Origin: Rhodococcus sp. P-2
GTDB taxonomy: Bacteria > Actinomycetota > Actinomycetes > Mycobacteriales > Mycobacteriaceae
Assembly: GCF_016598535.1 (NCBI RefSeq)
Contig: NZ_CP066779.1
Location: 1,922,001-1,986,000 of the forward strand
DNA length: 64,000 nucleotides
Direction: 5' to 3'
Shown: positions 1-64,000 of the stretch, piece by piece
How the letters are laid out: each line of letters begins with the position of its first letter
Position numbering within the stretch: position 1 is the first letter of the stretch
The notes under the pieces: model-generated
Told to the model about the DNA's origin: nothing
Databases searched by the model: none
Seen by the model: only the letters and a program-made list of their open reading frames with translations
Made by a program: the position numbers and the translations under genes

Positions 1-2
1 AC

Positions 3-641
3 CTTGCACCGATCATCGTCATCGGATGGGTGTGGATCACCAAAGGCGCGCGGCCGAGCGTGCAGACACTTCTCGGTGCGGCGGTTGCCTTGATCGGCGC
101 CGCAGTGGTGATCGACGTCTTCGGATCGGCAGAGATCAGTGCCGTCGGAGTTGCGTGGGGACTGGCCGCAGCGGCATGCCTTGCAGTCTATTTCGTCATT
201 TCCGAACGTGCGGACGGCGATCTCCAGCCTGTTGTGCTCGCGGCTTCGGGGCTCACGGTCAGCGCACTGGTCATCGGCGCACTCGGGCTCGTCGGCATCC
301 TCCCCCTCGAGTTCTCGGCCTCGAACGCAGTCGTGGCAGAACACTCGGTGAGCGTGTGGCTGCCCGTGGCGGTCCTGGTCCTGGTCAGCACTGTCATCGC
401 CTATCTCACCGGCATCGCCGCGATCACGCTGCTGGGACCGACCATAGGATCTCTGGTAGCACTGACCGAAGTGCTGTGCGCGGTCGTCGCCGCGTGGATC
501 CTGGTCGGGGAATCCGTGACCGCACTCCAAGCCGTGGGTGGCGCAGCAATCATCGCGGGGTTGGTCCTCGCCCGGCTCGGCCAAAGTGCACCGAAACAGA
601 TACCGGCCGACCCGATGACAAATGTCATGGCAGAAGAATGA
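3..641 (+). CDS. EamA/DMT family transporter, C-terminal part (5' end outside window)
   Basis: The frame is open from the first bases of the window and ends at TGA 639-641, so the gene starts upstream. The 212 visible residues form alternating hydrophobic helices joined by short loops. They include a typical second EamA repeat with a late helix pair containing LLGPTIGSLVALTEVLCAV. Family members are ten-helix inner-membrane drug/metabolite transporters; only about the last six or seven helices are visible. The substrate cannot be inferred. An internal GTG at 30 is not the real start, because conserved-looking hydrophobic sequence (LAPIIVIGWVW) precedes it. The next gene begins 45 bp downstream on the same strand, but nothing shows that the two are functionally linked. 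Confidence 0.75.
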   Translation, partial: LAPIIVIGWVWITKGARPSVQTLLGAAVALIGAAVVIDVFGSAEISAVGVAWGLAAAACLAVYFVISERADGDLQPVVLAASGLTVSALVIGALGLVGILPLEFSASNAVVAEHSVSVWLPVAVLVLVSTVIAYLTGIAAITLLGPTIGSLVALTEVLCAVVAAWILVGESVTALQAVGGAAIIAGLVLARLGQSAPKQIPADPMTNVMAEE

Positions 642-686
642 CGGACGGACGAGGGCTCATGTCCTCGAAGCGAGCAGATTCTATGT

Positions 687-1643
687 ATGACCTCAGCACA
701 GGCACGGCATTCACCACAGGCACCGCACACACTCACTGAAGGATCGGCACACGACGCCGTCCGGTTGACCGGACTTCGCAAGAGTTTCGGAACCGTCGAC
801 GCCGTCAAGGGCATCGACCTGAGCATCCGCCCCGGCGAGATCGTCGCGTTCCTCGGCCCGAACGGCGCAGGCAAGACGACAACCATCGACATGATCCTCG
901 GACTGTCCCGACCGACGTCGGGCGACGTGAGCGTCTTCGGAATGTCACCCCGATCGGCGATCGCCCGCGGACTCGTGTCTGCAGTCATGCAGACCGGCGG
1001 GCTGCTCAAAGAACTGACGGTGGCCGAGACCGTGCAGCTGACCGCCAGCCTGTACGCCCAATCCCGTCCGGTCGACGAAGTGCTGGGGCGAGCCGGAATC
1101 CTCGACATCTCCGATCGCCTCGTCAGCAAATGCTCAGGCGGACAACAACAGCGCCTGCGGTTTGCGATGGCGTTGCTGTCGAACCCCCAATTGCTCATTC
1201 TCGACGAGCCGACCACCGGTATGGACGTCGAAGGGCGTCGGGACTTTTGGTCCGCCATCCGCGCCGACGCAGATCACGGTCGCACTGTGCTTTTTGCGAC
1301 GCACTACCTCGAAGAGGCCGATGTCTACGCCGACCGCATCATCCTGGTCCGGCAGGGCACAGTCGTCGCCGACGGAACCACCGCCGAGGTCAAGGCGATG
1401 GCGTCCGGGCGCACCCTGCGCGCACGAGTCCCCGGTATCACCGACGAACTGCTGCGAGCCATACCGAACTCGGACGCCGTCGAGGTGCGTGGTGAGTCAT
1501 TGCTCGTGCACTCGGGCGACACCGATGCCGTTGCACGGTTCCTGCTGACCAACACGCAGGCTCGCGATCTCGAAATCGTCTCGCGTGGCCTCGAAGACGC
1601 ATTCATCGCACTCACGTCGAACAACTCCGAAGGACAGAAGTGA
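687..1643 (+). CDS. ABC transporter ATP-binding protein
   Basis: A 318-residue ATPase of the drug/antibiotic-exporter (DrrA/CcmA-like) type that powers the membrane protein encoded next. Visible motifs are Walker A GPNGAGKTT (residues about 57-65), ABC signature CSGGQQQ (149-155) and Walker B LLILDEP (169-175), followed by an H-loop in LFATHYLEEAD. The roughly 90-residue tail after the nucleotide-binding domain is usual for two-gene exporters. The ATG at 687 lies close to another ATG at 683 in a different frame. The stop codon overlaps the start of the permease gene, so the two are translationally coupled. A histidine kinase and response regulator follow without a gap, which suggests an exporter that senses its own substrate. 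The substrate is unknown. Confidence 0.92.
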   Translation: MTSAQARHSPQAPHTLTEGSAHDAVRLTGLRKSFGTVDAVKGIDLSIRPGEIVAFLGPNGAGKTTTIDMILGLSRPTSGDVSVFGMSPRSAIARGLVSAVMQTGGLLKELTVAETVQLTASLYAQSRPVDEVLGRAGILDISDRLVSKCSGGQQQRLRFAMALLSNPQLLILDEPTTGMDVEGRRDFWSAIRADADHGRTVLFATHYLEEADVYADRIILVRQGTVVADGTTAEVKAMASGRTLRARVPGITDELLRAIPNSDAVEVRGESLLVHSGDTDAVARFLLTNTQARDLEIVSRGLEDAFIALTSNNSEGQK

Positions 1644-2437
1644 TGACCACTGCAATCGAAGCGAACACCTACGGAGCCGAGCGAACCGTCGTACCACTGG
1701 GCGGATTCAACACGACCTTGTTGCGACTGGAATTTCGTCGTCTGACCCGCAATCGGCGCACGATGATCTTCACACTCGTCATGCCGGTCGTCTTCTTCCT
1801 CGTCTTCGGGCTCGGTCAAGGCGACGACGACCACGGGATCGGGCACGGCAATGTCGCCGCGTACATCATGATCAGCATGGCCCTGTACGGCGCGATGCTG
1901 GCCACTACGAGTGGCGGAGCGATGGTCTCGATCGAACGAGCGTCGGGATGGAGCCGGCAACTGCGCCTGACTCCACTGACGCCGGTCGCCTACATCGCCG
2001 TCAAACTGATCATGGCGATGCTGCTCGGTCTCGTCTCGATCCTTGTCGTCTACGTCGTCGGCGCGTTCACGTCTGCGCAGATGGACGGATCGCTCTGGTT
2101 CACAACAGCATTGATCGCCTGGCTGGGGTCGTCGATCTTCGCGGCCTTCGGCCTGTTCATGGGGTATCTGCTCCCCAGTGAGAACGTCATGCAGTTGCTC
2201 GGCCCTGGACTGGCCCTGCTCGCCTTCGGCGGCGGACTCTTCGTACCTCTCACCGACGGTTCCGTGTGGGCGACCATCGCACAGTTCACGCCGATGTTCG
2301 GCATCAATGCCCTCGCCCACGCACCGTTGACCGGCAATAGCATTCACTGGACCTGGATCGTCAATATCCTGGTGTGGTTCGCCATCTTCGCCGGCGGAGC
2401 GATCTGGCGGTTCCAACGAGATACGGAGCGTGTGTAG
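1643..2437 (+). CDS. ABC-2 type exporter permease
   Basis: A 264-residue membrane protein with about six hydrophobic helices. It opens with the typical ABC-2 entry RLEFRRLTRNRR (about residues 29-40) followed at once by the first helix. It would form the transmembrane half of the exporter with the upstream ATPase. The ATG at 1643 shares its A with the TGA of the ATPase gene; a GTG at 1640 is an alternative one codon earlier. The stop TAG at 2435-2437 is followed immediately by the TTG start of the kinase gene, so this is one operon. No substrate-specific feature is visible. Bacteriocin, drug and lipid-active compound export are all possible. Confidence 0.88.
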   Translation: MTTAIEANTYGAERTVVPLGGFNTTLLRLEFRRLTRNRRTMIFTLVMPVVFFLVFGLGQGDDDHGIGHGNVAAYIMISMALYGAMLATTSGGAMVSIERASGWSRQLRLTPLTPVAYIAVKLIMAMLLGLVSILVVYVVGAFTSAQMDGSLWFTTALIAWLGSSIFAAFGLFMGYLLPSENVMQLLGPGLALLAFGGGLFVPLTDGSVWATIAQFTPMFGINALAHAPLTGNSIHWTWIVNILVWFAIFAGGAIWRFQRDTERV

Positions 2438-3562
2438 TTGTCGCAAACGACTGACCGAAACGATTCCGTCGCGCTACCGCGGCGGAATCGTTTCGGTGTT
2501 CTCTTCGCGGCGGTCTGGATGGTATTTCTCGGCGGACCGCTGATCGAGGGATGGAATCTGCGCGACGAAGTGCGCGGCTGGACAGGGATTCTCGCGACGA
2601 TCACCTTCAGTGCGCTCTACCTGTACACGTTCGCCACAACTCAGCAGCGGCGCCGAATGACAATGACTCGGCCGAAAATTCGCGAAGCTGCGCTGGCTCT
2701 GGCCGCTCTGACCGCGTTGGCCGCCGTGATGATCGTCAGCGTCGGGCCGACGGGTTTGGCAGCCGCACCGTATCTCGCGGTGACAGCGGTGACGCTGCTG
2801 CCGACCGTCGCGGGCGGCATTCTCGCCTTGGTGTTTGCAGCCTCCGTGGAGATAGTCAGCCTCTCGTCCGGGTGGGGTAATTACTCCGGGCTCTCCCTCG
2901 GAGTCTGCGCGGCCGCATTCGCGACCTGGGGCATCATGTCCCTGATCAGCCGCAACTTCGCCATGCTCCATGAACGCGAAGAGCAGGAGCAGCGGGCAAT
3001 CATGGAAGAGCGAACGAGGATGGCGCGCGATCTGCACGACATCCTCGGGCACTCGCTGACCGTCATCACGATCAAAGCTGAACTGGCCAACCGCCTACTG
3101 GACGTCGACATAGAACGTGCGCGCAGCGAACTCGACGATCTCGAAAGACTCTCTCGAGACGCGCTTGCGGACGTGCGATCGGCCGTCGAAGGATTTCGTG
3201 GAATTTCACTTCCCGTCGAGATAGCCCGTGCACGAGAGGCATTGCGTGCGGCAGGTATCGAGGACGACGTGCCGAGCAGTACCGACATGGTCCCCACTCG
3301 CCTCCGAGAACTCTTCGCATGGACGATCCGTGAGGGTGTCACCAACGTGGTTCGGCACAGCGGAGCAACACACTGTCGGATCACGGTCGACGAAAGAAGC
3401 GCATCTGTCGTCGACGACGGACGAGGGGCCGGGTCGACGTCTTCCGGCAACGGTCTGATCGGATTGCGTGAGCGGGCCGGCGCGTCGGGCGCACGAGTGA
3501 TCATCACTCATCCCGAACCGCAAGGGTTTGCACTTCAGGTCGTCGAACAGGAGAAAGTGTGA
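2438..3562 (+). CDS. Sensor histidine kinase, DesK/NarX-like (HisKA_3)
   Basis: A 374-residue membrane kinase. The first about 175 residues hold roughly five or six hydrophobic helices with no large external domain, so sensing is probably intramembrane, as in DesK or exporter-linked kinases. The dimerisation/phosphoacceptor motif is DLHDILGHS, with the phosphorylated His at about residue 200. The ATPase N-box (EGVTNVVRHS) and G-boxes (VVDDGRGAG, GNGLIGLRERAG) are present. The start is a TTG directly abutting the permease stop. The end overlaps the response-regulator start by 4 bp. It probably reports on the substrate or membrane effect of the upstream ABC exporter. Confidence 0.9.
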   Translation: MSQTTDRNDSVALPRRNRFGVLFAAVWMVFLGGPLIEGWNLRDEVRGWTGILATITFSALYLYTFATTQQRRRMTMTRPKIREAALALAALTALAAVMIVSVGPTGLAAAPYLAVTAVTLLPTVAGGILALVFAASVEIVSLSSGWGNYSGLSLGVCAAAFATWGIMSLISRNFAMLHEREEQEQRAIMEERTRMARDLHDILGHSLTVITIKAELANRLLDVDIERARSELDDLERLSRDALADVRSAVEGFRGISLPVEIARAREALRAAGIEDDVPSSTDMVPTRLRELFAWTIREGVTNVVRHSGATHCRITVDERSASVVDDGRGAGSTSSGNGLIGLRERAGASGARVIITHPEPQGFALQVVEQEKV

Positions 3563-4188
3563 GCAACCAGGGCGATCGAGCAACCATACGGCTGCTCTTG
3601 GCGGACGACCAGGCGCTCGTGCGAGGAGCTTTGGCCGCGCTACTCGATCTGGAATCCGATCTGTCCGTGGTGGCCGAGGTCGGCCGCGGTGACGAGGTGG
3701 TGGCTGCCGTACTCGAGCACCGTCCGGACGTCGCACTTCTCGACGTCGAGATGCCCGGCATGGACGGTATCGCCGCGACAGCGGCCCTTCGCGAAGCAGC
3801 ACCCGAGACCCGGGTTCTGATCGTCACCACTTTCGGGCGCCCAGGATTTCTCCGTAAAGCCCTTCACGCGGGGGCCGGCGGGTTCGTCGTCAAGGACACA
3901 CCTGCCAGGCAGCTTGCCGACGCGGTCAGGCGTGTTCATGCCGGACTGCGCGTCGTCGATCCCACCCTTGCGGCTGACAGCCTCGTCAGCGGTGAGTCGC
4001 CCCTGACAGAGCGTGAGACCCAAGTACTGCGCGCTGCTCACGACGGCGCACCCGTGGCGGCCATCGCGGGGGCGCTGTTCTTGTCCGCAGGGACAGTTCG
4101 AAATCACCTGTCGTCCGCAATGGGTAAGACGGGTGCCACGACCCGCGCCGAAGCCGTGAGAATCGCCGAGTCGAACGGCTGGCTCTGA
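3559..4188 (+). CDS. NarL/DesR-type response regulator
   Basis: A 209-residue two-domain regulator. The receiver domain has the acidic pair ADDQ (about residues 15-18), the phosphoacceptor Asp at about 62 in LLDVEMPGMDG, and the conserved Lys in VKDTPA. A LuxR-type helix-turn-helix (residues about 150-209) starts with SPLTERETQVLRAA and includes the recognition helix region SAGTVRNHLSSAM. The GTG start overlaps the kinase stop (GTGA), so it is the cognate partner of the upstream kinase. It most likely controls the exporter operon 687-4188 itself. The DNA after the stop (4189-4408) is relatively AT-rich and leads to an independent gene. Confidence 0.92.
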   Translation: MSNQGDRATIRLLLADDQALVRGALAALLDLESDLSVVAEVGRGDEVVAAVLEHRPDVALLDVEMPGMDGIAATAALREAAPETRVLIVTTFGRPGFLRKALHAGAGGFVVKDTPARQLADAVRRVHAGLRVVDPTLAADSLVSGESPLTERETQVLRAAHDGAPVAAIAGALFLSAGTVRNHLSSAMGKTGATTRAEAVRIAESNGWL

Positions 4189-4408
4189 TCCGCGATGCCG
4201 GAATCCGCTTCGCCGGCAAATAGTCCGCCGTTCGATTCTTGATGACGATTTGTCCAGATCACTCAAAGTAGGGACCTTCTACCCTAGGGATTTTCCCTGC
4301 AAACGACCCCCTTCGTGAGAATCCAAAACAGCTAATCGTTCGATAACTGGCTATGATGCAGTTAATTGAATCGACGGAGCCTGTGCGTAACGGGGGAAGG
4401 GACGTCTC

Positions 4409-4846
4409 ATGTCGAACCAGTTCAACGATCGCTTGAACTCGCTGTTCGAGACTGCCGACTTTCACGTCACCAACGCGATGGTCGTTCGCGGCATGACCGA
4501 GTTCGGTTGCCGCATCTCGACGCCGTACCTGTCGCAACTACGCACCGGCGTCCGAACCAACCCGTCACCCGAAGTGGTCGCTGCCCTCGCCCACTTCTTC
4601 AACGTCCATCCGGACTACTTCTACGCCCCGTCCGACCACACTCCACCGACCATCTCCGGTGGCGAAGCAGACCTCTCACTTCTCGAACAGCTGCACAACG
4701 TGCGCCTGCGAAACCTCACTGCTCGGGTCGTCGATCTCTCACCGTCTTCGCAGGATCTGCTTGTGGAAATGGCGGAGAATCTACGTTCCTCCGAGAATCT
4801 TCCGCGCGTACCACCGGACTCGAATTCCTACATGTCACGCGCGTAG
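4409..4846 (+). CDS. EspR-like helix-turn-helix DNA-binding protein
   Basis: A 145-residue protein with an N-terminal helix-turn-helix whose segment TPYLSQLRTGVRTNPS (about residues 40-55) closely resembles the pattern of mycobacterial EspR: STPYLSQLR, then a basic turn, then NPS, then an ALAHFFNV helix. EspR-type proteins bind as dimers of dimers and can act as nucleoid-associated regulators. The second half here (LSLLEQLHNVRLRNLTARV onward) would be the dimerisation region. The ATG is preceded by a strong GGGGGAAGGG ribosome-binding site at 4391-4400. It is monocistronic, with metE regulatory DNA following. No ESX gene lies nearby, so the targets are unknown. The match is from memory of the family, not from an alignment. 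Confidence 0.75.
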   Translation: MSNQFNDRLNSLFETADFHVTNAMVVRGMTEFGCRISTPYLSQLRTGVRTNPSPEVVAALAHFFNVHPDYFYAPSDHTPPTISGGEADLSLLEQLHNVRLRNLTARVVDLSPSSQDLLVEMAENLRSSENLPRVPPDSNSYMSRA

Positions 4847-4865
4847 CGCCCTTCGCCGACTCTCC

Positions 4866-4896
4866 TTGACTGCGCAGGGAGGGTTGGCCTTATGCT
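4866..4896 (+). promoter_or_regulatory. Putative sigma-70-like promoter of the metE leader
   Basis: TTGACT at 4866-4871 and TATGCT at 4891-4896 are separated by 19 bp, which is slightly long. Transcription would begin near 4903, just ahead of the conserved cobalamin riboswitch core, and give a leader of about 400 nt. This is a motif call only. Confidence 0.45.
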
Positions 4897-4902
4897 GATC
4901 GA

Positions 4903-5140
4903 TGCAGCTGGTTCGCCCGGCACGGTCATGAGGAGCCCCGAAGACCGTTCCCGGCGTCGAAGCCCCGTCAGCGCAAGCTGACGGAGTGAGAGGGAACCCG
5001 GTGAAAATCCGGGACTGTCCCGCAGCGGTAAGCAGGAACGACCGCCGTTTATGTGCACTGGGCATCCGCCTGGGAAGCGACGGCCAGTAGGTTCGATCCA
5101 ACTCGATCGAGTGCCCGCGAGTCCGAAGACCTGCCGACTG
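4903..5140 (+). ncRNA. Cobalamin (B12) riboswitch upstream of metE
   Basis: The leader contains the conserved B12-box core GGTGAAAATCCGGGACTG (about 5000-5017) followed by CCCGCAGCGGTAAG, and the downstream element GCGAGTCCGAAGACCTGCC at 5117-5135. Both are hallmarks of cobalamin riboswitches. It sits in the sense orientation ahead of the B12-independent methionine synthase gene. Known biology in actinobacteria is that bound adenosylcobalamin turns metE off when the B12-dependent MetH can work. The outer ends are estimated; the core is certain by eye. Confidence 0.93.
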
Positions 5141-5141
5141 T

Positions 5142-5162
5142 GTCGGGCACGCCGTGCCCGAC
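5142..5162 (+). promoter_or_regulatory. Perfect hairpin directly after the B12 aptamer (candidate expression platform)
   Basis: GTCGGGCAC at 5142-5150 and GTGCCCGAC at 5154-5162 form a perfect 9-bp GC-rich stem with a 3-nt loop, starting 7 nt after the last conserved aptamer element. No U-run follows, so classical intrinsic termination is not assured. Rho-linked or alternative-pairing control is also possible. The remaining 150 nt to the metE start show no other obvious structure. Confidence 0.5.
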
Positions 5163-5311
5163 GGTCCACCGCCTCGTGGAATGGGCGTGTAGATCTCCAT
5201 CGGACCTCGTGTGCGGTGCGGGCAGTACTGTCCGCCGAAACTCGAGGTCTCGTGAGGTGTACCCGTCTGCCGGCAGTGGCCATCAATGCATTGGCAATCT
5301 GGAGAAACTCC

Positions 5312-7576
5312 GTGACAACAACGTTCACTTCGACCGTGCTGGGCTCACCGCGCATCGGTCCTCATCGAGAACTCAAGCGGGCAACCGAAAGCTACTGGGC
5401 AGGGCGCATCGACGCCGACGCCCTGCAGGCTGTCGCCCGTGACCTCCGTCGGCAGGGCTTGGCCGACCTCCGTGACCTGGGCCTCGACTCCATCCCGGTC
5501 AATACCTTCTCCTTCTACGACCAGATGCTCGACACCGCAGTTCTTCTCGGCGCGCTGCCCGACCGCGTCGCGTCGGTCGCCGATCCGTTGGGCCGCTACT
5601 TTGCCGCTGCCCGTGGGACGGACACCATCGCGCCACTCGAAATGACGAAGTGGTTCGACACCAACTACCACTACCTGGTGCCGGAGATTTCACCGTCCAC
5701 CACGTTCGCACTCGACCCGTCCAAGGTCTTGTCCGAACTCGCAGAAGCACTTTCCGACGGCATTGCAGCCCGCCCGGTCGTCATCGGACCGGTCACCTTC
5801 CTGCTGCTCTCGAAGGCTGTCGGCACAGACGAGCCGCTGCTCTCGCGGCTCGACGAACTGCTCCCCCTCTACGCGGATCTACTCGGTCGGCTCGCGAAGG
5901 CCGGCGCGGAGTGGATTCAACTCGACGAACCGGCTCTCGTAGGTGATCGCACCGACGAGGAAATCGAAGCGGCACGCGCTGCGTACGAACAGCTTTCGGC
6001 ACTGACCGAGCGGCCGTCGATCCTGTTGGCGTCGTTCTTCGGCTCGCTGCGTGACGCGCTGCCCGCACTCGCGTCCACCGGTGTCGAAGGATTTGCCGTC
6101 GATCTGGTGGCCGGTCAGGATTCGATCGGCTCCGTCCCCGAACTCGCTCGCAAACTGGTCGTCGCCGGTGTGGTCGACGGACGAAACATCTGGCGGTCGG
6201 ATCTGGATTCGGCACTGAGCACGTTGGGTGCTCTGTTGGGCAGCGTGGATACTCTTGCCGTCTCCACGTCGTGCTCCCTGCTGCACGTTCCGTACACTCT
6301 CGACGCAGAAGCCGATGTCGACAAGGCCCTACGCTCGTGGCTCGCGTTCGGCACCGAGAAGGTCAAGGAAGTGGTCACTCTCGCAACCGCTCTCACGCAG
6401 GGGCGAGAGTCGGTGGAGGACGAGTTCGCGCTGGCACGAGCTGCAGCGTCGACCCGCAAGGACGATCGCAGACTCAATGACGCGAGCGTTCGAGGCCGGC
6501 TGGACGCCGTTCTGAGCTCGGCGACCGGTCGCGCGCCCGCCGCCGAGCGCCGCGCTGCCCAGGACGAGTTGCTTTCTCTGCCACCGCTGCCCACGACGAC
6601 TATCGGCTCGTACCCACAAACGTCGAAGATCCGTATCGCTCGCGCGGCGCTGCGCAAGGGCGAGATCGACGAAGCCGAGTACATCGAGCGCATGCGCGCC
6701 GAGATAGCCGAAGTTGTTGCACTCCAAGAAAAATTGGACCTCGACGTACTCGTTCACGGCGAACCGGAACGCAACGACATGGTGCAGTACTTCGCGGAGC
6801 AGTTGGACGGGTTCTTCGCCACCGCCAACGGATGGGTCCAGTCGTACGGTACCCGCTGCGTGCGTCCGCCGATTCTGTACGGCGACGTCTCACGTCCGAA
6901 GCAGATGACCGTCGACTGGATCACGTACGCACAGTCGCTGACAGACAAGCCGGTCAAGGGCATGCTCACCGGGCCCGTCACCATTCTGGCCTGGTCGTTC
7001 GTCCGCGACGACCAACCGCTCGCCGACTCGGCAAATCAAGTCGCACTGGCCATTCGAGACGAGACGGTCGATCTGCAGGCCGCCGGTATCGGAATCATCC
7101 AGGTCGACGAACCGGCACTGCGTGAGCTACTTCCACTGCGTGCTGCGGACCAGCCCGCCTACCTGGACTGGTCGGTCGGCGCCTTCCGGCTGGCCACCTC
7201 GGGCGTCGCGGATTCCACCGCCATCCACACCCACCTGTGCTACTCCGAGTTCGGAGCGGTGATCGGTGCCATCGCCGGTCTCGACGCGGACGTCACGTCC
7301 ATCGAGGCTGCGCGATCACACATGGAGGTGCTCGACGATCTCAGTTCGGTCGGGTTCGACCTCGGCGTCGGTCCGGGTGTCTACGACATCCACTCGCCAC
7401 GCGTGCCGAGCGTCGACGAGATCGCGGAGTCGCTACGCGAAGCACTCAAAGCTGTTCCGGTCGAACGATTGTGGGTCAATCCGGACTGCGGATTGAAGAC
7501 ACGGGGGCCGATCGAGGTCGAAGCGTCGCTGCGTAACCTCGTCGAAGCCGCGAAGGTGGTACGAGCGGAGCTTTAG
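5312..7576 (+). CDS. metE: Cobalamin-independent methionine synthase (MetE)
   Basis: Transfers the methyl group of 5-methyltetrahydropteroyl-polyglutamate to homocysteine, the last step of methionine synthesis. With the GTG start at 5312 the protein is 754 residues, the usual MetE length. The zinc ligands then fall at His641, Cys643 ([10 protein letters not shown]), Glu665 and Cys726 (NPDCGLKTR), the numbering known from E. coli MetE, which strongly supports this start. A ribosome-binding GGAGAA lies at 5301-5306. The frame is open upstream to 5051, but that stretch is riboswitch leader. The gene is under the cobalamin riboswitch at 4903-5140 and ends in a long hairpin at 7584-7632. It appears monocistronic. 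Confidence 0.97.
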
Positions 7577-7583
7577 GGGCAAG

Positions 7584-7632
7584 CCCCTGTGCGCCTTTCT
7601 GGTGGTGGCATTATCGGAAAGGCACACAGGGG
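7584..7632 (+). terminator. Probable metE terminator hairpin
   Basis: A 16-bp inverted repeat (7584-7599 with 7617-7632, one G-U-type mismatch) encloses a 17-nt loop and begins 7 bp after the metE stop. There is no U-tail, which is common for actinobacterial hairpin terminators. Confidence 0.6.
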
Positions 7633-7794
7633 GTCATGCCGTATGGCCGATCGGTCTCGAAGCATCGAAACGTAGGCTTCCGGATCTCTCCCTTTCCTGC
7701 TACCTTGCCTTACTAGACAGTGACCTAAGGAGAGGCCTTACAACCGCGAAAGCGACGACCCAGGCCCGGGTTCACGTCGAAGGAGTTCACCCAC

Positions 7795-8739
7795 GTGGAC
7801 ACGGTTTCGACCGATGTCCGCCATTCCACGGTCGAGTACGCCCCTGGCTTACACCTCGACATAGTCCGTCCGAAGGACCCACCGCAGCCGTTGCCTGCGA
7901 TCGTGTGGATCCACGGCGGTGGATGGCGGCTACAAGACCGCACGGCCTGCCCAGACCTCGCGAAGCATTTCGCTGCCGAGGGATACGTGATGGTCAGCAT
8001 CGACTACCGGTTGGCACCGGACATCGTTCACCCCGGTCAATTGCTCGACGTTCGGCGCGCAGTGCGCTGGCTGCGAAGCAATGCCGCCGAACATCGCGTG
8101 GATCCGGATCGAATTGGACTCTGGGGATCGTCGGCAGGAGGGCACCTCGCGGCGCTTGCCGGCATCCATTCCTCGACCCTTCGGCTGGACCACGAAGAGG
8201 CCTCATCCGTCAGCTCTGCAGTCCAGGCCGTCGTCGACGGTTACGGCCCAGCAGATCTTCCTGCCCTGGTGAATCTTTCGTCGCCGATCTCAGAAGCCGA
8301 ACAAGTATCGCCCGAGGCATCACTGTTGGGTGGACCGATTCGAGACAACCTCGCCGCCGCACGCGACGCGAGTCCGGCACTCGTAACCAAGGGCGGCACA
8401 CCCCCGTTCCTGGTCATGCACGGGATCGAGGACACGATGGTTCCACACCACCAAAGCGTCAGCCTGTACGACTCGCTCGCCGCCTACGGAAACGACGTGA
8501 TCCTTTATCTCGTGGACGGTTTCGGCCACGGTTTCTTCAACCCGGGCAACGTGCTGGAGCTGGGTCCTGGGCTCAGTCTCGATCAGGGGCACCTCGAGCG
8601 TGATCCGTCCGCGTCCGCAACAGTCCGAGCCTCCACCGACCGCGGGAGACGGTTCGTCGAACGCCACCCATGCGCGTCGTTCGCGACTATCGAAGCCTTT
8701 TTCTCTCGAACGCTGAAAGCAGGTGCGTCCCTCTCATGA
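7795..8739 (+). CDS. Alpha/beta hydrolase (esterase, HSL-like)
   Basis: A 314-residue serine hydrolase. The oxyanion-hole motif HGGGW is at residues 40-44, the nucleophile Ser113 is in GLWGSSAGG, and the probable acid Asp213 (MHGIEDTMVP) and base His245 (GFGHGFF) complete the triad. The HGGGW plus GSSAG pattern is that of hormone-sensitive-lipase-type carboxylesterases acting on small esters. The GTG start at 7795 follows a GAAGGAG box (7778-7784). The stop overlaps the ATG of the quercetinase-like gene, so the two enzymes are co-expressed. In that context it could release acyl groups from flavonoid or other phenolic esters, but this is inference from adjacency. Confidence 0.88.
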   Translation: MDTVSTDVRHSTVEYAPGLHLDIVRPKDPPQPLPAIVWIHGGGWRLQDRTACPDLAKHFAAEGYVMVSIDYRLAPDIVHPGQLLDVRRAVRWLRSNAAEHRVDPDRIGLWGSSAGGHLAALAGIHSSTLRLDHEEASSVSSAVQAVVDGYGPADLPALVNLSSPISEAEQVSPEASLLGGPIRDNLAAARDASPALVTKGGTPPFLVMHGIEDTMVPHHQSVSLYDSLAAYGNDVILYLVDGFGHGFFNPGNVLELGPGLSLDQGHLERDPSASATVRASTDRGRRFVERHPCASFATIEAFFSRTLKAGASLS

Positions 8740-9803
8740 CCACATTCGACATTCCGAGTTTGGACGAGGTCCACTCCACCGTTCCCGAATCGGATTCTCT
8801 ACCAGGGCGTTGCGTGCCTTACCACCTGTCCGCCGGTGAAGGCGAGCGATACCAACTAGGCGGTCAACTCCTCACAGTCATCGCCCGCCCGCAAGATACC
8901 GGTGGACAGTTCGGCGCCGCCTACGTCTACGGCGGCGCAGGTGTCGAGACGCCGTTCGTCGAGCACTCCGACGAATTCCGTTTCCTGTACGTCACCGACG
9001 GTCGACTCCAAGTCTGGCTTCCGGGCGAAACCAACATCCTCGTAGCGGGAGACGCCGTGTCGATCCCACCCGGCACGCCGTACGCGTACCGCATGCTCGC
9101 GCATCGCACGCGATTCCTGAGTTGGCTCACTGTCGGTGACGGACACAGTTGGGGCGCAGAATCGGGCACCGCCACGCAGTCGCACGTCTTCGACATCAGC
9201 GCTGACCAGAACGTTTCAGATGCGCGTCAGTCCGAACTTGCAGCGCAGTACGGAATTCGAGTTCTCGACCTGGAGAAGAAGGATCTTCCCTCGTCGTCGG
9301 GATCGATTTTGCCTCAGTCCAATTCGGCCTACGTCCTGCGAGCCGGCGAAGGTGACCGATGGGCGAGCATGGACCAACTCAACACTTATCTCGCACGCTC
9401 CCGAAACACGGATTCGACGTACTTCGCGATGCACACCAGTGGCGGCAAGAGTCCATACATTCCGTTGCATTTCCACCGTCAGCACACCGAGAACTTCTTC
9501 TGCCTCGAGGGCCGGATTCTGTTGCACGCGAACGGTAAGGAAATCCTTCTGACCAAAGGCGACTTCCTTCACGCACCTGCAGGCACCGTGCACAGTTTCT
9601 CGTTCGCCGGCCACAGCACCCAGATGCTCGGACTGCTGACCACCGGTGTGTTCGAGAAGTTCTTCGAATACATGAACCGCCCGACCGAGGCTCTCATCCA
9701 CGTCGAAGGAGGCGACATGACCTTCCCTGGTGAAGGATTCGGGCGCGCTCGTGCCGAACTGGACCTGGAGGTCGTCGGGCCGCCCCCAACTCCCGGCGGA
9801 TGA
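8736..9803 (+). CDS. Quercetin 2,3-dioxygenase-like bicupin
   Basis: A 355-residue protein with two cupin domains. It shows the features of Bacillus QdoI-type quercetinases, such as LSAGEGERYQ near residue 31 and PPGTPYAYRMLAHRTR in the first cupin. QdoI-type enzymes cleave the flavonol C-ring with release of CO. The C-terminal cupin keeps a full 3-His/1-Glu metal site (His245, His247, Glu252, His286). The N-terminal cupin has lost it: only His77 remains, and Tyr116 stands where the last His should be. The ATG at 8736 overlaps the esterase stop (ATGA). A convergent TetR gene follows 37 bp later. Flavonol substrate use is plausible, but related bicupins act on other substrates. Confidence 0.82.
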   Translation: MTTFDIPSLDEVHSTVPESDSLPGRCVPYHLSAGEGERYQLGGQLLTVIARPQDTGGQFGAAYVYGGAGVETPFVEHSDEFRFLYVTDGRLQVWLPGETNILVAGDAVSIPPGTPYAYRMLAHRTRFLSWLTVGDGHSWGAESGTATQSHVFDISADQNVSDARQSELAAQYGIRVLDLEKKDLPSSSGSILPQSNSAYVLRAGEGDRWASMDQLNTYLARSRNTDSTYFAMHTSGGKSPYIPLHFHRQHTENFFCLEGRILLHANGKEILLTKGDFLHAPAGTVHSFSFAGHSTQMLGLLTTGVFEKFFEYMNRPTEALIHVEGGDMTFPGEGFGRARAELDLEVVGPPPTPGG

Positions 9804-9840
9804 AGCGATGTGCGCTCACCTCCGATGACCATTCCCTGAA

Positions 9841-10497
9841 CTAAGAGAGCGTGCCTGCCGAACGAGAGCTGAGAAAGTCGCCGACGGTGGTCACCGGCGC
9901 TCTGAGCATCCCCGCGCAAGCATCGATGAGGAAGTAGGCCAACCCGGTCCAGTTGGGCTCGATGGTGTCCTGCTCGAGGCGTGCCTCGTATTCGGCGCAG
10001 ACGTCGGTGACCATTCGTCCCATGATCCAAGATCGACCGACGAGCACGGGCGCAGGAATATCCGAGAGGAGACCCATCGCCCGCTGAAACACTTCGTCGA
10101 CCAGCGGATCCGACAGCATGGCAATGAGTTCGATGCCCGACGGCGCCGCCTTCAGTTGTTGTACGAGCCGTGCACGCCAGCTCGGACGAGGCAAGGACGC
10201 CAGTTGGTCGGTCCACGGGAGTATGAGGCAGCCCAACAGATCTCGGAGATCCGGGTCTTCGCCGAGTAGATCGGCGAGTTCACGGCGTCGGCGACGGGTG
10301 TCGTCGGTATGACGCTCGATCAACGCCCGAATGAGCTCGTCACGTCCGCCGAAGTGATAGGTCACAGCGGAGTGATTGGCACTACCAGTGCGCTCGGCGA
10401 TGTGCCGGTTGGAGACCGCATCAACCCCTTCCCTGGCAAAGAGCTCCTCAGCTGCGTCCAGCAAGGCTTTCTTCACCCGGTCACCATGTTGTCCCAT
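9841..10497 (-). CDS. TetR family regulator
   Basis: A 218-residue repressor-type protein. The N-terminal DNA-binding region (residues about 8-55) reads KKALLDAAEELFAREG, then a recognition helix region in SAVTYHFGGRDEL, both typical of TetR. The C-terminal ligand domain is not diagnostic. It is divergent from the internally duplicated membrane protein gene at 10735 across a 237-bp AT-richer spacer that carries repeats (see 10585-10618), so it most likely represses that gene and itself. It is convergent with the quercetinase-like gene. The inducer is unknown. Confidence 0.87.
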   Translation of the reverse strand: MGQHGDRVKKALLDAAEELFAREGVDAVSNRHIAERTGSANHSAVTYHFGGRDELIRALIERHTDDTRRRRRELADLLGEDPDLRDLLGCLILPWTDQLASLPRPSWRARLVQQLKAAPSGIELIAMLSDPLVDEVFQRAMGLLSDIPAPVLVGRSWIMGRMVTDVCAEYEARLEQDTIEPNWTGLAYFLIDACAGMLRAPVTTVGDFLSSRSAGTLS

Positions 10498-10584
10498 GCC
10501 TACTCCTCGTCGACTTCGTCTGCCGGGGTCGTTCGATACGCCTTCTCACCGATAGGGCAGACATCACTACCCTGCCTGTTTGAA

Positions 10585-10618
10585 TTTTAAGACATGCGGC
10601 GTAACTTTATTTAAGACA
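10585..10618. promoter_or_regulatory. Direct repeats in the TetR/permease divergent promoter (candidate operator)
   Basis: TTTAAGACA occurs at 10586-10594 and again at 10610-10618, in the AT-richest part of the divergent spacer. A partial inverted match (CCTGCCT at 10571 against AAGACAGG at 10613) overlaps the second copy. The spacing of 24 bp, about two helical turns, suits cooperative dimer binding. This is only a candidate site for the TetR protein. Confidence 0.35.
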
Positions 10619-10734
10619 GGACGCGTAATTCTGTTGGACGACGGTGGGCGTGTCCCATCGGCCCAACCGTGGATCCGCCCTGCCTGTCGCGACCGGATCG
10701 AGCAACACCTGCCCAGAGTTCGAGGAGTTCCACA

Positions 10735-12849
10735 ATGCCCACCACTGCTTCTCCCGATGCCGAAAGTCCGCCAGAGGGGAACGCCGTGGCCGAAGCCGCC
10801 GCTCGCGCCCGAAAGGAGCAGATCGGCCGGTACGTGGCGATGATCTTGCTGCCCTTCTTGATGGTCGGAATGATGATCACCGGCTACTTGGTTGCGATGC
10901 ACGCACCTGCCCCGAACAACATGCCTGTCGCAGTTGCCGGACAGACACAGCAGGCCGAACAATTTGCGGCAGCACTCGAAGCGTCCGATCCGTCGGCCGT
11001 GGACGTCCGGATCGTCGCCACTGACGAGGAGGCACGCCAACTCCTCCTCGACCGCGAGGTGTCCGGCGTCGTATCGCTGCACGCTACGGACCCCAACGCG
11101 ACCGTTTACACCGCAAGTGCGGCCGGAGCTGCTCAGGTTTCCACGGTCACCGGACTGCTCGCTCCCCAGGTCCTTGCGCAAGGCGGCGATCTGACCGTCG
11201 AAGATCTCGCACCACTGCCGGCCCACGACCCTGCGGGCTTGGCCGCGATGTTCATGGCCACCGCTCTGATGCTTGCCGGTTACATGCCCCTGAGTATTAC
11301 GCTGTCCAACTCGCCCGAGCTGTTGCGATTCCGCCGAGTCGTACCACTTCTCGCCGGATGGTCAGCGCTGATCGCAGCACTGGTGTGGTTGGTCGCGGGT
11401 CCGATCCTCGGCGCGGTCGAGGGGCATACAGCAGCAATCCTCGGGATCTCCTGGCTCGCCGTATTCGCTGTCGGTTCCGTGCAGTTGCTCCTCACCCGGA
11501 TATTCGGCCCGTTGGCAGTGCTGGTCGGCATGTTGTTCGTGATGGTGCTCGGCGTCCCGGCATCCAACATGGGCATGTCGGTGTTCACGATGCCGTCGAT
11601 CTACGCAACGTTGCACAGCTTTCTGCCTACCGCAGCCGCCGGCGAGGCCCTGCGCTCGGTGCTCTACTTCGGCGGCGACGGACTCGGCTCCCATCTGCTG
11701 GTCCTGGCCCTCGGCGCAGCGATTGCACTACTCGCAACACTGGGCGTCGACGCGCTGAAACGACGCCGCAACCCCGAGGCTGGTACTCCCGAGATCTCGA
11801 TGGCATCGCTGACCGCACGGCCGCGACCTGCCAGCAACAAGGTTCGCTACGCCACCTTGGCGTTCTTCCCCTTCGCCATGGTCACGCTCATGCTTTCGGT
11901 CATGCTCGGTTCGATGTACCAGCCTGCTCCCCGGGACATGCCGGTCTCGGTGGTCGCGGCCACCACGGAACAGGCAGAACAAGCTGTCGCCGGCCTCGAA
12001 CAGAACTTGGGCGGACTGTTCGATCTGCAGGCAGTCGGATCAGTGGACGAAGCCCGCAGCCTCGTTCAGGACCGCACAGTCACCGCCGCCTACGTCCTAC
12101 CTTCGGCAGAGTCGCCCACCTCGACACTGATCACCAGTCAAGCCGCCGGAACGAGCCAACAGCAAGCAGTGCAATCGGTCTTCAAACAGGTCTCTGCCGG
12201 CCAGCACGTACAACTGACGACAGAAGATCTCGCACCGCTCGCCGACTCGGATTCCAGCGGCACGGTCAGCATGTACTTGGCGATGGGCTGGATCATGTCC
12301 GGCTTCATGATCATTGTCGTCGGCAGCAGCGCAGCGCCGGCAGTGATGAAATTGCGGACGCTTATTCCCGTTCTCGCAGGATGGTCGGTGTTCATGTCGG
12401 CCGTGATCTGGCTGATCGCCGGTCCCCTCGTCGGCACGATCGACGGTCACTTCTGGCAGCTTTTCGGCACCGGCATCATCGCGATCTTCAGTACCGCGTT
12501 GTTCACCACCGTGCTGGTTCGACTACTCGGACTCCTCGCAGTCATCCCGGCCGTCGGAGTTCTCATGTTTCTCGGAATACCGGCTTCGGGTGCCGCGATG
12601 TCGATCTACATGGAACCCGGGATCTTCCGCGTCCTACACGACGTACTGCCGATGCCCGCAGCTGTGGAGTCCGTCCGATCGATCCTGTACTTCGGTGCGG
12701 ACACGGTCGGTAGTCAGCTGATGACCTTCGGAATCTGGGGAGCCATCTCCCTGCTGTGCGTGTTGCTCATCGACAAAGCTCGCGCCGACAAGGCTCGCCC
12801 CGCAGAGGCAACGGAACGTCCGTCGGATTCCGAATTCGCCACGGCGTGA
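10735..12849 (+). CDS. Tandemly duplicated ABC-2/YhgE-like membrane protein
   Basis: A 704-residue membrane protein built from two homologous halves. Each half has one helix, an external region of about 130 residues, and about five further helices. Half 1 starts near residue 30 with RYVAMILLPFLMVGMM; half 2 near residue 385 with RYATLAFFPFAMVTLM. Both continue with P-A-P-x-x-M-P and a QAEQ segment, and both end in a SVLYFGGDG / SILYFGADT block plus one helix. The shape of a half is that of YhgE/Pip or ABC-2 permease-like proteins, normally found as single units. The ATG at 10735 follows GAGGAG. It is divergent from a TetR gene, typical of an inducible efflux-type system. No ATPase gene is adjacent. 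Confidence 0.72.
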   Translation: MPTTASPDAESPPEGNAVAEAAARARKEQIGRYVAMILLPFLMVGMMITGYLVAMHAPAPNNMPVAVAGQTQQAEQFAAALEASDPSAVDVRIVATDEEARQLLLDREVSGVVSLHATDPNATVYTASAAGAAQVSTVTGLLAPQVLAQGGDLTVEDLAPLPAHDPAGLAAMFMATALMLAGYMPLSITLSNSPELLRFRRVVPLLAGWSALIAALVWLVAGPILGAVEGHTAAILGISWLAVFAVGSVQLLLTRIFGPLAVLVGMLFVMVLGVPASNMGMSVFTMPSIYATLHSFLPTAAAGEALRSVLYFGGDGLGSHLLVLALGAAIALLATLGVDALKRRRNPEAGTPEISMASLTARPRPASNKVRYATLAFFPFAMVTLMLSVMLGSMYQPAPRDMPVSVVAATTEQAEQAVAGLEQNLGGLFDLQAVGSVDEARSLVQDRTVTAAYVLPSAESPTSTLITSQAAGTSQQQAVQSVFKQVSAGQHVQLTTEDLAPLADSDSSGTVSMYLAMGWIMSGFMIIVVGSSAAPAVMKLRTLIPVLAGWSVFMSAVIWLIAGPLVGTIDGHFWQLFGTGIIAIFSTALFTTVLVRLLGLLAVIPAVGVLMFLGIPASGAAMSIYMEPGIFRVLHDVLPMPAAVESVRSILYFGADTVGSQLMTFGIWGAISLLCVLLIDKARADKARPAEATERPSDSEFATA

Positions 12850-13074
12850 GAGCCGGAACTCCCTGAAGGACAGGGATTCACGCCTGATAGCGCGAGCAAG
12901 AACGCTGCGACTGTCGGGGATCTGGACTGCGCGCTCCGACCAGGTCCTCGACAGGCGTGAGAAACAAAAGATCGGACCACCAGCGAATGCCGCGGAACAA
13001 ATGCTGCAACGATCGCAGGCAGCCGAGCCGTCGAAGTGGCCTTCGGTGACTTCGCCTGGATGTGAGGGCGGGTA
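12850..13074. other. Intergenic region with one weak hairpin
   Basis: These 225 bp separate two same-strand genes. TCCCTG-AAGGA-CAGGGA at 12860-12876 is a 6-bp stem that could end transcription of the upstream gene. I see no other supported feature. Confidence 0.3.
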
Positions 13075-13866
13075 ATGGGTGTTACTGGAATATCTACTCC
13101 TCGACAACTGCTGGGACCCTTGTGGTTTCGATCTCTGCAGGAGCAAGTTCGAGGGCGCGGACGAGAAGCGACAACACAGTTGGCGCTGATTACGGTGCTC
13201 TACCTGGGCTATCGCGCCGGACGGATCTTTGCCGCCGGCCAGGAATCACGAGCATTCTCCAACGCCCACGCTCTCGTGGACTTCGAGCGCGGAATGCATT
13301 TACCGAACGAAGCGTCACTGAATGCCTTCCTCACGCATTCCGATACCCTCGCGAGATTTGCGAACGGATACTACGCGAGCGTGCACTTCCCTTTTGCAAT
13401 TGCCACACTGCTGTGGTTGTGGGTATATCGCGCGCAGTACTACACATGGGTCCGAAATGTCATGGCTGCCTTGACCGCAACGGCGGTTGTGATCCACGTG
13501 CTGGTCCCGCTTGCACCCCCGCGAATGCTGCCCGATCTCGGTTTCGTCGACCTCGCCACCCGATACGGGCAATCGGTCTACGGACCTCCAGACACAGATA
13601 CCCTCTCGAACCAGTTCGCCGCGATGCCGTCGCTGCACATTGGATGGGCGCTGTTGCTGTCCATCGCACTGTTCCTGGCAATACGGTCTCGATGGCGTTG
13701 GGCCGTTCTCGCCCACCCGGTTGTGACCACATTTGTGGTGATCGCCACCGCAAATCACTATTGGTTGGACGGATTGGTCGCGACCCTCATCATGGTCATA
13801 GCGATGGCTTTCCTGACTTCCACCTTTCCTCGTCGCAACAGAGCCGATACCACGGGAGGGAGATGA
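13075..13866 (+). CDS. PAP2 superfamily membrane protein
   Basis: A 263-residue protein with about five or six transmembrane helices. The PAP2-type signatures are AMPSLHIGWALLLS (about residues 182-195) and TANHYWLDGLVA (about 224-235), which carry the two catalytic-type histidines of the phosphatase/phosphotransferase core. The first KxxxxxxRP motif is replaced by a less typical APPRMLPD segment. The arrangement fits the inositolphosphotransferase (PAP2_3) branch, whose members act on lipid-linked phosphate groups at the membrane. The ATG at 13075 has GAGGGCGGGT upstream. It appears to be a single-gene unit, convergent with the solute-binding protein gene. Confidence 0.8.
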   Translation: MGVTGISTPRQLLGPLWFRSLQEQVRGRGREATTQLALITVLYLGYRAGRIFAAGQESRAFSNAHALVDFERGMHLPNEASLNAFLTHSDTLARFANGYYASVHFPFAIATLLWLWVYRAQYYTWVRNVMAALTATAVVIHVLVPLAPPRMLPDLGFVDLATRYGQSVYGPPDTDTLSNQFAAMPSLHIGWALLLSIALFLAIRSRWRWAVLAHPVVTTFVVIATANHYWLDGLVATLIMVIAMAFLTSTFPRRNRADTTGGR

Positions 13867-13926
13867 CGCCACTGAATTTGCTGTCACACAGTGCTGTTCA
13901 CAGCGACAGCAGAAGGGGAACAGTGG

Positions 13927-15525
13927 TCAGCTCAACCACGTATTGCCGAAGAGCAGAATCCCGTCCGCACTCGGGGTCACTCCGTGGACGTTCTCGCGCC
14001 ACGGGATGAAGACCTTGCCGGAGTTGACCACGGCCACCGGCGCCGTCTCGTTGACCACTGTCTGAATATCGTCGATGACGGCTCGCCGTTCATCCTCGCC
14101 CGACGCTGTTTGCAGCTTGCCGAGCAACTCGTCCATCCGAGCGTTCTTGTAGCCGAGGATGTTCGACGGAGATTCGCTGAACAGATTGCCGTACATGCGC
14201 ACGAAGGGTGACTCTTCCAGCACGTTGAACGCGAAGTAGGACACGTCGTAGTCGTGTTTTGCATACAGCATGGAAATCAAATCGTTGATGCTGGTCGCGT
14301 AGGTGATGTCGACCGTGAAACCCACTGCCTGCAAGAGCGACTGAAACGTCAGCGCGCTGCGTTGCGTCGCCGGATCGTTCATTCCGACGTATGTCAGTTT
14401 TCCGTCGTAGCCGTCGGCCTTCGCCTCGGCCAGATACTTCTTCGCGGCCTCGGGATCGAAGCCGTTTCCGGCCACCGAACCATGCCACTGCGACCACGAC
14501 GCGAACATGTCGGTGCCGGGTTCACCGAAGCCGCCTTGAACTCGCTCGTTGAACGTAGTCGGGTCCACCGCAGCGACAATCGCCTTACGCACACGCTCGT
14601 CTTTCGCTGCCCGATCGTCGCGCTGATTGATTGCCAGCACTCCGGCCATGCTGGCCGAGTACACGAATCCGGGATCGCCGGCTTCGAAAGCCTCGTGAAT
14701 GAAATCGGGTGACTTCAAATAAGCAACCTGAATTCCGTCGGTGTGCAAGCCCTCGAGTTTGCTCTTTTCGTTGACGATTGCGGGAAAGCGCAACTTCTCG
14801 AGGTACGGCGCACCGTCCCAGTACGTCGGACGGGCCGTGAGCACCAATTCGTCCTGGGAAGCGAACTTCTCGACCGTGAACGGACCCGCTCCGACCGGGG
14901 TGAACGTACCGGTAGCCATCGACGAGGGTGCGACGATCATGCCGGGACCGGTGGTGAACATGATCGGGAACTCGTCCCACGGCTGAGCCAATGTGAAGAC
15001 AACCGTACTCGGATCCGATGAATTCATCTCACGCACAGCGGTCTTCCACACCAGCGCGTGAGTACCCTTCTTCTGCAGATAGTGATCGATGCTCCACACG
15101 ACTGCAGCGCTGTCCATCGGCGTGCCGTCACTGAAGGTGACACCGTCACGCAACTTCAATGTCCACACCGTGTTGTCGTCATTGGCCGACAAGGACTGTG
15201 CCAAGTGCGGAACATATTCGCCCGCCGCGGTATCGAATCGCATCAGAAGGTCGTAGATGGCTGCCATTTCGCTACCACCGGTAGCGCCGCCGTCCTGACG
15301 GTCAGCCGGATCGAGACTGCTGATCCCGTTGTACGTGGCAAACGACACCGTGCCACCCGAGCGTGGATCTCCCCCGTCGTTCTGGTCACCGACAACTCCG
15401 ACCGTCACGTCCGATGCATCCGTCGTCGTACCTTGGCTGCTACCCGCGCACCCGGTCACCACCAGTGTCGCCGACGCCAGGACAACCATCCAGATTCGAG
15501 CGCGAGCTCGGCACGAGCGCTTCAT
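13927..15525 (-). CDS. ABC transporter solute-binding lipoprotein, family 5 (peptide/nickel type)
   Basis: A 532-residue exported lipoprotein. The N-terminus has a basic start, a hydrophobic stretch and the lipobox LVVTGC with the lipidated Cys at residue 26. The mature protein has SBP_bac_5 features: SLDPADRQDG near the start, TVWTLKLRDGVTFSDGTPM, and MLYAKHDYDVSYFAF in the second lobe. Such proteins bring oligopeptides, nickel chelates or glycosides to an ABC importer. No permease or ATPase gene is next to it, so it is an orphan here. It is divergent from the MarR regulator of the homogentisate module across 341 bp. Confidence 0.9.
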   Translation of the reverse strand: MKRSCRARARIWMVVLASATLVVTGCAGSSQGTTTDASDVTVGVVGDQNDGGDPRSGGTVSFATYNGISSLDPADRQDGGATGGSEMAAIYDLLMRFDTAAGEYVPHLAQSLSANDDNTVWTLKLRDGVTFSDGTPMDSAAVVWSIDHYLQKKGTHALVWKTAVREMNSSDPSTVVFTLAQPWDEFPIMFTTGPGMIVAPSSMATGTFTPVGAGPFTVEKFASQDELVLTARPTYWDGAPYLEKLRFPAIVNEKSKLEGLHTDGIQVAYLKSPDFIHEAFEAGDPGFVYSASMAGVLAINQRDDRAAKDERVRKAIVAAVDPTTFNERVQGGFGEPGTDMFASWSQWHGSVAGNGFDPEAAKKYLAEAKADGYDGKLTYVGMNDPATQRSALTFQSLLQAVGFTVDITYATSINDLISMLYAKHDYDVSYFAFNVLEESPFVRMYGNLFSESPSNILGYKNARMDELLGKLQTASGEDERRAVIDDIQTVVNETAPVAVVNSGKVFIPWRENVHGVTPSADGILLFGNTWLS

Positions 15526-15866
15526 TGTGACTCACTTTCACAGTTCACGGACGCGTCGATCCTTGAAACCGACACCCGACAGATTTGTAAGTGAATTCTA
15601 GGTAAGGACCAATCCTGCGTCCTTGTTTTCGTAAAGCTGAAGCGATAATTCGAATCTGGGGCGACAGAAACAAGACACGAATTCTAGAACCTTCTGAATC
15701 GGATCCGCCGACATCTCGACATGCGCCGCACCCAGAGGAAACTCGTCGCCACTCGCGCCACGACGGCTCAGGGCTGTCGCCGAATTGCCGGGTTTCCGAG
15801 TTTCGCGAGAACATCCACAATCTAGTACACACATTTATCAACCGTGAGCCACGCTAGGGTTAGGCC
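15526..15866. other. Divergent intergenic region between the solute-binding protein and marR
   Basis: A 341-bp spacer, AT-rich near the solute-binding protein end and again just before marR. It should contain both promoters. I see no strong palindrome or riboswitch. A small minus-strand frame inside it (15598-15834) lacks a ribosome-binding site and has atypical codon use, so it is not called. Confidence 0.4.
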
Positions 15867-16418
15867 ATGAATGAGCGAACAACCGATGACCAACCAACCG
15901 TCGGCGAGCTCAACTTCTGGTCGTTCATCGAACTGGCCAACAAACGACTGGCCACCGAACACGGCTTTCGCGACCAGCTGGCCACCGAGGTGCTCTTGAC
16001 GCTCAATCGGGCCTCGAACGTGGTCACCTACGATCTCGAGTCGTCGATCCACCGCCCTCGCGGCTGGTCATGGTCGTCGTTCCGACTGTTGTTCGTCACC
16101 TGGCTGGCCGGTCCGATCGAGCCGAAGGCTGCCGCCGAACTCACCGGGATGAGCCGGGCCGCCGTCTCCAATCTGTCCAAGTCGCTACTGGCAGATGGGC
16201 TGATCGATCGCCGTCCCACCGAGAACGACGGACGCTCAGTCCAGCTGTACCTGACCGACAAAGGCCGAGAAGCCATGGTCGAAGCGTTTCGCGAGCAAAA
16301 CGAACGCGAACACGCCTGGGTCAGCGTCCTGAGCGAGGCCGAACAGCGCATCCTTGTCATGCTCCTGGACAAACTGATCACCAACCGCAGCCAGTTCGAC
16401 GTCCGCGGACGTAACTGA
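15867..16418 (+). CDS. MarR family regulator, probable regulator of the homogentisate genes
   Basis: A 183-residue winged-helix regulator. The recognition segment GMSRAAVSNLSKSLLADGLI and the wing RRPTENDGRSVQLYLTDKG are textbook MarR. It precedes hmgA on the same strand, so it is the likely local regulator of homogentisate degradation, although the signal (homogentisate?) is inference. The ATG at 15867 has GGGTTAGG upstream. Everything from codon 84 to the hmgA leader lies inside a perfect 411-bp tandem duplication (16116-16937), so a second, N-terminally truncated copy of this gene follows directly. The first copy is intact. Confidence 0.88.
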   Translation: MNERTTDDQPTVGELNFWSFIELANKRLATEHGFRDQLATEVLLTLNRASNVVTYDLESSIHRPRGWSWSSFRLLFVTWLAGPIEPKAAAELTGMSRAAVSNLSKSLLADGLIDRRPTENDGRSVQLYLTDKGREAMVEAFREQNEREHAWVSVLSEAEQRILVMLLDKLITNRSQFDVRGRN

Positions 16419-16463
16419 CATAGACCCGAACCCCCTTGGAGGGTTGCGCCCATCACATCATTT

Positions 16464-16481
16464 TAGTTAATCTATTTACTA
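16464..16481. promoter_or_regulatory. Candidate MarR operator, copy 1
   Basis: TAGTTAA-TCTA-TTTACTA is an imperfect palindrome (7-bp arms, one mismatch) in the AT-rich hmgA leader. Its identical twin lies 411 bp downstream in the duplication. It is proposed as the MarR binding site because it is the only dyad in the leader. Confidence 0.4.
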
Positions 16482-16526
16482 TCTGGTGGAGGTGAGCCAG
16501 GCAGAACAGCACAGAAGGAGCCCCGT

Positions 16527-16829
16527 ATCGAGCCGAAGGCTGCCGCCGAACTCACCGGGATGAGCCGGGCCGCCGTCTCCAATCTGTCCAAGTCGCTACT
16601 GGCAGATGGGCTGATCGATCGCCGTCCCACCGAGAACGACGGACGCTCAGTCCAGCTGTACCTGACCGACAAAGGCCGAGAAGCCATGGTCGAAGCGTTT
16701 CGCGAGCAAAACGAACGCGAACACGCCTGGGTCAGCGTCCTGAGCGAGGCCGAACAGCGCATCCTTGTCATGCTCCTGGACAAACTGATCACCAACCGCA
16801 GCCAGTTCGACGTCCGCGGACGTAACTGA
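16527..16829 (+). pseudogene. Truncated duplicate of the marR gene
   Basis: Second copy of the 3' part of marR created by the tandem duplication. It starts in the middle of the winged-helix domain and lacks the first 83 codons. An ATG at 16560 would give 89 residues that begin inside the DNA-binding domain. The hmgA-type ribosome-binding site of copy 1 (AAGGAG at 16515-16520) lies upstream, but no start codon sits at the proper distance. It probably makes no functional product. If it were translated it could form inactive dimers with full-length MarR, which is speculation. Confidence 0.85.
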
Positions 16830-16874
16830 CATAGACCCGAACCCCCTTGGAGGGTTGCGCCCATCACATCATTT

Positions 16875-16892
16875 TAGTTAATCTATTTACTA
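16875..16892. promoter_or_regulatory. Candidate MarR operator, copy 2 (hmgA proximal)
   Basis: Identical to 16464-16481. This copy lies 47 bp ahead of the hmgA ATG and would be the functional one for hmgA. Confidence 0.4.
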
Positions 16893-16938
16893 TCTGGTGG
16901 AGGTGAGCCAGGCAGAACAGCACAGAAGGAGCCCCGTC

Positions 16939-18138
16939 ATGGCGTTCTATCGACAACTCGGCAACATCCCACCGAAGCGTCACACCCAACACCGTGACGA
17001 GTCCGGCAACCTCTACTACGAAGAACTGATGGGCGAGGAAGGTTTCTCCTCGGATTCTTCGTTGCTCTACCACCGCGAGATCCCGTCGGCCATCGTCGAC
17101 GCAACAGTCTGGGAACTGCGCGATCAGAGCACAACCCCCAACCATCCCCTCAAACCGCGCCATCTGAAACTCCACACACTGTTTCCCGAAAGCGCCTGGA
17201 ACGAGACCGACGTGGTAACGGGCCGTCGTCTCGTCCTCGGCAATGCCGACGTACGACTGTCCTACGTCGTTGCGGCAGCGCCATCTCCCCTGTACCGCAA
17301 CGCAATCGGCGACGAGATGGTCTACATCGAATCTGGCGAGGCGACCGTCGAAACTGTCTTCGGCACACTCGAGGCCCGTGAAGGTGACTACGTCCTGATC
17401 CCGATGTCCACAACGCATCGATGGATCCCCAAGGGTGACAAACCACTTCGTGCTTACACCATCGAAGCGAACAGTCACATCGTCCCGCCCAAGCGCTATC
17501 TGTCCCGCTTCGGCCAGCTACTCGAGAACGCACCGTTCTGTGAACGAGACCTGCACGGACCGACCGCGCCCATGATCGCCGAAGGCACCGACGTCGAGGT
17601 TCTGGTCAAGCACCGTACGTCGGCGGGCATCGTCGGCACCCGAATGGTTTATCCCACGCACCCTTTCGATGTCGTCGGGTGGGACGGATGCCTGTACCCG
17701 TACACCTTCAACATCTCCGACTACGAGCCGATCACGGGCCGTGTTCACCAGCCGCCGCCGGCGCACCAGGCCTTCGAGGGGAACAACTTCGTGATCTGCA
17801 ACTTCGTGCCTCGCAAGGTCGACTACCACCCCCTGTCGATCCCGGTGCCGTACTACCACTCCAACGTCGACTCCGACGAGATCATGTTCTACTGCGGCGG
17901 TGATTACGAGGCCCGTAAGGGTTCCGGCATCGGGCAGGGTTCGATTTCGATTCATCCCGGTGGCCACGCCCACGGCCCACAACCCGGCGCGTACGAGCGA
18001 AGCATCGGCGCCGAGTTCTTCGACGAGTTGGCCGTGATGGTCGATACGTTCCGGCCGCTCGAATTGGGAGAGGGAGCCTTGGCATGCGAAGACGGAGCCT
18101 ACGCGTGGAGCTGGGCGGGACGGGGGCCGCAGCAATGA
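16939..18138 (+). CDS. hmgA: Homogentisate 1,2-dioxygenase
   Basis: Opens the ring of homogentisate with O2 to give maleylacetoacetate in tyrosine/phenylalanine breakdown. It is an iron(II) enzyme of the cytosol. The 399-residue protein has the family C-terminal block YYHSNVDSDEIMFYCGG, with iron ligands His307 and Glu314, and the glycine/histidine-rich HPGGHAHGP (339-347) holding the third ligand. The ATG at 16939 follows AAGGAG (16926-16931). The stop overlaps the next ATG (ATGA), and the following two genes are coupled in the same way, so hmgA, the unknown gene and fahA form one operon under the MarR-type leader, which is duplicated here. Confidence 0.96.
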   Translation: MAFYRQLGNIPPKRHTQHRDESGNLYYEELMGEEGFSSDSSLLYHREIPSAIVDATVWELRDQSTTPNHPLKPRHLKLHTLFPESAWNETDVVTGRRLVLGNADVRLSYVVAAAPSPLYRNAIGDEMVYIESGEATVETVFGTLEAREGDYVLIPMSTTHRWIPKGDKPLRAYTIEANSHIVPPKRYLSRFGQLLENAPFCERDLHGPTAPMIAEGTDVEVLVKHRTSAGIVGTRMVYPTHPFDVVGWDGCLYPYTFNISDYEPITGRVHQPPPAHQAFEGNNFVICNFVPRKVDYHPLSIPVPYYHSNVDSDEIMFYCGGDYEARKGSGIGQGSISIHPGGHAHGPQPGAYERSIGAEFFDELAVMVDTFRPLELGEGALACEDGAYAWSWAGRGPQQ

Positions 18139-19004
18139 CAATCGTCTCTCCCCTCCTGAGCGGCCTGTGCGACGACGCAGCACTCTTCCCACCCGGCAAT
18201 GCCCCTCTGGCCGAGGCAGTTCCGGCCCACGCCGCCTACCTGAAGGCAGATTACGACGCACTGGTGGGGCCCTTCGTCTTCCCCGCGCCTCGACTGAGCG
18301 AACTGGCTGCGTACGTCTCAGCGGACAGCCCAGTGACGCTGAGCCTGACCGTGCCGGCCGGTCCAGCCGATACCGCGGCCGCGCTGTCGAACGCGCTCGC
18401 CATCCCCGGCGTTCGCGTCGCCGCCGTCGAAGTGGGAATTCCCGACGGGCTGGAGGCCGATGCCGCCTTCGCGGAGCTCGCCCGTGTCCATGCCGCTCAT
18501 CCCGACATCGCTATTTTTGTCGAGGTGCCCCGAGGCTGCCGGCGCGCCGACTATCTCACGGCTCTCGAAACCGCAGGGTACTCCGCGAAGTTTCGCACCG
18601 GAGGCATTGTCGCCGAGGCGTACCCGAACGAGGACGAACTCGCCGATGCGCTGATTTCCGTCGTCCGAGCGAATATCCCGTTCAAGGCGACTGCGGGACT
18701 GCACCACGGTGTGCGCAACACCGATCCCGAGACGGGCTTCGAACAGCACGGCTTCCTCAACATCATGGTGGCCGTCGACGCTGCGAGGCGGGGCGCCGAT
18801 CGTTCTGAAGTTGTTGCTGCACTGGCGCAGCGCGATGGCGAGTCGATCGCACGGGCACTGGCCGACCTGACCGAAGACGAGGCAGGCGAAGTGCGTCGCC
18901 GATTCCTCTCGTTCGGTACCTGCAGCATCTCGGACCCTCTGACCGAGCTGGAAGGCCTCGGATTGATCGTCCGCTCCGACAAAACCGAAGGAACTCTCGT
19001 ATGA
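18135..19004 (+). CDS. Unknown protein of the homogentisate operon (TIM-barrel-like)
   Basis: A 289-residue soluble protein with no name I can give it. It overlaps hmgA at ATGA (18135) and fahA at ATGA (19001), so it is tightly coupled between the first and last steps of homogentisate breakdown. Visible blocks are SGLCDDAALFPPGNAPL at the N-terminus, AKFRTGGIVAEAYPNEDELA in the middle, and FKATAGLHHGVR about two thirds along. The repeating beta-alpha pattern and the KATAGLHH block suggest a TIM-barrel-type enzyme. The pathway step between these two enzymes is maleylacetoacetate isomerisation, normally glutathione-dependent. Actinobacteria lack glutathione, so a role there is tempting but unproven. 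No transmembrane or signal segment is seen. Confidence 0.85.
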   Translation: MTIVSPLLSGLCDDAALFPPGNAPLAEAVPAHAAYLKADYDALVGPFVFPAPRLSELAAYVSADSPVTLSLTVPAGPADTAAALSNALAIPGVRVAAVEVGIPDGLEADAAFAELARVHAAHPDIAIFVEVPRGCRRADYLTALETAGYSAKFRTGGIVAEAYPNEDELADALISVVRANIPFKATAGLHHGVRNTDPETGFEQHGFLNIMVAVDAARRGADRSEVVAALAQRDGESIARALADLTEDEAGEVRRRFLSFGTCSISDPLTELEGLGLIVRSDKTEGTLV

Positions 19005-20191
19005 CCGTCACGACCATCGACATTCCCGCCGACTCACTGTTCGGTCTCGGCAATCTGCCGTACGGGGTCTTCTCCCCTGCAGGCGGGTCACCGCGCGTCG
19101 GCGTGCGGGTCACCGACTCGGTCGTCGATCTCGCAGCGACACTGGGTGATTCCGTCTTCGCCGAACCGACCCTGAACGCATTCATGGCTCAGGGCCGAGA
19201 TCAGTGGGTTTCGGTGCGGAACCGGATCACGGAGCTCGTGACCGGCGAAATAGACTCGGATGCCGTGTTTTCCGTCGACTCGGTGACCCTGCACTTGCCG
19301 ATAGCGGTGGCCGACTACGTCGACTTCTACGCCTCGGAGAATCACGCAACCAACCTCGGGCGGTTGTTCCGCCCGGACGCCGCCCCCTTGATGCCGAACT
19401 GGAAGCATCTTCCCGTCGGATACCACGGGCGCTCGAGCACCGTCGTCGTCTCCGGCACCGACATCGTTCGTCCCTGCGGACAGCGGAAGGCACCCGATCA
19501 GGAAAGCCCGGACTTCGGACCGTCGCGTCGCCTCGACATCGAAGCCGAGATGGGATTCATCGTCGGAACTCCCTCGAAGATGGGCGATTCCATCACCCCG
19601 GACGAATTTGCCGAGCACGTCTTCGGCGCCGTCGTCGTGAACGACTGGTCTGCCCGAGACATCCAGGCGTGGGAGTACGTGCCCCTCGGTCCGAATCTGG
19701 GGAAGAGTTTCGCGACGTCCATCTCTCCGTGGGTTGTTCCGTTGCTCGCGCTCGAAGCAGCCCGAATCGACACTCCAGTGCAGGATCCCGAACCGCTTTC
19801 CTACCTGCGCGGTGAAGAGAAGTGGGGCCTGGACATAGATCTGGCCGTGGAGTGGAACGGCCACGTCGTTTCGCGACCTCCGTACGCCCAGATGTACTGG
19901 TCGCCCGCGCAGATGCTCGCGCACACCACCATCAACGGCGCAGCGGCGAGCACGGGCGATCTCTTCGCGTCTGGAACCATTTCCGGGCCGGACAAGGATC
20001 AGCGCGGCGCCTTCATCGAACTGACCTGGGGCGGAAAAGAACCCGTTGCAGTTGGCTCCGAGACTCGCACGTTCCTCGAGGACGGCGACACCATCTCCAT
20101 CTCGGCCACCGCTCCCGGGGTCGGCGGTTCACGCATCGGCTTCGGCAATGTTCACGCGCGGATCCTGCCTGCAACGCAAACTGGAAGATAA
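19001..20191 (+). CDS. fahA: Fumarylacetoacetase
   Basis: Hydrolyses fumarylacetoacetate to fumarate and acetoacetate, the final step of tyrosine catabolism. The 396-residue length is close to the family's 400-420. Recognisable blocks are DYVDFYASENHATNLGRLFR with the catalytic-dyad region, LPVGYHGRSS, the metal-binding acidic segment RRLDIEAEMGF, and VVNDWSARDIQAWEYVPLGP. The ATG overlaps the stop of the preceding unknown gene. It is the last gene of the hmgA operon; a promoter and SAM riboswitch for the next transcript begin within about 50-80 bp of its stop. Confidence 0.96.
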   Translation: MTVTTIDIPADSLFGLGNLPYGVFSPAGGSPRVGVRVTDSVVDLAATLGDSVFAEPTLNAFMAQGRDQWVSVRNRITELVTGEIDSDAVFSVDSVTLHLPIAVADYVDFYASENHATNLGRLFRPDAAPLMPNWKHLPVGYHGRSSTVVVSGTDIVRPCGQRKAPDQESPDFGPSRRLDIEAEMGFIVGTPSKMGDSITPDEFAEHVFGAVVVNDWSARDIQAWEYVPLGPNLGKSFATSISPWVVPLLALEAARIDTPVQDPEPLSYLRGEEKWGLDIDLAVEWNGHVVSRPPYAQMYWSPAQMLAHTTINGAAASTGDLFASGTISGPDKDQRGAFIELTWGGKEPVAVGSETRTFLEDGDTISISATAPGVGGSRIGFGNVHARILPATQTGR

Positions 20192-20237
20192 CGATTGACA
20201 ACTGTTTGATTCACGCTGATCTGATGTCCGGAATTCC

Positions 20238-20265
20238 TTGCCTCACGATTCTCCGAAGATAAGCT
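20238..20265 (+). promoter_or_regulatory. Putative promoter ahead of the SAM riboswitch
   Basis: TTGCCT (20238-20243) and TAAGCT (20260-20265) are spaced by 16 bp. Transcription would start near 20272, immediately before the first riboswitch helix. Confidence 0.45.
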
Positions 20266-20271
20266 GGACTA

Positions 20272-20358
20272 ACCATCCAGAGCGATCGAGAGTCCTGGCT
20301 CCCTGACGTCGCAGCAACCCCCTCTACTGAGGTGCGGGTGCTTTCCGCCAGGTCCGAT
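20272..20358 (+). ncRNA. SAM-sensing riboswitch (SAM-I/IV-like)
   Basis: The leader contains CCTGGCTCCCTGACGTCGCAGCAACC (two abutting parts: 20294-20306 and 20307-20319) and GGTGCGGGTGCTTTCCGCC (20331-20349). The GCAGCAACC and GGTGC...TTCC elements are the SAM-binding core of the SAM-I clan as seen in actinobacteria. CCTGGC (20294-20299) can pair with GCCAGG (20347-20352). A ribosome-binding GGAGG at 20359-20363 directly abuts the aptamer, so translation control by masking is likely. Exact class (I, IV or I/IV variant) needs a covariance search. Confidence 0.78.
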
Positions 20359-20367
20359 GGAGGACTC

Positions 20368-22260
20368 GTGCCAGGCGATCGACCCCGTACCTCGGTGGGG
20401 ACACCTGCTGTCATCGTGATCGTGGGCGGTGGTCCCCGTGGTACCGGTGTACTCGAACGGATCCTCGCTCACGAATCGGTGAACACTGACCCCGCACCGA
20501 TCGACATTCACGTCGTCGACCCGTATCCGGCAGGCGCCGGCCGCATTTGGCGAGGCAGCCAGGCGCCGCTCCTGTGGATGAATTCGACAACCGCTGACGT
20601 CACGATGTTCACCGACGACACCACCGCGGTCACCGGTCCGGTAGTACCCGGCCCGACGCTCGCGGAATGGGTCGCCGAGAACGCGGCTGAGCTTGCCGAA
20701 TTGCCCGAGATCGCGGCAGAAGTTCCGACTGTCACGCCGTCGTCGTTCGCATCGAGGTCATTGCAGAGCCGATACCTGAACTGGGTGTTCGAGACTGCAG
20801 TCGACTCTGCGCCAGCGCACGTCGACGTTCAGGTTCATCGACGATCCGTGGTCGACATCGTGAACGTCGGCAAGATGCAGAAGGTTCATCTGGACGACGG
20901 AGTTGTCATCGACGCGACGGCCGTCCTCCTCGCACAGGGGCACCCCGATGCGTTGGCTGCTCCGCGTGAAACCGCGCTGAGCAGCTTCGCGTCCGACCAC
21001 GGGTTGACCTACGTAGGTCCGGGATACACCGCCGACCTCGACGCCGATGTCATTCCCGAACGCGAACCGGTTCTGATCGCCGGACTCGGGCTGGCTTTCA
21101 TCGACTGGATGGTTCTCCTCGCCGAGAGCCGTGGCGGCATCTTCGAACGCGGTGAAGACGGCGTCCTGACTTACGCTCCCTCGGGTCGAGAACCCCTGTT
21201 GTATGCCGGATCTCGTCGCGGCGTGCCGTATCACTCCAAGATTTCGTACTCGATCGCCGACGCGCGGCCACCGCTACCGCGGTTCTTCACCGCTGATCTT
21301 GTGCCCGGCGACGGACCGTTGGATTTCCGAAACGACATCTGGCCCTTGGCGTCGAAAGAACTGGCAGGCGCCCACTATCACGAACTGTTCGCGTCGCACC
21401 CGGATCGAACGGTGGGTACCTGGGAGGAGTTCGACGCCGAATTCGCCTCGCTGGCTTGGGGATCGCCTCGATTGCAGGAACTGGTCGAGAACGCAGTTCC
21501 GAAACCGGAAGACCGTATCGATCTCGAGCGACTGAACCGCCCGCTCGGCGGTGAGCGCTACGACGGACTCGCCGACGTCCAACTCAGGATCACCGAATAC
21601 ATCTCGGCAGACGTCGCACGCCGGTCGGACCCGTATTTCAGTGCCGACGCAGCTGTCTTCTCAGCGTTGCTGTCGACGTACATGACCGTCGGAGAATTGT
21701 TGCGGCGCGGCAGAATCCCGGCCGAATCCGTCGCCAAGGACGTCGAAGGTTGGCTGCATTCGTTCTTCAGCTTCATTGCCAGTGGTCCGCCACCCGAGCG
21801 TCTGGAACAGTTGACCGCCCTCAACGAGGCCGGCATCGTGCAATTCCTGGGGCCGGATTCAGTGTTCTCCACCGAGATCGATCCGGCAACGGGAGTCGGG
21901 ATCTTTGTAGCCCGCAGTGCGTCTCACACCGATATCGTGGCCGCGAACACCCTCGTCGAGGCACGATTGCCGGTCGCTTCCATCAGTGCGAGCGGCGACG
22001 CGCTCCTGCGGACACTTCACGGCCGGGGCGAGGCAGTCGAACTTCGTGCCACCGCCGACAGTTCTGCGAAGCTCGCGGTCGACGGCACATCGCGAATTCT
22101 GCATCAGGACAACACCAGTCATCCTCGCCGTTTTGCTGCCGGGCCGTGGGTTGCGGGCCACAACTGGTCGGCGGCGTTCCCTCGCCCGCGCACCAATGCG
22201 GGGTTTTTCCGGCACAACGACGCCTTGGCGGCGGAGATTTTGGGCGCTGCGCGCCTGTGA
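20368..22260 (+). CDS. FAD/NAD(P)-binding protein under SAM riboswitch control
   Basis: A 630-residue soluble oxidoreductase-like protein. The N-terminal dinucleotide-binding motif is IVIVGGGPRGTG (about residues 16-27), followed by HVVDPYPAGAGRIWR and LWMNSTTADVTMF. This is the pattern of the NAD_binding_9-type FAD-NAD(P)-binding family, some members of which hydroxylate amines in natural-product pathways. A second nucleotide-fold segment, PVLIAGLGLAFIDWM, lies near residue 233. The GTG at 20368 is chosen because GGAGG ends 5 nt before it and the SAM aptamer ends just upstream; the open frame to 20332 is aptamer. Riboswitch control implies a job tied to methionine, SAM or sulfur metabolism. 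The reaction is unknown. Confidence 0.85.
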   Translation: MPGDRPRTSVGTPAVIVIVGGGPRGTGVLERILAHESVNTDPAPIDIHVVDPYPAGAGRIWRGSQAPLLWMNSTTADVTMFTDDTTAVTGPVVPGPTLAEWVAENAAELAELPEIAAEVPTVTPSSFASRSLQSRYLNWVFETAVDSAPAHVDVQVHRRSVVDIVNVGKMQKVHLDDGVVIDATAVLLAQGHPDALAAPRETALSSFASDHGLTYVGPGYTADLDADVIPEREPVLIAGLGLAFIDWMVLLAESRGGIFERGEDGVLTYAPSGREPLLYAGSRRGVPYHSKISYSIADARPPLPRFFTADLVPGDGPLDFRNDIWPLASKELAGAHYHELFASHPDRTVGTWEEFDAEFASLAWGSPRLQELVENAVPKPEDRIDLERLNRPLGGERYDGLADVQLRITEYISADVARRSDPYFSADAAVFSALLSTYMTVGELLRRGRIPAESVAKDVEGWLHSFFSFIASGPPPERLEQLTALNEAGIVQFLGPDSVFSTEIDPATGVGIFVARSASHTDIVAANTLVEARLPVASISASGDALLRTLHGRGEAVELRATADSSAKLAVDGTSRILHQDNTSHPRRFAAGPWVAGHNWSAAFPRPRTNAGFFRHNDALAAEILGAARL

Positions 22261-22299
22261 GCGGTTAAGGAGTCCAGGGACTCCCTAACCGCTCACAGG
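22254..22299. terminator. Bidirectional terminator hairpin
   Basis: A 22-bp inverted repeat (22254-22275 with 22278-22299, one mismatch) straddles the stop of the FAD/NAD(P)-binding gene and lies just before the stop of the convergent clpC-like gene. It can fold in both directions and ends both transcripts. Confidence 0.8.
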
Positions 22300-22312
22300 G
22301 GCTGTGCCCCTC

Positions 22313-24736
22313 TTAGCTGAACACCAACTCACCCTCGTCAACCGCGACGGTGATGCTGCCGCCCTCTTCGAGGAGATCGTCGAGCAGCATGTCGGCGATC
22401 TTGTCGTCGACCACACGCTGGATCGAACGACGCAACGGGCGAGCCCCGAACTCGGGTTGATGCCCGTGCTCGGCGATCCAGTCCACTGCGTCGGCGGTGA
22501 ACTCGATGTCGATGCCCTTGGACTGCAACCGCTTCCGACTGTCGTCGAGCAGCAGATCAGTGATCCGGTGCAGTTGCTCGGTGTCGAGCTTGCGGAAGAT
22601 CACGATCTCGTCGATACGGTTGAGGAACTCCGGCCGCATCGATTCGCGCAACCTGGCCATCACGCGGTCGCGCAGCGGCTTCTCCGCCGACTCTGCATCA
22701 CCTGTGGTGAAGCCGAGTCCACCGGACTTGCTCGAGATGATGTCCGAGCCGAGGTTGCTGGTCATGATCACGACAGTGTTCTTGAAGTCCACCGTGCGCC
22801 CCTGGCCGTCGGTCAGACGCCCATCGTCGAGCACCTGGAGCAAGGTGTTGAACACGTCCGGGTGTGCCTTTTCGATCTCGTCGAGAAGGATCACCGAGTA
22901 CGGGTTACGACGCACCTGCTCCGTGAGCTGTCCCGCCTCGCCGTAGCCGACGTATCCGGGAGGGGCACCGACCAGTCGGCTGACCGTGTGGCGTTCCCCG
23001 AACTCACTCATGTCGAAACGCAGCATCTTGTTCTCGTCACCGAAGAGTGTGGCAGCCAGAGCTTTTGCGAGCTCCGTCTTGCCGACACCGGTAGGCCCGA
23101 GGAACAGGAAGCTGCCGACGGGACGATCCGGATCACTCATTCCGGTCCGACTACGACGCACGGCACGCGCGATGGCGCGAACGGCGTCGTCCTGTCCGAT
23201 GACACGACCGTGCAGTTCCTCTTCCAGACGGCGCAGACGATCTTTCTCTGCCTGAGTCATCTGGCTGGCCGGAATACCCGTTGCACGAGCGACAACGTCG
23301 GCGATCTGTTCAGCGGTCACGTCCGGAGTTTCCTCGGAAGGAACAGAGGATCCTGCCTTCTCGAGACGCTTTGCGACGCCGTTGATCTCGTCACGCAAGG
23401 TCGACGCCTTCTCGTACAACTCGTCGGCGACGGCTTTTTCCTTGTCGCTCTCGAGCTGCTCGAGACGCTGCTGCAGGGCAGCGGTGTCTACCGTGGCCGT
23501 CTTCAGACGGAGCCTGGCACCGGCCTGGTCGATCAGGTCGATTGCCTTGTCCGGCAGGAACCTGTCGCCGATGTAACGTGCCGACAGCTCCACCGCAGCG
23601 GTGATCGCCTCGTCGGTGTAGTGGACCTTGTGGTGATCCTCGTAGCGACTGCGCAATCCACTCAAGATGGCGATCGCATCCTCGATCGACGGCTCACCGA
23701 CCTGTACCGGCTGGAAGCGCCGTTCGAGCGCGGGATCCTTCTCGATGTTCTTGCGGTATTCGTCGAGCGTGGTGGCACCGACGATGTGCAGTTCACCGCG
23801 AGCGAGCTTGGGCTTGAGGATGTTTCCGGCATCCATCGCGCCTTCGGCTCCGCCGCCGGCACCTGCGATGGTGTGCATCTCGTCGATGAAGACGATCAGC
23901 CCGTCCTTGTGTGCGGTGATCTCGTCGATCACCTTGGTGAGCCGTTCCTCGAAGTCGCCGCGGTAGCGGGTACCCGAGACCATGCTCGAGAGTTCGAGCT
24001 GGACGATCTTCTTACCCACCAACGATTCCGGCACGTCCCCGTCGACGATGCGCTGCGCCAGTCCTTCGACGATGGCAGTTTTGCCGACGCCGGCCTCGCC
24101 CACCAGAACCGGGTTGTTCTTGGTGCGGCGGGAGAGGATCTCGATGGTCTGTTCGATCTCGTCGGCACGGCCGATCACCGGATCGACGCCGCCGTTGCGG
24201 GCACGATCGGTCAGATCGACGCCGTACTTGTCGAGCGTCGGGGTGCTGGACTCGTCTTCGACTGGACCGGACGCGGGATTCTGAACCGCGGCCTGCAGCT
24301 TCTCCGGCGTGATACCGGCCGAAGCGAGCAGACGACCCGGAACATGATCGGGGTCACCGGCTAGTGCGATGAAGAGATGTTCGGGGTCGATGTACGTCGA
24401 TCCCAGGGCTCGGGCCAGTTGATGCGCCTCGAGGAGAGCCGTTTTGACGGCGCTGCTGAGCGCGGGAGCGGAGTATGCGCCCTGCTCACGGCCCTGTGGT
24501 AGCCGCAGGTCGACGGCGTCGACCACGGATTTCGGGTCGGCTCCGGCGCGCTGCATGAGCGTGCGGACCGGATCCTGCTCCGCCATGACGCGGAGAACGT
24601 GCAGTGCATCGAGATCCGAATCACCGCGAGCAGCCGCTACGCGTGCAGCGTCAGCCATGAGTTGCTGGGTGGCCCTGCTCATGAGCCGGGAAATATCGAT
24701 GCGACCGGGACCCTCGGGCCCGAAGAATGCTGGCAT
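22313..24736 (-). CDS. ClpC-like AAA+ unfoldase/chaperone
   Basis: A hexameric ATP-driven unfoldase of 807 residues with two AAA+ modules. Module 1 has Walker A GEAGVGKT (about residues 215-222) and Walker B VFIDEMH; module 2 has GPTGVGKT (about 545-552) and [13 protein letters not shown]. The N-terminal repeat domain is present but divergent. The middle domain is short, as in ClpC, not the long coiled coil of ClpB. The loop KSGGLGF before the last subdomain resembles the tripeptide by which ClpC docks on ClpP, so a role in proteolysis is likely. An AAGGAGGC ribosome-binding site precedes the ATG, and a HAIR element (24759-24777) upstream points to HspR heat-shock control. Confidence 0.92.
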
Positions 24737-24758
24737 TCCGAAGCCTCCTTGCAGAAAG

Positions 24759-24777
24759 TTGAGCGTTACTGACTCAA
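24759..24777. promoter_or_regulatory. HAIR element (HspR operator) upstream of the clpC-like gene
   Basis: On the gene's strand the site reads TTGAGT-N7-GCTCAA, one base from the consensus HspR-associated inverted repeat CTTGAGT-N7-ACTCAAG. It lies 23-41 bp before the ATG. HspR with DnaK represses such genes until heat shock. Confidence 0.72.
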
Positions 24778-24850
24778 TTAACGTGCATGGAGCCCGATCA
24801 ATTCCCGAGGGCTCAGATTTGTTTCAACGCCTTCAGACGGACGATCGTTC

Positions 24851-25366
24851 TCAACTACCGAAAGATCCGGTAGAACGACCTACCGGGTACGCCTCGATGC
24901 GCATGATCACCGATCCCTCGCAGGGACCACTCTTGATGTCGGTCCGCCACGAACCTTTCAGACTGCCATCGGGCTGCGGTGTGTAGTACGCGTCCGAGTG
25001 CGCCGGCGCCCACACCTTCGGCATTCCCTCACCCTGGTAGCAATCCCACTCCCAGTCATACGGATGCACCCAACTGGTTCCGTCCCAGGTGTATCGAGCC
25101 GGCTGCGGCAAAGTCGGATTGGCGGGAGCCGGCCCGCCGACCACGGTGGCAACACAAACTCCGCCCGAGCAGTCCGTCTCGAACGTGTATGTATCGGAGA
25201 AATCCGGCTCCCACTGGCTGGCGGCCAGACTTGTACCCGTCTTGGTCGCGGCGAAGCGCTTGAGCGAGTAATCACCGGACCAATTCGCATCCGCAGCCCC
25301 CGCGGGCATCGCCCCGGCGACAAACCACGTAGCAACGAGAGCAACCACCAGCAATGACTTTCGCAT
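24851..25366 (-). CDS. Secreted protein of unknown function
   Basis: A 171-residue protein with a clear Sec signal peptide: a basic MRK start, a hydrophobic core, and AGAA before a likely cleavage near residue 25. The mature part is rich in Trp, Tyr, Gly and Pro and has four cysteines in two close pairs (DCSGGVC; CYQGEG with a later PCEG), suggesting disulfides. Blocks such as ARYTWDGTSWVHPYDWEWDC resemble small secreted proteins of mycobacteria and relatives, but I cannot assign a function. It starts 12 bp after the stop of the MFS gene on the same strand and is probably the last gene of that operon, ahead of the separately controlled clpC-like gene. Confidence 0.82.
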   Translation of the reverse strand: MRKSLLVVALVATWFVAGAMPAGAADANWSGDYSLKRFAATKTGTSLAASQWEPDFSDTYTFETDCSGGVCVATVVGGPAPANPTLPQPARYTWDGTSWVHPYDWEWDCYQGEGMPKVWAPAHSDAYYTPQPDGSLKGSWRTDIKSGPCEGSVIMRIEAYPVGRSTGSFGS

Positions 25367-25378
25367 GCGTGAAGTGAA

Positions 25379-26578
25379 TCACAAGCTATGTCCGAATTGT
25401 CGGATACTGACTACAAGAACACCGACGACGATCAGCACCAGCGCCACCAACGGCAACGCTCCCGCATCTCTGTCCGCCAAGATCAGCCCACCCACGACGC
25501 CGCCCGCCGCGATCGCCGAATTGAAGATCGTCACGAATACCGATTGCGCAGTGTCCACAGCGTCGCCCGTCGTATCCGCGAGCGCAGTCTGAAGGAGAGT
25601 GGGAGCACCTCCGAATGCCACGCCCCACACCGCGACGCTGAGTGCGATCGCTGCGAAGCTGTCACCGCCGACGCCCAAGCCGGTCAAAGCTGCTGCAAAG
25701 ACCACCAAGCTCAGGACGGTGAGCCTTCGAAGCGCCCGGTCGACAAACACCCCGACCACACCGATGCCCGCGAAGGCGAAAAGTCCGAACACGAACAACA
25801 CGGTCCCCAACCGATCGCCGAAACCGATGCGATCCAGAAACGCCGCCAGATACGTGTACACGATGTTGTGCGCGAGGATCCACAAGAACGCGACAAGCAG
25901 AATCGGTCGTACGCCTGGCAGGACCAGGACTTTCCGCACCGACAGCTGTCGATCCGCGTGTTGCCCGGGAAAGTCCGGCATCACCGTGAGTATCCACACG
26001 ACCAGAAGTAGCGCAGCAACCGACATCACGGCGAAGACGACGCGCCAATCGGCCAAAGTCCCGAGCCATGCCCCCATCGGAACGCCGATAGCCAGCGCGA
26101 TCGGCTGTCCGACGGAGGCAACCGCAACGGCCCGCCCCTGCAGACGAGGGGGCGCCATCCTGCGTGCGTACCCGGCAAGCAACCCCCACACCACACCTGC
26201 TGCCATGCCCGCCAGAAACCGAACACCCAAGGTGAGAACAAGATTCGACGACAGCGCTGTCACCAGATTGAAGACACCGAATCCAACAGTCGCCGACACC
26301 AGGACAGCACGTCGTCGCAATCCTCGGGTCAATGCGATCAGTGGTACCGCCCCGACGACGGAGCCCAACGCGTATGCAGTGACCAATTGCCCGGCGCCGG
26401 AGACAGATACGGACAGTCCTGACCCGATCTGCACCAGTAGTCCGGCCGGCATGGTTTCGGTTGTGATCGCGATGAAACCTGCCATCGCGAGTGCCGACAA
26501 CCCGGCCAACGGTAGCGCTCGGACGGAATCGGTCTCCGCCAGTGCCGAAGTCGCAGTCCCGTCCGAGTTTGCGCTCAC
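25379..26578 (-). CDS. MFS transporter (DHA1-like)
   Basis: A 399-residue inner-membrane protein with about 12 helices. It has the motif-A-like loop ALTRGLRRRAVLVS after helix 2 and AGMAAGVVWGLLAGYARRM in helix 5. The overall layout is that of the DHA1 drug/sugar-efflux group (AraJ/YdhP-like). Its start overlaps the stop of the dehydrogenase gene by 4 bp (ATGA), so the two are translationally coupled. The secreted-protein gene follows by 12 bp. Export of a compound made or modified by the dehydrogenase would fit, as would detoxification. The substrate is unknown. Confidence 0.9.
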   Translation of the reverse strand: MSANSDGTATSALAETDSVRALPLAGLSALAMAGFIAITTETMPAGLLVQIGSGLSVSVSGAGQLVTAYALGSVVGAVPLIALTRGLRRRAVLVSATVGFGVFNLVTALSSNLVLTLGVRFLAGMAAGVVWGLLAGYARRMAPPRLQGRAVAVASVGQPIALAIGVPMGAWLGTLADWRVVFAVMSVAALLLVVWILTVMPDFPGQHADRQLSVRKVLVLPGVRPILLVAFLWILAHNIVYTYLAAFLDRIGFGDRLGTVLFVFGLFAFAGIGVVGVFVDRALRRLTVLSLVVFAAALTGLGVGGDSFAAIALSVAVWGVAFGGAPTLLQTALADTTGDAVDTAQSVFVTIFNSAIAAGGVVGGLILADRDAGALPLVALVLIVVGVLVVSIRQFGHSL

Positions 26579-27477
26579 CTCGTCGGTGTTTCGGGACTGC
26601 CTTCACCCGACTGGCCGGAACGGACCAGTTCTGCAATCGACGCCCAGTCCATCTCGCCCTGACCGTTCGCCAGAGCCTGAGCAAGCACGCCCCGAAGTAC
26701 GCCACCGAACGGCAAGTCCAGATCGACGCTGTCGGCGGCGTCGAGCGCAAGCCTCAAATCCTTGAGGCCCAGAGCGGTGGTGAATCCTGCCGGCTCGTAC
26801 TGACGCGTCGCGACGAGGTTTCCGTAGCTGGAGTAGACCGGCCCGGGGAAGATCGTCGAGGTCAGCAGTTCTACGAGTTGGCTTCCGTCCACACCTGACC
26901 TCTCCCCCAATGTGATTGCCTCACCCAAGGATTGAATCGCGGAGAGGATGAGGTAGTTACCGATGATCTTGACGATGTTGGCCTGCTCCGGACGCTCACC
27001 TTGTGGCCACGTGCGAGCCCCGATGACGTCGAGGAAGGGCTGCACTCGCTCGAGGAGGGAACTGTCGCCGCCGGCGATGATGTTCAACTGGCCAGCCTGA
27101 GCAACAGAAACGCGTCCGAATACCGGCGCCGCGATGTACCCGATGCCGTACTCGGCGTGCAGTGCGGCGGCGCGCTTGGCAAGGCCGACGCTGACGGTGG
27201 CCATGTTGACGTGCACGGTTCCACTCGGAACGGATGTGAGTACGGCGGGATCCAGAATGGCCGCAGACACGGCCGAATCATCCGCCAACATCGACAGTAC
27301 AACGCCGGACTGGAATGCCTCGGCAACGGTTTTCGCGCCGGTCGCCCCTTCCGAGACGAGTTCGGATACCGCTTCAGGGCTGCGATTCCACACCGCCACG
27401 TCGAAGCCTGCACCCATCAGATTTCGAGCGATGGGACGACCCATCGCACCCAGACCGACCACGGAAACAGAAGTCAT
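26575..27477 (-). CDS. NAD(P)-dependent beta-hydroxyacid dehydrogenase-like oxidoreductase
   Basis: A 300-residue two-domain reductase. The N-terminal Rossmann motif is VVGLGAMGRPIARNL (residues 6-20), with NRSP at the end of strand 2, a pattern that favours NADP(H). Lys170 and Asn174 in IVKIIGNYL match the catalytic Lys/Asn of beta-hydroxyacid dehydrogenases and distinguish it from imine reductases, which lack that Lys. Likely substrates are small hydroxyacids or succinate-semialdehyde-type compounds. It is the first gene of a minus-strand operon with an MFS transporter and a secreted protein. It is divergent from a CGNR regulator, with two matching palindromes between them. Confidence 0.88.
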   Translation of the reverse strand: MTSVSVVGLGAMGRPIARNLMGAGFDVAVWNRSPEAVSELVSEGATGAKTVAEAFQSGVVLSMLADDSAVSAAILDPAVLTSVPSGTVHVNMATVSVGLAKRAAALHAEYGIGYIAAPVFGRVSVAQAGQLNIIAGGDSSLLERVQPFLDVIGARTWPQGERPEQANIVKIIGNYLILSAIQSLGEAITLGERSGVDGSQLVELLTSTIFPGPVYSSYGNLVATRQYEPAGFTTALGLKDLRLALDAADSVDLDLPFGGVLRGVLAQALANGQGEMDWASIAELVRSGQSGEGSPETPTR

Positions 27478-27496
27478 GGATTTCCCTCTCGAAAAT

Positions 27497-27521
27497 GTTG
27501 AACCACCTAAGACGGTTCAAC
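27497..27521. promoter_or_regulatory. Operator-like palindrome 1 between dehydrogenase and CGNR genes
   Basis: GTTGAACC-N9-GGTTCAAC, a perfect 8-bp inverted repeat, lies 20 bp upstream of the dehydrogenase start. A related site sits 48 bp away (27547-27567). Confidence 0.6.
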
Positions 27522-27546
27522 ACTCTCACACAGGTACAGTTGCTGT

Positions 27547-27567
27547 CGAACCGGTTGAGATGGTTCG
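27547..27567. promoter_or_regulatory. Operator-like palindrome 2 between dehydrogenase and CGNR genes
   Basis: CGAACC-N9-GGTTCG has the same half-site (GAACC) and the same 9-bp spacer as 27497-27521. It lies just before the CGNR ribosome-binding site AAAGGAGG, so both divergent promoters carry one site. It is probably bound by the CGNR protein. Confidence 0.58.
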
Positions 27568-27585
27568 CCATAAAGGAGGACGAAA

Positions 27586-28164
27586 GTGAACGAAGCAGGA
27601 GCTGATCAATCCGCTCGGGACGTGTTTCGACTCGACAACGACACGCTCGCCTTCCGCTTCACCGCCACCCTCACCAATCGGAACGGCTCGAGGTTCGAAC
27701 GACTCACGAGCACGCAGCGACTCGAATTATGGTTACGCGCCAACGATCTGATGGACACCCCAGCAACCGCGACAGAAGACGACCTCCGCGGCGCACGGGA
27801 TTTACGCGAGGCCATTCATCGCATCGGAACCGCCGTGTGCGAGGACCGCCGCGCCTCACGCGCAGATGTCGGGATCGTCAACACCGCATCCGAACTCGGT
27901 GATGCCCACCTCGTCCTCGAGAGTGGCCGAGCCCTCTGGAAATCAGCCGGAGACAATCCGATCCGCGACGGTTTGTCGATAGTGGCTGCCGACGCAATCG
28001 CGGTACTCGGTGGACCCGACCGCGACCGCGTCAAAGCCTGCCAGGGCGACGGGTGCACCGGCCTCTACGTCGACACCAGTCGTGGCAACAACCGACGCTG
28101 GTGCTCGATGAACATCTGCGGAAACAAAGCCAAGAAATCCGCGATGACCGCCCGCGCCGACTAG
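27586..28164 (+). CDS. CGNR zinc-finger regulator
   Basis: A 192-residue protein with an N-terminal ABATE-type ligand domain (blocks LAFRFTATLTNRN and RLELWLRAN) and a C-terminal CGNR zinc finger. The putative zinc ligands are Cys152, Cys157, Cys173 and Cys178 in the pattern CxxxxC...WCSMNICGNK, which gives the family its name. Such proteins are stress- or metabolite-responsive transcription regulators. The GTG start follows a strong AAAGGAGG box. It is divergent from the dehydrogenase-MFS operon and shares two palindromes with it, so that operon is its probable target. Its TAG stop overlaps the convergent channel gene's stop (CTAG). Confidence 0.86.
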   Translation: MNEAGADQSARDVFRLDNDTLAFRFTATLTNRNGSRFERLTSTQRLELWLRANDLMDTPATATEDDLRGARDLREAIHRIGTAVCEDRRASRADVGIVNTASELGDAHLVLESGRALWKSAGDNPIRDGLSIVAADAIAVLGGPDRDRVKACQGDGCTGLYVDTSRGNNRRWCSMNICGNKAKKSAMTARAD

Positions 28165-28790
28165 CTCATCTCACCTTCACGGCCACTCCATTTCGCCGCC
28201 GCCCGATCCCACAGCTTCTCGATGGGCGTCGACAGCAGGAGAAGAAGCAGCGGGAAGTACGACGTCACCGGAACGAGCACACTGACGAGCAGTGCCACCA
28301 CCATGATCAGGAAAGTGACGATTTCAGCGGTGAAATGCGGCTTCGCATTCTCTTCGCTCAACGACGGGTTGCGAACCAGACCCCACGCGACCACCGCGAG
28401 GCACGCAGCACTGGCTGCCATTGTCCCGATGTAGAGAGCCCTGGTTCCGAGATCTTGTGACGGCGCTGCAACCAGCGCCGTAGGGAAGGGCAAGAACACG
28501 ATGGTCATCACCCACAACCCCAGTCCGCGCACGACCACCTTGTCTCCGTCGATCACAAAACGAAGCAGTCGATGCTGCGACCACCAAAGACGGAAGATCA
28601 CCAGAAAGCTCAGAGCGAACGAGTAGAACTGCGCAGCGTGATCGCCCAGCAGTTCCGACGTGGTGCCGTGGTGGTCGCTGGTCAACTCGACCAGCGGAAG
28701 CACGAGCAGCGTGATCGCGATGGCGACAATCGCGTCGACGAAAGTGACGTAGCGCTCGAAGTAGCGGGTTCGTTCCGCAATCTCAGCCAT
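28161..28790 (-). CDS. TMEM175/DUF1211-family membrane protein (putative K+ channel)
   Basis: A 209-residue protein with six predicted helices. The N-terminal block RYFERYVTFVDAIVAIAITLLVLPL matches the TMEM175 signature helix in two overlapping stretches, though the usual R-x3-FSD is varied here (TFVDA, no Ser). Bacterial TMEM175 proteins are tetrameric potassium-permeable channels. A second characteristic stretch, FALSFLVIFRLWWSQHR, lies near residue 65. The ATG at 28790 is preferred over upstream starts because family homology begins there; the 43 extra upstream residues would be polar and unlike the family. It appears to be a single gene, convergent with and touching the CGNR gene. Confidence 0.82.
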   Translation of the reverse strand: MAEIAERTRYFERYVTFVDAIVAIAITLLVLPLVELTSDHHGTTSELLGDHAAQFYSFALSFLVIFRLWWSQHRLLRFVIDGDKVVVRGLGLWVMTIVFLPFPTALVAAPSQDLGTRALYIGTMAASAACLAVVAWGLVRNPSLSEENAKPHFTAEIVTFLIMVVALLVSVLVPVTSYFPLLLLLLSTPIEKLWDRAAAKWSGREGEMS

Positions 28791-28868
28791 TGCGGAAGCA
28801 TAAGCCTCACAACAGGAAACAGACCGGCGACGCCACTTTGCGGGAGCGGGTATCCGGAAACATACAAT

Positions 28869-28887
28869 TAACGAATCAAATTCGTTA
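28869..28887. promoter_or_regulatory. Palindrome A upstream of the MFS-amidohydrolase operon
   Basis: TAACGAAT-CAA-ATTCGTTA, a perfect 8-bp inverted repeat with a 3-bp centre, lies in an AT-rich stretch about 120 bp before the MFS start. A near-identical dyad lies 54 bp downstream. Confidence 0.62.
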
Positions 28888-28920
28888 GATCCCTTGACCC
28901 TGACGGAACCCATCCCCATA

Positions 28921-28943
28921 CTTAACGAATCACATTCATTAAG
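28921..28943. promoter_or_regulatory. Palindrome B upstream of the MFS-amidohydrolase operon
   Basis: CTTAACGAAT-CAC-ATTCATTAAG repeats palindrome A with 10-bp arms and one mismatch. Two similar dyads about five helical turns apart are typical of TetR- or MarR-type control, yet no such regulator gene is adjacent. Confidence 0.6.
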
Positions 28944-29006
28944 TGACTCGCATCACGCCACCAGGGGTCGGTACTGCCACCCCCTTCAGGACATGGGGTT
29001 GCCCTA

Positions 29007-30257
29007 GTGCCGATCAACGCTTCGACGAATACGCAGTCCGACCGGGTTCCGCTCACCGCCAACCGCGGTGTTGCTGTCTTCAGCATCGGCGTCATGGGGT
29101 TCATCACCGCGAACCTCATCCCCCTGATGATCGTGGCAATGGTCGAGGACCTCGGTGTCACCGAATCCGCCGCCGGCGCCGTCCTGACCGCATCGCTGCT
29201 GGTCTGCGCATTCACCTGCCTCGCCACCACTCGTATCGCATCGGGTCGGCATCGTCATCTCCTCGGCCGCGTCAGCCTGATCGCGATGGCGGCCGCATTC
29301 GGCATTGCGGCCATCGCGCCGTCCACGGTCATCGCGTGCGCCGCGATCATCATCGGCGGCATCGGCGCTGGTGGATCCGCGTCCGTTGGCGGAGCGGCAC
29401 TGGCCGCGCTCACGAACCCAGACCGGGCATCGAGCATCAGCGGGCTCGTGAACCGTCTCGTCGTCACAGCCGTCCTCGCCCTCATCCCCATCCTCGGCAC
29501 ACACATGACCAACGCATTCGGCATCGTCGCAGTCCTGGCACTGGCAACCGCCGCAACGGTCACCTGGTTGCCGTCGTCCCCGGTGAGAGAGTCGCCGGAG
29601 ACGGCGAAGTCCGCCAAGACGACCACAACTCTCCCCTCCGGGGTCAGCGCAAAACGACTCACTTTTGCCGGAACCGCATTTCTCGCAATGCTTGCAGTCT
29701 GGGCGATCAGTGAGGACTCGCTGTGGGCTGTACTCGGCATCATGGGTTCCGAGCACGCCGGGCTCTCGGATCAACAAATGAGTCTCGCACTGAGCGCATC
29801 GACGGCGGGTGGTGTGCTCGCGGCTGTTACCTTGACCGCGTTGGGTTCTCGGGTCAGTCGGACAATATCGATCTCCGTGCTGCTGATACTCGGGGCAATT
29901 CTGAAGCTGTCTGCCAGCCTCACCACCGATCCCCAGATCTACCTCGCACTGGTCATCGCATGGAACACTATCTACGCGGCCACGTTCATCGTCTTGGTTG
30001 CCATCTCGGCCGCTCTCGACGCGGCCGGCCGATGGTCGGCCCCACTACTGGGCACCTACCTCATCGGCTCCGCGTTCGCGCCGCTGTTCGGAACTTCGGT
30101 GACGGCGAGCCTCGGGTATCCGACCTTCGGAGTCATCATCTCGGGGATCAGCTTCGTTCTCTTGGTCCCGTTCGCCTTGGTTTCCCGACTCTCCGCACGC
30201 ACCGAGGGTGCGTATCGTCACCACAGCGCCGCCATCACTACTACCGTCATCGCGTAA
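29007..30257 (+). CDS. MFS transporter
   Basis: A 416-residue, about 12-helix inner-membrane transporter of the major facilitator type. The N-terminal half begins ANRGVAVFSIGVMGF, and a charged loop of about 25 residues (SPVRESPETAKSAKTTTT region) separates the halves. The GTG at 29007 is the first start consistent with the first helix. The amidohydrolase gene starts 16 bp after its stop, so the pair is an operon: this protein may import the amide or related substrate that the hydrolase cuts, or export a product. Two palindromic operator-like sites precede it. Confidence 0.88.
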   Translation: MPINASTNTQSDRVPLTANRGVAVFSIGVMGFITANLIPLMIVAMVEDLGVTESAAGAVLTASLLVCAFTCLATTRIASGRHRHLLGRVSLIAMAAAFGIAAIAPSTVIACAAIIIGGIGAGGSASVGGAALAALTNPDRASSISGLVNRLVVTAVLALIPILGTHMTNAFGIVAVLALATAATVTWLPSSPVRESPETAKSAKTTTTLPSGVSAKRLTFAGTAFLAMLAVWAISEDSLWAVLGIMGSEHAGLSDQQMSLALSASTAGGVLAAVTLTALGSRVSRTISISVLLILGAILKLSASLTTDPQIYLALVIAWNTIYAATFIVLVAISAALDAAGRWSAPLLGTYLIGSAFAPLFGTSVTASLGYPTFGVIISGISFVLLVPFALVSRLSARTEGAYRHHSAAITTTVIA

Positions 30258-30273
30258 GGATCACGTAGAAGTC

Positions 30274-31938
30274 ATGAATGACAGCATCACTCACTACCGC
30301 AACGGAAAGATCTTCACGGCTGCCGACGACGGATGGGCCGAATCGATAGTCGTCGAGGACCACAAACTCAGATTCGTGGGCGAAACCGTCTATGCCGAAA
30401 TCCTGGCTCCCGACGCCGAGGTGATCGACCTCGAAGGTGCCGTCGTGCTACCCGGTTTCGTCGACGCACATACACATTTGGTCATGATGGGATTCGCCCT
30501 GCAGAAGTTGGATCTGCGTGATGCCACAGATCTCGCCGACATTCAGTCCAGCATCAAGCAATTCGCGGAATCGAACCCGGACGCACCACGCCTGTTGGGT
30601 CGCAGTTGGTTGTTCTCCGCACTGGATGGAGGACACCCGACGCGAGAGATGATCGACGCCGTAGTGCCCGATCGTCCGGTGTACCTCGACGCCAACGACG
30701 TACATTCGGTCTGGGTGAACACTGCAGCACTGCGTGAACTCGGCATCGACGCGGACACTCCCGACCCGATCGGAGGTCGCATCGGCCGGGATCCGGTCAC
30801 CGGAGAAGCCACCGGAATGCTGTACGAGACCGCCATGATGCTCTATGTCTGGCCGAAACTGGCGGAGCTCGCGTCCGACGAGGACCGGGACGCCGCCCTC
30901 GCGCTCGCGTTCCGCCACTATCTCGAGGACGGCGTGACCGGTGCGGTCGACATGGCGCTCGGCGCGGACGAATTAGCCTCGTTGGAAAGAGCATTGGACG
31001 CCGGAGACGGCACATTGCCACTGCGCGTCGCGGCTCACTGGCTGATGACCCGCGAGGACAACGAGGCCGACAACGTCCGACAAGTTCACGACGTGATCGA
31101 GCTTCACGGGCGCGTCCAAGGTCCGTGGCTTCGGATCGCCGGAATCAAGATCATCATCGACGGTGTGATCGACAGCTGCACGGCCGCAATGAAAGAGCCA
31201 TACTCGGACGGCACCAACGCCGAGCCCATCTGGGATCTCGAGTCGTTGATCCCCGTCGTGACGGCCGCAGACGCCGCAGGCCTGCAGATCGCGATGCACG
31301 CGATCGGCGACGAGGCGTCGGAGATCGGATTGACGGCACTCGAGTACGCGATCGCTGCCAACGGAGACATTCCCCGCAGGCACCGAATGGAACACTTGGA
31401 GTCGATCACCCGGGACAACGTCGAAAGGCTTGCCCGCCTTGGCATCATCGCGTCGATGCAACCGGTTCACGCTGACCCTGCGATCCAAGAGAACTGGCAG
31501 GCAATGCTCGGCGACTACCGGGTGAATCGCGCGTACCCGTGGCCTGAATTCACCGAAGCCGGAGCGGTTCTGGCGTTGGGTTCGGACGCTCCGACGGCGC
31601 CCCATCCGCCGCTGCCGAACATGTTCATCGCCACCACCCGTCGATCCGCAATCGATCCGTCGCTGGCGCCCAACCTGCCGGGGTACGCTCTCCCCCTCGC
31701 GGACGCGCTGGCTCACGCAACCCGCGACGCTGCATACTCGTGCAGGTGGGAAGATGTGACCGGCCAACTGGTTCGGGGAAAAGCAGCCGATTTCGTCGTA
31801 TTGAAACAAGATCCGTTCACCGAAGGGGTCGATTCTCTTCTGACCACGGAAATCGCGATGACCGTGGTTGCCGGATCCGTGCGATACAACGCCACCCGGG
31901 CAAAGAAGACCGAAGCACAGCACACCGAAACCCGATAG
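30274..31938 (+). CDS. YtcJ-like metal-dependent amidohydrolase
   Basis: A 554-residue enzyme of the amidohydrolase superfamily (Amidohydro_3). Metal-binding features are visible in order: DAHTH (His66, His68), IKIIIDGVID (possible carbamylated Lys), AMHAIGDEASEIG and RRHRMEHLE with further His, and the late Asp in LALGSDAPTAPHPP. Family members hydrolyse N-substituted amides or formamides of diverse compounds in the cytosol. The ATG at 30274 follows a weak AAGGATC box. It is the second gene of an operon with an MFS transporter. No signal peptide is present. The substrate is unknown. Confidence 0.88.
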   Translation: MNDSITHYRNGKIFTAADDGWAESIVVEDHKLRFVGETVYAEILAPDAEVIDLEGAVVLPGFVDAHTHLVMMGFALQKLDLRDATDLADIQSSIKQFAESNPDAPRLLGRSWLFSALDGGHPTREMIDAVVPDRPVYLDANDVHSVWVNTAALRELGIDADTPDPIGGRIGRDPVTGEATGMLYETAMMLYVWPKLAELASDEDRDAALALAFRHYLEDGVTGAVDMALGADELASLERALDAGDGTLPLRVAAHWLMTREDNEADNVRQVHDVIELHGRVQGPWLRIAGIKIIIDGVIDSCTAAMKEPYSDGTNAEPIWDLESLIPVVTAADAAGLQIAMHAIGDEASEIGLTALEYAIAANGDIPRRHRMEHLESITRDNVERLARLGIIASMQPVHADPAIQENWQAMLGDYRVNRAYPWPEFTEAGAVLALGSDAPTAPHPPLPNMFIATTRRSAIDPSLAPNLPGYALPLADALAHATRDAAYSCRWEDVTGQLVRGKAADFVVLKQDPFTEGVDSLLTTEIAMTVVAGSVRYNATRAKKTEAQHTETR

Positions 31939-32035
31939 CTGATCGTTACCAGTTGTTCGATAACGCGCGCATGCAGCCCGGCGACAGAACGAAGGAGGGA
32001 CGTGAACTCGTGAACCCATACACTCTGGAGGACGC

Positions 32036-32686
32036 ATGCGCAGGAAAGCTCCGATTTCGGCCGCCGTCACTGTCTCTGCCCTGGCAACCACCGCTGCCCT
32101 GATCGTCGCCGGTTGCGGGTCGACCGAAGGAACACCTGAAGCGGCGGCGAGTTCCACGGCAGCCAGTTCAACGGAGTCGGCGACCTCGACGGCAAACGAA
32201 CCCGAGACGACGGTAACGAGCTCTCCCCCGCCACAATCGAACACCCGCACAAGCTCGTCAGCGACGACCGCAATCCCGGCCTCGGGTCCCTGTCTCGACG
32301 TCGACTCCTCGCTCGTCACCGACGCGATCGGCACGCTGGGCACCGACATCAACGGAGGCAAGTGGATACCGCGATCCGCGAGCGAAGAACAGATCGGGAA
32401 TTGTCCTGATCTGCTCTGGGTTTCGGTGGACGGCGACGGGGTCGGCGATGCGACGTATCAGTCACACGTCCTGTTCTTCCACGACGGAGCATACCTGGGC
32501 ACCGCTACCAGCGAGCCGTACTCGTACACACACGTCATCGACAGCAACAAGGATTCGGTATCCGTCCAATACCGTTGGCTGCTGGACGACGATGCATTCT
32601 GCTGCCCCCAAGGCGGACCGAACATAGTGAACTTCACGTGGAACGGCAGCGCCGTGGTTGCCGACGGCCAGTTCCCGCCCTCCTGA
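32036..32686 (+). CDS. LppP/LprE-type lipoprotein
   Basis: A 216-residue exported lipoprotein. The signal sequence ends in the lipobox LIVAGC with the lipidated Cys at about residue 27. A Ser/Thr/Ala/Glu-rich linker of about 60 residues, typical of mycobacterial cell-wall lipoproteins, follows. The folded part starts near GPCLDVDSSLV and contains VLFFHDGAYLGTATSEPY, the signature I associate with the LppP/LprE family. A further Cys pair (FCCPQGG) lies near the C-terminus. The molecular function of this family is unknown. The ATG at 32036 follows a TGGAGGA box. A strong terminator follows at 32720-32760, so it forms its own transcript. Confidence 0.84.
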   Translation: MRRKAPISAAVTVSALATTAALIVAGCGSTEGTPEAAASSTAASSTESATSTANEPETTVTSSPPPQSNTRTSSSATTAIPASGPCLDVDSSLVTDAIGTLGTDINGGKWIPRSASEEQIGNCPDLLWVSVDGDGVGDATYQSHVLFFHDGAYLGTATSEPYSYTHVIDSNKDSVSVQYRWLLDDDAFCCPQGGPNIVNFTWNGSAVVADGQFPPS

Positions 32687-32719
32687 ACCTGCCCGGATCC
32701 GAGTGGGCTCCGAATACAA

Positions 32720-32760
32720 CTGTGCCCCAGCGACAACGGTCACTGGGGCACAGTTTTCTT
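32720..32760 (+). terminator. Intrinsic terminator of the lipoprotein gene
   Basis: An 11-bp perfect stem (32720-32730 with 32743-32753) with a 12-nt loop is followed by TTTTCTT, a classical Rho-independent terminator. It also lies just beyond the stop of the convergent oxidoreductase gene. Confidence 0.85.
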
Positions 32761-32780
32761 CGATCTACTCGCCGGCGCTC

Positions 32781-35700
32781 CTACTCACCGACACCGAGTT
32801 CGCGCAGGCGAGTCTTGTACAGCTCGATGTTGCCGAGCTTGATGTCCTCGTAGCCGCGAACCACGTCCGGCAGTGCCGCGATCTCGACGGCGCGATCGTA
32901 TCCGTCGGTTGCGAGCGTACGAGAGAGATCAGCGATCATGGCCTCGTACTCGGCGAGCAGTTCACGCTCGACCTTGCGAACGTGCATGTAACCGAAGGGA
33001 TCGAGCTTGGTACCGCGAAGCTTCTTTCCCTTGGCCAAAACCTTCAGTGCAACATGCGACTTGGGCCCGAGACCGATCTTCTTCTTGCGGCCCATCACTC
33101 GGAGGATCGGGGGGTGGAGCTTGTAGGTCAGGTTCTCCCCGGCCGGCACCTGCGACTTGACGTCTTCGATGAAGGCAGGATCGACCAGCATGCGAGCAAC
33201 CTCGTACTCGTCCTTGTACGCGGTGAACTTGAACAGGCCGCGGGCAACAGCCTCGCTGAAATCGGTCCGCTCGGTTGCGGCACGTTCGGCGGTCCAGACT
33301 GTCTGAACCTGATCGATGTAACGCTGGGCGATCTTGACGGACTGGAACTCGATGAGCTGCGCCGCACGCAGTTCCACCAGTCGCAGGGTTTCACCGGTGA
33401 AGGTGGTTCCGGCGAACATGTGAGCCGGTGCGACTACGGGTTCGCGGACGGACTTGGCCGGCGTGGTGACGGCCGAGAACGCTGCGGTGTCGGCAATTGC
33501 TGCACGACCCCAACGGAATGCCGCGATGTTCGCGTCCACGGCAACGCCGTTGATGCCGATCGCTTCTTCGATGGCCTCGGCCGGCAGACGGAGTCCGCCG
33601 CTCTGGTAGGCCGCACCGATCAGCAGGAAGTTGGCGGCTGCGGTGTTACCGAACAACTCCTGTGCCGCGGCGAGTGCGTCGAACGAACGCAGGGTGCGCG
33701 ACACCTTGTCGAGACGGGCGAGGAGTGACGTCTCCTCGGGGTAGCGAACAGCCTTGTCGTAGACCATGTCGCCGGTCGGCGTCTGCGACGTCGAGGCGAT
33801 GGAGACCGTCTTCTCGGCATTGCCGTAGTCGAGGTTCTTGTTGTCCGTCGCGGTCAGCAGGTCGAAGGCGACGATGCAATCGGCACTGCCCGGGGTGAGG
33901 CGGTTGGACGGCTCGAGCGCGCTGGAGCTGAAACGCAGGTGCGAGACAACAGGTCCGGCCTTCTGGCTCAGTCCGATCTGGTCAAGGCTCTCCACCTCGA
34001 GGCCGGCGCGCAGTGCCGCCGTTGCGAGCACCTGGTTGACGGTCACGATGCCGGTGCCACCGATGCCCGCGAGGAAAACGTTCTGCGTGCTGGTGAGCGG
34101 TCCGAAATCAGGATCTGCGACGACGGGCGGGACGGGACGTGCGGCCTTGGGAGCCTTCTTGCCCGGCACCAGTTCGACGGTCACGAACGACGGGCAATCG
34201 CCGTCCATGCAGGTGTAGTCGGTGTTGCAGGACGTCTGGTCGATCTTCGTCTTGCGGCCGTACTCGGTGTCCACGGGCTGGACCGAGAGGCAGTTCGACT
34301 TCACACCGCAGTCACCGCAGCCTTCGCACACTGCCTCGTTGATGACGACGCGAGTGTTGCGAGTGGGCAGCGTGCCACGCTTGCGCTGGCGACGTGCGTC
34401 GGCCGCACAGTGCTGGTCGTAGATCAACACTGTGACGCCCTTGATCTCGCGAAGCTCCTTCTGGGCCTCGTCGAGGCGATCGCGGTGCCAGAGCTTGGTG
34501 CCCTTGGCCAGAACGCGCTTGTTGTGACGCGAAGGCTCGTCGGCGCAGATGATGATCTGCTTGACGCCCTCGGTGGTCAGCTTGTGGCTGAGTTGAGCAA
34601 CGGAGAGGGCACCTTCCGCGTCCTGTGCACCGGTCATCGCCACTACCTCGTTGTAGAGCAACTTGTAGGTGATGTTCACGCCTGCGGCGATGCATGCCTG
34701 GACAGCCAACTGACCGGAGTGGAAGAAGGTGCCGTCGCCGATGTTCTGGAACAGGTGAGGCACGTCGGTGAACGGTGCCTGCCCGATCCACTGGCTGCCC
34801 TCGCCACCCATCTGCGTCAGGCCCGTGACAGCGCTGTCCTCACGGCCGGACATGGTGACGAGTGTGTGGCAACCGATTCCGCCGCCACCGATGGAACCCT
34901 CGGGGATAGCGGTGGAACGGTTGTGGGGGCACCCGCTGCAGAAGTACGCGGTTCGCTTGGCGGAGAGCACGTTCAGCGACAGCGGGGCCGGGAGGGTGCG
35001 CTTGAGTTCGACGTGCGGCTTCAGTACGCGCCGCAACGGGGCGAGCAGCCGGCCTGCGGTCAGTTCACCACTGGCAGGCATGAGCAGACGGCCCTGGCCG
35101 TCACGCTTGCCGATGATGCGAGGGGCATCGTCGGTGCCGTACAGGACTTCCCGGATCTGCGCTTCGATGAACGCGGTCTTGTCCTCGACCACGACGATCT
35201 GCTCGAGGCCTTCGGCGAACTCCTTGATCTTCTCGCCCACGACGGGGTAGCACATTCCGATGCGAAGGAGACGGATCCCGGCGCGGTGCAGCGCGGCGTC
35301 GTCGACACCGAGGTCTGCCAGAGCTTGTCGGACGGAGTCGAAAGTTGTACCGGTGGCGGCGATACCGATCTTCGCACCGGAGGGGTTTACCTCGATCACA
35401 TCGAGGTTGTTGGCAGTTCCGTACGCGTGCACGAGATCCCATCGCGGGCCGTACAGATCGGCCTCGGCGATGACACTGTCCGGCGGCGCGGCCATCTGAC
35501 GCTGCTTGTAGACGAAGGGCTTGCCCTCGAACTGCACTTCCGGAACCACGATGTCGAAGTCCGCGATGCTGCCGTCGATCGTCCAGGCGCCGTCGGCGAC
35601 GTCGGCGACGATCTTGAGCGCTACGACACAACCGGAGACACGCGAGAGCGCAACAGCGTGCATACCCATCGTGATGATCTCTTCGGCATTGCGCGGGAAC

Positions 35701-36236
35701 AGAACCGGCACACCCATCGCGGCAAGCGAGCGCTCACTGACGGCCGGAACCGTGGAGGACTTCGACGCCGGGTCGTCGCCCACCAGCAGGACTACGCCGC
35801 CCTTGGGGTTCACGCCGTACATGTTGGCGTGGCGAATGGTGTCGGTAGCGCGGTCGACGCCGGGGCCCTTGCCGTACCAGACGCCGGTCACGCCGTCGTG
35901 GGTCGCGGTTCCTGCGGGGAGGTCCGTCTGGCTTCCCCACACCGCGGTGGCAGCAAGTTCCTCGTTGAAGCCGGGAATGAAGGTGATGTCGTGTTCTGCG
36001 AGCACCTTGGGCATGCCGTGAAGCATCTTGTCGACGCCGCCCAGTGGGCTGCCCTGGTAACCGGAGACGAAAGTGGCAATGCGCTTACCTGCCCGGATGT
36101 CGCGAACATGCTGCTCGACGAAGCCGCGTGCAATTGCCTGAACACCGGTCAGCAACACCGGTCCCGATCCCGACCGGTACCGATCATCGAGGTCATAGGG
36201 CTTGGCCTGGGCTACGCCCGACACCAGTTCAGTCAT
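32781..36236 (-). CDS. Indolepyruvate ferredoxin oxidoreductase, single-chain fused type
   Basis: Oxidatively decarboxylates aryl-pyruvates (indole-, phenyl-, hydroxyphenylpyruvate) to aryl-acetyl-CoA, passing electrons to ferredoxin. At 1151 residues it fuses the alpha-type pyrimidine/TPP domains (ILFP-like, residues about 1-600), an iron-sulfur segment (CSGCPHNRST near 433; CEGCGDCGVKSNC near 637) and a C-terminal gamma-type domain (GIGGTGIVTVNQ near 724). It is the long bacterial form, not the two-subunit archaeal form. The ATG at 36236 is followed by conserved-looking sequence. With hmgA and fahA in the same window it fits aromatic amino acid breakdown. A CRP/GlxR-like site lies upstream (36378-36393). 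The gene is monocistronic. Confidence 0.93.
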   Translation of the reverse strand: MTELVSGVAQAKPYDLDDRYRSGSGPVLLTGVQAIARGFVEQHVRDIRAGKRIATFVSGYQGSPLGGVDKMLHGMPKVLAEHDITFIPGFNEELAATAVWGSQTDLPAGTATHDGVTGVWYGKGPGVDRATDTIRHANMYGVNPKGGVVLLVGDDPASKSSTVPAVSERSLAAMGVPVLFPRNAEEIITMGMHAVALSRVSGCVVALKIVADVADGAWTIDGSIADFDIVVPEVQFEGKPFVYKQRQMAAPPDSVIAEADLYGPRWDLVHAYGTANNLDVIEVNPSGAKIGIAATGTTFDSVRQALADLGVDDAALHRAGIRLLRIGMCYPVVGEKIKEFAEGLEQIVVVEDKTAFIEAQIREVLYGTDDAPRIIGKRDGQGRLLMPASGELTAGRLLAPLRRVLKPHVELKRTLPAPLSLNVLSAKRTAYFCSGCPHNRSTAIPEGSIGGGGIGCHTLVTMSGREDSAVTGLTQMGGEGSQWIGQAPFTDVPHLFQNIGDGTFFHSGQLAVQACIAAGVNITYKLLYNEVVAMTGAQDAEGALSVAQLSHKLTTEGVKQIIICADEPSRHNKRVLAKGTKLWHRDRLDEAQKELREIKGVTVLIYDQHCAADARRQRKRGTLPTRNTRVVINEAVCEGCGDCGVKSNCLSVQPVDTEYGRKTKIDQTSCNTDYTCMDGDCPSFVTVELVPGKKAPKAARPVPPVVADPDFGPLTSTQNVFLAGIGGTGIVTVNQVLATAALRAGLEVESLDQIGLSQKAGPVVSHLRFSSSALEPSNRLTPGSADCIVAFDLLTATDNKNLDYGNAEKTVSIASTSQTPTGDMVYDKAVRYPEETSLLARLDKVSRTLRSFDALAAAQELFGNTAAANFLLIGAAYQSGGLRLPAEAIEEAIGINGVAVDANIAAFRWGRAAIADTAAFSAVTTPAKSVREPVVAPAHMFAGTTFTGETLRLVELRAAQLIEFQSVKIAQRYIDQVQTVWTAERAATERTDFSEAVARGLFKFTAYKDEYEVARMLVDPAFIEDVKSQVPAGENLTYKLHPPILRVMGRKKKIGLGPKSHVALKVLAKGKKLRGTKLDPFGYMHVRKVERELLAEYEAMIADLSRTLATDGYDRAVEIAALPDVVRGYEDIKLGNIELYKTRLRELGVGE

Positions 36237-36377
36237 CGTGGACCACCGTTCCGTCTGCAGTGCATTTCAACTACCGTGCATTTTCAACAACCGCGTAACT
36301 CGATCTGTTCAGATGATCGTGGTCGAGGTATGTGAAAGCGTCAACAGAGGCTTGTTCAACTATTCAAATTGACAGTT

Positions 36378-36393
36378 TGTGAGCCAAATCACG
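36378..36393. promoter_or_regulatory. CRP/GlxR-like binding site
   Basis: TGTGA-GCCAAA-TCACG matches the consensus TGTGA-N6-TCACA in all but one base. It lies about 140 bp upstream of the oxidoreductase start and suggests carbon-status control. Confidence 0.5.
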
Positions 36394-36490
36394 TGACCTA
36401 GGTCATCGAATCAATCAGTTGGAGACCCGTTCGTGGCGATACGTCGAAACGGACATAAAACGTTCCTGACAATACAAACCGAGAACAGCC

Positions 36491-36521
36491 TTGACATTGA
36501 CGCAACGTCAACTTGCATGCT
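36491..36521 (+). promoter_or_regulatory. MerR-type autoregulated promoter with dyad in a 19-bp spacer
   Basis: TTGACA (36491-36496) and CATGCT (36516-36521) are separated by 19 bp, longer than normal. The dyad TTGACG-CAA-CGTCAA (36497-36511) sits in that spacer. This is the hallmark of promoters activated by MerR/TipA proteins, which twist the DNA to realign the two elements. Confidence 0.7.
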
Positions 36522-36557
36522 GAATGAGCGAAACCGATCCGAGAGTAGGAACTTCAC

Positions 36558-37313
36558 GTGAGCGAATGGTCCATCCAAGAACTCGCCAAATCCGCCGGTA
36601 CCACCAGCAGAACGCTGCGTCATTACGGCGATCTCGGACTCCTGGAACCGAGCCGCATCGGCGCCAACGGCTACCGCTTCTACGACGAAGACGCCCTGGT
36701 GCGACTGCAGCGCATCCTGCTGCTTCGCGAACTCGGACTCGGATTGCCGGCCATTGCCGAAGTCCTCACCGGTGAACGCGACACGGCCGCCGCGCTGCGT
36801 ACCCACCTCGAACTCCTCGAGCAAGAGCGCACGCGGATCTCGAGACAGATCGAATCGGTCAACAGGACCTTGAACAAGACGAAGAAAGGTGAATCACTTA
36901 TGCCGGAAGATGTTTTCGACGGGTTCGACCACACCCGCTACAAGGAAGAGGTCATCGAGCGTTGGGGTAAGGACGCCTACAGCAGCGGCGACACTTGGTG
37001 GCGGTCGATGTCGGAGGAGGACCGGACAGCGCACCTGCAAGCTCAAGCCGACATCGCAGCGGCATTCGGAAATGCCCTGACAGCGGGCCTGTCCGCGGAA
37101 AGCGACGACGTCCAGACGATTACCCGCAGACAGTTCGAGTGGATAAAGATCGGTTGGCAGGGAAGAACTCCCAGCGCCGACGCCTTCACCGGACTCGGCC
37201 AGATGTACGTCGACGATCCCCGCTTCACCGCAAACTACGACAAGTACGGAGAGGGCACCGCTTCGCTGGTCCGTGACGCGATGAAGGTCTACGCCGAGCG
37301 CAACCTGCACTGA
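36558..37313 (+). CDS. TipAL-like MerR regulator with antibiotic-binding TipAS domain
   Basis: A 251-residue activator. Residues 1-75 form a MerR DNA-binding domain (IQELAKSAGTTSRTLRHYG, then YRFYDEDALVRLQ), followed by a coiled-coil helix (about 76-112) and a C-terminal TipAS domain (115-251) with WWRSMSEEDRTAHLQAQA and related helices. TipAS traps cyclic thiopeptide antibiotics in Streptomyces. The GTG start is at 36558, behind its own MerR-type promoter. A second, in-frame start at 36900 with its own ribosome-binding site would give the 137-residue TipAS alone, as known for tipA. No obvious efflux target gene lies downstream, so the regulon beyond autoregulation is unknown. Confidence 0.9.
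   Translation: MSEWSIQELAKSAGTTSRTLRHYGDLGLLEPSRIGANGYRFYDEDALVRLQRILLLRELGLGLPAIAEVLTGERDTAAALRTHLELLEQERTRISRQIESVNRTLNKTKKGESLMPEDVFDGFDHTRYKEEVIERWGKDAYSSGDTWWRSMSEEDRTAHLQAQADIAAAFGNALTAGLSAESDDVQTITRRQFEWIKIGWQGRTPSADAFTGLGQMYVDDPRFTANYDKYGEGTASLVRDAMKVYAERNLH
36884..36902 (+). promoter_or_regulatory. Internal ribosome-binding site and ATG for a separate TipAS protein
   Basis: GAAAGGTGA at 36884-36892, 7 nt before the in-frame ATG at 36900 (codon 115), is better spaced than the site of the full-length GTG start. The product would match the roughly 140-residue TipAS form described in Streptomyces lividans. Confidence 0.6.
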
Positions 37314-37319
37314 CGTCGC

Positions 37320-39965
37320 TCAGTCCTGCCCACTGCTGAGGAGGTTGTGTCGGTGCGCTGCCGCGACGGCCTCTTCCCGGGAGTGCGCACCGAGTTTGCG
37401 ATACAAGGCTCGGAGGTGACTCTTCAACGTGTTGTTGGATACGAACAACTTTCGTGCGATCTCACCGATCGGAATACCGAGGTCCAGTTCCACGAGAACG
37501 TCCATCTCCCGTTTTGTCAGTTGGACCCGAACGATGGCCGCCGGATAAAACTGCGGCGCTTCGGATTCGAGAAAAGCTGTGACGGCACCGCTCGGGCCGT
37601 CGGCCCGCTCCTCGAGTTGCCTGATCAGATCACGCGGAACAGTCGCCAACGCCGACAGGACACCCGAGGTTTCAAGTATTCCGCAAGCCTCCTCCCACTG
37701 GCTCGCAGCCGCGGCGATGCTGCCCAGTTCACGGAGCGCCGCGCATTCGATCAGCAGGGATTCGAGGCGATACCGTGCGAGATACTGCCCACTCCAGTCG
37801 ATTCCGCGACACATTTCCAAGGCCTGCGACGAGGATCCCGTCAAGAGATGCGCGCGAGCGGACGAGACCGTGACGACAGCGAACGTGTGCGCGGCGGCAA
37901 CTGATTCTTCCAGCGCCTTCGTCCCCTCTCCCGAAGCCAACAGGAGATCGATCCGCGCTGCGGTGAGAAGGGCGTCACCGAACGATCTGTCGCATGGATT
38001 CACGTGGCCGTCAGTTGCCACCGCGCGCTGCAGAGAGATCAAGCCCGAGAACGGATCGGATTGCAGCAGAGAAAATCTGGTGTATGCGTAGGCCGCGAAT
38101 GCCCACAGGTCACCTGGCGGGGTGATCTCGGCGAGCGCGTCCATCGCCGCAGCGCCCGCATCTCTGTCCAGGCGGTCGTACGCCACCAACGCACGTGCGA
38201 TCGCTCCGCCCATGTGCGAAGGCGGTCCCAACCATCCCGAAACATCTGGATGTGTACGTTCGAGGCGAAGCCACTCGGTCGTGTGCGCGACGTCCCCGAT
38301 CAACGCGGAGTTGAGTGCTGCGTTGCCTGCTGCGTGCCGCAGGACGAACGCCGGGCCATGCTCCACGGCACCTTGATACGCGAGACGTAATTCCACTGCG
38401 GCGTCACCGAGGTCGCCGGTCAATTGATGTGAGACTCCCCAGATGAGCCGCAGTGCTGGAAGCTGAGACCCCAACGTGCCCAACGACTCGTCGCCGAGTC
38501 CGTACACGACGTGTGCCAACCTGCGTGTGATCTCGGTAGAGCGTTGGTACTTACCGGATGTTCTCAGCACGACGGATTGGACGGTCCCGACGTTCAACAA
38601 GCTGTGCGCATGCGGACTGCCACCTATCGCACGCAATTCCGCCGGTTCCGTCGGCAACGAATCGCCGTTGATCAACTGCGGCCTCAGACGTGATTCGAGC
38701 AGGTCACGCCCCACCAGAATCGAAGAGTTCGAACTCAGTACGTCGCCGGGTATCGATTGCAACGCAGTCCGGACCAACCCGGTGTGATCGACCAGAAGAT
38801 CGGCCCAGTGACGCTCGAGTATGTCGAGCACCCTGGTCCACTTGCGTCCGTCCAAGGCGTAGTGAACAGCACCGGCTATATCCGAAGTCCCGAGAGCGTG
38901 ATCGACGAGAACCTGGAAGGGATCTTCGAATCCATCCCCTTGTTCGGTCCGTATCTGCATGAATGCCAGGCGAACTGACGGCGCAAAGTACCAGGACGGT
39001 TCCCCCTCGAGACCATTCCGGAAGATCAGACCGAAAGACTCGAGCAAGTCCAATTTGCCTGCCACTTCCAGATCGTCGGACAGGACACGAGCGATCTCCG
39101 GCGTCACCGTGCGGGCAGCGGCGATCGTAGTCGCGAAGTCGAACAACTCGAGCGACTTGCCCGATCGAGGAGCGGTCCGACTGACGTACGCGTGGATCGC
39201 CTGGTCCACTCGCTGCTGAACGCGTTCACGTCCACGGCTCGGTTCACTCAGCCCCGCAACCGCACTCAGAGCAACCTTCATCAGCACGGGAACGCCGGCA
39301 ACGCGTTCACAGATCGAATGGACGATGCCCGAAGGAAGGTGGATCCCTGCCTCCGCGAACAGAACTGTGGACTCGTCGAGCGTATACCTGAGGTCGTTCG
39401 CGCACAGGTACTCGTCCACGCGGACGTCCTCGAGCAAGTCCGTCGCAGATCGATCCTGCAGTGTGACAATCACTTTCAACCCGGTAAGCCGTACGATCAG
39501 ATCCACGATTCGGCGTCCCACCTCGTCACCCTCGACCAGGTCGATGCGGTTGAACACCAACACGAATGGAGCGGGCGACGAATCGAGTAGTGATTCGATT
39601 GCCCCCACCGGATCCTCGTGCATTCGTGGCGGGGCCTCGAGTGATTCCAGCGAATCCCGAATCACTGCGAGCGCGGTGTTCCAGTACTCGAGGGGAGTCA
39701 TCCGAGTCGACGGCGCCGGCACCCAGACAACCGGTCTGTTCGGTACCTGCCCGAGAGTCGTGAGCCACAGCGCGGCGAGTTCCGTCTTGCCGAACCCACG
39801 AGGCGAATCGATGACCGTCAATCCCGCCGAGCGTTCCATCAATCCGAGCAGGCGAGGACGAATCGCCGTGGCTCCGCGCCCAGCGAGCCGCCTTTGCAGC
39901 GTGCCCCTTCCCCGAGGATTTCGCTTTGCTCGAGATAGCTGCGATCGATTCGAAGTGGACGTCAT
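37320..39965 (-). CDS. MalT-like ATPase LuxR-family regulator
   Basis: An 881-residue signal-transduction ATPase (STAND type). The P-loop is SPRGFGKTE (residues about 53-61, using the ATG at 39965), followed by winged-helix and helical-repeat regions, and a C-terminal LuxR helix-turn-helix starting VQLTKREMDVLVELDLG with the recognition segment VSNNTLKSHLRALYRKLG. The frame stays open for 44 more codons upstream (to a GTG at 40097), and neither start has a convincing ribosome-binding site, so the N-terminus is uncertain. Divergent from an AraC-type regulator with a short spacer; the two may cross-regulate. Inducer and targets are unknown. Confidence 0.84.
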   Translation of the reverse strand: MTSTSNRSQLSRAKRNPRGRGTLQRRLAGRGATAIRPRLLGLMERSAGLTVIDSPRGFGKTELAALWLTTLGQVPNRPVVWVPAPSTRMTPLEYWNTALAVIRDSLESLEAPPRMHEDPVGAIESLLDSSPAPFVLVFNRIDLVEGDEVGRRIVDLIVRLTGLKVIVTLQDRSATDLLEDVRVDEYLCANDLRYTLDESTVLFAEAGIHLPSGIVHSICERVAGVPVLMKVALSAVAGLSEPSRGRERVQQRVDQAIHAYVSRTAPRSGKSLELFDFATTIAAARTVTPEIARVLSDDLEVAGKLDLLESFGLIFRNGLEGEPSWYFAPSVRLAFMQIRTEQGDGFEDPFQVLVDHALGTSDIAGAVHYALDGRKWTRVLDILERHWADLLVDHTGLVRTALQSIPGDVLSSNSSILVGRDLLESRLRPQLINGDSLPTEPAELRAIGGSPHAHSLLNVGTVQSVVLRTSGKYQRSTEITRRLAHVVYGLGDESLGTLGSQLPALRLIWGVSHQLTGDLGDAAVELRLAYQGAVEHGPAFVLRHAAGNAALNSALIGDVAHTTEWLRLERTHPDVSGWLGPPSHMGGAIARALVAYDRLDRDAGAAAMDALAEITPPGDLWAFAAYAYTRFSLLQSDPFSGLISLQRAVATDGHVNPCDRSFGDALLTAARIDLLLASGEGTKALEESVAAAHTFAVVTVSSARAHLLTGSSSQALEMCRGIDWSGQYLARYRLESLLIECAALRELGSIAAAASQWEEACGILETSGVLSALATVPRDLIRQLEERADGPSGAVTAFLESEAPQFYPAAIVRVQLTKREMDVLVELDLGIPIGEIARKLFVSNNTLKSHLRALYRKLGAHSREEAVAAAHRHNLLSSGQD

Positions 39966-40194
39966 GACGGCCGACAAACGAGCAGTCGATCCCCGCCGAA
40001 CTCGAGATTTCGTTCGAGCATCGAACTCCCAACCTGTCCACCCATAACGAACAACATAGACAGAATCGCCGCAACGCGCGAGCACTGGCCGTCTCACAAA
40101 TACGCCCGATTTGTCTCATTATGTGGGCTCGGTCACTATTGACGATTATTTGCGGGAGAGTGACTGCGACCTGCGGGATCTGACATATCATGCC

Positions 40195-40258
40195 CGCGTG
40201 TCGATGAATTCCGCCCGCATCCGCGTGTCGATGAATTCCGCCCGCATCCGCGTGTCGA
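40195..40258 (+). repeat. 27-bp tandem repeat at the start of the AraC gene
   Basis: A 27-bp unit beginning CGCGTGTCGATGAATTCC occurs at 40195-40221 and 40222-40248, with the first 10 bases again at 40249-40258. Each unit carries GTG-TCG-ATG, so the possible start codons are duplicated in frame. Nine residues are repeated in the product if the first copy is used. Confidence 0.9.
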
Positions 40259-41232
40259 CTCGATCGGTTGATCCGGAGGACGCCGACGACTTCTGGCGCA
40301 GCGCGACACGTCCTTTCTTCGTCACCGACCGGATTGACCCCGACACGCCTCTCGAAGGCTCGATCTCAGCACTTCCCATCGGGTCCTCGTTGATCGGTCG
40401 AACAACCTTCAACGCGCAGAAGTACACCCGAAACAACCGGCTGATCGCCGAGAGCGGACTCGACGATCAATACATGGTCCAGGTCGTCCTCGACGGGCAG
40501 CTGAGCGGCAACGCCGACGGAGTCGATTTCGTCGCACGTCCAGGAGATGTCACATTCTTCGACCTCGGGCGTACATGGACCGCCGACGCGGAGGCCGAAT
40601 CGACAGGGCGCACCATCACGCTTCTCGCACCGCGCTCCCTCGTCGAGGCGGAGTCGAAGGGTCGCTCTCTCCACGGGACGGTACTGCGCGGAGTTCCTGC
40701 CGTGGTACTCGCTCAGTGCATGCAATCGGTCGTACTCGCGCTACCGCATCTCGATCCCGGCGCAGCAACCGGTTACGAGGACGTCGTGGCGTCCCTGCTT
40801 CGTGTCAGTCTGGGTATCGCCGAGCCTGACCTGTCGCCGCGGCCCGATCGCTCCCTCCGAGATCGCGCCTACACCTACATCGCCGAACATCTCTCGGAGA
40901 GCTGGCTCGGCCCGACATCGATGTGTGGGGCCCTGTCGGTCTCGCGAGCACAGCTCTACCGCGCATTCGCATCCGACGGCGGGATCGCTCTTGTCATACG
41001 ACGGAAGCGCCTCGAACTCGTCTACCGCGAGTTGACCAAAGCCGAAACACCGAACGAAACGATCGAAGCGTTGGCCCGGCGATGCGGCTTCACGTCGACA
41101 TCCCAATTGGCGCGCGCGTTCAAAGACTTCTACGGGATGACCCCGAGCCAAGCCCGTACCCATGGCCGGCGCACGATCGGGGACCCGTCGATAGCTCGCC
41201 TGCAACGCCGACTCCAGTTCTTCAACCCCTGA
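40198..41232 (+). CDS. AraC family regulator with AraC-binding-like N-terminal domain
   Basis: A protein of up to 344 residues. The N-terminal part carries an AraC_binding_2-like sensor (FNAQKYTRNNRLIAESGLDDQ, in two stretches; then QVVLDGQLSG and GDVTFFDLGR). The C-terminal domain has two helix-turn-helices, ending in the AraC signature IEALARRCGFTSTSQLARAF with FYGMTPSQAR. The start is ambiguous: GTG 40198, ATG 40204, or the same pair in the second 27-bp repeat (GTG 40225, ATG 40231). All are in frame and none has a clear ribosome-binding site. The reading frame is also open to 40111. Divergent from the MalT-like regulator. No enzyme operon is adjacent, so targets are unknown. Confidence 0.86.
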   Translation: MSMNSARIRVSMNSARIRVSTRSVDPEDADDFWRSATRPFFVTDRIDPDTPLEGSISALPIGSSLIGRTTFNAQKYTRNNRLIAESGLDDQYMVQVVLDGQLSGNADGVDFVARPGDVTFFDLGRTWTADAEAESTGRTITLLAPRSLVEAESKGRSLHGTVLRGVPAVVLAQCMQSVVLALPHLDPGAATGYEDVVASLLRVSLGIAEPDLSPRPDRSLRDRAYTYIAEHLSESWLGPTSMCGALSVSRAQLYRAFASDGGIALVIRRKRLELVYRELTKAETPNETIEALARRCGFTSTSQLARAFKDFYGMTPSQARTHGRRTIGDPSIARLQRRLQFFNP

Positions 41233-41282
41233 ATTCTCTTTGCTCGAGGGTCTTGAGAGTGGGCCTGTGTTCTAGTTGATTC

Positions 41283-41708
41283 ATGAGCTGGATCGACAAG
41301 GAACTGTGCGTGGCCGCGCTGACCGGCGCGGTCACAGGCGTCGCCGTGATGATCCCGCTGGTCAGCGATGAAGCATGGTCCTGGGTGGGCCTTTTCATAC
41401 CCGCATTCATTGGAGCACTGGTCGGACTCGTAGTCGGCTCCAGCGCGGTTGCAGGCGGGCACTGTGCCCTGAACTCCGGCCACAGATGGCCGGCACGCAC
41501 AGTCCCTCGCTGGAAACACCGGTTTGCTGCGTGTTCGACCCTGGCAGTGACGTTACTGGTAGCCGGAGTATTCACGGCGCCCGTCATCGCTTCAGGTGAC
41601 CCGGTGCGAGATGACGCAGGGTTCCCGACGTCTCTGGCCGTACTGGCGGTAATCGCCGCAGTTACGTACGTGTTCGCCTACGTGCTCGGCCCGGACCGGC
41701 CCTCCTAG
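41283..41708 (+). CDS. Small membrane protein of unknown function
   Basis: A 141-residue protein with four predicted transmembrane helices: about 10-27, 34-53, 82-102 and 117-136. The two helix pairs are separated by a basic, Trp/Arg-rich segment (GHRWPARTVPRWKHR) that probably faces the cytoplasm. No family is recognised. The ATG at 41283 lies about 50 bp after the AraC stop with no good ribosome-binding site, but codon use matches neighbouring genes. It may be co-transcribed with the AraC gene. The DNA after it (41709-41797) holds nothing I can support. Confidence 0.6.
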   Translation: MSWIDKELCVAALTGAVTGVAVMIPLVSDEAWSWVGLFIPAFIGALVGLVVGSSAVAGGHCALNSGHRWPARTVPRWKHRFAACSTLAVTLLVAGVFTAPVIASGDPVRDDAGFPTSLAVLAVIAAVTYVFAYVLGPDRPS

Positions 41709-41797
41709 CCCCGGTAAGGACCTCGCCTTCATCACGATTCCGCCCCGAACCGCGGTAGAGATCAAAAACTCCACACCAGGCACGAGCTCAGATCACT

Positions 41798-41902
41798 TCA
41801 GCTGGAAAGGAATTGAAGAACAAACTTCTCGATACCTTCCGAAATGACCTTGGTGAGGGCTGTGAAGTCGTTCGACCAACGTTGAATGTCCAAGCTGCTC
41901 AT
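41798..41902 (-). CDS. 34-residue amphipathic peptide gene
   Basis: A small gene with a strong GGAGGAAAG ribosome-binding site (5-13 nt before the ATG at 41902) encoding 34 residues. The translation begins MSSLDIQRWSNDFTALTKVI and continues SEGIEKFVLQFLSS. Read as one helix it is amphipathic: Leu, Ile, Phe, Val and Trp line one face and Asp, Glu, Lys, Asn and Ser the other. It has no signal peptide. Short acidic amphipathic proteins of this kind include the PorA/PorH cell-wall channels of corynebacteria and phenol-soluble-modulin-like peptides; I cannot say which, if either, applies. An 8-bp perfect palindrome lies in its presumed leader (42026-42045). Confidence 0.6.
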   Translation of the reverse strand: MSSLDIQRWSNDFTALTKVISEGIEKFVLQFLSS

Positions 41903-42025
41903 TACTTTCCTCCGGTCTACGACCAGGTGACTGTGACCGCACAACGTATGCGAGGCATCGGTCGCGCATGAGAACTATCTGCGAAAATGCGGTTTCCGTT
42001 ACCGCTGGACCGACCGAACAGCGAC

Positions 42026-42045
42026 GCAGGTTCAGTCGAACCTGC
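42026..42045. promoter_or_regulatory. Perfect palindrome/hairpin upstream of the small peptide gene
   Basis: GCAGGTTC-AGTC-GAACCTGC, with 8-bp arms and a 4-nt loop, lies about 125 bp upstream of the peptide start and about 115 bp after the DMT gene's stop on the same strand. It could be an operator, a processing hairpin or the DMT gene's terminator. The rest of 41903-42158 shows nothing else. Confidence 0.45.
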
Positions 42046-42158
42046 TGTTGCAGATTCGTCGAACGGTTGAAACAACGCCGAGCAGAGTTCGAACGAAAAA
42101 CAGTATCCGCCAAAAGTATTAGATCGAAAGAACTACGAACCACTCGAGTTCCGCCACA

Positions 42159-43061
42159 TCAGACGGTCACTTCTTCGGCGGGTTTCTCCTCGTGGCTCGC
42201 CGCGCCGAAGACAGCCACGGCGACGGCGCCAGCGATCGCTCCGATGAAGCCGACAACGGCAAGCCATTCCAGGCCCGGTCGCGACGCGTCGCCGAGCACC
42301 ACGACGCCGACGATTCCCGGAACCACCGTCTCGCCGACAACCAGAGCCGCTGTCGCGCCGTTGACGGATCCCAGTTGCAACGCGACCGTGTGCAGATAGA
42401 AACCGCCCAGACCCGAGACGAGGATTGCCCAGCCGGCCGGATCGCGGAGCATCGTGCCGATTTCGAACGGATCGATTCCGTAGACCACGCGTACGGCAAT
42501 GGCCAGACAGCCGAACAGCACACCCGAGATCAACCCGGCGACAACTGCTGCCCGTGAGCCCAACCATCGGATCAAGCCGATGCCGATCGACAAGATCAAC
42601 GCCGAGCCCACGAGGACACCCCAGTGGACGGCGTCGTTGGAACTCCCGCCGCCCGCGTGACCCGACGACAATCCGAGCAGCAGGAGCGATCCGATCACCG
42701 CGGTGATCGCGAACCAGTCACGACGACGCAACTGGATGCCCAGGACCACGGTCCCCAGCACTGCCGTGATGACGAGATTGGCGCTGACCACGGTCTGCGA
42801 CAAGAACAGTGGAATGAGCCGCGCGGAGATGGCACTACCGGCGAATCCGACTGCATCGAGCACGGTGCCCAGGATGAACGACGCAGTCAGCGCGGCGGCG
42901 AAGGTCGAACGCAGGGTCGGGCCACCCGACGCCGTCACGTGTCCGGCCTCGCCTCGCTGCTCGGCGGCAGCTGCCGACTTGCGCGCACCATACGCCTGCA
43001 GCACCGATGCAACGCCGTATCCGACGCATGCCACGATCGCGGCAATCAGTCCGATCAGCAT
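42159..43061 (-). CDS. DMT/NIPA-like membrane protein
   Basis: A 300-residue protein with about nine or ten helices. It starts with MLIGLIAAIVACVGYGVASVL, in two stretches of a first helix that leads directly into a polar loop. The helix spacing and the glycine-rich helix ends (GSVNGATAALVVGETVVPGI) resemble EamA/DMT and magnesium-type NIPA transporters, often annotated in mycobacteria as conserved membrane proteins. No charged substrate motif is seen and the cargo is unknown. It is a single-gene unit on the minus strand, 151 bp away from the SthA gene upstream; that spacer has no clear feature. Confidence 0.78.
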   Translation of the reverse strand: MLIGLIAAIVACVGYGVASVLQAYGARKSAAAAEQRGEAGHVTASGGPTLRSTFAAALTASFILGTVLDAVGFAGSAISARLIPLFLSQTVVSANLVITAVLGTVVLGIQLRRRDWFAITAVIGSLLLLGLSSGHAGGGSSNDAVHWGVLVGSALILSIGIGLIRWLGSRAAVVAGLISGVLFGCLAIAVRVVYGIDPFEIGTMLRDPAGWAILVSGLGGFYLHTVALQLGSVNGATAALVVGETVVPGIVGVVVLGDASRPGLEWLAVVGFIGAIAGAVAVAVFGAASHEEKPAEEVTV

Positions 43062-43212
43062 CGAAATTCCACACGAAGTTCCAGGGCAATGGTCATAGGG
43101 ATAGACCCTGCCCTATTTCCCCAGGCCTGACATCACCCTCAGGTATTCGAACAAGTGCTACCCGAGAAGTACACCGACCGACCCTGACCGGTACCTGGGG
43201 ACACACCGACCC

Positions 43213-44625
43213 CTAGTGGAATTGCTTGAGAGCCCTGATCTTGTTCATCACGTCGAGCGCCGCCACCTTGTACGCCTCGGACAGTGTCGGATAGTTGAAG
43301 ACGGCGTCGACAAGGTATTCGACAGTCCCGCCGCACCCCATCACCGCTTGGCCGATGTGCACGAGATCCGTTGCACCCGAGCCGAAGATATGAACACCGA
43401 GCAGTTTCAGGTCATCCGTCGACACCAGGATCTTGAGCATCCCGTAGGTGTCGCCTGCGATCTGCCCGCGCGCGAGTTCACGGTATCGGGAAACCCCGAC
43501 CTCGTACGGCACCGATTCCTTGGTCAGATCGACCTCGGTCGCGCCTACGTACGACACCTCGGGAATCGAGTAGATGCCGATCGGCTGAAGATCCATCAGC
43601 TTCGCGCCTGGTTCGTCGAAGGCATGGTAGGCCGCGAGTCGACCTTGATCCATCGACGTCGCCGCCAACGCCGGGAAGCCGATGACGTCACCGACGGCGT
43701 AGATGTGTTCGACCTTTGTGCGAAAATTGTCGTCGACGTAGATACGGCCGCGTTCGTCGGCTTCGAGCCCCGCGTTCTCCAGCGCGAGCGGCGCCGTGAG
43801 GCCTTGCCGTCCAGCCGAGTACATCACGGTCTCGGCGGGAATCTGCTTGCCGCTGCGCAGCGTCGTAAGCGTTCCGTTCGCTCCGACGTCTACGGCCGTC
43901 ACTTCCTCACCGAATCGGAAAGTGACCGCCAGATCGCGCAGATGGAACCGAAGCGATTCGATGACCTCGGGGTCGCAGAAGTCCAGCATCGACGTTCTCT
44001 TCTCTACGACGGTGACCTTGGTGCCGAGTGCCGCGAACATCGACGCGTACTCGATACCGATCACTCCCGCGCCCACCACGACCATGGTGGTCGGGATGGA
44101 GGTCAGATCGAGAATTCCGTCGGAGTCGAGCACACGGTGGCTGTCGAAGGACACCCCCGCCGGGCGGGCAGGCAACGTTCCCGTCGCGATCACCACGAAT
44201 TTCGCCGTGATCGTCATCTTGTCTCCGCGCGAGGCGTCCTCGACGAGGATGGTGTGCTCGTCGACGAACGAGCCGACCCCTACCAACAATTCGACACGGT
44301 TGCGCAGGAGTTGAGATCGCACGACTTCGATTTCCTTGGTGATGACATGCTGGGTTCGCGCCAGCAGGTCGGCCGGAGTGATGTTCTCCTTGACGCGGTA
44401 ACTCGCGCCGTACAGTTCGCGTTGGTTCATCCCGGTGAGGTAGAGAACCGCCTCGCGCAACGTCTTCGACGGAATGGTGCCGGTGTTGACGCACACTCCC
44501 CCGAGCATGTTGCCTTTCTCGACCATCGCCACCCGTTTACCCAGCTTGGCGGCCGCGATGGCAGCCTTCTGCCCGCCCGGGCCGGAGCCGATCACAACCA
44601 GGTCGTATTCCATCGGATCAGTCAT
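43213..44625 (-). CDS. sthA: Soluble pyridine nucleotide transhydrogenase
   Basis: A cytosolic flavoprotein that exchanges hydride between NADPH and NAD+. The 470-residue protein has the FAD motif [19 protein letters not shown] (residues 11-29) and the NAD(P) motif [19 protein letters not shown] about 180 residues in. The redox-active disulfide of related lipoamide and glutathione reductases is absent: at [11 protein letters not shown] (44-54) Cys45 stands alone and Thr50 replaces the second Cys. This feature marks the Si-specific transhydrogenase branch. The ATG at 44625 gives the standard length; an in-frame ATG four codons later is possible. Divergent from the PapA-like cluster across 471 bp. 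Confidence 0.9.
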
Positions 44626-45096
44626 CGCTTACAACTACCGTCCGCATACGACCGGCAGATGCCGAGCATGTCAATACTCGGTGAACAATCCGCGCACCGA
44701 AGGGGCACGATGGCCGTACACGAACCCTGTTGTCAATGAAAGAGATACAGCCGAATCACTACGAAAATTGCTACACACAAACATATTCCGGTATTCGCAT
44801 ACGCACATTCTTCGCCATCCGGCGGAATTCACAACGATCTATTGAAATTTGTTTCACCACAGAGTGATTGATCGATCAACTGACAGGTGACCAAGGCCGT
44901 AAACCGGATGTCCAGTATTCGAATTGTCCGAAATAACGAGCGGAATGTTCCTCGTCACATCTCGCCTCGAAGCAGTTGCGCGGAGTCTCAGGTCGCGTTC
45001 TACTTGCCTTGACTAATCATCTGTCACTCTCGGTTACAAACATCCGCCCCGTTCACGATCCCCACCTTTCGCCATCTCGAGAGATCAGGTTTCCCA
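44626..45096. other. AT-rich divergent region upstream of the PapA-like cluster
   Basis: A 471-bp spacer, markedly more AT-rich than the flanking genes. It contains the perfect palindrome TTGATCGATCAA (44868-44879), a possible operator. A loose promoter match TTGACT (45009-45014) with GGTTAC (45032-45037) lies about 60 bp before the first acyltransferase gene. No small gene with a ribosome-binding site is seen. Confidence 0.45.
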
Positions 45097-46593
45097 ATGG
45101 AATTCACGGAACTTGCCGACTATCCCCTACCACCCGGGACCGTCACCGAGTGGACTCCCGGCGCGGTGAATCCGCCCTCGCAGTGGCCTGTCGACCAGCG
45201 CCCCGCCAGCTACATCCACGAAGCACATCTGAAACATGCCGAGCAGATGAAACGGCAGGAGCGCTACAAGATCGACGGGTGCGCTCCTTCGTGGCTGGGT
45301 ACCTCGTTTCGCATCCACGACAGACTCGACCGAAGGATCTGGGCAGCCGCTCTCGATCACTGGATCGATCGCCACGAAGTGCTCCGAACACACGTCGCCG
45401 TGGAGGACGAGGCGATAGTCCGACGCACCGCGGGGCGTGGGGACGTCCGGATTTTGGGTAACGACGTCGGACATCTTGCGTCCTCGATGTCCGTCTTCAC
45501 ACATCTGCAGCAACTGCTCGACCGATCGACCGATCCACTTGTCTGGCCTGCGTATCAGTTCGCGACGATTGAAGGTCCCAACCACTTCACCGTGGTTTTT
45601 GCCGCCGATCATGCTCTGCTGGACGGATACTCGGTGGCGTTGACCGCGCACGAACTGCAGACGATCTACCGTTCGCTGAGCGAGGGAAGTCATCCCTCAC
45701 CGCCGGAGACCGGAAGCTACATCGACTTCGGCACCAGGGAACGAGATCTCGTGGAACACGCGGACTGCTCTCACCCGGCGGTGCAGACGTGGCGCGAGTT
45801 CTACGCGCAGGGCGAGGCTCCGTACTTTCCATCGCTACCCGAACCGGTCGTCGGACGCCGCGTCCCTCAACAGAGCCTGTCCGCTTGGCTTCTGAGCGCC
45901 CGGGGCGCCGAACGCCTGGCAGAAGCGAGCAAGCGCAGCAACCAAGGTTTCCTTGCCGCGATACTCGCGTGCGCAGCCAAGGTGACCGGAGATCTCACCG
46001 GCGCAGACGAATTCCGCGTCGTCGTGCCGCAACACACGCGTTCGGAGCTTCGATGGGCTGCGTCGCTGGGATGGTTCATCGGTGTTGTGCCGGTGAGGAT
46101 TCCGATTGCCCCCGCCGCAACGGTGAACGATCTGGCCCAGCTTGCCGGAGTGGAGATACGACGCGTCCGCCCCGCGGCGGCCCTGCCGTATTCGAGAGTG
46201 TGCGAGCTGATCGACTCCCCGCATCACCTGCCGTTCGTGCTCTCCTACATGGACGTTCGTCACGTTCCTGGTGCCGAGCAATGGACGAGCTGGCAGACCA
46301 GAGGCCTTCGTAGTCGCGATCATTCGGGAACCGACGTCTACATCTGGCTCACACGGACTCCCGAAGGGCTCAATCTGGCCATACGCCACCCGGGCAATGC
46401 GCGCACGAGCCGCCACATCCATCACTTCGCGGGACTCCTACGCCGCGAAATGGAGGACTTTGCCTTCTCGACCGACACATTCGCACCTCCGACCAACACC
46501 GCTGCACCGATCGAGGAGAACTCTCATGGAAATGACACCCATCGATCTCTGGGCACCGAAAGCCGGGACGCTCACCGAGTTCAGGCCTACTGA
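45097..46593 (+). CDS. PapA-like acyltransferase (condensation-domain fold), gene 1 of 3
   Basis: A 498-residue protein of the condensation-domain superfamily, closest by eye to mycobacterial PapA1/PapA2, which transfer acyl chains to trehalose-based lipids. Residues 1-35 carry the PapA-type opening PPGTVTEWTPGA, followed by RHEVLR (92-97) and the catalytic HxxxDG as DHALLDG (His172, Asp176, Gly177). The channel motif appears as SLGWFIGVVPV, and FVLSYMDVRHVPGAEQW follows near residue 375. No carrier-protein or adenylation domain is attached, so it acts as a free-standing enzyme. Its 3' end overlaps the next gene by 68 bp, and the tail beyond residue about 475 is low-complexity. Confidence 0.85.
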   Translation: MEFTELADYPLPPGTVTEWTPGAVNPPSQWPVDQRPASYIHEAHLKHAEQMKRQERYKIDGCAPSWLGTSFRIHDRLDRRIWAAALDHWIDRHEVLRTHVAVEDEAIVRRTAGRGDVRILGNDVGHLASSMSVFTHLQQLLDRSTDPLVWPAYQFATIEGPNHFTVVFAADHALLDGYSVALTAHELQTIYRSLSEGSHPSPPETGSYIDFGTRERDLVEHADCSHPAVQTWREFYAQGEAPYFPSLPEPVVGRRVPQQSLSAWLLSARGAERLAEASKRSNQGFLAAILACAAKVTGDLTGADEFRVVVPQHTRSELRWAASLGWFIGVVPVRIPIAPAATVNDLAQLAGVEIRRVRPAAALPYSRVCELIDSPHHLPFVLSYMDVRHVPGAEQWTSWQTRGLRSRDHSGTDVYIWLTRTPEGLNLAIRHPGNARTSRHIHHFAGLLRREMEDFAFSTDTFAPPTNTAAPIEENSHGNDTHRSLGTESRDAHRVQAY

Positions 46594-47992
46594 ACAGTCC
46601 CTGGCGGCGGCATCCGGGGCACCGCGGAGCGACCAACCGCTCTCGTTCCTACAAGAAGGACACATTCGAACCGCCGATCACAAGCGTGCACAAGGCGTCG
46701 ACTGGTCACCGTGGATCGGATTCACGTTCACTCTGCCCGGTGATCTCGATCGGGAAGCACTGCGTCGGGCGGTCCAGGCGTTTGTCCTGCGGCACAACAC
46801 ACTGCACAGTTGGTTCGAGGTCAGACCATCCGAAGATCCCGACGGGAGCGGGGTCATCGACCGTCACGTGGTGGATGCATCGACGATCGAACTCACGCCG
46901 CACAGCGTCGGTTCTCTGCACACGACCGATGCGGTTCGCGAGCATGTCAGCCGAAGTTTCGCCGGCGATACCAGCCCACTGCAGTGGCCCTCGTTCATCA
47001 GTGGCGCCGTCGAGCACGGCGCCGGCTTCACCGTCTACTACGGCGTCGATCACTCGCACACCGACGGCCTGTCGCTGATGCTGGGCGTCGAAGAACTTCG
47101 TGCGTTGTACATCGCCGAAAGCGCCGGCATCGACGCCCAACTTCCCTCTCCCGGCAGCTACGTCGAGTACAGCGGCGAAGAGCGGGCCTCGGCAGGAAGC
47201 CTTGATCTGGCTGCAGCCCCTGTGCAGCAGTGGATTTCGATTCTCGCGGCCAATGCCGGACAACTCCCGACGTTCCCCCTCGACCTCGGCGTCGCGCGGG
47301 GCGAACAGACCCGGTCGACCCGCACACACATCGACGTTCTCGACAGCGACGAGTCAGCCGCGTTCGCAGCGCTGTGCAAGTCCCATGGTGTCGGCTTCTC
47401 CACGGGGATCTTCGCAGCCCTCGCCCTCACCGAGATCGAAGTTGCGGACAGAGCGAACTACTTCGCGCTCAACGCAGTCGGTACCCGCTCCGATCCGAGA
47501 TACCTCTACGCGCAAGGCTGGTTCATCAACCTCGTCCCGGTCTCGTTCACGCTGAGTGATGTCACGAGCTTCACCGATGCACTCCCCCTTGCCCACGCTG
47601 CTCGCGCAGCAGTGAAGGGACTCGCGGACGTGTCCATTCACTCGGTGATCGCCCAGGTGTCGAAGTTGACCGGATCCGACATCGGCGGAACCTCGGTCCC
47701 GCCGATGGTGTCGTACATCGACATGCGCCTGATTCCAGGTGCCGAGCACCACGACGAACTCGACGCGCGCGCACTGGGTGGGCCAGGAACGACGGGTGAT
47801 CTGTCGATGTGGATCAACAGGAAGGAAGACCGTACGTACGTGATGGTCAGTTTTCCCGATACCGAGCAAGCACACACATCGGTGGATCGGTACCTTCGAC
47901 ACCTCCGCAACGTCCTGAGAACGGTCGCCGATACCGGCGACTACCGTGTCGTTCGTCAGGCGGATGCACGTCAGGAAGTGGAGACCGCCTGA
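46526..47992 (+). CDS. PapA-like acyltransferase, gene 2 of 3
   Basis: A 488-residue paralogue of the preceding enzyme. The opening is LWAPKAGTLTEFRPT, with RHNTLHSWF (89-97) and the catalytic HxxxDG as DHSHTDG (His176, Asp180, Gly181). AQGWFINLVPVSF is the channel motif, and MVSYIDMRLIPGAEHHDELD and LSMWINRKED lie near the end, both reminiscent of PapA2. The ATG at 46526, preceded by GAGGAG (46513-46518), lies inside the 3' end of gene 1, giving a 68-bp overlap. The longer frame upstream is antisense-free but lacks family sequence, so this start is preferred. The stop overlaps gene 3 (TGATG). Likely substrate: an acyl-CoA or acyl-carrier and a sugar or alcohol acceptor. Confidence 0.85.
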   Translation: MEMTPIDLWAPKAGTLTEFRPTEQSLAAASGAPRSDQPLSFLQEGHIRTADHKRAQGVDWSPWIGFTFTLPGDLDREALRRAVQAFVLRHNTLHSWFEVRPSEDPDGSGVIDRHVVDASTIELTPHSVGSLHTTDAVREHVSRSFAGDTSPLQWPSFISGAVEHGAGFTVYYGVDHSHTDGLSLMLGVEELRALYIAESAGIDAQLPSPGSYVEYSGEERASAGSLDLAAAPVQQWISILAANAGQLPTFPLDLGVARGEQTRSTRTHIDVLDSDESAAFAALCKSHGVGFSTGIFAALALTEIEVADRANYFALNAVGTRSDPRYLYAQGWFINLVPVSFTLSDVTSFTDALPLAHAARAAVKGLADVSIHSVIAQVSKLTGSDIGGTSVPPMVSYIDMRLIPGAEHHDELDARALGGPGTTGDLSMWINRKEDRTYVMVSFPDTEQAHTSVDRYLRHLRNVLRTVADTGDYRVVRQADARQEVETA

Positions 47993-49374
47993 TGCACATA
48001 ACCTTTCTCGACAGGTTCGAGGCACGGCCGGGGCGCATCCTGCAGTGGACTCCGAGCGAAATCTCCACCGGATCGACGTATCCGGTTCCTCCGACCTCGA
48101 ATCAGCAGCTGCATCTTGCCGGGAGCCGCGGCGATACGACATGGCTCGCTGCCACTTTCGACGTCCCCGGCCCCATCGACACGGACGCACTCAGAGCCAG
48201 CTTCGAGGAATGGACGTCCCGCCACGACGCCCTGTCGTGCTCGTTCTCCCAGGCCGAAGTACCGGGTGAATCCTCGGCACTGTTCGTCGACGTCGCCGAT
48301 ATCGGCGACCTGCGCCTCCGTGAGGAAACCGTGGCGGACGCACGAACGCCGGAACAGGTGCGAGAACTCTTGGGCGAGCGCCTGGATCGATGGTGCAATC
48401 CTTTTGCGTTTCCCGCGTACTTTCTCGGTGCCATCACCCGCGACGACCAGTCGACAGTGATCTGCGGGTTCGACCATGCCATCTGCGACGGCTGGTCCAT
48501 GAGCATCGCCATCACCGAGATCAGCACTCTGTATCGCGAATACACTCGGGCAGAACGTGTTCCGATCGCGTCGGATCTATTGCCGGAGCCCGGAAGTTTC
48601 CTCAACTACTGCTTCCGCGAATCGGCAACAGCGGATCCAGATCCCGGCGACCACCGCATTGCGGGTTGGCGGTCCTTCCTTCGATCATGCGGAGGTGACA
48701 CTCCCCATTTTCCCGTGGATCTGGGACTACCCGCCGGAACGATGTCACCCCAGGGCACCGACACCCGAATGCTCCTCGACGCCGACGAAGCAGAGCTCTT
48801 CGACCAGAACTGCGCCGATCATCGACACTCGCCTTTCGGCGCGATTCTTGCGTCGATCGGTTTGGCCACAACACAATTGACCGGCAAGAGGGACACACAC
48901 CTGCTGTTTCCGGTCCACACACGTCGGGAACCGCGGCACAACCACACCTTCGGATGGCTGGTGGCCAATGCGCCCATCACCGTGACGAGCAAGGATAATC
49001 TTCACAGCACTGCTCGGGCAGTCAATCTCGCTTTCCACGAGTCACTTTCACTGTCGTCCGTGTCCTCGCGACAGGTGTTGCGGAGCTTGGGGCCCGAGGT
49101 TTCGCCCACTCGCCGAGACATCTTCTCGGTGTCCTACGCCGACTACCGAACCATGCCCGGTGGATCTCGCCCCCGCAAATCAGAGTCCCGCGAATCACAG
49201 CCTGCGCCGATCAATCCGCAGCAACTCAGTCGCGTGTCGAATGCCGACGATGTTCAGTTCTGGTTCTCGCGCACCCACGACGGTCTGGCACTTCGCACCC
49301 GCTTTCCCGCGCCCGCGGCTCGGACGGTGCACACCTTCCTCGCGAGTGTCTCCGAGATTCTGTCGGCTCCGTAG
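47992..49374 (+). CDS. PapA-like acyltransferase, gene 3 of 3
   Basis: A 460-residue third member, more diverged. The opening ARPGRILQWTPSE, SRHDALSCSF (about 77-86) and catalytic DHAICDG (His162, Asp166, Gly167) are all present. The channel motif is HTFGWLVANAPI, and the late FSVSYADYRTMPGG aligns with SYMDVR and SYIDMR of genes 1 and 2. The ATG shares bases with the stop of gene 2 (TGATG), so translation is coupled. After its stop the DNA turns AT-rich and carries the ohrR promoter, so the cluster ends here. Three different acyltransferases in a row could place several acyl groups on one acceptor. Confidence 0.84.
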   Translation: MHITFLDRFEARPGRILQWTPSEISTGSTYPVPPTSNQQLHLAGSRGDTTWLAATFDVPGPIDTDALRASFEEWTSRHDALSCSFSQAEVPGESSALFVDVADIGDLRLREETVADARTPEQVRELLGERLDRWCNPFAFPAYFLGAITRDDQSTVICGFDHAICDGWSMSIAITEISTLYREYTRAERVPIASDLLPEPGSFLNYCFRESATADPDPGDHRIAGWRSFLRSCGGDTPHFPVDLGLPAGTMSPQGTDTRMLLDADEAELFDQNCADHRHSPFGAILASIGLATTQLTGKRDTHLLFPVHTRREPRHNHTFGWLVANAPITVTSKDNLHSTARAVNLAFHESLSLSSVSSRQVLRSLGPEVSPTRRDIFSVSYADYRTMPGGSRPRKSESRESQPAPINPQQLSRVSNADDVQFWFSRTHDGLALRTRFPAPAARTVHTFLASVSEILSAP

Positions 49375-49394
49375 AGCTACAGCTGCATATATAT

Positions 49395-49438
49395 TTGACA
49401 CTTCTTTGTTGTGCACAACTTAACTGTGCGCTACAGTT
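49395..49438 (+). promoter_or_regulatory. ohrR promoter with two operator-like dyads
   Basis: TTGACA (49395-49400) with a -10-like ACTTAA 17 bp later. The perfect palindrome GTTGTGCACAAC (49408-49419) lies in the spacer. A second dyad, AACTGT-GCGCT-ACAGTT (49422-49438), follows just before the GTG at 49445. Either could be the OhrR site that represses the operon. Confidence 0.55.
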
Positions 49439-49444
49439 GTTCTC

Positions 49445-49906
49445 GTGACCAACCCACTCGCCCTCGAACGCCAGGTCTGCTTCGCCCTCTATTCGGCGTC
49501 GCGGGCCACCACGGCTGCGTACCGAGCGATGCTCGACGACCTGGGGATCACGTATCCCCAGTACCTCGTCTTGTTGACACTCTGGGAACGAGACGGCCGC
49601 GGGGTGCGCGAAATCTGTGAGGCCCTCGATCTGGATACCGGAACCCTGTCGCCGCTGCTCAAACGGTTGGAGGGTCTGGGTTTCATCGAACGTCGACGCC
49701 TCACCACCGACGAGCGTCGCGTCGAGATCCACCTGACCGAGTCCGGTTCCACCCTGCGCAGCAAGGCCGAGGACATCCCGGCCAAGCTCGCGGGCGCCAC
49801 TGGTCTGAGTAACGACGAACTGACCGAACTCCGAGACGTTCTCACCCGCCTCGGCGAGTCACTTCAAGCATCCAATGCCCACTCCGACGGAAAGAAGAAG
49901 TCATGA
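49445..49906 (+). CDS. ohrR: OhrR, organic-hydroperoxide-responsive MarR regulator
   Basis: A 153-residue MarR-type repressor. The N-terminal helix holds the single redox-sensing Cys at about residue 12 in [12 protein letters not shown], matching the position and neighbours of OhrR's peroxidatic Cys. The winged helix is [21 protein letters not shown] followed by [19 protein letters not shown] (recognition helix and wing). When the Cys is oxidised by organic hydroperoxides the protein leaves DNA. The GTG at 49445 directly follows the operator region. The stop overlaps the ATG of ohr (ATGA), so regulator and target enzyme are in one operon. Confidence 0.92.
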
Positions 49907-50331
49907 ACATCGTCTACACCGCAGAAGCACTTGCCACCGGCGAAGGCCGCAACGGTCACGCTCGCACCTCGGACGGACGCCTCGACCTCGGCCTCGCCAT
50001 TCCCAAGGAAATGGGTGGCAGCGGCGAGGGCACCAACCCCGAGCAGCTCTTTGCCGCCGGATACGCAGCGTGCTTCCACTCCGCTCTGCAGATGGTCGCC
50101 CGCGCCGAGAAGGCCAACGTGGCTGATTCCGCAGTCGGCGCGCGGGTCGGCATCGGCCCGAACGGCGCAGGCGGTTTCGGACTTGCTGTGACGCTGGAGG
50201 TTTCACTCCCCCATCTGCCCCATGACCAGGCCGTCGAGCTGACGGAGAAGGCGCACCAGGTGTGCCCGTACTCCAACGCAACTCGCGGCAACATCGAGGT
50301 CACCCTCGAAGTAAGTAAGGACGACGAATGA
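49903..50331 (+). CDS. ohr: Organic hydroperoxide resistance protein (OsmC/Ohr family)
   Basis: A 142-residue thiol peroxidase that reduces organic and fatty-acid hydroperoxides in the cytosol. The catalytic pair is Cys57 ([10 protein letters not shown]) and Cys121 ([13 protein letters not shown]), with conserved Arg21 and Glu48 completing the active site. The length is that of standard Ohr. In the family the resolving disulfide is reduced by a lipoylated protein. It sits in an operon between ohrR and an NADPH-dependent reductase with 4-bp overlaps on both sides. Confidence 0.95.
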
Positions 50332-51335
50332 GCACCACCACTGTAAGCCGGGAAATCCGCCTCGCATCACGCCCGAGCGGTTGGCCCACCTCGGAGAACT
50401 TCGCCACCGCCGAAGTCGAACTCCCCGAACTCGAAGACGGCCAGATCCTGGTCCGCAACATCGCCATCTCCGTCGACCCGTACATGCGCGGCCGGATGAA
50501 CGACGTGAAGTCCTACCTTCCGCCGTTCCAGGTCGGCGCGGCGCTCGACGGTGGCGCTGTCGGCGAGGTCGTCGAATCCAAGTCGGCTGATCGCGCTGTG
50601 GGCGACGTTGTCGTCCACGGCCTGGGGTGGCGTGAATACGCCATTCTCGACGGATCCGCAGTGACTCCGGCCGACACGTCCATCGCGCCGGCGACGGCCT
50701 ACCTGGGCGCCCTCGGCATGACCGGCCTCACTGCGTATGCCGGCCTCACCGCAGTCGCGGAATTCAAGGAAGGCGACACCGTATTCGTCTCCGGCGCAGC
50801 AGGTGCCGTCGGATCGCTCGTCGGTCAGATCGCCAAGTTGCTCGGCGCGAAGCGAGTGATCGGCAGCGCCGGTTCACCGGCGAAGGTTGCCCGACTTCTC
50901 GAACTCGGATTCGACGCGGCGTTCGACTATCACGACGGCCCGATCACCGAACTTCTGGCCGCCGCGGCGCCTGACGGCATCGACGTGTACTTCGACAACG
51001 TCGGTGGCGAGCACCTCGAAGCCGCCATCGACGCCATGAACCAGGGTGGCCGGATTGCCTTGTGTGGGGCCATCGCTCAGTACAACACCACTGACAAGCC
51101 CACCGCTCCCCACAATCTGGCATTGGTGATCGGCAAGCAGCTCACGCTGCGCGGATTCCTCGTGGGCGGCTACCGCCACCTCGGCGGCGAATTCCGCACC
51201 CACATGGCAGGGTGGCTCGCCGACAACAAGATTCAGTGGGACGAGACCATCGTCGAAGGCCTGGAGAATGCACCACAAGCGTTCATCGACCTGATGCGCG
51301 GTGCGAACACCGGCAAGATGGTTGTCACGCTGTAA
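50328..51335 (+). CDS. NADPH-dependent enone reductase (zinc-free MDR, CurA/LTB4DH-like)
   Basis: A 335-residue medium-chain reductase without zinc ligands. The N-terminal block [12 protein letters not shown] (about residues 45-56) is typical of the leukotriene B4 dehydrogenase/curcumin reductase group. The NADPH fold carries [23 protein letters not shown] in two stretches near residue 148, and a late Tyr-rich segment [12 protein letters not shown] follows. Such enzymes reduce the double bond of alpha,beta-unsaturated ketones and aldehydes, including lipid peroxidation products, which fits its place as the third gene of the ohrR-ohr operon (ATGA overlap with ohr). A 20-bp inverted repeat ends the operon. 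Confidence 0.9.
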
Positions 51336-51363
51336 CCCGAACAGCATGTAGCTCGAACAGATG

Positions 51364-51405
51364 TGAAGGTGGCCGCGAACTTCTCGAAGTTCGCGGCCAC
51401 CTTCA
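51364..51405. terminator. Bidirectional terminator hairpin
   Basis: A perfect 20-bp inverted repeat (51364-51383 with 51386-51405) lies between the convergent reductase and SDR genes. It ends both transcripts; no U-run is needed for strong folding. Confidence 0.82.
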
Positions 51406-51413
51406 TATCCGAA

Positions 51414-52289
51414 TCAGATCCCGTACGAGACTCCGGTCAACTTCTCCGACAAATTCCACAAGCCCGCGGCGGTCCTCGTATCGTGAGACTTCTTGTTCGA
51501 CCCCACGACCTTCGGATACCCGCGCTGCTCGAACGGACCGTCCGGTCCGATGTAACTGCCGCCGAAAGCATCCGGCGCAGTGGCCGCCCACAGTTCGGGA
51601 AGCGCACCCATCTCCGCGGACTGAGCGAAGATCGAATTACCTATCCCCATCAGCTTGTCCTGGATCGACTCGGTATGCCCCTGCAGGTTCGTCGACGCAT
51701 ATCCCGGATGCGAAGCGAGCGCTTTGAGCGGAGATCCCGAAGCTGCGAGCCTGCGCTGAAGTTCGTACGTGAACAACAGATTGGCGAGCTTGGACTGCCC
51801 GTAGGCCAACCAGCGGTTGTACTTTCGACGTTCGAAATTGAGATCGTCGAGATCGACAGTTCCAAGCTGATGCAGGGCACTGGACATGGTCACGACCCGG
51901 TCGGTGAGTTTGTCCTTCAACAGACCGGTCAAGGCGAAGTGCCCGAGATGATTTGTGCCGATCTGCATTTCGAAACCGTCGACCGTCCGGCGGAACGGAA
52001 CGGCCATAACGCCGGCGTTGTTCACCAGGACGTCGACCTTGTCCGTTGCGTCGGCGAAAGCTCGTACCGACGACAGATCGGACAGGTCCAACTTACGAAC
52101 TACCGCGTTTGACCCGATCTCTGCGGCTACGACGTCGGCCTTCGTGGTGTCCCGACAGGCGAGGACCACGTCTGCCCCGGCTTTGCCCAGCGCTCGTGCG
52201 ACTACCTCACCCAGTCCGCTGTTCGCCCCCGTGACGACAAATGTGCGGCCGGTCTGATCGACTACGTCTTCTGCGGTCCATTTGGTCAT
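51414..52289 (-). CDS. Short-chain dehydrogenase (retinol-dehydrogenase-like SDR)
   Basis: A 291-residue classical SDR. The cofactor motif is TGANSGLG (residues 20-27), followed by ACRDTTKA (Arg favours NADP), NNAG (90-93), Ser136/Ser137 in VVTMSSALH, and the catalytic Tyr163/Lys167 in YGQSK. The C-terminal extension with PELWAATAPDAFGGSYIGPDG is typical of the WWOX/retinol-dehydrogenase-like branch common in actinobacteria. The natural substrate is unknown. The ATG at 52289 gives an N-terminus of the usual length. It lies 51 bp downstream of the yidC-like gene on the same strand and may be transcribed with it. Confidence 0.9.
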   Translation of the reverse strand: MTKWTAEDVVDQTGRTFVVTGANSGLGEVVARALGKAGADVVLACRDTTKADVVAAEIGSNAVVRKLDLSDLSSVRAFADATDKVDVLVNNAGVMAVPFRRTVDGFEMQIGTNHLGHFALTGLLKDKLTDRVVTMSSALHQLGTVDLDDLNFERRKYNRWLAYGQSKLANLLFTYELQRRLAASGSPLKALASHPGYASTNLQGHTESIQDKLMGIGNSIFAQSAEMGALPELWAATAPDAFGGSYIGPDGPFEQRGYPKVVGSNKKSHDTRTAAGLWNLSEKLTGVSYGI

Positions 52290-52340
52290 GCTTTCCAGCG
52301 TACGTGCCTTACTCGTCGGTAGGGAGGGGCGATTTTCCGG

Positions 52341-53294
52341 TCATCGCTTGCGCTTGGTCCGGATCGGCTTTGCTCCCGGCAACGGTGCGGCGGCCCTTCG
52401 GGGCGCCTGGGTCGCGGCCGTCGAGGATGTCGGCGACAATTCGGCCTCCTTCTGCTCCGCCGCGATGCGTCCGTAGACGAGATGCTGTTGTCCCAACGTC
52501 CAGCAGTTGTTGCTCACGAAATAGAGCAGGATCGCAACAGGGGCGAAAGCGCCGAACGCAACCACACCGATCGGAAATACCCACAGCGCAAGTTTGTTCA
52601 TGATTGCCGTCTGGGGGTTGACGGTTCCGGTGTCCACCTGACGTGCGATGGACGCCCGCGACGTGAAATGCGTAGCGACGGCCGCGAAGATCATCAGCGG
52701 TACGGCAACCAGAATGATGGAGATTCGGCTGACGTCGCCGAACGCCTCCAGTTGTGCTGCCGGACTCGAAATCATGGCGGACAACGGCGCGCCGAACAGT
52801 TTGGCGTCGAGAAACGACTGCACGTCCGAGGCGCTGAAGAAGTAGTTGGCAGTGTTCGCGTTGTCCGCCACCGACATGGGCTCGGTCGGGCTCAGAAACG
52901 GGACGTGGGATGCCGCTCCGGTTCGATTGAATGATCGCAGGACGTGATAGAGACCAATGAACACCGGTGCCTGAACGAGCATCGGCAGGCATCCGAGCAA
53001 CGGGCTGTAGTTGTGTTCCTTCTGCAGCTTTGCCATCTCGACAGTGAGCTTCTGCCGGTCGCCCGAATACTTCTTCTGCAATGCCTTGATCTGCGGTTGC
53101 AGTTTCTGCATCACGAGTTGGGTGCGGACTTGCTTGACGAATGGTTTGAACAGCAAGGCCTTGAGCGTGAAGACCAGAAACACGACCGAAAGCGCCCATA
53201 CGACGCCGTTGTCGGGTGATCCGGAGATCAGTGAGAAGACCTTGTGCCAGAACCAGAGGATTCCGGACACGGGGTAGTAGACAAAATCGAGCAT
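52341..53294 (-). CDS. YidC/Oxa1-family membrane insertase (paralogue)
   Basis: A 317-residue membrane protein with five or six helices that inserts proteins into the cytoplasmic membrane. The family core is visible: LKALLFKPFVKQVRTQLVMQ (positively charged loop after the first core helix), KLQPQIKALQKKYSGDRQKL (coiled hairpin), LGCLPMLVQAPVFIGLYHVL, and PVAILLYFVSNNCWTLGQQHLV at the end in two parts. The tail is basic (PIRTKRKR). The ATG at 53294 follows a GGTGAGG box. It is preceded by a DUF6412-like gene. The main essential yidC normally sits in the rnpA-dnaA region, so this is probably a second copy. Confidence 0.88.
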   Translation of the reverse strand: MLDFVYYPVSGILWFWHKVFSLISGSPDNGVVWALSVVFLVFTLKALLFKPFVKQVRTQLVMQKLQPQIKALQKKYSGDRQKLTVEMAKLQKEHNYSPLLGCLPMLVQAPVFIGLYHVLRSFNRTGAASHVPFLSPTEPMSVADNANTANYFFSASDVQSFLDAKLFGAPLSAMISSPAAQLEAFGDVSRISIILVAVPLMIFAAVATHFTSRASIARQVDTGTVNPQTAIMNKLALWVFPIGVVAFGAFAPVAILLYFVSNNCWTLGQQHLVYGRIAAEQKEAELSPTSSTAATQAPRRAAAPLPGAKPIRTKRKR

Positions 53295-53407
53295 GACGAA
53301 TAAAACCTCACCGAGAGGCACGCTCCGGCAATCGAGAGCGCGGGAATGGTCGTGGACGCAAGACGTCTGACCGACCTACGGCGAGTTCACTCCCGCCGAC
53401 GGCCGAT

Positions 53408-53713
53408 CTACAGACCGATTCCGGGTGCTCGAGGTTGCGGACGACCGGGCGCGTCCGGACTGCTCTGCCTACGGAAGGCACCACGCAGGCAGCGCTCGTC
53501 ATCCGACGGGCCGGTGGCCGCAACCGCACACAGTTGCAGAAGTTCGTACTTCGACGAGGTGGCGAGCGCTGCGACCACGAAGACGGCAATCGCAGTTCCC
53601 AGCACCGCGGCGCTGCCCGACGATCCAAGCGGAGGCACTGCGAGAAGCGCGATGAACGGCAGCAGAAGCAGCAACAGTGACCGTGTCACCGTTCCCGTGC
53701 TCCGCTGTTGCAT
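53408..53713 (-). CDS. DUF6412-like small membrane protein
   Basis: A 101-residue protein with two hydrophobic helices (about 10-27 and 31-54) and a conserved-looking C-terminal tail: ERCLRGAFRRQSSPDAPGRP followed by QPRAPG. That Pro/Arg-rich ending is what I associate with DUF6412 proteins, which occur beside yidC paralogues in actinobacteria. The ATG at 53713 is preferred over upstream starts because family-like sequence begins there. The yidC-like gene starts 113 bp downstream on the same strand. The function is unknown; a YidC partner or early substrate is possible. Confidence 0.7.
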   Translation of the reverse strand: MQQRSTGTVTRSLLLLLLPFIALLAVPPLGSSGSAAVLGTAIAVFVVAALATSSKYELLQLCAVAATGPSDDERCLRGAFRRQSSPDAPGRPQPRAPGIGL

Positions 53714-53747
53714 GACTGCGAGAGTACAGAACGACCACCGAATCCAG

Positions 53748-54145
53748 CTAGGCACCGTTTCGTGAGCGCATTCCCGACCCGCTGCGTACCGGCGAGGTCG
53801 CCCCGCCGCACACGATCGCCGGCCGCCTGGTCACTGCACAATCCGCATGGTCGAACAGAACGCCACCAACCGAGTTCACCAGAAACAAGCGCGCAACACG
53901 CACGGGGAAATCCCGCGCGAGTGCTGTCGCCACACCGCCGCCGAACGAATGCCCGACGACGGTCACCGGGCCGGTAACTCCGGCGGCGTCCAGAAACCGC
54001 GTCATCCACGCCGCATAACCTTCGAAGTGTCGATCGTCTCGGCCCAGTTCAGAGGTGGTTTTTCTTCGGGTGAAGTACCGGACTCGATATTGCCGTGCGC
54101 CCGCCGGTGCGGCGACGACCGTAGTACCTGCACCGATACCTACTT
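53748..54145 (-). pseudogene. Alpha/beta hydrolase remnant
   Basis: A recognisable piece of an alpha/beta hydrolase: HFEGYAAWMTRFLDAAGV, then VTVVGHSFGGGVATALAR with the nucleophile Ser, then FLVNSVGG. The N-terminal third, including the HG oxyanion motif, is missing: the frame is open only to about 54145, with no start codon before the Met at 54005. After SVGG the sequence turns into a short unrelated tail ending at 53748, without the acid and His of the triad. It is therefore a broken gene and not an 85-residue protein. Confidence 0.7.
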
Positions 54146-54331
54146 CTTACTTCTGCCCTTCTCGAGACGTCACGCCTGCCGACAAGCCATTCGAAAACAG
54201 GTATGCACCCCGTCCACCTGACCGGCGCGAACACGTCGAGGCGACACCAGGCTGTGTGTCACAAGCCGAAGCCCGATCACGCTCAGCCGATACCTGCTTC
54301 GGGACGCACCGACGCGAAGGCAACACGAGAA

Positions 54332-54870
54332 ATGTCGCACCACCGATTCACCAGCCCCCGCACGACGAAGAACGCACTCGGAAGGGCGCTTGTCATCGGC
54401 GCTCTTTCGCTCACAACCCTTGCCGTGAGCATCGACACCGCAAACGCTCAGGCCCCTTGCTTCCGGACTGGAACACAGGCGAAGTTTCCGTCGCCACGAA
54501 TCCGGCAAAGGTGTCGGGTTTCGTTTCCTCGGACGGAGGCCGCGCATTGGCAGCCGCACAGTCCAAGATCGGCGCCCCGTACGTCTGGGGCGCAACCGGA
54601 CCGGACTCGTTCGACTGCTCCGGCCTCGTGCAGTGGGCCTATGCACAAGCGGGCGTTTCGATTCCACGAACTACCTACGACCAGGCTGTCGGCGGAGCTC
54701 CGGTTTCCCGGGACGAACTCCAGCCCGGTGACGTGGTCCTGTACTACGGCGGGGAACATGTCGGGATCTATGCCGGCGGCGGTGACGTCGTTCACGCCCC
54801 GACATCGGGCGAGTCGGTCAAACGCGCACCCGTGGACTCGATGCCGTACTACCTCGCCCGCCGTTACTGA
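54332..54870 (+). pseudogene. NlpC/P60 endopeptidase gene with a single-base frameshift
   Basis: The first part encodes a signal peptide (MSHHRFTSPRTTKNALGRAL, then a hydrophobic core, then DTANAQAP) from the ATG at 54332. The rest of the protein, starting LLPDWNTGEVSV, is in the +1-shifted frame. One missing C in the run at 54453-54456 would join them perfectly (AQAP-LLPD). The second part is a complete NlpC/P60 domain: IGAPYVWGATGPDSFDCSGL with the catalytic Cys, GEHVGIYAG with the first His, then VVHAPTSG. These enzymes cut cell-wall stem peptides outside the membrane. It is a pseudogene if the base is really missing, or intact if this is a sequencing error. Confidence 0.82.
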
Positions 54871-54871
54871 C

Positions 54872-55297
54872 ATGTTTCACGTCAGCTTGACAAAACGGCC
54901 TGGATCGCAACGACATTCGGCCCGCTCGTCACTATCCGAATGCTTGACGCTCCCCCATTGCGCGGAATGCGACGCCATCCTCTCCCCCGCCAGTGCCGTC
55001 TGCACCAGATGCCGCGGGGTGCGATTGGACGTAGCGCGGTGCTGCGGAGACGGCACTGTCGTGTCCTGGCGAACGGTTCAGGGCGATCCGACGACGGTTC
55101 TCGCCATTGTCGAATTGGACGAGGGACCGTGGCTGTACACGTTACTCACGCAATCCCCACGCACGGATGCGCCCGGACCGCTGCGAGTGTCGTTTCAACG
55201 GCGAGAAGTGGGTAAGCGCTATCCGGTGTTCTGCCTGTGCGGCGACGACCGAGGCGCAGTGCAATCGGACGTCAACTCCGGCCTTCTGAAGCTTTGA
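54872..55297 (+). CDS. DUF35-like zinc-ribbon/OB-fold protein
   Basis: A 141-residue protein with an N-terminal rubredoxin-like zinc ribbon (CAECDAILSPASAVCTRCRG: four Cys in two CxxC pairs) followed by an OB-fold segment (GDGTVVSWRTVQGDPTTVLA; VELDEGPWLYTLL). That order is the DUF35/Zn-ribbon-OB family, whose members bind acyl-CoA and usually partner thiolases or steroid-degrading enzymes. No thiolase gene is adjacent, and the family's late OB strands are only loosely kept. The ATG at 54872 starts two bases after the NlpC/P60 stop. The 3' end overlaps the convergent LuxR gene by 26 bp. Confidence 0.72.
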   Translation: MFHVSLTKRPGSQRHSARSSLSECLTLPHCAECDAILSPASAVCTRCRGVRLDVARCCGDGTVVSWRTVQGDPTTVLAIVELDEGPWLYTLLTQSPRTDAPGPLRVSFQRREVGKRYPVFCLCGDDRGAVQSDVNSGLLKL

Positions 55298-57632
55298 TCT
55301 GCTGCGAATCATCTTCCTGCGCAGTCGATACCACCCACGCCGCGATCTGCGCTCTGGAGGTGAATCCCAATTTCGTCAGCACGTTCTCCACATGCCCCTG
55401 CGCCGTCCGTGGCGAAATGACGAGATGCTCGGCGATAGCGCGGTTGGTGAGGCCCTGAGCCACCAGTTCCGCAACTTGCTGCTCACGACGGGTCAGTCGG
55501 ATCGCCTCCGTCGACAGTGAAGCTGAAGCACTGCGACGCTCGTTGAGCGCATAGGCGACGGCTTCACCCTCGGTCATGACGATTCCTCGGTGAAACTCTC
55601 TATCGAAGGCGCTGTCACCCAAAGCCTTTCGAGAACTATCCATGGTATTCTCGCGGTAGCTCGACAATCGCGAGAATCCGGTGAGAGGTTGCCCGATCTT
55701 CTGCCAGTACATCGCTGCGGCACCGAGAAGAACCGCTCCATGCTTCCAATCACGTTGTGCCACTGCCGTCCATGCAAGCGGTTCGATGCACCACGCCGCG
55801 TTCATCGACGAGCTGTCAATTCGCAAACTTCGCGTCAAATACTCACTCGTGCGCGCGAAGTCGCCCCGAAGCCAAGCAATGAGTCCGAGAAACCCCAACG
55901 CGTGGGCCTGATACGTCACTTCGCGCAGTGGCTCGGTAATCTCGAGACACTCGTCGAAACACTCCGCCGACCGCTCCAGCGCGCCCGTAAGAATGTAGGC
56001 GAGGCCGAGGGTATCCAAACTGATCACCACGTACTGCAGATTTTCGTCGAGCCGAAACAACGTCACGGCAGATTCCAACTTCGCTGTGGCATTGTCCAAT
56101 TCACCCGCGCATGTGTCGACGTACCCGCCCGCCCACTCCGTCAGAGCTCGCGAGCGCACATCTCCCAGAGCCTCCGCAAGTCGCCGTCCCTCGTCGATCA
56201 GTTCGCGGGCGCGAACGAGATCGCCCTGCATCGCATGCGCCGCGGCGTCCACGCACAGGACATCCACCCGAAACATGTCAGGCTCGGAGTCCGCGGCGTT
56301 CAGTGTTCGATCAGCCCAATATCGCAACTGGCCGATCAATCCGTCGGACAACAAGAATCTGTACCACGCGGCGAACATACGAGTCGCAGAACGCGCCTCA
56401 CCAACGGTGGAAATCGAATATTCCAGTGCATCGTACAGATTGTGTTGTTCTCGACCGAGCCGCGCTGCCCACGACGCCTGCCCGCTACTGATCCAGTCGG
56501 ATTCTGCACGGATGACAAGGCCTTCGAACCAATCACGGTGTCGGCGAGGCAGATCGAGCTGCTCCCCCGTTGAATCCAACTTTTCACGCCCGTACTCCCG
56601 GAGCAGATCGAGAAGGTGGTATCGAACGGAGCCGTCGATCTCCTCACGAATGAGGATGGACTTCTCGACCAAACCGGTGACGAGATCGAGTGTTTCCGTC
56701 GAACTCGAATCCTGCCCGCACACCCCCTCCGCCGCGTCGAGATCGAACCCACCCGAAAAGACCGACAACCTCCCCCACAACCGCTGCTCCGGTAGCGAAC
56801 AGAGGTCATAGCTCCAATCGATCGACAATCGAAGGGTCTGCTGACGACTGGGCACGTCTCGTCCGCCATTGGTGAGGAGACGGTACCGATCCGAGAGCCG
56901 GTTCATGATCTGCTCCGCAGACATACCCCGCAGACGGGCAGCTGCCAGTTCGATCGGCAACGGCAGTCCGTCCAGGTCTTGGCAGATGCGGGCAACGGTA
57001 TGCCTGTTCTCCTCGGTCAGCGCAAATCCTGGTACCACCGCTGCGGCTCGTTCTGTGAACAACAGAACGGATTCGTACTGGGCCAGCCCGGTGGACCCGT
57101 TCGGGCCCCGAAGAGCCGGCGTCGTGAGCGAGGGAACACGCATCGTCACCTCACCGCCCATCCCCAGCGACTCGCGGCTCGTCGCCAAGATTTTCACCCC
57201 GGCGCAGCGACGCAAGATCGCCCCGCACAAGCGGGCAACCGAATCCACCAAGTGCTCACAGTTGTCGAGCACCAACAGCAGACTCCGATCGGCGCAGTAG
57301 TCGATCACGGCGTGCAGCGAATCCGACGACGAGACCGGCCGCACCCCCAACGTCAGGGCGACATGGTCCTCGAGCAGGTCCGGATCCGACAGCTCGCCCA
57401 ACTCCACCAACCAGGTTCCCCCGCTGAACACGCGTTGCAGCGCACCCGCGAGTCTGATCGCAAGGCGTGTCTTACCCACTCCCCCAACGCCGGTCAGCGT
57501 CAACAAACGGGACGACTCGAACAATCTTCTGGCATCGGCCAACTCACGCCGTCGGCCGACGAAACTCGTCAGCTCCAACGGCAAGTTGCCGACAATCCGG
57601 TGATCGGCTTCTGCACGCACAGCGGATGCCAT
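55272..57632 (-). CDS. ATPase-LuxR regulator, tandem copy 1
   Basis: A 786-residue AfsR/LAL-like STAND regulator. Walker A GVGGVGKT is at about residues 48-55, Walker B is LLLVLDNCEHL, and an ARC region CAGVKILATSRESLG follows. A long helical (TPR-like) middle and a C-terminal LuxR domain (LTRREQQVAELVAQGLTNRA, then VISPRTAQGHVENVLTKLG) complete it. The ATG at 57632 is chosen because a promoter-like box 36 bp upstream (57668-57682) is conserved with the neighbouring copy, and both copies share ...KASRSMAS around it; a GTG at 57659 is an alternative. It is closely related along its full length to the gene at 57719, the result of a tandem duplication. Signal and targets are unknown. Confidence 0.87.
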   Translation of the reverse strand: MASAVRAEADHRIVGNLPLELTSFVGRRRELADARRLFESSRLLTLTGVGGVGKTRLAIRLAGALQRVFSGGTWLVELGELSDPDLLEDHVALTLGVRPVSSSDSLHAVIDYCADRSLLLVLDNCEHLVDSVARLCGAILRRCAGVKILATSRESLGMGGEVTMRVPSLTTPALRGPNGSTGLAQYESVLLFTERAAAVVPGFALTEENRHTVARICQDLDGLPLPIELAAARLRGMSAEQIMNRLSDRYRLLTNGGRDVPSRQQTLRLSIDWSYDLCSLPEQRLWGRLSVFSGGFDLDAAEGVCGQDSSSTETLDLVTGLVEKSILIREEIDGSVRYHLLDLLREYGREKLDSTGEQLDLPRRHRDWFEGLVIRAESDWISSGQASWAARLGREQHNLYDALEYSISTVGEARSATRMFAAWYRFLLSDGLIGQLRYWADRTLNAADSEPDMFRVDVLCVDAAAHAMQGDLVRARELIDEGRRLAEALGDVRSRALTEWAGGYVDTCAGELDNATAKLESAVTLFRLDENLQYVVISLDTLGLAYILTGALERSAECFDECLEITEPLREVTYQAHALGFLGLIAWLRGDFARTSEYLTRSLRIDSSSMNAAWCIEPLAWTAVAQRDWKHGAVLLGAAAMYWQKIGQPLTGFSRLSSYRENTMDSSRKALGDSAFDREFHRGIVMTEGEAVAYALNERRSASASLSTEAIRLTRREQQVAELVAQGLTNRAIAEHLVISPRTAQGHVENVLTKLGFTSRAQIAAWVVSTAQEDDSQQIKASEGRS

Positions 57633-57667
57633 CGACCGACTCGCTTTCTGCGATTCCACTCCACACC

Positions 57668-57682
57668 AACGCTACCCCCGCG
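57668..57682 (-). promoter_or_regulatory. Promoter-like box shared by the two LuxR paralogues, site 1
   Basis: The 15-bp sequence CGCGGGGGTAGCGTT (gene strand) is identical to that at 60087-60101, whereas the DNA around it differs. TAGCGT may be the -10 element, placing the start of transcription about 30 nt before the ATG at 57632. Confidence 0.4.
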
Positions 57683-57718
57683 AACTGCACCCGGAGAAGC
57701 GCACCGCTGCCCACGGTC

Positions 57719-60052
57719 TCAGCCTCGGGAGTCGGTCTCCTGCGCGGTCGAGACGAACCACGCCGCGATCTGTGCTCTGGAAGTGAATCCCAGTTTTGTC
57801 AGCACATGTTCCACATGCCCCTGAGCGGTCCGCAGCGAGATGACCAAGTGCTCCGCGATGGCGCGGTTGGTCAGTCCCTGAGCAACCAGTTCCGCAACTT
57901 GCTGCTCACGGCGAGTGAGGTGAGGTCCTTCTGTCGACGATGCAGTCGTCGCACTGGAACGCTTGTCGAGCGCATACGCGACAGCTTCACCTTCGGACAT
58001 CGCAAACCCGTTGCGAAACGAGGTGTCGAAAGCATCATCACCCATAACCTTGCGTGCAGCGTCTGCCGCGCTGTCGTGATGAGTTGACAAACCCGGCAGG
58101 CCCGCCAGCCGTCCCCCGAGCTTCTGCCAATACATGGACGCCGCGCCGAGCAGAACCGCTGCATGCTTCCAATCACGTTGCGCTGCAGCAATCCAGGCCA
58201 ACGGTTCGATACACCACGCCGAGTTCATCGGGGCATCGAGAATTCTCAGACTTCGAGTCAAATAGTCACGTGCGCCTTCTAATTCACCTCGGAGCCAGCC
58301 GACGATCCCGAGAGTTCCCAGCGCAAAAGCCTGGAACATCACTTCGTGGGCGGGCACGGTGATCGCGAGAGTCTCTTCGTTGCACTCCACAGAGCGATCG
58401 AGGGCCCCCGAAAGGAAGTATGCGATCCCCAGAGTGTCCAGGCCGATCACCACATGCAGCAGATTTTCGTCGAGTCGAAACAGCGTCAACGCGGATTCCA
58501 GCTTGGCTGTAGCGGTATCGAAGTTGCCCCCGAATGTATCGACGTATCCGTCACCCCATGCCGCCAGACCGCGTGAGCGTACGTCCGCCAAGGCGTTCGC
58601 CAGGCGCCAACTCTCGTCGACCAGCTCTTCTGCCCGTTCGAGCTCACCCTGCATCGCGTGATTCACGGCGTCAATGGCCAAGACATCCACTCGGAACGGG
58701 TCCAGCTCCCGATCCGCTGTATTCAGGGCTCGATCCGTCCAATAGCGCGCCTGCACAAGCAATCCACTTGCAAGCCAGAATCTGTACAACGCACCGACCA
58801 TTCGCGTTGCAGATCGCGCCTCTCCCGCAGTGGAGATCGAGAATTCCAACGCGTCGTTGACGTTGCGCTGTTCACGACCCAGCCTTGCAATCCACGCCGC
58901 TTGCCGGTCACTGATCCACTCGGCTTCCGCACGAACGACCAGCGCTTCGAACCAATCACGGTGGAGCCGTCGAAGTTCCACGAAATCACTCGAGATCTCG
59001 GCCTTCTCGCGTCCGTACTCCCGCAGGAGGTCTAGCAGGTGATAGCGAACAGTGCCGTCGACCTCCTCACGAATGAGGATGGACTTCTCGACCAACGCAG
59101 TGACGAGATCGAGCACCTCGGTCGAACTCGAATCCTGCCCGCATACGCCTTCGGCCGCGTCCAGTTCGAACCCGCCGGAAAATACGGTCAGCCGACCCCA
59201 CAACTGCTGCTCCGGAGGTGAGCACAAGTCGTAGCTCCAATCGATCGACAATCGGAGGGTCTGCTGGCGACTCGGTACACCACGTCCACCGGAAGTCAAA
59301 AGGCGGTAACGATCCGAGAGCCGATCCATGATCTGCTCCGCCGACATCCCACGCAGGCGAGCGGCCGCCAACTCGATCGGGAGTGGGAGTCCATCCAGGT
59401 CGTGACAGATATGAGCAACGGCGCGCTTGTTCTCCTCGGTGAGGGTGAAACCTGGCACTACGGAAGCCGCACGCTCGGTGAACAGCGACACGGATTCGTA
59501 CTGGGCAAGTCCCTCGAATTCGCGCGGCTGTTGCTGCGGTGTGGTGAGCGAGGGAACGCGCATCGTCACCTCACCACCTATACCCAGCGATTCTCGGCTC
59601 GTCGCCAAGATCTTGACGCCGGCACATCGCCGTAGGATCGCACCGACGAACGAAGCGACGGCATCGACAAGATGTTCGCAGTTGTCGAGTACCAACAGCA
59701 GACTGCGATCGGCGCAATAGTCGGTCACAGTGTGCAGCGGGTCCGACGAGGACACCGGCCGCACACCCAGTATCACGGCGACATGATCCTCGAGAAGTTC
59801 TGGATCCGTCTGGTCGCCCAACTCCACCAACCACGCGCCGTCCCGGAACACCCGCTGGAGCGCACTCGCGAGTCGGATCGCGAGCCGCGTCTTGCCCACA
59901 CCGCCGATGCCGGTGAGCGTCAATAAACGGGACGACTCGAACAATCTTCTGGCTTCGGCCAACTCACGCCGTCGGCCGACGAAACTTGTCAGCTCCAAGG
60001 GCAAGTTGCCGACAACTCTCTGGTCGGCTTCTGCGCGCACAACGGATGCCAT
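57719..60052 (-). CDS. ATPase-LuxR regulator, tandem copy 2
   Basis: A 777-residue paralogue of the regulator at 55272, with the same domain order: P-loop GIGGVGKT, LLLVLDNCEHL, SRESLGIGGEVTMRVPSLTT, helical repeats, and a terminal LuxR helix-turn-helix (VISLRTAQGHVEHVLTKLG). By eye the two proteins agree over most positions in the ATPase and DNA-binding domains and diverge mainly in the sensor-like middle, so they probably bind related DNA but answer different signals. The ATG at 60052 lies the same distance from the shared upstream box (60087-60101) as in copy 1. The frame is open to a TTG at 60088. It is followed by copy 1 on the same strand after an 86-bp gap. Confidence 0.87.
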   Translation of the reverse strand: MASVVRAEADQRVVGNLPLELTSFVGRRRELAEARRLFESSRLLTLTGIGGVGKTRLAIRLASALQRVFRDGAWLVELGDQTDPELLEDHVAVILGVRPVSSSDPLHTVTDYCADRSLLLVLDNCEHLVDAVASFVGAILRRCAGVKILATSRESLGIGGEVTMRVPSLTTPQQQPREFEGLAQYESVSLFTERAASVVPGFTLTEENKRAVAHICHDLDGLPLPIELAAARLRGMSAEQIMDRLSDRYRLLTSGGRGVPSRQQTLRLSIDWSYDLCSPPEQQLWGRLTVFSGGFELDAAEGVCGQDSSSTEVLDLVTALVEKSILIREEVDGTVRYHLLDLLREYGREKAEISSDFVELRRLHRDWFEALVVRAEAEWISDRQAAWIARLGREQRNVNDALEFSISTAGEARSATRMVGALYRFWLASGLLVQARYWTDRALNTADRELDPFRVDVLAIDAVNHAMQGELERAEELVDESWRLANALADVRSRGLAAWGDGYVDTFGGNFDTATAKLESALTLFRLDENLLHVVIGLDTLGIAYFLSGALDRSVECNEETLAITVPAHEVMFQAFALGTLGIVGWLRGELEGARDYLTRSLRILDAPMNSAWCIEPLAWIAAAQRDWKHAAVLLGAASMYWQKLGGRLAGLPGLSTHHDSAADAARKVMGDDAFDTSFRNGFAMSEGEAVAYALDKRSSATTASSTEGPHLTRREQQVAELVAQGLTNRAIAEHLVISLRTAQGHVEHVLTKLGFTSRAQIAAWFVSTAQETDSRG

Positions 60053-60086
60053 CGACCGACTCGCTTTCTGCCAACCACTACAAATC

Positions 60087-60101
60087 AACGCTACCCCCGC
60101 G
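60087..60101 (-). promoter_or_regulatory. Promoter-like box shared by the two LuxR paralogues, site 2
   Basis: Identical 15-mer to 57668-57682 at the same distance from the proposed ATG of copy 2. Confidence 0.4.
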
Positions 60102-60249
60102 TTCGTCGACCTGAGCAGTGCTCACTCGAGCTTCGTTGTCGCAGTCGAAGTGCCCGCACCTCACGGATGCGATTCACGACGGCCATGCCGGTGTCATGCG
60201 CCCGAAACAACGGATTCCTACCCTGGCAGCGAGGAGAAGGGAGACCGAC

Positions 60250-60975
60250 ATGCCGCCGCGCCGTAGATCGGTACTGCTGACGCAACTGGTAATCGATGCT
60301 CCCGGTAGTCCCCAACAAGCGATCCTCGACGAACTGCGGCGAGTAATTCTGTCGGGTTCGGCGCCTCCGGGTACCCCGATTCCTCTCGGCGACGTGGCTG
60401 ATGTGTTCGGTGTCAGTCGAATACCTGTGCGGGAATCGCTGAAAACCCTGGTCGGAGAGTCGTTGGTCGACCATCGCCACCAGTTCGGCTACACCGTCGC
60501 GCAGTTGACGCCGGCGGAGCTACATGAGATGTACATCGTCCGCGAAACCCTCGAATCAGCTGCATTGGCCGTCGCCGTCGAGCAGGCCACCGAAGAGGAT
60601 CACGAACACGCCGTCGAGGTGAACTCCCGTCTGGAGATCGCGTTGCGCTACGACGACTCTCAGTCCTATCACTGCGAGAGCCGCAACTTTCACCTCGCAC
60701 TGACCCGACCGTCGCAGATGCTTCGACTTCTGCACATGTTCGAAGCTGCCTGGAACATCACCGAACCGGTTCAGCCGATGGTCCATGTTGCCGGCGTCGA
60801 CCGGCAGGTACTGCACTCCGATCACACAGCGATGCTGGACGCATTCCTGCGTCGGGACGCGACCGCGCTCCTGACTGCATCCGAAATCCATCATCGCCGA
60901 CTCGATACCGTGATCGCGACTCTGCCGACCGACACCGGCCTGCTTGCCGAAAAAGATATACCGATTGCGCAATAG
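60250..60975 (+). CDS. GntR family regulator (FadR/FCD type)
   Basis: A 241-residue regulator. An N-terminal winged helix (AILDELRRVILSGSAPPGTP, then LGDVADVFGVSRIPVRESLK) is followed by an all-helical FCD-type ligand domain with histidines suited to metal or acid binding (HCESRNFHLALTRPSQM; SDHTAMLDAFLRRD; EIHHRRLD). The ATG at 60250 follows GAGAAGGGAG (60235-60244). It precedes an NCS1 permease and a racemase on the same strand, so it most likely controls uptake and use of a hydantoin- or allantoin-type nitrogen compound. The 107 bp before the permease should contain its operator; I see no clear dyad. Confidence 0.88.
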   Translation: MPPRRRSVLLTQLVIDAPGSPQQAILDELRRVILSGSAPPGTPIPLGDVADVFGVSRIPVRESLKTLVGESLVDHRHQFGYTVAQLTPAELHEMYIVRETLESAALAVAVEQATEEDHEHAVEVNSRLEIALRYDDSQSYHCESRNFHLALTRPSQMLRLLHMFEAAWNITEPVQPMVHVAGVDRQVLHSDHTAMLDAFLRRDATALLTASEIHHRRLDTVIATLPTDTGLLAEKDIPIAQ

Positions 60976-61082
60976 TCGCGCAACACGGCCTCGATACCTT
61001 TCTCTCAACACAGTTTTCACCACCGTCGCTGAGAGCTTGTGCTCTGTCCGCTGATTCCTTGCACACAAGCACAGGAGCTGTC

Positions 61083-62657
61083 ATGACCGACATTCTTCCG
61101 TCTCGAACCACTTCTTCCACCACTCCCACAACGGAAACCGGTACAGGTGATCTCGTCGAGGCCGCCGGCCACCCGGTGGGCAGCGGATTGATCAAGGCGG
61201 GTTACGACCCACGTTTGACCAACGAGGATCTGGCACCGCTACGCAAGCAGACCTGGTCGTCGTACAACATCTTCGCGTTCTGGATGTCCGACGTACACAG
61301 CGTTGGTGGATACGTCACGGCCGGTAGTCTTTTCGCCCTCGGCCTGGCCAGTTGGCAGGTACTCGTCGCATTGCTGGTCGGCATCACGATCGTCTATTTC
61401 TTCTGCAATCTGGTGGCCAAACCCAGCCAGGCCACCGGTGTGCCCTATCCGGTGATCTGCCGCAGCGTGTTCGGTGTCCTCGGAGCGAACATTCCGGCAA
61501 TCATTCGCGGCCTGATTGCCGTGGCTTGGTACGGAATTCAAACTTTTCTCGCCTCGGCAGCACTCGATGTCGTACTCATCAAGCTCTTTCCGTCACTTGC
61601 ACCGTACGCCGTGGTCGAGAATTACGGCTTCGCCGGGCTCTCCGCACTGGGCTGGGGAAGTTTCATGCTCCTGTGGGTACTTCAGGCCTGTGTGTTCTGG
61701 CGAGGCATGGAATCGATCCGCCGCTTCATCGACTTCTGTGGCCCCGCCGTGTACGTCGTGATGTTCATGCTGTGCGGATATCTCGTCTACAAAGCAGGCT
61801 GGAGCGCAATCGATCTCACGCTCGGTGACGTGAAATATTCCGGTTTCGACGCCGTGCCGGTCATGCTCGGTGCGATCGCCCTGGTCGTCTCGTACTTCTC
61901 CGGGCCGATGCTCAACTTCGGCGACTTCTCTCGCTACGGGAAGTCGTTCGCAGCCGTCAAGAAGGGTAACTTCCTGGGGTTGCCGGTCAACTTCCTCGTG
62001 TTCTCGGTACTCGTCGTCGTCACCGCATCGTTGACATTGCCGGTGTACGGCGAGCTGATCACCGATCCCGTTGCAACCGTGGCACGTATCGACAGTACCT
62101 TCGCCATCGTCCTCGGCGCCCTCACCTTCACCATCGCCACGATCGGCATCAACATCGTCGCCAACTTCATTTCCCCGGCCTTCGACTTCTCGAACGTCAG
62201 CCCGCAGAAGATCAGCTGGCGCGCCGGTGGAATGATCGCGGCAATCGGATCCATCCTCATCACCCCATGGAACCTGTACAACAATCCCGACGTCATCCAC
62301 TACACCCTGGAGACCCTCGGAGCTTTCATCGGGCCACTGTTCGGAATCCTGATCGCCGACTACTACCTCGTGCGCAAGCAGAAAGTGATCGTCGACGACC
62401 TGTTCAGCATGTCGCCGACCGGAACCTACTGGTACAGCATGGGATACAACCCTGCTGCGGTGATTGCCACCGTAGTGGGAGCCGTCGTCGCGATGGTCCC
62501 GGTCCTGGGTAAGGACCTCACCGGGATGTACACCGCAGCGCAGTACAGCTGGTTCATCGGTTGTGGGCTCGGATTTGCCGTCTACTACCTTCTCGCCACG
62601 CGCACCCCTCTGGCTGTTCGGAATGCTTCTTCTGCCGACACTGTGACGGTCGACTGA
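61083..62657 (+). CDS. NCS1 family permease (hydantoin/allantoin/purine type)
   Basis: A 524-residue inner-membrane symporter with about 12 helices. The NCS1 landmarks are NEDLAPLRKQTWSSYNIFAF (about residues 47-66) leading into helix 1 with FWMSDVHSVGGY, GIQTFLASAAL in helix 3, and SYFSGPMLNFGDFSRYGKSF (about 277-296). Mhp1-type relatives import benzyl-hydantoin, and others import allantoin, uracil or cytosine. A GntR regulator precedes it and a hydantoin-racemase-type gene follows after only 5 bp, so hydantoins or allantoin are the best guess. The ATG at 61083 has an AGGAG box (61073-61077). Confidence 0.9.
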   Translation: MTDILPSRTTSSTTPTTETGTGDLVEAAGHPVGSGLIKAGYDPRLTNEDLAPLRKQTWSSYNIFAFWMSDVHSVGGYVTAGSLFALGLASWQVLVALLVGITIVYFFCNLVAKPSQATGVPYPVICRSVFGVLGANIPAIIRGLIAVAWYGIQTFLASAALDVVLIKLFPSLAPYAVVENYGFAGLSALGWGSFMLLWVLQACVFWRGMESIRRFIDFCGPAVYVVMFMLCGYLVYKAGWSAIDLTLGDVKYSGFDAVPVMLGAIALVVSYFSGPMLNFGDFSRYGKSFAAVKKGNFLGLPVNFLVFSVLVVVTASLTLPVYGELITDPVATVARIDSTFAIVLGALTFTIATIGINIVANFISPAFDFSNVSPQKISWRAGGMIAAIGSILITPWNLYNNPDVIHYTLETLGAFIGPLFGILIADYYLVRKQKVIVDDLFSMSPTGTYWYSMGYNPAAVIATVVGAVVAMVPVLGKDLTGMYTAAQYSWFIGCGLGFAVYYLLATRTPLAVRNASSADTVTVD

Positions 62658-62662
62658 TCCTC

Positions 62663-63391
62663 ATGAGAATCAAGGTGATCAATCCCAACACCACGTGGGC
62701 GATGACCGCCAAGATCGAGGAATGTGCCTGGGCCGTCGCCGGCTCGGGCACATTCGTCGAGGCCGTCAGTCCTGCCATGGGTCCTGCGTCGATCGAGAGC
62801 CACTACGACGAAGCGCTCAGCGTCCCAGGGATTCTGACCGAGATCGCGTCCGGAGAGAAGAACGGCGTCGACGGATATGTCATTGCCTGCTTCGGTGATC
62901 CAGGCCTGGATGCAGCTCGCGAGCTGGCCAGGGGTCCCGTGGTCGCGATCGCCGAGGCAGCTGTGCACTACGCCGGTTTCCTCGGACGCGGATTCAGTGT
63001 CGTCACCACCCTCGGTCGGACTCGTGGCCGGGCTGCCGATCTGGTGGACCGTTACGGAATGGCGGCCCGGTGCCGCGGTATCCACTCCTGCGAGATTCCG
63101 GTTCTCACACTCGATCGCGATCCCGATGCACGAAAGGTGATCCTGGAAGCCTGTTTCGACGCCTTGGAACGAGACGGCTCGGATGTCCTCGTTCTGGGGT
63201 GCGCCGGGATGGCGGACCTGTGCCAGGATCTGTCCGACGAACTGGGAGTGCCGGTAGTCGACGGTGTTGCCGCTGCCGTCACCATGGTTCAATCCTTGAT
63301 CACGCTAGGATTGTCGACCAGTACGCGCGGTGAGTTCGCGCGGCCCCTACCCAAGAACTACACCGGAACTTTGGCACCGTTTTCTTTGTGA
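62663..63391 (+). CDS. Asp/Glu/hydantoin racemase family protein
   Basis: A 242-residue cytosolic enzyme. The two catalytic cysteines of the family are Cys76 (YVIACFGDPGLDAARELA) and Cys180 (VLVLGCAGMADLC). The opening IKVINPNTT is the signature of hydantoin and allantoin racemases rather than of Glu or Asp racemases. Hydantoin racemase interconverts D- and L-5-substituted hydantoins; allantoin racemase (HpxA type) does the same for allantoin. It starts 5 bp after the permease stop, so the two are one operon. The end overlaps the convergent MFS gene by 34 bp. Hydantoinase or allantoinase genes are not in this window. Confidence 0.9.
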   Translation: MRIKVINPNTTWAMTAKIEECAWAVAGSGTFVEAVSPAMGPASIESHYDEALSVPGILTEIASGEKNGVDGYVIACFGDPGLDAARELARGPVVAIAEAAVHYAGFLGRGFSVVTTLGRTRGRAADLVDRYGMAARCRGIHSCEIPVLTLDRDPDARKVILEACFDALERDGSDVLVLGCAGMADLCQDLSDELGVPVVDGVAAAVTMVQSLITLGLSTSTRGEFARPLPKNYTGTLAPFSL

Positions 63392-64000
63392 ACCCGCCCG
63401 AGCGACAATCGAGCGCCGATCATTGCCAGGGCCAGAGCGGCGAACAAGACGCCGGCCCACACCAATTGACGTGTTCCGAGGTGTGTGAGAAACAAACCAC
63501 CTGTCGCTGTTCCGAGCGTGATCCCCAGATTGGAGAACGAAATGAACAGGCTGTTACCGAATTCGGGTGCATCGACCGAATCTCGCCCCATCCAACTCTG
63601 GGAAATGACCAGTCCACCGGAATGCACCACGCCCCACACCAACACGGCAACAGTCATCGCAGCGAAGTACGGACCCACCAGATAGATCACCACGTACACG
63701 AGTATGTACAGCAACGGAAACGCCACGACTGTTCGCACCACACTCTTGCCGAGCAGGGCCCCGAAGACGAAGTTTCCGAAGATCATCACGACACCGAATG
63801 CCAAGAGCATCGCACTGATCCACGATCCGCTCATACCCGTCACCTCGCCGAGATATTCGGCGAAGTATCCGTACACCGAGAACATCGCCGCAAAAACGAA
63901 CGTGACGGAAAGAATGGTCAACCACACGCCGGGTCGGCGAAGTATCCCGACCTGCGCACCGTACGACACACGTTGTGCGACCGGGGCCGAGGGCAGAAGT
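63358..64000 (-). CDS. MFS transporter, C-terminal part (5' end outside window)
   Basis: The frame runs off the window end without a start; the Met at 63969 is internal, since hydrophilic loop sequence (SAPVAQRVSYGAQVGILRRP) continues upstream of it. About 214 residues with six helices are visible, the second half of a major facilitator transporter, with a GSWISAMLLAFGVVMIFGNF segment and the repeat-end motif GARLSLGR. The layout resembles DHA1 efflux or sugar transporters. Its 3' end overlaps the racemase gene. Whether it belongs to the hydantoin/allantoin module cannot be judged from this part. Confidence 0.82.
   Translation of the reverse strand, partial: LLPSAPVAQRVSYGAQVGILRRPGVWLTILSVTFVFAAMFSVYGYFAEYLGEVTGMSGSWISAMLLAFGVVMIFGNFVFGALLGKSVVRTVVAFPLLYILVYVVIYLVGPYFAAMTVAVLVWGVVHSGGLVISQSWMGRDSVDAPEFGNSLFISFSNLGITLGTATGGLFLTHLGTRQLVWAGVLFAALALAMIGARLSLGRVHKENGAKVPV

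What the first reader, a model, noticed from the sequence alone, without database searches (positions are those of the whole stretch)
45097..49374. Three consecutive free-standing PapA-like acyltransferases without PKS, NRPS or MmpL partners
Seen: three genes in one coupled run (68-bp overlap, then TGATG), each with one HxxxDG condensation-type active site, a GWF/GWL channel motif and a PapA2-like opening and tail, and no carrier or adenylation domain. Known: mycobacterial PapA enzymes acylate trehalose (sulfolipid, polyacyltrehalose) or phthiocerol, and their genes sit beside pks, fadD and mmpL. Here the neighbours are sthA and ohrR. Inference: a compact, undescribed system that multiply acylates a glycolipid, perhaps trehalose lipid, or another polyol. 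The long AT-rich upstream region suggests dedicated control. This is the strongest candidate in the window for a new system.
Basis: partly seen in the sequence, partly recalled or inferred. Interest (0 to 1): 0.72.

Follow-up and report, generated by a model that had tools for sequence, protein, structure and literature searches.

The report
Inserted three-gene glycolipid acyltransferase cassette
Three neighbouring genes in a soil Rhodococcus probably attach fatty acids one after another to a sugar such as trehalose; they belong to an old, ordered three-enzyme set found in many related bacteria, here sitting as a bare cassette between two unrelated genes.

Summary
In detail: A (45097-46593), B (46526-47992) and C (47992-49374) are intact, coupled, stand-alone PapA/condensation-fold proteins with HxxxDG and GWF/GWL. 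They are not alone of their kind. A, B and C fall in three separate clades, and A-B-C stands in this order in 14 of 20 regions that I picked from C-class hits in related genomes; an ABC-2 exporter pair lies beside it in 11 of those 14, glycosyltransferases in 13. This genome also has a paralogous set, B'-C'-sulfurtransferase-A', at an acyl-CoA carboxylase locus with a divergent MFS transporter. A four-papA cluster with matching spacing was already linked in print to succinoyl trehalolipids. The window trio is a clean extra of about 4.7 kb between sthA and ohrR: 5 of 28 sampled congeners have it, and two others show the empty site. It brings its own leader, nearly invariant next to the start codon. 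Its closest kin are bare Nocardia trios (firm for A and C, tentative for B). Best explanation: successive acyl-CoA-dependent acylation of trehalose or a similar sugar, with substrate and export from elsewhere. 'Undescribed system' is too strong: it is a new variant of a known kind.

The parts
44694..49385 (+). Extra segment (boundaries within a few bases) absent from two congeners
   Evidence: L162 (R. globerulus) and L163 (G011) have sthA and ohrR head to head with 135 and 144 bp between; window flanks align up to about 44692 and from about 49386
44843..45096 (+). Conserved leader/promoter region of the trio
   Evidence: 20 of 254 columns variable in 5 genomes (13 of 123 plus 7 of 131), only 3 of 107 in 44990-45096, against 30-34% of fourfold sites in A, B, C
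45097..46593 (+). Gene A: class-A PapA-like acyltransferase, 498 aa, HALLDG, GWF
   Evidence: clade A
46526..47992 (+). Gene B: class-B PapA-like acyltransferase, 488 aa, HSHTDG, GWF; 68-bp overlap with A
   Evidence: model pLDDT 89.3, best PDB match PapA2
47992..49374 (+). Gene C: class-C PapA-like acyltransferase, 460 aa, HAICDG, GWL; TGATG junction with B
   Evidence: model pLDDT 87.3, best PDB match PapA2

Best explanation
A, B and C are three non-redundant acyl-CoA-dependent O-acyltransferases of the PapA (trehalose-type) kind, probably made from one transcript. They esterify different hydroxyls, or use different acyl chains, on the same sugar, most likely trehalose, giving a multiply acylated trehalose lipid (tri- or tetraester, perhaps succinoylated by another enzyme). 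The cassette entered the sthA-ohrR gap of the R. erythropolis/qingshengii group with its own control region and without the exporter and glycosyltransferases that go with most trios elsewhere, so it must use host trehalose, host acyl-CoA and a host exporter, and it runs alongside the resident B'-C'-A' set. Shown: gene structure, family, fold of B and C (models), three-clade structure, conserved order, presence/absence at the site, conserved leader, purifying selection. Inferred: acceptor, donors, order of steps, export, single transcript, gain rather than loss.
For: Catalytic motif and PapA2-like fold. A, B and C form three clades of 50, 45 and 39 rows in a 134-row tree. Order A-B-C in 14 of 20 regions picked from C-class hits; among those 14 an ABC-2 exporter pair in 11, GT2 in 12, EryCIII-like GT in 13 (Pfam of one representative of each family). 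C class in 73 of 251 family genomes and 13 of 31 genera. I2R, a producer of succinic trehalolipids, has four papA genes whose coordinates match A-B-C-gap-A' (the match is my reading). R. erythropolis X5 makes succinoyl trehalose lipids. PapA2, PapA1 and PapA3 acylate trehalose-2-sulfate or trehalose. Empty site and leader.
Against: No substrate evidence. The GT-rich context of relatives would also fit oligosaccharide or other glycolipids, and two A-B-C loci of one genus code (L059, L153) show none of these partners. The own genome has a second set that could make the trehalose lipid alone. The trio evolves faster than most neighbours (dN/dS 0.09-0.23 against 0.00-0.09 for five neighbouring genes). 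A search for the trio-linked GT1 in the own genome was empty, without a positive control in that call, and the closest exporter homologue belongs to another group. TlsA, the one enzyme that a paper ties to this chemistry, could not be compared by sequence.
Confidence: 0.6

Rival explanations
1. The trio acylates a different acceptor: an oligosaccharide (trehalose extended by glycosyltransferases), a glucosyl lipid or another polyol, giving a lipid distinct from that of the resident set.
For: Most relatives sit beside GT2 and EryCIII-like GTs. Tri- to pentasaccharide acyl lipids are known from Tsukamurella, R. fascians and N. corynebacteroides (review PMC4365757, passages). A, B and C are only 35-42% identical to A', B' and C'.
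Against: No such GT among the neighbours of the window trio; the search for the trio-linked GT1 in the own genome was empty (no positive control).
Confidence: 0.22
2. The trio is a redundant or decaying extra copy of the resident B'-C'-A' set with little contribution of its own.
For: Same three classes present twice; faster evolution than most neighbours; found in only 5 of 28 sampled congeners.
Against: All three frames and catalytic motifs intact; dN/dS well below 1 against each of four orthologous loci; leader almost invariant.
Confidence: 0.12
3. The genes act with an NRPS or PKS encoded elsewhere (terminal acylation of a lipopeptide or polyketide ester, PapA5-like).
For: PF00668 family; many NRPS condensation domains in the genome (75 PF00668 matches in all, most in long frames); class-B genes in many Nocardia loci sit beside a type I PKS and MMPL genes.
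Against: The lone class-B genes put in the tree (7 rows) form a clade apart from window B. None of the 32 loci showed the PKS or MMPL families there searched. The PapA5 model matches only weakly; PapA2 far better.
Confidence: 0.06

Closest known systems
Mycobacterial PapA2/PapA1/PapA3 (trehalose acyltransferases)
   Same: Fold, HX3DX14Y spacing in A, B, C, stand-alone proteins of about 460-500 aa, best solved match 6aef; several PapA act in sequence on one trehalose (PMC4183827, passages).
   Different: No pks, fadD or mmpL found beside the window trio; three classes in one coupled run; the Zn-binding C19 and H21 described for PapA2 (PMC6996325, passages) align with E and R in B (read).
papA3-papA1-papA3...papA3 cluster of Rhodococcus sp. 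I2R (PMC8396431)
   Same: Coordinates in its table match A-B-C followed by a gap of about 1.5 kb and a fourth gene; proposed for succinic saccharide esters.
   Different: The I2R cluster has the fourth gene; function there is also only proposed. Its sequence was not fetched, so the match rests on spacing and order.
TlsA of Rhodococcus sp. SD-74 (Inaba 2013, cited in PMC8396431; paper itself not held)
   Same: Putative acyl-CoA transferase said there to play a key role in succinoyl trehalolipids; its closest I2R homologues are the four papA genes.
   Different: Reported about 30% similar, E 8e-70 to 8e-30, to the I2R genes; among the six proteins of this genome that range loosely fits B' or B, without excluding C (E-values depend on the database size I set). 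Orthology to any window gene is untested.
Resident B'-C'-sulfurtransferase-A' set of the same genome (700.9-706.7 kb)
   Same: Same three classes: A/A' 42%, B/B' 38%, C/C' 35%.
   Different: Other order, interrupted by a rhodanese gene, divergent MFS transporter; B' has HAHSDM instead of HxxxDG.

Membership tests
PapA trehalose-type acyltransferase (PapA1/2/3 kind) | Condensation/CAT fold as in PapA2 | tested here: met
   B TM 0.86/0.91 and C TM 0.85/0.85 to 6aef as best PDB match; A by sequence only
PapA trehalose-type acyltransferase (PapA1/2/3 kind) | HX3DX14Y motif (name recalled; no hit in the paper library) | tested here: met
   A, B and C all have it; 132 of 134 rows of the tree set
PapA trehalose-type acyltransferase (PapA1/2/3 kind) | Acyl transfer to trehalose or a trehalose derivative | not testable with these tools
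   needs enzyme assay or mutant lipids
PapA trehalose-type acyltransferase (PapA1/2/3 kind) | Linkage to pks, fadD and mmpL genes (usual context, not strictly defining) | tested here: not met
   immediate neighbours are a membrane protein with a weak DMT match, sthA, ohrR, ohr, oxidoreductases and a YidC-like gene; the rest of the 64 kb was not annotated
NRPS condensation domain | Carrier and adenylation domains in the protein or beside it | tested here: not met
   only PF00668 in A, B, C; no other PF00668 hit in the window
A-B-C trio with exporter and glycosyltransferases (defined here) | One member of each clade in the order A-B-C | tested here: met
A-B-C trio with exporter and glycosyltransferases (defined here) | Divergent ABC-2 exporter and GT genes beside it | tested here: not met
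   not among the neighbours annotated at the window locus; ABC pair present in 11 of 14 A-B-C regions
TlsA orthologue | Orthology to TlsA of SD-74 | not testable with these tools
   paper not held and no TlsA sequence at hand

The most novel reading that the evidence does not exclude
The ordered A-B-C trio is a general three-step acylation module for export-bound glycolipids in mycolic-acid bacteria, separate from the mycobacterial pks/mmpL type, each clade fixing one position or chain; in the R. erythropolis group a second trio arrived as a bare cassette with its own leader and makes a different acyl pattern from the resident set, so one cell builds two acyl-sugar lipids.
Probability: 0.3. 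Interest if true: 0.68.

Novelty: new variant of a known kind. Interest (0 to 1): 0.48.

Why it matters
Trehalose ester biosurfactants of Rhodococcus are valued products, yet which enzymes place each acyl chain is largely open; [quoted passage not shown] The trio gives three candidate enzymes per set with a clear class for each, two sets in one genome, a natural presence/absence pair of species and a defined empty site: a direct way to test position and chain specificity.

Tried and rejected
An internal TAG reported for C in G015 and G025 is the normal stop read past by the alignment; C is full length there, without inner stops.

Idea that the trio's exporter had merely moved: the closest permease in the own genome is 67% identical. 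Searched with it, 20 of 29 genomes have a match of 69% or more, and 8 of those genomes have both that gene and the trio-linked one at 57-67%. So it is another, widespread group; it could still serve the trio.

Idea that window B came from another source than A and C: in the quick 134-row tree B did not group with the Nocardia trio; in the careful B tree (41 of 45 rows; the B rows of L060, L144, L151 and one of L082 dropped) it did, together with L082, at 81/95, below the starred level. My test of a 6-row clade without L082 was rejected (p-AU 0.0018); the tree puts L082 inside that group, and I did not rerun the test with it. So common descent with the Nocardia trio is supported for A and C and only tentative for B.

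No Rfam match at gathering scores, no sigma-70-like or terminator-like site, no repeats of 14 bases or more across the insert, no close plasmid copy. The motif name HX3DX14Y was not found in the library. PMC7276702, PMC9009618, PMC10339595 and PMC7413640 (passages) gave nothing on these genes; PMC13206832 (passages) names a papA3 near a glycosyltransferase in a Rhodococcus NRPS cluster.

Full report
What is there. Each protein carries one PF00668 domain and no other Pfam match at 0.001. PapA2 of the Protein Data Bank (6aef) is the best sequence match for all three, and the models of B (pLDDT 89.3) and C (87.3) match PapA2 best, TM 0.86/0.91 and 0.85/0.85. A was not modelled. The H...D..............Y spacing, which I recall as the HX3DX14Y motif of trehalose-type PapA, is present in all three.

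A second set in the same genome. Of 75 PF00668 matches in the genome, three lie in the window and most of the others in long NRPS-size frames; a group of free-standing genes lies at 701-707 kb (L009). It holds B' and C', a rhodanese-type sulfurtransferase, A', and then a biotin-carboxylase gene, with a divergent MFS transporter in front. A/A' are 42%, B/B' 38% and C/C' 35% identical, each scoring above any cross pair. In the 11 congener regions that I fetched around such hits the order is also B-C-A (11 of 11), with a gene of the same MFS family in 11 and a sulfurtransferase frame called in 9. These regions were picked because they matched; at 1e-10, 27 of the 28 genomes of the genus had some match to B.

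Three classes in fixed order. I built a tree of 134 rows from 48 of the loci held, the window included. All 39 C rows, all 45 B rows and all 50 A rows form separate groups (SH-aLRT support only). Class was first assigned by best BLAST score to the six proteins of this genome, so the tree is partly a check of that assignment. Over 121 locus-strand entries, redundant copies included, the orders were: B alone 53, B-C-A 23, A-B-C 22, A-B-C-A 15, C alone 3, and five others once each. A C-class search of 251 genomes of the family found 73 with a match at E 1e-45 or better, in 13 of 31 genera. I took 20 regions from those hits, chosen by eye to spread over genera: 14 have A-B-C in order; the other six are C-A-B, A-C-B-A, B-C-A and three lone C genes. 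Two of the 20 (L141, L154) are near copies of named Williamsia loci.

Partners elsewhere. In those 14 regions an ABC-2 exporter pair lies divergent to A in 11, a family-2 glycosyltransferase in 12 and an EryCIII-like glycosyltransferase in 13; sulfurtransferase, A' and AccA3 follow in 7 (family names from one Pfam-scanned representative each). L153 has none of these partners, nor has L059, an earlier locus of the same genus code. Four of the five Nocardia A-B-C loci were looked at for partners (L072, L073, L075, L080; not L074): like the window they lack the adjacent exporter and glycosyltransferases, though L073 has an ABC pair about 3-4 kb further on. The window's A and C are grouped with the Nocardia trio by starred branches; B only tentatively. 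The partner searches in the own genome gave no GT1 match (no positive control), GT2 matches of 38-41% around 956-1026 kb near an NRPS region, and an ABC permease at 67% that belongs to another, widespread group.

An insertion. I searched 13 other congeners for sthA and ohrR: sthA of the same type (E 1e-150 or better) was found in 2 of 13, and in both it stands head to head with ohrR, 135 and 144 bp apart, without the trio. L162 is matched to R. globerulus NBRC 14531 by the length of another contig of the same handle. Window flanks align up to about 44692 and from about 49386, so about 4.7 kb is extra. G021 and G003, two of the 11 without such an sthA, have ohrR beside the DMT-like gene; the other nine were not looked at. 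Gain in the R. erythropolis group is the simplest reading; a clean loss in the others is not excluded. I saw no target duplication in the printed junctions and no repeat. GC3 of the trio is 0.70-0.73 against 0.73-0.80 for six neighbours.

Selection and leader. Pairwise dN/dS against four orthologous loci is 0.15-0.23 for A, 0.09-0.14 for B and 0.09-0.15 for C, against 0.00-0.09 for five neighbouring genes, of which the DMT-like one (0.06-0.09) touches B and C. The last 107 bp before the start of A have 3 variable columns in five genomes, while 82 of 241, 72 of 242 and 79 of 236 fourfold sites in A, B and C vary. The distal part, 44738-44842, is free to vary (48 of 105). This fits a promoter and leader under constraint; what reads it is unknown (searches found nothing).

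Literature. In PMC8396431 (passages, and section 2.7 whole) Rhodococcus sp. I2R, which makes succinic saccharide esters, has papA3, papA1 and papA3 in a row and a further papA3 after a gap; [quoted passage not shown] The table's coordinates (137187, 138665, 140099, 143010; lengths 1461, 1431, 1404, 1488) fit A-B-C-gap-A'. PMC9229178 (passages) lists papA2 (two copies) and papA3 in R. opacus S8. PMC6883108 (passages) reports succinoyl trehalose lipids from R. erythropolis X5. PMC4365757 (passages) tabulates trehalose diesters, tetraesters and oligosaccharide lipids across these genera. Ten searches of the library, judged by their listings and the passages named here, showed no paper that sorts these genes into three classes or describes the sthA-ohrR cassette; most subscription papers are not held.

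Mechanism. By analogy with PapA2, PapA1 and PapA3 (PMC4183827 and PMC6996325, passages), each enzyme would use its active-site histidine to let a sugar hydroxyl attack an acyl-CoA. Three clades kept together in order, and twice in this genome, argue for three different steps and not three copies of one. The acceptor is most likely trehalose, or trehalose already bearing an acyl group. This step, the chain choice and the route of export are inferred. Confidence 0.6.

Verdict. Real, conserved and more interesting than a lone oddity, but a variant of a known kind of enzyme set with a plausible known product class.

Noticed in passing
L081, L085, L086, L088, L097, L120 (Rhodococcoides/R. fascians group and kin): A lone class-B papA with MFS transporter, GT2, PF00756 esterase and secretory lipase genes (not every gene called in every locus) lies just beyond the same ohrR-ohr-oxidoreductase-SDR block that flanks the window trio. 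The one of these put in the tree (L086) is in a B subclade apart from window B, so the block may have attracted papA genes twice.
   Followed up: partly
L084-L140 (Nocardia loci; 32 loci with the PKS family N2): Lone class-B papA genes beside a type I PKS of about 2200 aa, with MMPL, MFS and AMP-ligase families nearby (one representative of each scanned): an arrangement like mycobacterial sulfolipid loci.
   Followed up: partly
window 52309-53199 and L072, L073, L075, L080: A YidC-like gene (60KD_IMP by clustering; the window protein itself had no Pfam hit at 1e-8) follows the bare trio in Nocardia and lies about 3 kb downstream of the trio here; relatives of 48-55% identity stand at the same place in four congener regions without the trio.
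   Followed up: partly
L158, L159, L160: Lone class-C genes in three Rhodococcus genomes near genes of about 1300 aa; the one scanned (L158) has nSTAND and WD40 domains.
   Followed up: no
G000:C1:4474557-4474907: A weak single PF00668 match in a 514-aa frame; tblastn with the six PapA proteins found no match in this region at 0.01.
   Followed up: partly
Plasmid records H1-H10: Distant class-B-like proteins (24-28% identity) on Sinorhizobium, Cupriavidus, Tsukamurella and Streptomyces plasmids; nine of the ten places are annotated as condensation domain-containing protein.
   Followed up: no
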